DNA from: a virus
Length of the DNA: 24,663 bases
Virus record (IMG/VR): IMGVR_UViG_3300033142_000336
Span: 1-24,663 of that record
Strand: one strand, 5' to 3'
Shown here: in pieces, positions 1 through 24,663 of the stretch
Layout of the letters: every line of letters begins with the position of its first letter
Numbering within the stretch: the stretch's first letter is position 1
The notes under the pieces: model-generated
The model's input: only the letters and a program-made list of their open reading frames with translations
The model's database searches: none
Told to the model about the DNA's origin: nothing
Program-made: the position numbers and the translations under genes

Positions 1-598
1 GGTCTTTAATGATGATTGGTGAATTTTCAAAAATACTGTCATCAGCTTCTAATTGTCCTTGCATTCCGCTAGTTCCTTTTTGAAACTCAGAACCATAGAT
101 AAACAATGAACATTGTACTCCTGCAGCCATTGATTGACCTGCTGCCTCATAATATGCTACGTCAATTGTTCCAGCTCCTGTGTCAACATCAGTAATGATT
201 GCCTTGTTGCTGTTAACTGAATTAAGTGAACTATCAGATAACATAACTGTTTGTCCAATTCTTAATGCAATTGAACCTGAACCAGGTACAAGCACATCGT
301 TAATTGTCAAAGTAGCTGTAAGAGCGCCTGCTGCTGCTCCTGACTCAACGTTTGTATATTTAGTGTGTAGTCTTCCTTGCTCTGCCCATTTGATAAGGTC
401 AGAGTTAGAAGGCATTTCAGCGCCTACCATTCTTAAGAATGATGCTACTGTACGATTACCATAACGCTCGAATTCTTTCTCGTAAGTATCAGGAAGATAC
501 TGATTCAAGAAGTCAAAGTTGGTAATGTAGTTTGTTTGTAATAAAACCTGTTCTGAACTTGGTTGCAAGTCAAACCCAGGTACTGCATCTACTGCCAT
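1..598 (-). CDS. Major capsid protein, N-terminal 199 residues (runs off left edge)
   Basis: The reading frame opens at an ATG at 596-598 (protein begins MAVDAVPGFDLQPSSEQVLL) and stays open to base 1, so the C-terminal part lies outside the window. I call it the major capsid protein mainly from position: it is the gene immediately downstream of the terminase, portal and scaffold genes, the usual place in tailed phages. The visible part is soluble, with no signal peptide or membrane segment. It holds a small Ala/Gly/Thr-rich beta-type insert (about residues 80-150, with GSGSIALRIGQTVM) and then GSEFQKGTSGMQ, which looks like the loop region of a capsid subunit. No promoter box is visible in the 20 bases upstream, so it is probably read through from the scaffold gene. 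A minor head protein is the alternative; the family could not be confirmed from the fragment. Confidence 0.68.
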   Translation of the reverse strand, partial: MAVDAVPGFDLQPSSEQVLLQTNYITNFDFLNQYLPDTYEKEFERYGNRTVASFLRMVGAEMPSNSDLIKWAEQGRLHTKYTNVESGAAAGALTATLTINDVLVPGSGSIALRIGQTVMLSDSSLNSVNSNKAIITDVDTGAGTIDVAYYEAAGQSMAAGVQCSLFIYGSEFQKGTSGMQGQLEADDSIFENSPIIIKD

Positions 599-618
599 AA
601 TTTTAACTTTTTAATTTT

Positions 619-1161
619 TTAACTATTTTTTTTACTTCTAATTTTTAATCCTCTTCCGCTAGAGTCCGAAACTTGTCTTGCCTTGAAACCTGTATCTCCA
701 ATTGCCTGAGGAGTTTGTCTGATATTCATATTGACGTTTTTGCTTTTTTTAGTAACGTCCTGAATTGCATCAGCTTTCCCTTGCTCATAAAAATAACTTG
801 CAAATCTTTGAGGATCCATAGCTGCACTTAATGCAGCATGCCACCCCTTAGCATCACTTATCAAACCGTCTTCGCCTACATATTTTTTGACGAAATTGTT
901 TAAATCGCTTTGCTTAGACTTCATCTCATTGACATCACCATAAGAATACTTTACTTTTTTGTCTCCTACTTCGAACTCAAAACCTTTGAACTCAGGATTA
1001 AAAACTTCATTTGTCTTCTTTAAGAAAAACTCATTTTTCCTTTGGTTCCTTAAGTTGTTCTTCAGAAAAAGCATTCCCACTTGACTCAAGAGGAATACTA
1101 TACTTTTCTTTGTACTCGTTAAGATACTTTTTAGCTTTTGAAAGTTCTCTTTTTTTAGCAA
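619..1161 (-). CDS. Capsid scaffold-like protein, C-terminal part (different frame from the N-terminal part)
   Basis: Only about the last 137 residues, from NEFFLKKTNEVFNPEFKGF onward (below about position 1032), look like real protein. The first 43 codons of this open frame are the out-of-frame shadow of the upstream scaffold gene. The real part is rich in charged helix, contains GDKKVKYSYGDVNEMK and FYEQGKADAIQDVTKK, and ends in a basic tail (DSSGRGLKIRSKK). From memory, phages related to this one carry a single protein of about 350 residues with an acidic N-terminus like the neighbour's and a C-terminus like this, between portal and capsid genes. The likeliest reading is therefore one scaffold or assembly gene of about 356 residues, split here by a one-base frame difference near 1034-1038. 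The ATG at 1161 is probably not a true start. Confidence 0.6.
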   Translation of the reverse strand: MLKKENFQKLKSILTSTKKSIVFLLSQVGMLFLKNNLRNQRKNEFFLKKTNEVFNPEFKGFEFEVGDKKVKYSYGDVNEMKSKQSDLNNFVKKYVGEDGLISDAKGWHAALSAAMDPQRFASYFYEQGKADAIQDVTKKSKNVNMNIRQTPQAIGDTGFKARQVSDSSGRGLKIRSKKNS

Positions 1162-1690
1162 TATTTTTCTTTTTTATTTCCTTCTCGTCATCTAACTCTT
1201 CATCATATGAAAACTTTTCATTCATTAAATAATTAATGTCTTCATTATCTAAATCAGACTCTGTTAAAGAATAATATTCAGCTAATACTTGATCGTCATT
1301 TAATTCATCATAGTTCCTGTTGGCTTTTACGAAATCTTCAAATCCACGACCAGTTTGTTTTTTGAAATCCAAATATTTAGACACGTCTTCCGGTAAATTT
1401 CCTGCTTGTTCTTTTTGAGCAAACAAATCATCTACAGAAGATATATCTTTATTATATCTATCTTTAATATATGAAAGAACGTCTTCGTCTTTTATAGTTG
1501 GACTTTCAACTTCCGAGACCTGCTCGGTATTTTGTTCTACAGGCTGCTCTGCAGCAGTCTCCGTAGCAGTATCTTCAACAACAGCTTCCTGTTGTGAGTT
1601 TTCTTCTTCATGCTTTTGTAGTAGTTTTTCCTCTACTTCCTGTACTGATTTTTCAGGTACAGATTCTAATGATTTTACTTTAATTTCCAT
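1031..1690 (-). CDS. Capsid scaffold-like protein, N-terminal part
   Basis: This 219-residue acidic protein lies between portal and capsid genes, which is where internal scaffolds or capsid assembly proteins sit. Residues 1-70 are a disordered, Glu/Gln-rich segment. The rest is predicted helix with DEDVLSYIKDRYNKDISSVD, a DFVKANRNYDELNDDQVLAEYY block and a Lys/Glu-rich helix at 165-200. It contains no cysteine, in keeping with a scaffold. A TAnnTTTG box (1707-1714) lies 17 bases before the start, so head genes may have their own promoter. The frame ends at TGA (1031-1033) directly after a run of five A on the coding strand. Removing one A joins it in frame to the next open frame. A scaffold role is inferred from place and composition. 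Confidence 0.72.
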   Translation of the reverse strand: MEIKVKSLESVPEKSVQEVEEKLLQKHEEENSQQEAVVEDTATETAAEQPVEQNTEQVSEVESPTIKDEDVLSYIKDRYNKDISSVDDLFAQKEQAGNLPEDVSKYLDFKKQTGRGFEDFVKANRNYDELNDDQVLAEYYSLTESDLDNEDINYLMNEKFSYDEELDDEKEIKKKNIAKKRELSKAKKYLNEYKEKYSIPLESSGNAFSEEQLKEPKEK

Positions 1691-1706
1691 TTGATTTAAT
1701 TTTTTA

Positions 1707-1714
1707 CAAAGTTA
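1707..1714 (-). promoter_or_regulatory. Promoter -7 box TAACTTTG upstream of scaffold gene
   Basis: The minus strand reads TAACTTTG, an exact match to the Bacteroidota -7 consensus TAnnTTTG, in the 32-base gap between portal and scaffold genes. Transcription would start around 1700, giving a leader of about 10 bases. No TTG -33 element is visible at the usual spacing, so strength or activator dependence is unknown. The same octamer recurs at 4191-4198 inside the end of the terminase gene, 45 bases before the portal start; that copy is weaker evidence because it is within coding sequence. Confidence 0.5.
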
Positions 1715-1722
1715 ATATATAA

Positions 1723-4146
1723 TTATAAACTATCCTCATTTGATTCAAAACTTACTGAAGGCAAGTTGTTTTTTCTTTGCTCTATAAGCTTTGATTGTTC
1801 TGTGTTAGCCTGAGATATTCTTTCTGACTTGGCTTTTTCTCGTTGCATCTCTCTTTCTTCCAATCCTTTCTGCTCCATTTGTTTTAAGTTAACATCAACT
1901 CCTTTAAGTTTCATTTGTAGTTGAAACTCTAAATTCATAAGCTCTGCTTTAATAGAAGCTTCTCCTCTCATCTTTTTAACAGCAAATTCTGCTTTGGCTT
2001 GCTCTAATTGTATTGCAGCTTGTTGCTCCATTTGTTGTTTTTGCATAGCAGCTTGTGCGGCCATTTGTTGAGACTGAGCGTTAATCTGTGCTTGTTGTTG
2101 AGCTGCCGCAGCTTTTTGCTTCTCTTCTGTATCTTGTTTAGCTTTTCTTTTAAGTTTTAAAACTTGATTAGCTAATTTTAAATTTCTTATTTCTCTAATA
2201 TCAATTGCATCTTCTAAATTTATAGAATCTCTTTGTAATGCCATTTGAATATTCTGCTCTAGCATTTTCTTTTCTTCCTCGTCAGGCTCTATTTCTATAA
2301 ATATTCCAAAGTCACTTAAATATAATTTACTTATCTCATCCAAAAGTCCTACGTTGAACTTTCCTATTTGATTTACAAATTCTTCTCTAAAATCAGAATA
2401 CTCTAAAACATCTGCTATTCTGCTAGATAAAGCAGTACACAGCCTTTGGCTTATTTGAAGACCTGCATCTAAAATATGTCTTGTTGCTGTATTGCTACTT
2501 AAGGCTGCTAATTTTTGCAACCCAACTAATGAGTATGAATCAGGTGTAGAACCATCTCTAGCTTCATTTAATCCTGTAACGTCTCTCATCATTTGTAAGT
2601 AATGATTATAAGACCCGACAAGACTTTGTATTTTACCTTGACCTGAATTACTATTTAATTGCTGAATTGGAACTCTAGCTTGGTTGAAATCTCCGTCTTG
2701 AGTGTAGCTTCTACCAATAACCGAACCTGTTTGAAAAAACATTCGCAATGCATCTTCAGGATTATATGCTTGACCTGTTCCCAAGTCAACTTCATTTAAT
2801 CCATCTGCATCTATAAACACACCATCAGGAACAACTTTAGATATTACTTGTTGTAGTTTTAAATGTGTTATTTGAATCAAATCTGCAAAGGTTATCATTC
2901 TTCTCACTAACGACTCATAAACACCTTTATACATTCTTGGCGCACATGCTACATATTCGGGATAAACTTCTTGAGATGCAGATTGAGGTCTAGCCATGTT
3001 TTCTGCCATTTGCCATTTCAAAAGAATATTTGTTCCCATAACCATTACACCCTCATACCACACGTCTATAGTTTTAGATACTTTTTTAAACTTTCCTTCT
3101 TCTTGCATTTCAAGAGTTGGATTAAAAGTATCGTCCTTTTCTATAACCTTTTCAGCTCCAGACGAATTTATTTTTTTCTTGTATGTAAAAGTGTGTGTTG
3201 TTTTGTAGTTAAAAAACAACAATGTAGCGCTGTCTCTACTAAATAAACTATTGTTATAATATTGAGCAGTATTATTATAGTCGTACCAACTTTGACTATA
3301 TTTTGCTATCTCATCCATGTCTTGTCTAGTTAAACTAGTGTCTATCTTTTTAAGCTCAACGATAGGCATGGTTTTAATTTCTCCCCAATAAAAACAATCT
3401 TGAAAATGCGGATCTTCCGTGTAGCTGTGTACAACATTTGCAGGATCTACATATTCAATAGAAATACCAGAGCCTGGCTTAAAGGTATTCTTACACATAG
3501 ATACACCCAGAACTGTCTGGTCGTAGTATAATTGTTTTTGTATTTCGTAGTATCTATTTTCAGCTAAAACTGTATTGATTGCTTCTTCCTCTGCAATCTC
3601 AATAGATGGTTTGTACTTGAGCTGCATATGTAACGCCAACTCTTCGGATGTATTTGGCACATCTTCTTCAGATGTTGCAAATGTATTTATCCCTAATGAC
3701 TGCTGAACCTGTTTCATAACTGGTTTAGCCAACATATCTTTTTCTAACTGAATTTGATATTCGCTTCTTTTTTCTAAAGACATTCCGTCTTGAGCAAAAG
3801 CATTTATCTTAAATACCCTGTCGGCCATACCATTTACGACAATATCAACAAACTTGGGAATTATAGGTACAGGAGTCCAGTCAAGGTTTAAATAACTTAA
3901 GTCACCATCAATGGCTAATTCATTCTTATATTTTTGAATTGATTGCTCTCCACGAGCATATAATCTTAATCTATGGAAATCAGCCCATTGATTGTAGAAC
4001 CTGCTTTGGCCTCCATCTTTTCTGAACCATTCATATTGAATAGCTTGTCCTATTTGTAACCCAAATTCAAAAGAGTCTTTTTGTTTATCTGAAACAAATT
4101 GACTAGGAAATCCTGTTGGGTTTAGCGTGATTTTTACATCCTCCAT
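1723..4146 (-). CDS. Portal protein
   Basis: An 807-residue protein directly downstream of the large terminase, whose stop codon abuts this start (TAAATG). The portal forms the dodecameric ring at one capsid vertex through which DNA is packaged. Gene position, size and layout fit: an N-terminal alpha/beta body (about 1-620) with SIEYVDPANVVHSYTEDPHF, a pattern usual in portal cores, and RDVTGLNEARDGSTPDSYSL (about 525-545), a conserved type of segment in large portals. The last 150 residues are an Ala/Gln-rich coiled coil (AAAQQQAQINAQSQQMAAQ) followed by charged helix. Such long Gln-rich tails are common in portals of podovirus-like Bacteroidota phages. No nuclease or protease domain is apparent. 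Confidence 0.85.
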   Translation of the reverse strand: MEDVKITLNPTGFPSQFVSDKQKDSFEFGLQIGQAIQYEWFRKDGGQSRFYNQWADFHRLRLYARGEQSIQKYKNELAIDGDLSYLNLDWTPVPIIPKFVDIVVNGMADRVFKINAFAQDGMSLEKRSEYQIQLEKDMLAKPVMKQVQQSLGINTFATSEEDVPNTSEELALHMQLKYKPSIEIAEEEAINTVLAENRYYEIQKQLYYDQTVLGVSMCKNTFKPGSGISIEYVDPANVVHSYTEDPHFQDCFYWGEIKTMPIVELKKIDTSLTRQDMDEIAKYSQSWYDYNNTAQYYNNSLFSRDSATLLFFNYKTTHTFTYKKKINSSGAEKVIEKDDTFNPTLEMQEEGKFKKVSKTIDVWYEGVMVMGTNILLKWQMAENMARPQSASQEVYPEYVACAPRMYKGVYESLVRRMITFADLIQITHLKLQQVISKVVPDGVFIDADGLNEVDLGTGQAYNPEDALRMFFQTGSVIGRSYTQDGDFNQARVPIQQLNSNSGQGKIQSLVGSYNHYLQMMRDVTGLNEARDGSTPDSYSLVGLQKLAALSSNTATRHILDAGLQISQRLCTALSSRIADVLEYSDFREEFVNQIGKFNVGLLDEISKLYLSDFGIFIEIEPDEEEKKMLEQNIQMALQRDSINLEDAIDIREIRNLKLANQVLKLKRKAKQDTEEKQKAAAAQQQAQINAQSQQMAAQAAMQKQQMEQQAAIQLEQAKAEFAVKKMRGEASIKAELMNLEFQLQMKLKGVDVNLKQMEQKGLEEREMQREKAKSERISQANTEQSKLIEQRKNNLPSVSFESNEDSL

Positions 4147-6372
4147 TTATTGTATAATTTGGCTATAACTTCCCTTATTGTCGTATCTTGCAAAGTTAAG
4201 TTTTATTTTTGATTTCTTTTTAATGGGCTGATAAAGGCCCTTTTGTGTGGCCATAATAGCCAAACCTGAACTAATTGAAGCATCAAACTTAGTTCTGTTA
4301 TTAATATTGAACCTAGCCCAATCCTCTAAAGTTCTACTAAAATACATAGAACCCATACAATCTGAATCTCTAAAAACCCCATCTAAATCTAATCCAACGT
4401 GTTTTTCTATGTAAGATTCTATAGCAGCTGCATGAGCTTGTTTTACATCTTCTGAACTGTTGGGTATGCCACCTAATTCTCTTTCTGATTTAGAAAGCTT
4501 TGTGTAAACTTTGTCAGGCCTGTTCATAGAATAACCTCTATACCCTCTGTTTTTAAAATGATATAAAAGTCTAGGTTTATTGTTTTCTATTAATATAGGC
4601 ATTCCATAAAACACACAAGCCATAAGCACGTCTTCAAAAAATATTTCAGCAGTTTGCGGCCTAGCTATATATTCTAAAAAAAACTCATTAGTAGGCCCTT
4701 CGTCCATGTGAAATTTAGTCATTCCATGCAAAGCTCCATTCGACCCCCCACCACCAACTGTTCCTGAAATATCATAGCTATCACAGCCAAAAGCACCCAT
4801 ATGGTCGTTTTTAGGATATTTGACTCCGCCTTTAATGTAATATTGATTTTGTAAATGTTTGTTAGGGGTCCACGAAACATAAAATCTTCCCCTGTCATTG
4901 GGAGAAAATATAACCTGAGTGTCTTTTATTCCGTTTTTCCAAGAAAAAGAACCTCTAGTTATAAACCTGTCTTTTATTAAAGAATCATTATAGTCTATTT
5001 GCTGATAAATTTTTTGAAGATTAAACAGGGATTGTTTGCTCTCGTCTCTAAAAGCATGAGATTCAGTTCTAGGAAATTGTCTGTAATATTCATTCAATCC
5101 GTCAGGATCTGACTTTAAACCCTCTACCTCATTGTTCCAATGGTCTATAACCCCTGTATCAATAATGTCTCCGTGAGGGCCAACGCAATCCTCCTGTGGC
5201 GTTTCGAATACAGGCATTCCATAAGAATCAATGAATCCCTCGTAATTCCATTCCATAGGTATGAACAAAGAATATAATCCTGACTTAGTCTGTCCATTCC
5301 TGTTTCTTTTTGTAACATCTGAATCATTGTATAGTTTTTTAAAATTACCGCCCCCTTTATCTAGTGCGTTTGATGTAGACCCCATCATACATTTTCCTAT
5401 AATTCTACTACCTAATCTTAAACAGGTTTTTGTAACTCTCCAATTATTTAAAATATTGTCAGGCTTTTCCCATTTTCCGCTTTCATCATGAGCAAGTAAT
5501 TTCAGTTTTTCTCCGTCATAGGAGTTGTCCCCCGTGTTTTTCCAGTCGATTGTGGTGTCAAGTCCCTCAAGCTCTTTAACGGTTTCGTTTGCATCCAATT
5601 TTTTTCTTGTAAGTTTTGATGCGGGTACTCTGTAGGCAAGTTCTGTCTTGGGACGATCCATTCCGTCCTGGATGGGCTTGAAGAAGAAGGGATAGTTGAG
5701 GGATATCGGTACGACCTTATCGGTAAACATCTTTTTAGCATCCGACCCTGTTTTTGACAATATGCCATAACGTGAATCTCGTGAGGTTGTGGCCAAATGC
5801 ACAAGTTCTGATGACGACATAAAGCTAAATCCAGAACGTCTGTTCTTAAGATAGCACATTCCGTAAGACCTTCCGTCTGCTTTACAAGCTTCCCAGAAAA
5901 TAAAGAATAATCTGTTTGACTCCCTAAAGTTTGGCTGCCCAACATCAATCTTGGTCCAGCGCAAGTACATGTAATGAGAGCCAGTAATATAAGAAGGCTT
6001 GTCTTTATTAAAAAACCAAAAACCTTTTTCTCTTCTTTCGAACTCTTTGTCAATATAGTCATACCATTTTTCTTTAAAATTGTCAGGATATTTATCCCAA
6101 TCAAACACGCTTTTTATTTTGCTTAATTCCCTGGGATATTCTATATCGCTCCAATAATTATTTTCAAAATGATATACGTCTTCTTCTTTAGGTAAAGCAA
6201 TTTTTAAATTCTGTATCTCATACACCTCACCAATCATGCCGCTTTTTGATATAACTACAACATCATATTCTTTGTTATACCCATACTGCCAAAGTCTTTT
6301 TTTGTTATTGGACTTTATTACATTTTCCGGTATAGCGTCTTCTAATATTTTATATAAAGTTTGCTCGTACAT
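4147..6372 (-). CDS. Terminase large subunit (ATPase and nuclease)
   Basis: A 741-residue DNA-packaging motor. The ATPase half shows a degenerate Walker A at 175-188 (LKNRRSGFSFMSSS, arginine-rich rather than GKS/T), a clear Walker B at 292-297 (LLAHDE, ending in the DE pair) and a GSTSN coupling-type motif at 331-335. The nuclease half has RNase H-like acidic positions: D531 in FGCDSYD, E596 in ILIENNK and D698 in FDASISSGLA. The assignment of these three residues is my inference from spacing. The N-terminal 110 residues are an extra domain before the ATPase. It starts by TAATG overlap with the upstream small gene and ends against the portal start. It powers translocation of DNA into the prohead and cuts the concatemer. 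Confidence 0.88.
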   Translation of the reverse strand: MYEQTLYKILEDAIPENVIKSNNKKRLWQYGYNKEYDVVVISKSGMIGEVYEIQNLKIALPKEEDVYHFENNYWSDIEYPRELSKIKSVFDWDKYPDNFKEKWYDYIDKEFERREKGFWFFNKDKPSYITGSHYMYLRWTKIDVGQPNFRESNRLFFIFWEACKADGRSYGMCYLKNRRSGFSFMSSSELVHLATTSRDSRYGILSKTGSDAKKMFTDKVVPISLNYPFFFKPIQDGMDRPKTELAYRVPASKLTRKKLDANETVKELEGLDTTIDWKNTGDNSYDGEKLKLLAHDESGKWEKPDNILNNWRVTKTCLRLGSRIIGKCMMGSTSNALDKGGGNFKKLYNDSDVTKRNRNGQTKSGLYSLFIPMEWNYEGFIDSYGMPVFETPQEDCVGPHGDIIDTGVIDHWNNEVEGLKSDPDGLNEYYRQFPRTESHAFRDESKQSLFNLQKIYQQIDYNDSLIKDRFITRGSFSWKNGIKDTQVIFSPNDRGRFYVSWTPNKHLQNQYYIKGGVKYPKNDHMGAFGCDSYDISGTVGGGGSNGALHGMTKFHMDEGPTNEFFLEYIARPQTAEIFFEDVLMACVFYGMPILIENNKPRLLYHFKNRGYRGYSMNRPDKVYTKLSKSERELGGIPNSSEDVKQAHAAAIESYIEKHVGLDLDGVFRDSDCMGSMYFSRTLEDWARFNINNRTKFDASISSGLAIMATQKGLYQPIKKKSKIKLNFARYDNKGSYSQIIQ

Positions 6373-6659
6373 TACTTAGACCTACCTTCTGCAAAACCTT
6401 TAAAAGACGAAGCTTTACTTTCGGTTTTGTCATTTTGAATCATATTATTTTCTTCTTCTATCCTTGTTAATATTTCAAATGCATCAAATATTGCCAACTT
6501 CTTAGATGCTGCTGCATTTTTAAGTCTATCTGCTGCTATATCAGGCGCAAGCCCGTCTAAGTCTTTTTTTAAAATGCTTTCATTTGCAACTTTAATAAGC
6601 TCTTTGACAGCTTTTTTTCCTGCCTTTATAATTTCTAATTTTAATTCAGTATTATTCAT
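6372..6659 (-). CDS. Small helical protein upstream of TerL; candidate terminase small subunit
   Basis: A 95-residue, almost entirely helical protein with a hydrophobic middle (DRLKNAAASKKLAIFDAFEI) and a C-terminal tail ending GFAEGRSK. It is translationally coupled on both sides: ATGA overlap with the upstream gene and TAATG overlap with the terminase gene. A small terminase subunit, the DNA-recognition partner, usually lies just here and has this size. However, no helix-turn-helix is obvious, so the assignment rests on position. It could equally be an unrelated conserved head-module protein. Confidence 0.55.
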   Translation of the reverse strand: MNNTELKLEIIKAGKKAVKELIKVANESILKKDLDGLAPDIAADRLKNAAASKKLAIFDAFEILTRIEEENNMIQNDKTESKASSFKGFAEGRSK

Positions 6660-7219
6660 AGTATTAAAGTTATATTGTTAGTAAACATTCTGTAAAGTTT
6701 TTCTCCATCTACAGTAAACTCATATTCACTATTGGGTTGAAAAGAAATCTTATCACCCTCCCTAATACCTTTGCTATTTAATTCTTGATTTGAATATTTT
6801 AACACACCGACTAAAGGTTCTTCATCTTGGTGTGTTTTAAGGTAGTGGTTTTGTTTTTTAATTGGTTTTACCATGCAATATTTAGAATGACACGACCATT
6901 TATCGTCATGTTTATACATGTAAAACTGATCGAAGTCTATAAAGAATAAATTATCTTTAAAAAAACTTTTACCACTTCTTTCTTTTCCTTTCATGTCATT
7001 ATAATATTTAAAAACATTATGATGAACTAAAAGTGTATCTCCTGGAGATATTTCTCCATTATAATTTATAGGCACAGATATTACTTCTGCGTATCTATTT
7101 GATGCGGTATAATCCTCTTTGGATGTGCTTGTTATAAAATCAACATTTCCAATTTTTTTTGTGTGATTATACCTTCTGTCATTGCATGGTTTTACAATGA
7201 AGTAAAAAGGTGATTTCAT
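6656..7219 (-). CDS. Conserved phage protein with two GroES-like barrels (putative)
   Basis: 187 residues. The second half (118-187) reads like a co-chaperonin barrel: a start like LVGVLKYSNQEL, then IREGDKISFQPNSEYEFTVDGEKLYRM (residues 152-178) and a closing hydrophobic strand (NNITLIL). This parallels the GD-[IV]-x-[FY] strand, acidic turn and terminal strand of GroES. The first half has a similar arrangement, with GEISPGDTLLVHH at 55-67 and FFIDFDQFYMY at 92-102. I infer two beta barrels of the GroES-like fold; catalytic residues are not expected. It overlaps both neighbours by ATGA, inside the packaging operon. It may act with the GroEL encoded at 20330-21901, or may be a structural protein that merely uses the fold. 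Function unproven. Confidence 0.55.
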   Translation of the reverse strand: MKSPFYFIVKPCNDRRYNHTKKIGNVDFITSTSKEDYTASNRYAEVISVPINYNGEISPGDTLLVHHNVFKYYNDMKGKERSGKSFFKDNLFFIDFDQFYMYKHDDKWSCHSKYCMVKPIKKQNHYLKTHQDEEPLVGVLKYSNQELNSKGIREGDKISFQPNSEYEFTVDGEKLYRMFTNNITLIL

Positions 7220-7446
7220 TCAAAATTTATATTATATTCAATTGATATAGGCATGTTAGAGTTAAATTCTTTCCATAAAAATATTTCTCCTTTATTATTT
7301 TCAATCCATATTTTAATAGAATTGTTTTCTAACACATGCTTTATTAAATGAATATAATAATTTCCATTTAAAACTTCTTGGTCAACTATATAGTGCATTG
7401 CACTAGATTTATAGTCAGCTCCTACTGATATTTTTCTTATATCCAT
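7216..7446 (-). CDS. Conserved small phage protein
   Basis: 76 residues, MDIRKISVGADYKSSAMHYI onward, with alternating beta-type segments (IHLIKHV, SIKIWIEN, GEIFLWKEF). It ends in an ATGA overlap with the following gene, so it is co-translated with the packaging module. I recognise it as a type of short protein that accompanies terminase genes in Bacteroidota phages, but I know of no function. No membrane segment, cysteine pair or nucleic-acid motif is seen. Confidence 0.65.
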   Translation of the reverse strand: MDIRKISVGADYKSSAMHYIVDQEVLNGNYYIHLIKHVLENNSIKIWIENNKGEIFLWKEFNSNMPISIEYNINFE

Positions 7447-7457
7447 TATATTTCATT

Positions 7458-7988
7458 TTATTTTACTGATTTTAATAATCCTGATTCATATGTTAGTTGT
7501 GCTGTAGTTCCTTTTGAATTTATTACTACAGTTACTGTTCCATCATATCCACTAACAGATGCATCGCTTCCTGCAGGCCCTTGTGGCCCTGTAGGCCCTG
7601 TAGGCCCTGTAGCTCCTGTAGCTCCCGTAGCTCCTGTAGCTCCTGTATCCCCTTTAGGCCCCTGAGGCCCTGTAGCTCCTGTATCCCCTTTAGGCCCCTG
7701 AGCAGCAGCTTTACCACAGTCTTTTCCAAATGCGCAAACAACCCAAGTATATAAATCTTCTAAATCCTCTCTTAATTGTTCTATATTATTAATAAGACCT
7801 TTAACATTTTCAAACTTTGCGTTATCATCAACAAGATCTATTATTGTTGACGCATCAGTAATTGCATCTGTTTCTTTTTGAGGTGTTTCAACCTGACCAT
7901 CAGAATCCTTTGTAGGTTCAGATATATTCGGGTTGTTTTTATAAAGGGGTTTAGAAAGTTTTATATTGTCGTTTAATGTTGTTGCCAT
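7458..7988 (-). CDS. Collagen-like virion protein
   Basis: 176 residues. An N-terminal disordered/helical part (1-95, with a likely coiled coil [19 protein letters not shown]-like at 65-83) leads into 14 consecutive Gly-X-Y triplets at residues 98-139 ([12 protein letters not shown]...GPAG), then a short beta-rich C-terminal domain ([20 protein letters not shown]). The Gly-X-Y stretch would trimerise as a collagen-like rod, and the flanking helix could nucleate the trimer. Phage collagen-like proteins are typically tail-fibre or head-decoration proteins. Its place beside fibre genes favours a fibre or spike role. The coding DNA of the repeat is itself repetitive (7572-7697), so repeat number could vary between relatives. 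C85 and C91 flank the rod and might stabilise it. Confidence 0.75.
7572..7697 (-). repeat. DNA repeats encoding the Gly-X-Y rod
   Basis: Near-identical 9- and 18-base units (coding GCT/GCC-ACA-GG pattern, plus two copies of a block encoding [10 protein letters not shown]) fill this stretch. Tandem nature makes slippage and length change likely, and assembly across it could be imprecise. Frame is kept throughout. Confidence 0.8.
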
Positions 7989-7990
7989 GT

Positions 7991-8878
7991 TTAACTGTTT
8001 TCTGTGTATTCTATTATAAATGTTGCTGTAGCTCCATAAATATGTCCTGTACTTCCAGAAGCCACATAAGCAAATTGAACTCTATCTCCTGCGCTAAATG
8101 TAGCATCAGTATCTGAGTACTCATATACTCCCATCATACCATTAGCTCCACCACTAGTTGTTGTGGGTGTTTGTGAACTTGACAATGACCCATCAACATA
8201 CACTCTAAATGATGAAAAACTTGTTGCTGTTGGAGTAGGGCCACTTATGTGTTTTATTCTTATTTGTCGAACCCTTCCATTATATGGAGCAACAAAATTA
8301 TTGTAATATTGATTAGTAGTGGTTTCAGATGTTGTTCCACCCATTGGCATATATATAACACTCCCAGACTGAAAACTACTTGCATAAAACACAGATGTTA
8401 GCGTCATTTTTTCCCAACTCCATTCAGCTGTACCTTGACCTTTAGATTTTAAATTTTGACCTGCTGAACCATAATTTCCAAGAGCGTCTCTTACCCCTGA
8501 ACTCTCTAAATAAAGATTTCCTTTAAATATATGGAGCATATTTTTAGGAGTACAGTTTATACCGACATGAAAAGCATGTTCAATTACTTCATTTGTTATA
8601 TCCCATTTACTAAACGCACCTCCTGTAACTCCTGTAAAATACCCATTTACATCTCCTATTCTAATATCCTCATTTACTGAATCAATATAAAATAAATCTG
8701 AAGTACCTGCATTTCCGGTTTTCCCAATATGAGTTTTTGAACCTCTTAAATATGTAATTCCATCAACTTGTAATGTTGTTTGTGGAGATGAAATATTAAC
8801 CCCAACTCTAGAGTTAATTGTGTCTACATACAAAGTTCCATTATCAACATTTAAGTCGTTTAAAAATTGTATTGCCAT
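7991..8878 (-). CDS. Tail fibre or receptor-binding protein (short)
   Basis: 295 residues beginning [20 protein letters not shown]. The MAIxFLN leader is shared with the 767-residue fibre encoded just upstream, so both may dock to the same virion site. The middle holds a [21 protein letters not shown] segment (residues 20-40) and [19 protein letters not shown], the pattern of the VGIGT/LxVxG repeats found in Bacteroidota phage fibre shafts. The C-terminal 130 residues form a predicted beta sandwich rich in Ser/Thr/Tyr ([34 protein letters not shown], ending FIIEYTENS), resembling a C1q/TNF-like or tip domain. It probably binds host glycans. No chaperone or peptidase domain is seen. Confidence 0.75.
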
Positions 8879-8894
8879 TTAATTATTTTATTAA

Positions 8895-11198
8895 TTAACC
8901 TACATAAGTAAGTATAACTTCATAAGCATTATCACTTATTGTTCCCGTAAATTTAACTACAAGGTTTGTTCCGCTTCTAGTAACTTCAGGATATACTGTT
9001 TCTCCACCTGCGCTAATAACTTCACATTTTACGTCTTTAGCTGTTGAAGCTCCACTAAATGAACTAGTAACCGCATATGTAAATGTTGTAATATTACCAG
9101 ATGTGCTACCGCCTGTTAAAGCAACTCTATCCCCTAAAGCTCCCGTATCCACTGGTGTTGCCCATGTACCGTCACCTCTTAAGAATGTAGTTGAACTACC
9201 TCCTGAAGGAACGTGACCTACATTAGAACCTCCATTATATGCCATTGATTGAATCTCAACATTTCCTACAGTTGGGTCAACAACTATTGGAGTTCCTGAA
9301 GAAGTACCTGGCGCTACTTCATCAACCGCAGTAACCGCTCCTGTTGTATCTGTCCATGGAACGTTAACAACAAGCTTATCATTACTGTTGATTTGAATTG
9401 GATATGTTCTACTAGCAGTAGATGAAGCTGTGTTAGCCGCAACTGACTGTGCTGTATATGAAATAAGGTCAGCTCTAAATGTTGTTCCATTCAGGTCAAC
9501 ACCTTGGCCTGCTGTATAAGTTGTGTTTGTATCTGTCCAAGGAACATTTACAAGCATTTGGTCAGAAGCATTTAGCTGTACTTTGTATGACCTTCCAGCT
9601 GTACTTGATGCAGTATTTCCTGCTACAGTTTGAGTTGTGTTAGTTCCTAGTTTTACTAAACCTAAAGTACTTGAAGTTGCTGTGCTATATTGAGTATCTG
9701 TAGGCACTACCCATGTTCCATCACCACGCAAGAATGTAGTTGCACCACCACCACTTGGAACAATACCTAATGTAGAACCACCTCCGTATATATCAGAAGA
9801 AACCCATCCATTTGCTGTTACATTAAAATGTGCAGAGTTAAATCCTGCTACACCTTTTTGAGTCGCTCCATCTGTAGCTCCTTGTCCTGCAATATTTTCA
9901 TCAGCAATAACTACAACATAATCTGAAGCTGTAGGTGATGAGCTTGCTTGAATGTCTGTATCTGCAAATATAAAATCACCAGGTTCTACGTTGTCTGAAA
10001 AGAAAGAACCTGCAACAGTAACTACATAAAAATCACCTTGATTAAGCTCAACGTTGCTAGAACCTGTTAGAGCAGGAGTGTTTGTGTTTGCATTATATCC
10101 TCCTTGGAAACCTCCAACACCGCCAACCTGCTGTAATACATATGCTTTAGAAGCAGCATCTGTAGAAGCACTTGGAGTTTGAGGTACTGTTACTTGACCT
10201 GTAAAAGAACCCGTTCCTGTTACACTTAAATTACCTGATGTCAATGTAAGATTATCTCCTACTGTTAAATCAGAAGTAATTGTAACGTCATCTGGCAAAC
10301 CAAATGTTAGTGTATTAGTACCTGAACCAACGACTGTTACTTCGTTTGCAGTACCATTCATATTAACTATATCAGTACTAGAATCACTTCCTGTTAACAC
10401 AATATCAGGATTACTACCATTTGTTGTAGGTAGAGTATATGTTGTGTTTGTATTTGGATTTGAAGGTAATGTAAAGGTCGTTATTTCATGGCCTGTAACG
10501 TGTCCTGTTGCATTAGTAGTTACATCTGTATACGCATCGAATGTTCCGCCAAATGATAAAGTAGCAGAATCTGTAGTTCCTGTGTTAGCTTGAGCAGCGT
10601 GACTAATATCTACTGTACCTGAAGTTCCACCGCCTTCTATTGGTGATGTAGTAGTAACAGCTGTAATATCTCCTTGAGGAATAGATGGAAAGGTAGTTAA
10701 AGTACCAGCGCCATTAATATATTGAGAACTAGTTCCTCCAAATGTAAAGTCAAAAGTACCTGAAGTAGTAATTGCTCCACCTGAAACAGTAAGAGCATTA
10801 CCGTTTGTAATGTTAGCATCTACACTAGTTACTGTTCCATCATATTGATCATTTGAGGTAATTGTTATTGTTGTTCCTGAGCGTGTTACTGTAGTTGTTC
10901 CTTGACCTGTAAATAAAAGACTGTCAGTAGTACCGTCTGACCCAACCAAATTAACTGTTGAGGTTCCGTTTCCTGAACCTGTTGCTGTAAGGTCGTATGT
11001 TGTATTTGTATCTACAGCTGTAGAAAGCGCAATCCAAGATCCGTTTTCTCCAAATTTTACAACGTTATCTGTTGTGTTATAATATAACTGTCCGTCTACA
11101 GGAGTTCCTGCTGCAGCATCGTTTATTTCATTTTGAAGTCTTGGATTAAAGAGTTCATTTTTATTGAAATCAATGCTGTTTAAAAAATTAATTGCCAT
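8895..11198 (-). CDS. Large tail fibre protein
   Basis: 767 residues of Thr/Ser/Gly/Asn-rich beta structure, with almost no Cys. Modules in order: leader MAINFLNSIDFNKNELFNPR; a DGQLYYNTTDNVVKFGENGS trimer-type motif (35-54) frequent in phage fibres; repeated shaft (60-340); a FQGGYNANTNTPAL domain (363-411) also present in the 1072-residue fibre; then two copies of VPSGG-x-TTFLRGDGTW (480-496 and 663-679) and two copies of a TASST-x-R-x-Y...VNVPWTDT block (about 529-557 and 590-618). The duplicated modules suggest growth by internal duplication. A compact beta tip closes the protein (NAYEVILTYVG). Role: adsorption to the cell surface. It is flanked by other fibre genes with gaps of 6-16 bases. 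Confidence 0.8.
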   Translation of the reverse strand: MAINFLNSIDFNKNELFNPRLQNEINDAAAGTPVDGQLYYNTTDNVVKFGENGSWIALSTAVDTNTTYDLTATGSGNGTSTVNLVGSDGTTDSLLFTGQGTTTVTRSGTTITITSNDQYDGTVTSVDANITNGNALTVSGGAITTSGTFDFTFGGTSSQYINGAGTLTTFPSIPQGDITAVTTTSPIEGGGTSGTVDISHAAQANTGTTDSATLSFGGTFDAYTDVTTNATGHVTGHEITTFTLPSNPNTNTTYTLPTTNGSNPDIVLTGSDSSTDIVNMNGTANEVTVVGSGTNTLTFGLPDDVTITSDLTVGDNLTLTSGNLSVTGTGSFTGQVTVPQTPSASTDAASKAYVLQQVGGVGGFQGGYNANTNTPALTGSSNVELNQGDFYVVTVAGSFFSDNVEPGDFIFADTDIQASSSPTASDYVVVIADENIAGQGATDGATQKGVAGFNSAHFNVTANGWVSSDIYGGGSTLGIVPSGGGATTFLRGDGTWVVPTDTQYSTATSSTLGLVKLGTNTTQTVAGNTASSTAGRSYKVQLNASDQMLVNVPWTDTNTTYTAGQGVDLNGTTFRADLISYTAQSVAANTASSTASRTYPIQINSNDKLVVNVPWTDTTGAVTAVDEVAPGTSSGTPIVVDPTVGNVEIQSMAYNGGSNVGHVPSGGSSTTFLRGDGTWATPVDTGALGDRVALTGGSTSGNITTFTYAVTSSFSGASTAKDVKCEVISAGGETVYPEVTRSGTNLVVKFTGTISDNAYEVILTYVG

Positions 11199-11204
11199 GT
11201 TTTT

Positions 11205-11840
11205 TTAGTTTAAAAATGCTTTGCCTGCAAACCCTGCAGAAAATGTTAATGTTACGTTATTACTATCTATATATTCAACTTCACCAATAATGATGAAATC
11301 GTTTGTATTTACAACTGAAACAGACGGAAATTTTCCTAAATTATGCTGTATGTTCCAAGTTGTTGCCGCTACTCCTTGTGTGTACACAAAAGTAGAGTCT
11401 GTATTATCTTGCCAGGTTGCTGTTAAAGCCCCCCCGTCTTGCTGCGTTAAAGTAAGGACTTTTGTTGTAGTCCCTGTTACTGCCGCACCAACTACGCTGT
11501 CATTATAAGCTGTATTCCAATCAGGAGATTTACCTCCTGAAGCAATTACATCACCGCTAGTTTCAATGTCAGACGTAAACTTTACACGTCCTGTTATGTT
11601 TTCAATATAAGCATCTGTTCCATCATGAAAAATGCTTAAATCATTTCCCGCCCCAAAAATAGACTTCACGTTATTTCCGTGATATGTTGGCCCTTGCATT
11701 ATTCCTCCTGCAACAGGAAGATAAGGGCCTCCTGTAACATAAGTGCTATTGTCTAGCGATCCATCGGCTTTTAAAAACTGACTGGAAGTTCCGCCAAATA
11801 CCTGAAATTCATTTGAGACGTACTTTTTTATTACAGCCAT
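11205..11840 (-). CDS. Tail fibre protein with conserved C-terminal beta domain
   Basis: 211 residues. The N-terminus has the phrase FGGTSSQFLKADGSLDNSTY (15-34), of the form seen again in the 767-residue fibre as FGGTSSQYINGAGTLTTF. Next come DLSIFHDGTDAYIENITGRV (67-86), a pattern common in marine phage fibres, and a C-terminal domain from FVYTQGVAATTWNIQHNLGK to the end (AGFAGKAFLN). I recognise that domain type from phage baseplate/fibre proteins (WxxxHNLG...P.V.V...V.Y.d...l.lsFs....GKAyLN). It is probably a short fibre or fibre adaptor. A 3-base gap separates it from the upstream gene. Confidence 0.75.
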   Translation of the reverse strand: MAVIKKYVSNEFQVFGGTSSQFLKADGSLDNSTYVTGGPYLPVAGGIMQGPTYHGNNVKSIFGAGNDLSIFHDGTDAYIENITGRVKFTSDIETSGDVIASGGKSPDWNTAYNDSVVGAAVTGTTTKVLTLTQQDGGALTATWQDNTDSTFVYTQGVAATTWNIQHNLGKFPSVSVVNTNDFIIIGEVEYIDSNNVTLTFSAGFAGKAFLN

Positions 11841-11843
11841 TAA

Positions 11844-14800
11844 TTACCAGTTTTTCTGAACTATGTTAACCCATGTGTATGAGCTAGCACCGTCTTGCAT
11901 TATCACATCTACATAACTATTATTTCCACTTACTCTGTATCTCATTGTACCAACATTAGCAGCACTTGGAGTTACATTAGTGTCTCCCATTTTAATACCT
12001 CCATTTACATCTAGCTTGGCTTGAGGGTTTGAAACACCCACACCCATAGCTGAGTTTGTGTCTGTCGTAATCGTTCCATTAGCATCTTGTATTAAAATAT
12101 GAACATTATTTGTTGCGTTACCTCCTGCTGACAAAAACAACGCATCATTATTACTATAAACATCGTCTTGATTGCCGCTTCCACTTAGTCTTATATTTCC
12201 TTCTACTTCTAATTTTTCATTAGCCGCACCACCTGTTCCAATTAACAATCCTACATTTTTTAATAAAGCTTGTCGAGTGCTTGTTTCGTCATATAGGCCT
12301 AAAGCAGCTCCATAACCGTCAATGTCACCAATTTTAATTAATGCATTAGTAGGCTCTGATGCTGCAAAAGCAACTCCATTTGAAGCTATTTCTCCTCCAC
12401 CATAAAAAGTATCAATACCATAACTTGGAGTTATTGTGCCAATTCCTATTCCAGCAGTTCCTTCAAACATTATACTATCAGTAATACTGCTAGGGCTATT
12501 CCATTTAGTAATATAATTTTGAGTTCCGCTTCCCGTAACACCTGCTGTTCCTATAGCTGACTCTATAACATTACCACTAGCATCTACAGATAAATTATAA
12601 GTAGCAGTACCCGTAACCGTTCCTCCACCATATGTTGGTAGTGCAAGATTACCTGCTTTGGTTAATATTAAAGCATTGCTTTCATTTCCAACGCTAGGGC
12701 CATTACCTATAGTAAATAATCTGTCTGTATTTATCCAATTTGTACCATTCTGAGATGCTGCAATAGCATTAAACGAACCTAAAACTGTTTCTCTGTATGA
12801 TTTTGTAATTACACTATTACCAATTCCGAAAACTTCTTCACCATTAAGGTTACTTGAATGTCCGATTCCTATGCCCTTAATATCGTTTACCTGCATATCA
12901 GAACCGATTGCTACAGTAAACTGTGTATCAGCTAGGTTGTTGTATCCTAAAGAAACAGAACCTATATCATTAGCGTTTGCTTGATATCCTGCTGCAAAAG
13001 AATAATCTCCTGCTGCAGAACCTCTATATCCTAATGAAGTTCCGTAATCACCTGTTGAAGATGACTCAAATCCTATAGCAGTTGCGCTAATTCCAGATGC
13101 GACTGAAGCATGTCCTAATGCGACTGCTTGACCGCCACTAGCATTACTTGACAATCCCATTGAAACTGATTCAGCACCTGAAGCCTTATTAAGTTTACCT
13201 ATAGCTACCGCATTAGATGTAGTGGCTTCATTTGACTCTCCAATAGAGACAGTACCTATTGCACTTGCTTGGTTATTGTAACCTATTCCAACCGCATATT
13301 GAGCTGAAGGTTCATTTTCTTTTCCTAAAGCAACAGCGCTATCAGAAGATGATATATTTCTATATCCTAAAGCAACCGCAGCTTGCGCACTAGATTGATT
13401 TTCATAACCCATTGAAATGGAGTTATCCGCAGAAGATGTACTTCCTTTTCCTACAGCAATACTCCAATCTCCTGATGCCTGACAGGACGCGCCTAAAGCA
13501 AATGATGGAGCTGTTAATGAGCTAGCTGTGTTGCCCTCTCCCATTGCAAAGCTTATTGCTCCTGAGCTAGTGTTGTTGCTACCAAAAGCAAATCCTTCGC
13601 CTCCTTGTCCTGTTCCTGCGTTTACTACGTTGTTTTTACCAAAAGCAAATCCGCCATCTACAATAACTGTATTAGTTGTACCTATTGCAGCGGCCCCAAT
13701 TCCCGAAACATCATTACCTTGTCCTAAGGCTACTGCTCCTTGATTAGTGCTTTGGTTTGTATTACCCAAAGCAACGCCATATTGACCTGAAGAAATATTT
13801 CCTTTTCCTATTGCAGTCGCATTTAAACCTGCTGAGTTACCTAATCCCATTGAAACACCATAGGCCGCTGTTGTAACATTATCTTGTCCCATTGCTATAG
13901 AAGCAATTCCTGTGGCATTATTTGATTTTCCAATTGAAATAGAACCTTCACTTGCAGCTTGAGAATCATCTCCAAGTGCTACGGAATAAATTCCTACTGC
14001 TTGAGGTTCATAACCTATGGCTACAGAATAATCTCCTTGAGCATCAGCTAAAAGTCCAGCTGCAAAAGATGCTGTACCTTGTGCAGTAGAGTTATCTCCA
14101 AATGAATTTGAATAATTTCCTGTAGCTGTATTACTGTTATTAAATATTAAAGAACTAGTTCCTGACCCTAACTTAATAGGTGCATCACCAAGTTCTCTTG
14201 GAGCTGTCCATATAGCTATGTTCCCCGTAGTACCCCCACCTGTTAAAACAGATGAATTATCAATTTTATCCCAAAATACATTTCCTGCATCGTCTTCAGA
14301 AATAATAGCCCAATCCCCAGGCTCCCAATCTGTAATTATTCCCCCACCAATTCCAGGTAATCCTGTAGTTCCTGCAACAGAAACAACCCAATACTTTCCT
14401 GTATTATCAAGTGTTAATGGATAGTTTTGTAAATCTGGAATATTGGTCTGAGCATTCCAAGCTCCTTGAAATTCTAAACCTGAACCCTGATAGTTCTGCC
14501 AAGTTACTTTTCCGTTTGCATCAGAAACTAAAACTTGCTCATTGTTTCCAATTGTATTTGTAGAATCGTATACTTCTCCAATTAAACGTATTTCTTGATT
14601 CATAGTTACAGAATCATCAAATACTGAGTCTCCTGCAACATACAAATCATTTAATATGTTTGCGTTATTTGTTATAGTAGCATCATTTCCTACGGTTAAG
14701 TTTGTTCCTACTGAAGTACTTTGAGCAACTTGTAGTGATCCAACACCTGAACCATTGTTAATGTATACAGTTGTACCAAGAACTTCTCCAGGTTTACCAC

Positions 14801-15062
14801 CTAGAGAAGCTGTGTCTTGATATAATAATGAATCGACTAATAAAAATGATTCTTGTCCTGCTGTAGCAGCTGTAAAAACAGGAAGTCTGTATGATACTCC
14901 ATCAAATGCAGTATCAATGATAAAATCAGCAATACCTTGTATTGTAAAAGTTTTTGTTTGTTTATCAATTGGAGTTGAGTTAGCTGCTGTTCCAATTAAA
15001 TAATCCGCACCTTCAATCGGGGATTGATTTGGATACGATGTAGTATTGCTAATTTTTGCCAT
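11844..15062 (-). CDS. Giant tail fibre with YadA-head-like repeats
   Basis: 1072 residues. The N-terminus (1-55) has a SPIEGADYLIGTA leader related to the one in the 250-residue protein at 18054-18806. Residues 197-251 carry the FQGAWNAQTNIPDLQNYP module shared with the 767-residue fibre. Residues about 308-765 are roughly 32 tandem repeats of about 14 residues built on [SA]VA[IL]G-x4-A-x-G, the left-handed beta-roll repeat of YadA/Hep_Hag adhesin heads, as a trimer. A GSGTQNYITKWNSPSSITDS linker (about 845) and a shaft with NVGLLIGTGGAANEKLEVEG and PQAKLDVNGGIK follow, ending in a small beta tip (YVDVIMQDGASSYTWVNIV). No signal peptide or outer-membrane anchor is present, so this is a virion fibre, not a bacterial autotransporter. 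Confidence 0.82.
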   Translation of the reverse strand: MAKISNTTSYPNQSPIEGADYLIGTAANSTPIDKQTKTFTIQGIADFIIDTAFDGVSYRLPVFTAATAGQESFLLVDSLLYQDTASLGGKPGEVLGTTVYINNGSGVGSLQVAQSTSVGTNLTVGNDATITNNANILNDLYVAGDSVFDDSVTMNQEIRLIGEVYDSTNTIGNNEQVLVSDANGKVTWQNYQGSGLEFQGAWNAQTNIPDLQNYPLTLDNTGKYWVVSVAGTTGLPGIGGGIITDWEPGDWAIISEDDAGNVFWDKIDNSSVLTGGGTTGNIAIWTAPRELGDAPIKLGSGTSSLIFNNSNTATGNYSNSFGDNSTAQGTASFAAGLLADAQGDYSVAIGYEPQAVGIYSVALGDDSQAASEGSISIGKSNNATGIASIAMGQDNVTTAAYGVSMGLGNSAGLNATAIGKGNISSGQYGVALGNTNQSTNQGAVALGQGNDVSGIGAAAIGTTNTVIVDGGFAFGKNNVVNAGTGQGGEGFAFGSNNTSSGAISFAMGEGNTASSLTAPSFALGASCQASGDWSIAVGKGSTSSADNSISMGYENQSSAQAAVALGYRNISSSDSAVALGKENEPSAQYAVGIGYNNQASAIGTVSIGESNEATTSNAVAIGKLNKASGAESVSMGLSSNASGGQAVALGHASVASGISATAIGFESSSTGDYGTSLGYRGSAAGDYSFAAGYQANANDIGSVSLGYNNLADTQFTVAIGSDMQVNDIKGIGIGHSSNLNGEEVFGIGNSVITKSYRETVLGSFNAIAASQNGTNWINTDRLFTIGNGPSVGNESNALILTKAGNLALPTYGGGTVTGTATYNLSVDASGNVIESAIGTAGVTGSGTQNYITKWNSPSSITDSIMFEGTAGIGIGTITPSYGIDTFYGGGEIASNGVAFAASEPTNALIKIGDIDGYGAALGLYDETSTRQALLKNVGLLIGTGGAANEKLEVEGNIRLSGSGNQDDVYSNNDALFLSAGGNATNNVHILIQDANGTITTDTNSAMGVGVSNPQAKLDVNGGIKMGDTNVTPSAANVGTMRYRVSGNNSYVDVIMQDGASSYTWVNIVQKNW
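12768..14141 (-). repeat. Region encoding about 32 YadA-like 14-residue repeats
   Basis: The encoded unit (alternating hydrophobic [SA]VAIG / [SA]ISMG blocks every 14 residues) recurs across this span, with two longer insertions near residues 460-500. Nucleotide units have diverged, so this is an old amplification rather than a fresh tandem array. Confidence 0.75.
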
Positions 15063-15063
15063 C

Positions 15064-15297
15064 TTATTCTTTTTCTTTTTCTTTTAGTTCTCCAGTTTGT
15101 AAGTTAATAACTGTATTGTCGCCATATTTTTCAATCAACAATTTTTCCATTGTTGCAAATTCAGCTCTAACACTTTGGATTTGTTCAATTACTAAATGTT
15201 TTTGTAATTCCAAATCTCCTAATTGGGTTTTAAAACTCACAAAATCTGAATTCAAAGTTTGTAATTTTTCCAATTCTTGTTTTTCTAAATTTTTCAT
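15064..15297 (-). CDS. Small coiled-coil protein
   Basis: 77 residues, nearly all heptad-rich helix (LEKQELEKLQTLNSDFVSFK, then KHLVIEQIQSVRAEFATMEK), followed by a short NTVINLQTGELKEKEK tail. I recognise this kind of protein from Bacteroidota phages but not its role. First gene after the TACCTTTG promoter box, so it leads the fibre operon; it may be a fibre assembly chaperone or a minor tail protein. Confidence 0.65.
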   Translation of the reverse strand: MKNLEKQELEKLQTLNSDFVSFKTQLGDLELQKHLVIEQIQSVRAEFATMEKLLIEKYGDNTVINLQTGELKEKEKE

Positions 15298-15321
15298 TTT
15301 ATTTAATTAAGGTTAATAATG

Positions 15322-15329
15322 CAAAGGTA
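15322..15329 (-). promoter_or_regulatory. Promoter -7 box TACCTTTG, with adjoining palindrome (15328-15344)
   Basis: The minus strand reads TACCTTTG in the 44-base gap between the holin and the coiled-coil gene; transcription would start near 15315 and serve the fibre and head genes. Immediately upstream lies a perfect 17-base palindrome TAAAGAATTATTCTTTA (8-base arms, one centre base) covering where the -33 region should be. No TTG is present at the expected distance, so the palindrome may be the binding site of an activator or repressor. Confidence 0.5.
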
Positions 15330-15341
15330 AAGAATTATTCT

Positions 15342-15695
15342 TTATTTTTTTTCACCATATACAGTAACTAATAGTGTTTGAAAAATTGGAATGTAAGCTT
15401 CTGCTATTTTGAACTCTCCAATGTTTCCATCGGTAAAACATAAAGCAGTAAATATAATTGTAAGGTATATAAGAACAACAGGTCTAATGTTTTTTGACAA
15501 CCAGCTGTCTGACTGCATGTCGTATTTCCATCGTTCACTTACTTCTTTTTGAGCTTCGCTATCAGCTTTTTCTAATATTTCAGTAATTAATCGTTGAGCC
15601 TCAAGCTTTTCTTCTTTAGTAGTGGTTAGACGATCAATTACATCGCCTACTTCTTTTATAACCCCACCTGTAATCCATTGTAAAATTTTTTTCAT
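15342..15695 (-). CDS. Holin, three-TM type
   Basis: 117 residues. The arrangement matches the 3-TM holin family known from gene transfer agents and many phages: a short hydrophobic start (ILQWITGGVIKEVGDVIDRL), an amphipathic charged segment with SERWKYDMQSDSWLSKNIRP (52-71), then two close membrane segments (VVLIYLTIIFTALCF at 73-87 and EAYIPIFQTLLVTVYG at 99-114). The SDSWLSKNIRP stretch before the TM is the clearest family mark. It makes the inner-membrane lesion that releases the endolysin. Its start overlaps the amidase stop by ATGA, so amidase and holin are co-translated. Confidence 0.8.
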   Translation of the reverse strand: MKKILQWITGGVIKEVGDVIDRLTTTKEEKLEAQRLITEILEKADSEAQKEVSERWKYDMQSDSWLSKNIRPVVLIYLTIIFTALCFTDGNIGEFKIAEAYIPIFQTLLVTVYGEKK

Positions 15696-16120
15696 AACTC
15701 GCAGTATTCATTATAAGCATCAAAGCAAGGACAAGATTTTCTAGCAAATTCATTATGTCCATGAATTGTAGCTTTTGGAAATATATTTTTAAGTAATTTT
15801 AATAAAGATAAAAGACTATCTTTTTGTTCAATTGTTCTATTGTCGTCTGCTTCCCATTTTCCATCCTCACCTCTTTCTTCTTTTACTCCTCCTGCATAAC
15901 AAATTCCGATTGAGTTCCTATTCAGTCCCTTTGTATGAGCGCCTGATTTTTCAAGAGGTCTTCCTAATTCTATCTGACCATCTCTTTTAATAAAAAAATG
16001 GTAGCCAATTCCTGACCACCCTCTTTTCTTGTGCCATCTGTCTATCTCTTTTGCATCTATATCGTGAGATGGTCGAGTAGCAGAGCAATGTATAATTATT
16101 TTATTTATTGTTCTTTTCAT
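15692..16120 (-). CDS. Endolysin: N-acetylmuramoyl-L-alanine amidase, T7 lysozyme type
   Basis: 142 residues of the Amidase_2 family; it cuts the bond between muramic acid and the peptide of peptidoglycan. Aligned to T7 lysozyme by eye, the zinc ligands are H11 (IIIHCSAT), H122 and C130 (HNEFARKSCPCFD), and the catalytic pair is Y40 (GIGYHFFIKRDG) and K128. GAHTKGLNRNSIGICYAGG fills the central core. All key residues are present and the length is normal. There is no signal sequence, so it depends on the holin. It overlaps a small membrane-protein gene by 20 bases and the holin by ATGA. Confidence 0.92.
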   Translation of the reverse strand: MKRTINKIIIHCSATRPSHDIDAKEIDRWHKKRGWSGIGYHFFIKRDGQIELGRPLEKSGAHTKGLNRNSIGICYAGGVKEERGEDGKWEADDNRTIEQKDSLLSLLKLLKNIFPKATIHGHNEFARKSCPCFDAYNEYCEL

Positions 16121-16262
16121 TGTAATTAATCCATATTCTCTGTGCCGTATATATTATAGACGCTGCTAATAGAATTAATTTTAATACCATCTCAATATGA
16201 GTGAATGAAATAGCAAGGCTTAATGTGTTGAAAGCGTATATTTTAGCGTCTTGCACAGTCAT
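16101..16262 (-). CDS. Small membrane protein of the lysis cassette
   Basis: 53 residues from ATG at 16260-16262: MTVQDAKIYAFNTLSLAISF, then a strong membrane helix (EMVLKLILLAASIIYTAQRIW, about 24-44) and a charged end (NYNEKNNK). The last 20 bases overlap the amidase start in another frame. It could be a second holin, an antiholin or a spanin-like component. No lipobox is present. Such single-TM proteins with a THIEMVLK-type stretch are common in Bacteroidota phages. It begins by TAATG overlap with the tiny frame at 16262-16333. Confidence 0.65.
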   Translation of the reverse strand: MTVQDAKIYAFNTLSLAISFTHIEMVLKLILLAASIIYTAQRIWINYNEKNNK

Positions 16263-16333
16263 TATTCTTTAATAAGTGTGTAATTTACCTCTATGTCCAA
16301 CAACCAACTGTTGTTCTGCGTATATTCTACCAT
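16262..16333 (-). CDS. Possible 23-residue peptide
   Basis: ATG at 16331-16333 overlaps the end of the 85-residue gene, and its TAA shares an A with the next ATG (TAATG), giving MVEYTQNNSWLLDIEVNYTL plus IKE. The two-sided coupling matches its neighbours and the beta-like composition is plausible, but it is very short. It may only relay ribosomes to the membrane-protein gene. Confidence 0.4.
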   Translation of the reverse strand: MVEYTQNNSWLLDIEVNYTLIKE

Positions 16334-16584
16334 AATGCAATAATTTCTCCTGCTGTAGTTCCTGTGTCATATACTTGCAAAACATTGACAGGAAAAAATT
16401 GACCTGCATAACATCCTACAAAAATAACATCGTCTCCACCAACTGTTTTTACTCTAACATTACCTGGTAATCCAATATACAAAGCGCAACCATTATTTGT
16501 TCCGCCTGTCACGCTAGGAATTTCATCAGTATCACTTGGTGTCACTAGTGCAGCTCTTCCTGCTTGTAATTTTTGATAAGCCAT
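16327..16584 (-). CDS. Small conserved virion-type protein
   Basis: 85 residues beginning MAYQKLQAGRAALVTPSDTD, a start I recognise from many marine phage proteins, followed by a beta-rich body (GCALYIGLPGNVRVKTVGGD, VIFVGCYAGQFFPVNVLQVY) and ending EIIALW. Probably a small beta-sandwich structural or spike-related protein. The stop (TAG at 16327-16329) overlaps the next small frame. No functional assignment. Confidence 0.65.
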   Translation of the reverse strand: MAYQKLQAGRAALVTPSDTDEIPSVTGGTNNGCALYIGLPGNVRVKTVGGDDVIFVGCYAGQFFPVNVLQVYDTGTTAGEIIALW

Positions 16585-16587
16585 ATT

Positions 16588-16686
16588 CTATTTATTATAA
16601 GGGAACATTCTGTTTAAACTATCACGTCTTTGACTACATCCACAAGGCTTCCCTGTTGCCTTTACATAATTTATTGGGACAAGCTT
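16588..16686 (-). other. Out-of-frame continuation of the 51-residue Cys-rich gene
   Basis: After the stop at 16687-16689, this frame is open for 32 codons and encodes KATGKPCGCSQRRDSLNRMF then PYNK, ending TAG at 16588-16590. It has no usable start codon ahead of the CGC motif. It overlaps the last 53 bases of the upstream gene and its content (CGC, RR, LN) looks like genuine protein, so it is most likely the true C-terminus reached by a frame change. Confidence 0.4.
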
Positions 16687-16789
16687 CTACATCAAACAAT
16701 AGTTTGCTAACAAGCCAATTCCATTTGCATTGAAACTTACACCATACACCCTGCATCCATAGTCCAATTTTTACAAATAATTTTCCCAT
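16634..16789 (-). CDS. Small Trp/Cys-rich protein, possibly frameshifted at its end
   Basis: 51 residues from ATG at 16787-16789: an amphipathic, aromatic helix (LFVKIGLWMQGVWCKFQCKW) then LVSKLLFDVEACPNKLCKGN. Four cysteines in CxxxC and CxxxxC spacing suggest metal binding, or membrane association of the N-terminal helix. One base separates it from the upstream stop. The final residues (REALWM) look like an artefact: the overlapping frame at 16588-16686 carries a more convincing end with another CGC pair. Function unknown. Confidence 0.55.
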   Translation of the reverse strand: MGKLFVKIGLWMQGVWCKFQCKWNWLVSKLLFDVEACPNKLCKGNREALWM

Positions 16790-16790
16790 A

Positions 16791-17000
16791 TTACTTTTTA
16801 ATTAATTTACTTAAATGTCCTTTCACACTATTTGGGTAATGTTTTTCATACTTCATTGAGTGGTCACCGCCATATGCGTGTCCGTAATCTTTTTTTGACA
16901 TAGCTTTTGACTCATCTCTACGATCCTTGAAAGATTGTTTTTTCTTTCCGTTTTTTGCTCCTAGTGACTCATCAAGTCTGTCGTTATATCCTTGTGCCAT
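16791..17000 (-). CDS. Small basic conserved phage protein
   Basis: 69 residues, hydrophilic, Lys/Asp/Glu-rich: MAQGYNDRLDESLGAKNGKK, then QSFKDRRDESKAMSKK and a His/Tyr-rich stretch. The LDESLG...QSFKDRRDES phrase is one I recognise from uncharacterised proteins of marine phages. It is the first gene after the TATATTTG box at 17022-17029. Possibly a minor virion or DNA-associated protein; no known domain. Confidence 0.65.
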   Translation of the reverse strand: MAQGYNDRLDESLGAKNGKKKQSFKDRRDESKAMSKKDYGHAYGGDHSMKYEKHYPNSVKGHLSKLIKK

Positions 17001-17021
17001 AATTAATGTTTTTATATTTTA

Positions 17022-17029
17022 CAAATATA
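17022..17029 (-). promoter_or_regulatory. Promoter -7 box TATATTTG
   Basis: The minus strand reads TATATTTG in the 29-base gap after the 96-residue gene, directly past its stop codon. Transcription would start around 17014 and serve the small genes and lysis cassette to the left. No TTG is apparent at -33, which would fall inside the coding sequence. Confidence 0.45.
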
Positions 17030-17320
17030 CTAATATTTTCCTCTTCTATTTTTAGGACTAGACTTAGTAGAACCTCCCTTACCTGCCCATAAATTTTTAC
17101 ATGCCCAATAGCGAGCTGTTAGTTTTGATTTTGCTGTTCCACACTTGTGACGTGCCTTGAAGCTCTTTCTTGCAGCTGCCGAATAATTATGTCCATATCC
17201 TTTTGCTCCAAAGTGAATAAGTTTTTCTCTTCCTCCTTCGCAGGCTTTGACCATGCGTTTTTTACCTGCTCTATCAGATGGTCTAGGTTTGTTACAAGGC
17301 ATGTTTTTTTTATTCGCCAT
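17030..17320 (-). CDS. Cys-containing basic conserved protein
   Basis: 96 residues, strongly basic, with five Cys. The core GREKLIHFGAKGYGHNYSAA (29-48), then ARKSFKARHKCG and KLTARYWACKNLWAGKGG, is a conserved pattern (RKSFxARHxC...KxxARYWxCKxLW) found in small proteins of phages and some large DNA viruses. Cys/His spacing is compatible with a zinc fold. Virion or nucleoid association is plausible; function unknown. It starts close after the upstream gene. Confidence 0.7.
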   Translation of the reverse strand: MANKKNMPCNKPRPSDRAGKKRMVKACEGGREKLIHFGAKGYGHNYSAAARKSFKARHKCGTAKSKLTARYWACKNLWAGKGGSTKSSPKNRRGKY

Positions 17321-17324
17321 ATCA

Positions 17325-17579
17325 TTATCTTTTTGTAAATCTTTTTGTTACTCTTCCTGCCTTAGTGTTTGCCACTACAGTTTTTCCTTTTCGACCTGCT
17401 GCTTTTTTCTTTCGAGCTGTTTTTGCTCTTTGTGCTTTAGTCATAGATTTAGCTTTAGCTAACGGCAAACATCTGTCAGGGTTCTTTTTGTTTTTGCTTG
17501 TTCCACAAGCTCCCTTAATAGAACCATCAAGCCCTATACGAACCCACTTTTCATCTCGCCATTTTTTAAGCTCACCCAT
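17325..17579 (-). CDS. Basic phage protein, DUF6321-like
   Basis: 84 residues. KWRDEKWVRIGLDGSIKGAC (6-25), then GTSKNKKNPDRCLPLAKAKS and a Lys/Arg-rich helix with TKAQRAKTARKKKAAGRKGK match my memory of DUF6321, a small family of marine phage proteins (W[VI]RI..DG.I.G.CGTSK..KNPDRCLP.AKA..). Two Cys sit in the conserved core. The basic tail suggests DNA binding or packaging. Start overlaps the previous stop by TAATG. Confidence 0.72.
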   Translation of the reverse strand: MGELKKWRDEKWVRIGLDGSIKGACGTSKNKKNPDRCLPLAKAKSMTKAQRAKTARKKKAAGRKGKTVVANTKAGRVTKRFTKR

Positions 17580-17740
17580 TAATAACCGCTTTCCGTCATT
17601 TTAGTATTAGGGTTATTCTTCATAGAACCGCCCATAGTTTTTGCAAATGTGTGTGCTTGAGCTTTTCCTACTGCATTGTAGGGAAAACTTTTCTTCATTG
17701 ATTTGCCCGTGTTTGGGCAGCTATAACTTACTGTTGGCAT
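17579..17740 (-). CDS. Small conserved protein, 53 residues
   Basis: ATG at 17738-17740 gives MPTVSYSCPNTGKSMKKSFP then YNAVGKAQAHTFAKTMGG and a GSMKNNPNTKMTESGY end. The YNAVGKAQAxxFAKxMGG stretch is the conserved-looking part. The single Cys near the start is unpaired. Coupled by TAATG to the next gene. Function unknown. Confidence 0.6.
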   Translation of the reverse strand: MPTVSYSCPNTGKSMKKSFPYNAVGKAQAHTFAKTMGGSMKNNPNTKMTESGY

Positions 17741-17746
17741 AATTAT

Positions 17747-17890
17747 TTATTTTTTTTTAATAAACTTTGCTTTTGGGTCTGCAGCAGTAATCTCCGGATT
17801 ATTATCAATTCCGTGTATTACGCTTTGCATACCTAAATTTCCTTTTCCGTTTTTACTTCTAGGACGATTACCTTTGGCTAGTTTACTCAT
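17747..17890 (-). CDS. Small basic protein, 47 residues
   Basis: ATG at 17888-17890 gives MSKLAKGNRPRSKNGKGNLG, then MQSVIHGIDNNPEITAADPK and AKFIKKK. It overlaps the preceding stop by TAATG and stops seven bases before the next start. Basic and Gly/Asn-rich, with no recognised domain. Confidence 0.6.
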   Translation of the reverse strand: MSKLAKGNRPRSKNGKGNLGMQSVIHGIDNNPEITAADPKAKFIKKK

Positions 17891-18051
17891 TACTTTTTCT
17901 TTTTAGCGCCCTTAGCGTAATTAGGGTCTTTACAATATTTACTTGCTGCCATATTCGCATACGCTGACGGATATGTGTCAAAGGTTCTTTTTGCCCAAGC
18001 TATGCCCGCAGGGCAAATTTTATTTCCTTTAGTTCTGCCTTTTTTTGCCAT
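17890..18051 (-). CDS. Small basic protein with CP...SAYAN...YCK motif, 53 residues
   Basis: ATG at 18049-18051 gives MAKKGRTKGNKICPAGIAWA, KRTFDTYPSAYANMAASKYC, KDPNYAKGAKKKK. The pattern KICP.G.AWAKR.F..YPSAYANM.ASKYCKDPNYAK is one I recognise from short proteins repeated in many marine phage genomes, often beside virion genes. Two Cys and a helical core flanked by basic tails. It may be virion-associated; unproven. Confidence 0.65.
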   Translation of the reverse strand: MAKKGRTKGNKICPAGIAWAKRTFDTYPSAYANMAASKYCKDPNYAKGAKKKK

Positions 18052-18053
18052 AA

Positions 18054-18806
18054 TTAAAACGTTGTTGTTTCAAACACAAGAACTAGCTCAACTTCATGGT
18101 TGGTAGTTGGTATTGCTCCACCAACTTCTACACCTGAAATATTAATAATATCGCCTTTAGAAAATTGTATCTGCGTGCTAGAATCTTTATATGGAAATGT
18201 TCCGTTGTCAGAATCAGTCAAATCTAATCCTGTTATTTTAGTTGGTGTTCCATAACTAGCCGTATCAACTGTGTCTAATTGCTGAGATAGCATTGGATAA
18301 ACAAAAACTTCCCACGAAACTCCCGTAGGGATTCCTGCAACAGGGGTATCAGATATCCATTTTGTTGAAGCTGCAATTAATTTACAGTCAACAGGTAAAG
18401 ATAAAACTGATGAATGATCAGAAGCAGGTGAAGAACTTAATCCAAATTCTGCAGTATCTCCAAATATTCCAGGGTCACCACCAAACATATTTTGGAATGT
18501 GGCTGTAACAAAAAACACAGAACCTCTTTTTGTATCTATTTGAACTGCATTTGGTGTTCCTGGCGATAAATCTGTCAAGACAATATTGTCTCCTGCAACA
18601 AGAGTTACTTTATCTAGCCCTCCATTATTATCTGTTAATGCAACTGCATAATCAGATACATTGCTTACGTTTCCTGTCAGGTCGTATCTAAAGCCTACTT
18701 TTTCTGGTTCAATTTGAACGTTTTCTACGCCTGTGTATCCTACAATATAATCAACTTGAGATTGATCTGTTTTTAATGTAAACTCTGAAAATTTTTTATT
18801 TGCCAT
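18054..18806 (-). CDS. Tail fibre or baseplate-associated protein
   Basis: 250 residues. The N-terminus KFSEFTLKTDQSQVDYIVGY (5-24), followed by NVQIEPEKV, is an attachment leader seen on phage fibre proteins and related to the start of the 1072-residue fibre (SPIEGADYLIGTA). Residues 30-95 are a Gly/Asn beta shaft. From about 95 a beta-sandwich domain follows (GSVFFVTATFQNMFGG... CKLIAASTKWISDTPVAG... GDIINISGVEVGG... VELVLVFETTTF), like a receptor-binding tip. It sits alone among the small basic genes, away from the other fibres. Confidence 0.7.
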   Translation of the reverse strand: MANKKFSEFTLKTDQSQVDYIVGYTGVENVQIEPEKVGFRYDLTGNVSNVSDYAVALTDNNGGLDKVTLVAGDNIVLTDLSPGTPNAVQIDTKRGSVFFVTATFQNMFGGDPGIFGDTAEFGLSSSPASDHSSVLSLPVDCKLIAASTKWISDTPVAGIPTGVSWEVFVYPMLSQQLDTVDTASYGTPTKITGLDLTDSDNGTFPYKDSSTQIQFSKGDIINISGVEVGGAIPTTNHEVELVLVFETTTF

Positions 18807-18823
18807 TTTTTAATTATTTTATT

Positions 18824-18982
18824 TTAAGGACATAATTGAGGAATCATTCTACTATCTCCAATTACTGTTTCTTGTTCGCAAAACTCATCTAACTCTGTTA
18901 TAATAAAACAGATTTCAGGAATATCTTCATTTCTTTTATCCTGAAAAGGTATTCCGTTTCCTATGGCTGCACCTAGTCCCAT
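18824..18982 (-). CDS. Small acidic protein, 52 residues
   Basis: ATG at 18980-18982 gives MGLGAAIGNGIPFQDKRNED, then IPEICFIITELDEFCEQETV and IGDSRMIPQLCP. Unlike its neighbours it is acidic. The Gly-rich start (GLGAAIGNGIPF) and three Cys are its main marks. TAATG overlap with the upstream gene supports translation. Function unknown. Confidence 0.55.
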   Translation of the reverse strand: MGLGAAIGNGIPFQDKRNEDIPEICFIITELDEFCEQETVIGDSRMIPQLCP

Positions 18983-19206
18983 TATTGATTATGTTTTGGT
19001 TTCATTGGTTTTCCTGCTTCTTGTCTAGCCATTTTATCTGCAATAACCTCAATTGACCTGTTTTTTATAGATATAGAGTCGTTTCTTCTGTCAAGATTTT
19101 CAGGCATACTTGAAGAGTAAGACTTTTTTTTAAAGTTTTCTAATTGCCTATTAGCTTCTAAACATCTTTTTTTCGCCTTAGCATCTTTTATTTTTTCGCA
19201 CGCCAT
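18982..19206 (-). CDS. Small basic helical protein
   Basis: 74 residues, MACEKIKDAKAKKRCLEANR onward, with a helix carrying two Cys, a Ser-rich linker and a DKMARQEAGKPMKPKHN end. Four-base spacing from the upstream gene and TAATG coupling to the next. No recognised domain. Confidence 0.6.
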   Translation of the reverse strand: MACEKIKDAKAKKRCLEANRQLENFKKKSYSSSMPENLDRRNDSISIKNRSIEVIADKMARQEAGKPMKPKHNQ

Positions 19207-19210
19207 AATA

Positions 19211-19525
19211 TTATTTTTTTTTAGTGTTACCTTTATTTTTTCTTCCTTTTCCTTTTTTACCTCTTGCTCTTTTATCTCCTGGTGTATTACTTTTGCTTCC
19301 TCTGTTTTTCTTTTCAGATTCTAAAACATATCGACCACCTTTTCTTCTTGATACATCTAGGCCGTCATAGTTTCCATAAGTTCCAAATCTTCTGTTTTCA
19401 CGATTATCTCTAACTCTTTGTCTAATAGAAGACTTTTTTTTATTATATTTTTTTTGATAAGCCCTATGCTTTTTTCTAGCTTCAGGATTATCTCTGTAAT
19501 ATTTTGCTGTTCTGCCAAGGGCCAT
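19211..19525 (-). CDS. Very basic conserved protein with DGLDVSR / RGSKSNTPGDKRARGK motif
   Basis: 104 residues from ATG at 19523-19525, in the same ATGGC context as the neighbouring small genes. An in-frame ATG ten codons earlier (19555) would place the start upstream of the predicted transcription start, so I prefer the shorter form. TAKYYRDNPEARKKHRAYQK is a Lys/Arg helix, then NRRFGTYGNYDGLDVSRRKG and NRGSKSNTPGDKRARGK. I recognise the pattern from many marine phages, where it is uncharacterised. The YGNxDGLDxSxxxGG stretch faintly resembles an HNH-like loop, but the histidines needed for catalysis are missing. DNA binding is the safest guess. Confidence 0.65.
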   Translation of the reverse strand: MALGRTAKYYRDNPEARKKHRAYQKKYNKKKSSIRQRVRDNRENRRFGTYGNYDGLDVSRRKGGRYVLESEKKNRGSKSNTPGDKRARGKKGKGRKNKGNTKKK

Positions 19526-19536
19526 AATAAAAAAGT

Positions 19537-19552
19537 TATCTTTGCAAAGATA
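19537..19552. promoter_or_regulatory. Overlapping divergent promoters in a perfect palindrome
   Basis: TATCTTTGCAAAGATA is a 16-base perfect palindrome made of two back-to-back TATCTTTG boxes. 19537-19544 reads rightward, toward the regulator candidate at 19566. 19545-19552 reads leftward, toward the gene starting at 19525. Both boxes match the Bacteroidota -7 consensus TAnnTTTG exactly. Polymerase could occupy only one direction at a time. The symmetry also makes it a possible dimer-binding operator. Confidence 0.6.
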
Positions 19553-19565
19553 CAAATTTAATTAA

Positions 19566-20033
19566 ATGAAAATTCGAAGAAAGATTCGCAGGATATACGA
19601 ACGCTACCAACCAAAAAATGATTACTTAAAATATTGGAAAGTAATTAAACAATGGGCTAAAGTCAAATACGATGTAAGTACTGCTGATATTGAAATGATG
19701 ATGTTCTTATACAGCGAAGGGTTATTTACTCAAAAACAATTTGAAGAGTATAATGAAATCATGTCGTGGGATAAAAACCGATTTCACAATTTACTAAAAG
19801 ATAAATGGATTATAGTTTGGCGTAAACGCAAAGGCCGTGAGGCAACGTTGTACGAACTTGGCTTTAGGGGTAAGCGCTTATGCGCTTCGATTTATAAAAA
19901 ATTGAATATGGAGGAAACTGTATCAGAAGATAGAAGACGAAATCCTATATTTGAACCGAACGCAACTTACTCTCACAAAGTATATCGTAAGATAATTAAG
20001 AAAATGAATCAGGAAATAAAAAAGAAACTATAG
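19566..20033 (+). CDS. Winged-helix DNA-binding protein candidate
   Basis: 155 residues, the only rightward gene within the leftward block. Residues about 38-110 read like a MarR-type winged helix: helices VSTADIEMMMFLYSEGLF and TQKQFEEYNEIM, a recognition-type segment SWDKNRFHNLLKDKWI, then a wing VWRKRKGREATLYELGFRGK. Both ends are strongly basic (MKIRRKIRRIYERYQ; KIIKKMNQEIKKKL). It starts about 14 bases after the palindromic double promoter, so autoregulation and control of the divergent leftward genes are natural guesses. Its 3' end overlaps the groES end by 6 bases, tail to tail. Regulator identity is inferred from fold pattern only. Confidence 0.7.
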   Translation: MKIRRKIRRIYERYQPKNDYLKYWKVIKQWAKVKYDVSTADIEMMMFLYSEGLFTQKQFEEYNEIMSWDKNRFHNLLKDKWIIVWRKRKGREATLYELGFRGKRLCASIYKKLNMEETVSEDRRRNPIFEPNATYSHKVYRKIIKKMNQEIKKKL

Positions 20034-20333
20034 TACAACTACAATATCTCTTTCTGAAATAATTGTAACTACCTCTTCTTCCAACATCATTCTGTGTCCT
20101 GCATTTTTATCGTAATAAATTATATCTCCTTCTTTCACAACGCTAACTTCAGTCCCTGGGATTTTTATCAAACCTTTTTTGTATCTTAGTAGATTGCTGT
20201 CGTCTGACGTTAGTAAAATACCTGACTCAGTTTTTTGCTGTTCTTTTATTTCTGTAATTACAATATACTTACCTACCGCTTTCATTTTCTTTTTTTTTAA
20301 AATCTCTATGCCCTCGTTAATCCAATGGTTCAT
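20028..20333 (-). CDS. groES: Co-chaperonin GroES (Cpn10)
   Basis: 101 residues. After a 16-residue lead, MKAVGKYIVITEIKEQQKTE corresponds to the GroES start. The mobile loop that docks onto GroEL is seen as KTESGILLTSDD (34-45; compare E. coli KSAGGIVLTG). KEGDIIYYDKNAG (68-79) and a terminal VVTIISERDIVVVL (88-101) complete the barrel. The start at 20333 overlaps the groEL stop by ATGA, favouring the longer form by coupling; M17 is a possible alternative giving 85 residues. It caps the GroEL folding chamber. Bacterial operons normally have groES first; here the order is reversed. Divergence from host GroES is large. Confidence 0.88.
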   Translation of the reverse strand: MNHWINEGIEILKKKKMKAVGKYIVITEIKEQQKTESGILLTSDDSNLLRYKKGLIKIPGTEVSVVKEGDIIYYDKNAGHRMMLEEEVVTIISERDIVVVL

Positions 20334-21901
20334 TTTCTTTTCATTGTTACAATTGCATTTGTACTTAATATTGTAGTTGCTACACTTACTGCATTTTTCA
20401 ATGCGTTTTTCGTAACCTTCGCAGGGTCAATTACACCCATTTTGTACATATCGCCAAATTTTTTGTTCTTAACATCATATCCTTCTGTGTAAGGAACACC
20501 TGCACATTGGCAAATTTTATCTCTTATCTCTTTTATGTTATCGCCTGCGTTGGTTAGTATTTGTTCTAGTGGCGCACATAAAGCTCCATACAATATATCG
20601 GCTGCATCTCCATCGCCTAGTTGTTCTCCACATCTAAGTAGCGCTACACCTCCACCTGGAAGGATGCCTTCTTCAATTGCTGACTTTACTGCGCAAACCG
20701 CATCTTCGACACGATCATACTTTTCTTTCTGCTCAATATCTGAGTTAGCCCCAACATAAATTACTCCTACTGCTCCGGAAAGTAATGCGATTCTTTCTGA
20801 AATAAAATCTCTATCCTTTTTCTCTTTACTATTTTCTTTCTGAACCTTAAGCTCTTCTATTCTATTTCTTGCTTCTTTACTGCTTTCTTCGTTATTAATT
20901 ATAACTGTAGTATCTTTTCCTACAATAATTTTATCAGCATGTCCCAAATCTTGCATTGTCAACATACCGATATTGTCACCCTGAGATTCACTAAAGTATT
21001 TTGCGCCTATCGCTAAAGCTATATCAGACATTAGTTCATTAGTCTTGTATCCAAAAGATGGTGGTATAATATTGCAGAGCTTCAAATTATTCTGAACAAC
21101 ATTTGCCGCCAAAGTGTTTGTGACGTTTTGTGCGCAGTTTCCTATAATCAAAAGCTTCTTGTTGTTATTGATTATTGGTTTTAATATATTCTCGATTTGC
21201 AAAATGTTTGTAATCTCCATGTCTGTCATTAAAACATACACGTCATCTAAAACACATTCATCGTTTCTATGGTTATTAATAAATAACTTTGAACTGTATC
21301 CTCTATCAATCTTGATTCCCTTAGTTACTTCGTAGTAAGTACTTTCTGTTTTACTATTCTCAACTGTAAGTATTCCGTCTTTACCTAATTCTTTATAAGC
21401 ATCTGAAATCATTTTCCCAAGTACTGGGTCGTTGTTTGCAGAAATGGTAGCTACGTCACGCAAAGTTTTCCCCGTAACTTTTTTCGAAGACTTTGATAAA
21501 CTCTTAATTACACCCTCAGTCAAACTATGAATATCACGAACTAATTGTGTGGTATTAACCTCAGGGTTTCTTTGAATCAATCGCATACCCTCTTTGACAA
21601 TAGCTTCAGTAAGTACGATTGCTGTAGTTGTTCCGTCACCTGCTGAGGTTGCAGTTCTATCAGCTGCTTCTTTCATCATGCGAATAGCTAAGTTCTCTAC
21701 TGCATCTTCAAGGTCAATAGATTTTGCTACAGTCACTCCGTCTTTTGTAACTGTAATTCCTGCTGTATGATTTTGTGATTCAATAAGTACTGTTTTACCT
21801 AGCGGCCCTAATGTACTCTTAACGGCTTTGGATATTTTAGTTATGCCGTTTAATAACTTGTCTCTCCCTTCCTGATCGAAAGATAGCTCTTTTGGATTCA
21901 T
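20330..21901 (-). CDS. groEL: Chaperonin GroEL (Cpn60)
   Basis: 523 residues, complete, an ATP-driven folding chamber. Nucleotide-site motifs are intact: STLGPLGKTV (29-38), TKDGVTVAK (52-60), AGDGTTTA (87-94), D400 in RVEDAV (the equivalent of catalytic D398 of E. coli) and PGGGVALLR (415-423). The apical domain (about 190-370) keeps the GroES/substrate-binding helices (ITNILQIENILKPIINNN and the following CAQNVTNTLAANVV). The C-terminus stops at VTMKRK, without the Gly-Gly-Met tail of the E. coli protein. First gene of a two-gene operon with groES; TATATTTG box at 21925-21932 with CGACAT repeats just upstream. No SD sequence. It likely assists folding of phage capsid or fibre proteins. Confidence 0.95.
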   Translation of the reverse strand: MNPKELSFDQEGRDKLLNGITKISKAVKSTLGPLGKTVLIESQNHTAGITVTKDGVTVAKSIDLEDAVENLAIRMMKEAADRTATSAGDGTTTAIVLTEAIVKEGMRLIQRNPEVNTTQLVRDIHSLTEGVIKSLSKSSKKVTGKTLRDVATISANNDPVLGKMISDAYKELGKDGILTVENSKTESTYYEVTKGIKIDRGYSSKLFINNHRNDECVLDDVYVLMTDMEITNILQIENILKPIINNNKKLLIIGNCAQNVTNTLAANVVQNNLKLCNIIPPSFGYKTNELMSDIALAIGAKYFSESQGDNIGMLTMQDLGHADKIIVGKDTTVIINNEESSKEARNRIEELKVQKENSKEKKDRDFISERIALLSGAVGVIYVGANSDIEQKEKYDRVEDAVCAVKSAIEEGILPGGGVALLRCGEQLGDGDAADILYGALCAPLEQILTNAGDNIKEIRDKICQCAGVPYTEGYDVKNKKFGDMYKMGVIDPAKVTKNALKNAVSVATTILSTNAIVTMKRK

Positions 21902-21924
21902 ATTGTAATTAATTAGATTTAATG

Positions 21925-21932
21925 CAAATATA
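21925..21932 (-). promoter_or_regulatory. groEL promoter -7 box TATATTTG
   Basis: The minus strand reads TATATTTG 23 bases before the groEL ATG. In place of a TTG -33 element, the two minus-strand CGACAT copies (21948-21960) lie 15-28 bases upstream, where an activator would bind. Confidence 0.55.
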
Positions 21933-21947
21933 CAAAAAAATTAACAC

Positions 21948-22137
21948 ATGTCGCATGTCGATTTTATTTTTCTATATATATATATATATTTATATAGTAG
22001 TATTATTTTTTATTTCCCTGTATAATTAGTAAAAAAACCGACATAATCGACATAAATTATATATTTATATTGAAAATCAGTAAGTTACACCAAAAAAAAA
22101 CGACACAAACTCGACATAGCTCGACATATGACGACAT
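21948..22137. repeat. CGACAT repeat cluster
   Basis: CGACAT occurs on the minus strand at 21948-21953 and 21955-21960, and on the plus strand at 22039-22044, 22048-22053, 22112-22117, 22122-22127 and 22132-22137, with a CGACAC variant at 22101-22106. The last three are spaced exactly 10 bases apart and the variant 11 bases before them, so they lie on one face of the helix. The two halves point inward across the AT tract. Confidence 0.75.
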
Positions 22138-22138
22138 A

Positions 22139-22171
22139 AAAAAGGGGTCGATGTATATCAAACCCCTTTTT
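22139..22171 (-). terminator. Rho-independent, potentially bidirectional terminator
   Basis: A 10-base perfect stem AAAAAGGGGT / ACCCCTTTTT (22139-22148 with 22162-22171) and a 13-base loop. On the minus strand it lies just downstream of the 68-residue gene and yields a U-run, so it would end that transcript before the groEL promoter. A-tract symmetry allows function in the other direction too. Confidence 0.7.
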
Positions 22172-22204
22172 CTGAGAAACACAATCTAATTGTTGGGAAG
22201 AAAG

Positions 22205-22411
22205 TTACCTGTAAATACTGTAAAAATCTTTTTTAGCTTCTGCTAATTCGATTCCTTCTGCAATCATACTAATCTTCTTAGCACGATCTTTAGCTTTTTT
22301 AAAGCTAGCTAATTTTTTAATGCCCATTTCATAATATTGACCATGACCATCTAGCTCATGTTTATTTCTTGAGGACATATATTCTTTCATGATAGGCTTT
22401 TTCATTTTCAT
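22205..22411 (-). CDS. Small basic helical protein
   Basis: 68 residues, MKMKKPIMKEYMSSRNKHEL, then DGHGQYYEMGIKKLASFKKA and KDRAKKISMIAEGIELAEAK. Mostly charged helix, no recognised domain. One base separates it from the upstream stop (TAAGATG); a terminator follows. Last gene of a two-gene unit. Confidence 0.6.
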   Translation of the reverse strand: MKMKKPIMKEYMSSRNKHELDGHGQYYEMGIKKLASFKKAKDRAKKISMIAEGIELAEAKKDFYSIYR

Positions 22412-22412
22412 C

Positions 22413-22559
22413 TTATTGCCATTTAAAGTTTAAACTAATTATTCCTAGATAAATTCTTAATTCATCATATTCGTAACTTTCATCTTTGCCGAAGTAACTC
22501 CAGCCAAAAGCGATACCAACAGGTATCCTGTTTTCTATTTCTAATTCCCATGTTTCCAT
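22413..22559 (-). CDS. Small conserved beta-rich phage protein, 48 residues
   Basis: ATG at 22557-22559 gives METWELEIENRIPVGIAFGW, then SYFGKDESYEYDELRIYLGI and ISLNFKWQ. The pattern (E-[LF]-E...P.G..FG[WF].Y...[ED]ESYEY.EL.IYLG..SL.FKW) is one I recognise among short proteins of Bacteroidota phages and prophages; function unknown. A TATATTTG box lies only 5 bases before the ATG, so the mRNA may be almost leaderless. Confidence 0.65.
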   Translation of the reverse strand: METWELEIENRIPVGIAFGWSYFGKDESYEYDELRIYLGIISLNFKWQ

Positions 22560-22563
22560 ATGT

Positions 22564-22571
22564 CAAATATA
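22564..22571 (-). promoter_or_regulatory. Promoter -7 box TATATTTG
   Basis: The minus strand reads TATATTTG immediately before the 48-residue gene. The predicted start of transcription falls about at the ATG, giving a very short or absent leader. No TTG at -33 seen. Confidence 0.4.
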
Positions 22572-22710
22572 CAAAATATATATTAGATATACATAAGCTC
22601 TGGGTAATGATATGATATACGCTGATCATCGCTCGTGGAAAGTCAACTTTTTTTCGATAGGGGGGATACTTCAAGAACCAATTTTTTTGCTCTGATTTTT
22701 TTGGCTTTTT

Positions 22711-22779
22711 ACCTACACCCCACACCCCCACACCCCCACACCACCACCACCCCACACCCACACCACGCCAAACGCCCCC
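22711..22779 (-). repeat. G/T-rich low-complexity tract on minus strand (G-quadruplex prone)
   Basis: The minus strand carries six runs of three to five G separated mainly by TGT or TGGT. Three G4-G5 runs are 3 bases apart; the next is 12 bases away, so a four-tetrad quadruplex would need one long loop. The plus strand could form an i-motif. Confidence 0.55.
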
Positions 22780-22978
22780 AATTTTTAGGCGTATTCTTTC
22801 CCCCTTTCCCCCTTTTTTTATTTTACACAAAACAAAACAAAGGGTTAAACACGCCCCAAAATTTTAAAATACTTAACTTTTTTAATACTAAAATTTGCCC
22901 AAATCAACACACCAAAACACCCAAAACACACCCCAAAAAATAAATTTCCAGAAAAAAAGACAATTTTTTTTTGCCCCT

Positions 22979-23003
22979 TAACTTACTGAAAATCAATGAT
23001 TTA
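22979..23003. repeat. Imperfect palindrome around TGAAAATCA, second copy at 22063-22087
   Basis: TAACTTACTGA followed by AAA and TCAATGATTTA. The other copy has the same centre (TTGAAAATCA) with the perfect arm on the opposite side (TCAGTAAGTTA), so the 11-mer TAACTTACTGA is present as an inverted pair about 900 bases apart. Confidence 0.5.
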
Positions 23004-23046
23004 CATAAATATTATTTGAAAGCTCACATTTTTTTTTACTTTTTAT

Positions 23047-23078
23047 TTGTTTTTTAATTATTTATTTACTTATCTTTG
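23047..23078 (+). promoter_or_regulatory. Complete Bacteroidota promoter for the 138-residue gene
   Basis: TTG at 23047-23049 (within TTTG), a 21-base spacer, then TATCTTTG at 23071-23078. This is the only promoter in the window with both elements near standard spacing. Transcription would begin around 23085, and a GGCGATATTGCC near-palindrome (23083-23094) sits at the start. Confidence 0.65.
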
Positions 23079-23117
23079 TGTCGGCGATATTGCCAAACTA
23101 ATTAAATTTATATAAAA

Positions 23118-23534
23118 ATGAAAAACTCAGTAAAAACAAACTCAGTAAAAGCGACAATTTCAAAAGCTAAAAAAGTCGTTAAGAAATCCGAAAGCGTAAT
23201 TTTAAAAACGCAAATCAATAACAATTGGAAATTGGCAACCCGTTCAATGAGTGGCCTTGTAAGATACGCAAAAGGCGAAGGGGCAAAAGATTTGCAAAAG
23301 TTAATAGATGCCACTAACAAAAAAGAGGGCGTAAAAGTCTCACTTAATCAAGTGGCAAATGTTAAAAATATCGTAGCCAATGCAACAGAGAGAGAATTAT
23401 TTAAAAACCTATCCACTGAAAAAGGCGAATTTATCAAAGGCGATAAAAAGACTTTGTTTTCTTTTTGGTTGGTTCTTTTAACTGTTGGGCGAATTGCTAA
23501 AGTAGAAAAAAAGAAACTTGCGAAAGCTATTTAA
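23118..23534 (+). CDS. Lys-rich protein of unknown function
   Basis: 138 residues. A basic N-terminus (KNSVKTNSVKATISKAKKVV) is followed by a helical middle (LVRYAKGEGAKDLQKLIDAT, then VSLNQVANVKNIVANATERE) and a hydrophobic stretch FSFWLVLLTVGRIA (about 114-127) before a basic end. It has a good promoter and is followed by a strong hairpin, so it looks like a stand-alone transcription unit. I recognise no family. Early-gene, host-takeover or nucleoid roles are open. The DNA around it appears richer in G and C than the small genes on either side. Confidence 0.65.
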   Translation: MKNSVKTNSVKATISKAKKVVKKSESVILKTQINNNWKLATRSMSGLVRYAKGEGAKDLQKLIDATNKKEGVKVSLNQVANVKNIVANATERELFKNLSTEKGEFIKGDKKTLFSFWLVLLTVGRIAKVEKKKLAKAI

Positions 23535-23540
23535 ACCGAA

Positions 23541-23560
23541 ATACGCCCCTTTGGGCGTAT
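23541..23560 (+). terminator. Hairpin after the 138-residue gene
   Basis: An 8-base perfect stem ATACGCCC / GGGCGTAT with a CTTT loop, six bases after the stop codon. It lacks a clear U-run, so it could terminate weakly, protect the 3' end or belong to the structured region that follows. Confidence 0.5.
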
Positions 23561-24078
23561 CATAGGCAAAGCGTTTGAAATGCCTATCTGATGAGTAAAC
23601 GCACGTTTTGAGGGTTGACTATTTAGCGACCAAATGCAAAAAATGCAATTCTGAGCAACTGCCTTAATTGTAGCACAAAGCGAAGTTCATTGACATTTTG
23701 AAAACATTAAACCAAAAGGCAGGCGTATAGTGTCGCATTATATTGCTTCCGTCCATCTTGTTGAGTATCCACCAACGCATAGAACGAGACGAACAAACAA
23801 AGCGTAGTCCTTTTGCAGTCGTAGACATACGCAAAATGTTATTCAATATGAAACCACTATAAACAAAAAATCAGTAGGCGAGGTGCGTATTTACAACACG
23901 TTTGCTCCTTGACAAGTGGGCTTATTAGCATAGAGATTTTGGTACTAAGGTACAAGCTATGCACATATTCGGGCAAAATTTACGAGGGAATTTCTACATT
24001 TTTAAATCCTGTTTTATATCGTAAAGCTCGCAATATGTATGCTGAAATAAAATGTAGTTACATAAGAAATAGAATACA

Positions 24079-24111
24079 AAAGGTGAGAGGGTTCGAGTCC
24101 CTCCACCTTTA
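24079..24111 (+). other. tRNA-like acceptor/T-arm minihelix
   Basis: AAAGGTG, one A, GAGGG, a seven-base loop TTCGAGT, CCCTC, CACCTTT, A. The T-arm (24087-24103) is canonical, and the 7-base acceptor 3' strand follows it without a gap, as in a tRNA. The acceptor 5' strand lies directly ahead of the T-arm instead of some 50 bases upstream. D and anticodon arms are absent. Candidates are a phage attachment site core carrying a tRNA 3' end, a decayed tRNA, or a functional tRNA-like element. Confidence 0.55.
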
Positions 24112-24132
24112 CTAATTATAAATAAATAAATA

Positions 24133-24390
24133 ATGAGAGCAAGAATAAAAACCCAACGCATAAAAGTGGGAGAGCTTGGTGCGTTAATCTCTACAAGAGA
24201 AGAAAGAAGAAAGAAAATGTTCGGAGAAATTGTCACGGACATAATGCATGAGTTCCAGTGTTCCTGGACTGAAGCAAAGAAAATTTACAACAGAACAAAA
24301 GTCGAACAAGCGATCAAGCGAGAGCTTCAAAATTTACAGACAAATGACACACAAAATTTTACAAACAGGACTGCACACGATTATAGATAA
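24133..24390 (+). CDS. Small basic helical protein of the rightward module
   Basis: 85 residues, MRARIKTQRIKVGELGALIS, then TREERRKKMFGEIVTDIMHE and FQCSWTEAKKIYNRTKVEQA, ending NRTAHDYR. Charged helices with a central hydrophobic face; possibly DNA- or protein-binding. Its 3' end overlaps the next frame by 47 bases. No -7 box is seen in the 20 bases upstream; the tRNA-like element lies 21 bases before the start. Not recognised. Confidence 0.6.
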   Translation: MRARIKTQRIKVGELGALISTREERRKKMFGEIVTDIMHEFQCSWTEAKKIYNRTKVEQAIKRELQNLQTNDTQNFTNRTAHDYR

Positions 24391-24484
24391 AAAAGGTCGA
24401 GTGCATGTATACACAGAACAAGAGTACACACACCTAACATGGTGGGACAGAGTAAAACTAAAGTATAATCTAAAATCAATTTAA
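24344..24484 (+). CDS. Small protein, 46 residues
   Basis: From ATG at 24344-24346: MTHKILQTGLHTIIDKKGRV, then HVYTEQEYTHLTWWDRVKLK and YNLKSI. The LQTGLxTxIDKxGRV...LTWWDRVKL pattern looks like a genuine small phage protein. An earlier in-frame ATG (24248) would run through the other gene, so I chose the later one. Function unknown. Confidence 0.55.
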   Translation: MTHKILQTGLHTIIDKKGRVHVYTEQEYTHLTWWDRVKLKYNLKSI

Positions 24485-24489
24485 TTATT

Positions 24490-24663
24490 ATGAGAGCAAT
24501 TATTCAATCAATCGCACAAGAAACACAAGTGCGTGACAGACAAGGACAAGTAATCACAACAATCAAGGGAAAGATGTTCACACTCATCTTGCGTCTTGTA
24601 TTGGGGGGACTATTCCTATTAACTATGACGAGTATATTAGGATTTATATTGTTGTGGGCAACG
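24490..24663 (+). CDS. Small membrane protein, partial at right edge
   Basis: From ATG at 24490 the frame is open to the last base (58 codons visible). A hydrophilic start (MRAIIQSIAQETQVRDRQGQ) leads into a long hydrophobic stretch beginning FTLILRLVLGGLFLLTMTSI at about residue 30, one or two membrane segments. It opens with the same ATGAGAGCAA as the gene at 24133. Inner-membrane location is likely; role unknown. Confidence 0.6.
   Translation, partial: MRAIIQSIAQETQVRDRQGQVITTIKGKMFTLILRLVLGGLFLLTMTSILGFILLWAT

Follow-up and report, generated by a model that had tools for sequence, protein, structure and literature searches.

A repeat array beside groEL in a 24.7-kb fragment of a marine IMG/VR phage (the window, meaning the whole stretch of 24,663 nucleotides analysed here) is, in our judgment, probably the iteron-type replication origin of a flavobacterial podovirus, with iterons bound by the C-terminal winged helix of the phage's own PrimPol/D5-SF3-like primase-helicase. 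Our reasoning for assigning the array to this protein is that one of its residues, residue 761, and the third base of the repeat change together across relatives. Recognition of the array word by the winged helix is strongly supported by this comparison of sequences. As the primase-helicase gene lies outside the window, whose terminase matches those of flavobacterial podoviruses, the reader of the window array is deduced from relatives; the closest of these (G001) combines Thr761 with the CGACAT word.

The repeat array upstream of groEL

The array (site A) occupies the gap between groEL and a small gene at 22205-22411(-). The first-pass annotation described eight repeats here within 190 non-coding bases, and its description held in each respect: there are seven CGACAT copies (starting at 21948(-), 21955(-), 22039(+), 22048(+), 22112(+), 22122(+) and 22132(+)) and one CGACAC (22101(+)); the two left copies are opposed to the six copies to the right of an AT tract; and the last three CGACAT copies are spaced by exactly 10 bases. 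By chance a stretch of 190 bases would contain 0.036 copies of CGACAT, against the seven observed (Poisson p about 1e-14, uncorrected for the choice of place), and the whole window holds 11 against 4.64 expected. The iteron extends beyond these six bases, and in full it approximates AAATCGACAT. The AT tract spans 78 bases, and 2 of the 24,585 windows of that length are as AT-rich. Two marks of an iteron origin are found together, namely short repeats beyond chance in non-coding DNA and an adjacent AT-rich region. A shift in cumulative GC skew had been suggested as a further sign of an origin; a minimum does lie near site A, yet we rejected it as uninformative because the skew simply follows gene direction, with which it is fully confounded. 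The features of the region are collected in Table 1.

Table 1. Features of site A and its surroundings, in window coordinates
Feature	Position	Strand	Basis or remark
groEL, gene adjoining site A, 'late' side	20330..21901	-	Pfam Cpn60_TCP1 5.4e-57; phrog_5725 2.6e-133
groEL -7 box TATATTTG	21925..21932	-	fits TAnnTTTG
Iteron, left pair, distal copy (CATGCGACAT)	21948..21957	-	about -52 from groEL ATG in many relatives
Iteron, left pair (AAATCGACAT)	21955..21964	-	about -59 from groEL ATG in relatives
AT-rich tract, proposed unwinding element	21961..22038	.	88.5% AT; AT tract kept in relatives
Iteron, middle pair (AAACCGACAT)	22035..22044	+	about -143 from groEL ATG, conserved
Iteron, middle pair (TAATCGACAT)	22044..22053	+	about -152 from groEL ATG, conserved
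Quasi-palindromic element TAACTTACTGATTTTCA, between middle pair and right array	22071..22087	-	conserved; recurs at B sites
Iteron variant, right array (AAAACGACAC)	22097..22106	+	sequence
Iteron, right array (AACTCGACAT)	22108..22117	+	sequence
Iteron, right array (AGCTCGACAT)	22118..22127	+	sequence; 10 bases after preceding copy
Iteron, right array (ATGACGACAT)	22128..22137	+	sequence; 10 bases after preceding copy
Terminator-like hairpin (AAAAAGGGG / CCCCTTTTT), end of the small gene	22138..22173	-	sequence

Relatives were gathered through GroEL, and conservation of the cluster was seen at about 75-94% GroEL identity. The expectation that close relatives would carry the cluster at the same place was upheld, with near-constant distances from the groEL start: iterons of one orientation lie at about -59/-52, those of the opposite orientation at about -143/-152 and between -205 and -237. 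Other CGACAT copies in close relatives are for the most part single and mostly within genes. In other clades the layout is kept and the word is different, being ATGCTTA/TAAGCAT in G005, G006, G010 and the distant G019, CGTCA in G018/G021 and TCAACAT in G016/G020. A further, independent complete genome, MW202828, shows this layout as well: ATGTCG/CGACAT is found both at site A and at a second site described below, and the residue equivalent to 761 is Thr.

We take TATATTTG to be the -7 box (TAnnTTTG) of a Bacteroidetes-type groEL promoter. The left iteron pair covers the expected position of the -33 TTG of this promoter and no TTG is present there, as had been noted at the outset. A scan for sigma-70 promoters found 20 against 19.2 expected, which is chance level and was set aside, and the hairpin at the end of the small gene was unflagged in the consensus scan. 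The quasi-palindromic element of site A fits TAACTnnYTGATWWTCA. Two near-copies of the slightly looser TAACTnnYTGAWWWTCA occur in the window, at 22071-22087(-), inside the iteron cluster, and at about 22979-22995(+), before a rightward gene at 23118. At 22717-22781, some 0.82-0.88 kb from groEL on its upstream side, is a tandem repeat rich in C (rich in G when read on the groEL strand). Many IMG/VR contigs have an end close to this region, and in G007, G008, G016 and G017 repeats of G runs occupy that strand at 0.9-1.3 kb upstream of groEL. The window also encodes a second GroES-like protein beside the terminase (6656-7219(-); phrog_13932, 2.3e-24), distinct from the groES at 20028-20333.

A second site and the primase-helicase that covaries with the repeat

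In full-length relatives the same word and layout recur just before the primase-helicase gene (site B), and in the CGACAT clade the last copy overlaps the start codon of that gene. Site B is the smaller of the two, with 1-3 CGACAT copies in the close relatives checked, where there are few clusters besides site A. The distance between the sites is about 11-20 kb or less (G001-G003, G008 and G009; that for G001 is approximate, measured round contig ends). The word switches in step at both sites, being CGACAT in most close relatives, of the TAAGCAT type in G005 and G019, and CGTCA in G021. No array was seen directly before the primase gene in G011, G012, G013, G014 and G023. Of 260 B sites, 39 contain the quasi-palindromic element of site A, whereas mononucleotide shuffles give 0.06.

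The primase-helicase has about 808 residues and belongs to phrog_28855, a family listed as of unknown function. Because the full-length AlphaFold model is poor (pLDDT 58), we used only N-terminal matches and a separately folded C-terminus. A primase domain is found by Pfam (BT4734-like_N and PriCT_1) and by Foldseek, in which the N-terminal half matched the RepB' primase of RSF1010 (E 5e-4) and, more weakly, the NrS-1 PrimPol. The helicase region, which is poorly modelled, scores above the cut-off for DUF5906 and carries Walker-like GGTGKG and FDD motifs; one relative gives a weak match to the P4-family profile TIGR01613. From these motifs and weak profile matches the helicase would be classed as D5/SF3-like. 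The last 119 residues are confidently predicted to form a winged helix (pLDDT 83, with helix 71-86 at about 95), in which residue 761 is model position 72, the second residue of the predicted recognition helix. The origin-binding domain of P4 (1KA8) was matched at Z 5.0, tied with many other winged helices, so that the resemblance of the predicted domain to it is one of shared fold only. An hhalign comparison with P4 alpha gave nothing meaningful, and no sequence match to it was detected.

Primase-helicase genes were collected with their upstream DNA, giving 171 distinct proteins (residues are numbered as in the L085 primase-helicase) and 105 loci in which base 3 of the iteron could be called. 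Many iterons fit A[A/G]TNRRCA, and residue 761 predicts base 3 in all 105 loci, Ile or Val going with G and other residues, mostly Thr, with A. Among all alignment columns of this first panel, residue 761 has the highest mutual information with base 3. The split was first spotted by eye and tested afterwards, and for this reason two further scans were run. In a later set of 89 new proteins, 61 of them callable, which shares clades with the first panel, the rule was obeyed by 59 of 61; the two rule-breakers (L494 and L497) are apparently close copies of each other. After de-duplication the rule holds in 143 of 147 cases. Since relatives are not independent, the changes were mapped on a tree that leaves out the C-terminal domain. 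Independent pairs agreed with the rule six times and opposed it in no case (p=0.031). Of eight independent switches in the DNA, residue 761 tracked seven; none of the 11 other best columns tracked more than four. The switch can be seen between near-sisters that are 90% identical, L199 (Ile, AAGTCAACA) and L215 (Thr, AAATCAACA).

Site A follows the same rule: where it could be called in genomes with Ile (G005 and G019), base 3 is never A, and in genomes with Thr it is mostly A; that a site so far from the gene should obey it argues against a purely local linkage effect. Words outside the base-3 rule occur in the clades of G011, G012, G014 and G018/G021, and within the CGTCA clade both Thr and Ile are found at residue 761 without a clear change of base. 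A further residue of the predicted wing, 783, changes from Arg to Lys along with the change from CGACA to CGTCA in 12 of 12 loci, but we do not rely on this pattern because the loci probably represent a single clade.

Proposed initiation mechanism and alternative readings

We infer that site A fires as an origin, and likewise infer the steps of binding, loading and unwinding and the choice of the firing site. A plausible scenario is that the C-terminal winged helix of the primase-helicase recognizes 8-10 bp iterons close to AAATCGACAT, and that two opposed helicase assemblies are loaded once both flanks of the 78-bp AT tract are bound. These would open the AT tract, synthesis would then be primed, and replication would proceed in both directions from the gap between divergent early and late genes. 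Site B would probably be a second cis element, comparable to crr of P4, and/or a place at which the initiator represses its own gene. A more far-reaching version of this model, which we think doubtful, is that the initiator at site A also occupies the TTG-less groEL promoter region and so couples replication initiation to late-gene switching, that residue 761 sets one iteron base throughout the family, and that the fast-changing iterons represent escape from origin-targeting satellites or nucleases.

The first-pass annotation had left the choice between an iteron origin and activator sites for a phage regulon. The origin side of that proposal has gained from the conserved cluster, from site B and from the covariation with residue 761, whereas the activator side has gained no positive support, as no TAnnTTTG box is visible at site B and a repeat overlaps the primase start codon. 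A broader form of the regulatory reading is that a phage activator or repressor, the 155-aa protein encoded at 19566-20033, binds at the array, where it governs groEL and late-gene expression, and at site B, where it governs the primase gene. This would make sense of the left pair at the expected groEL -33 element and of the overlap of site B with a start codon, and the protein is encoded in 24 of the 24 genomes compared, one homologue being annotated as a repressor. Nevertheless, we regard it as improbable: the word covaries with the winged helix of the primase-helicase, site B lacks a visible matching promoter box, an AT-rich tract between opposed repeats is superfluous for a simple operator, and the 155-aa protein has no family match beyond an unannotated PHROG. 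The suggestion that this protein is the binder found no support, as inspection of 24 sequences by eye, a less thorough look than that given to the primase-helicase, revealed no residue pattern.

We are equally disinclined to the view that the primase-helicase binds both sites merely in an autoregulatory or accessory capacity (of the incompatibility or handcuffing type) while the true origin lies elsewhere. That there are two sites, one of them overlapping the primase start codon, is in keeping with such a role, and the initiators of iteron plasmids also bind operators of their own genes. However, an AT-rich tract with opposed iterons is what an origin usually consists of, and both sites have one; the close relatives checked have few CGACAT clusters besides site A, with 1-3 copies at site B. 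A small helix-turn-helix protein with DnaA domain IV is encoded in most relatives (for example G002, 15974-16336(-); L088:15974-16336). That this DnaA-like protein binds the repeats seems very improbable to us; AATCGACA resembles a DnaA box, the G002 protein matches Pfam Bac_DnaA_C (1.5e-13) and the gene lies in the replication region, but it was undetected in G003 and G004, both of which have full CGACAT arrays.

If site A is an origin read by the primase-helicase, as we favor, phrog_28855 acquires a function and a DNA site to which it binds, along with a predicted determinant of specificity, residue 761. Near-sister pairs in which residue and base switch together make the specificity of initiator for origin testable by single changes. 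We found no account of such an origin or initiator in this phage family in the literature searched. The drift of iterons under conflict is also a live question, for PLE satellites change their iterons and thereby escape an origin-directed nuclease of the phage (PMC8263062).

Comparison with known systems

There are precedents for this arrangement. In phage P4 a single protein, alpha, combines primase and helicase with an origin-binding winged helix at its C-terminus; the winged helix binds the ori repeats, after which unwinding and priming take place (PMC4234260). The iterons of P4 are likewise short (8 bp), about 10 bp apart and in both orientations, and there are two separate cis regions, ori and crr, each with 8-bp repeats in its annotation; the second site with the same word in our relatives may correspond to this two-region plan. 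The systems differ in that (i) the P4 primase is of the TOPRIM type and the one described here is PrimPol/AEP-like, (ii) site B extends over the beginning of the initiator gene and (iii) P4 is a satellite, whereas the present phage is tailed and has its own structural genes.

The Rep helicases of SaPIs use their C-terminal domain to read iterons, and apparently do so as two hexamers; Cch2 of SCCmec likewise reads AAGTG iterons by this domain (PMC7581432). By description these are also self-loading initiator helicases whose C-terminal domain reads short iterons adjoining their own gene, and in SaPI5 Rep, too, a primase is fused to the helicase (PMC7581432). Their origin lies downstream of rep, however, while here site B precedes the primase-helicase gene, with the larger array at a distance of 11-20 kb (G001-G003, G008 and G009). 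ORF904 of the crenarchaeal plasmid pRN1 similarly joins a PrimPol and a helicase to a C-terminal winged helix (PMC4234260), but the origin proposed for it is a stem-loop and not a set of iterons. Conversely, iteron plasmids (Rep/DUE) resemble site A in having direct repeats beside an AT-rich unwinding element, although their Rep proteins are not primase-helicases.

Elemoviruses have GroEL and terminase relatives in common with this phage family but encode a different primase, annotated as TOPRIM (NC_055853 6219-8078, L531), and a separate replication initiation protein, which suggests an exchange of the replication module. Because their primase is a different, TOPRIM-annotated one, Elemovirus isolates do not offer a test system for the primase-helicase module. 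Set beside these systems, the pairing of site A with the primase-helicase would be of an ordinary kind, an iteron origin with a self-loading initiator, in which the natural switch of specificity is unusually clear.
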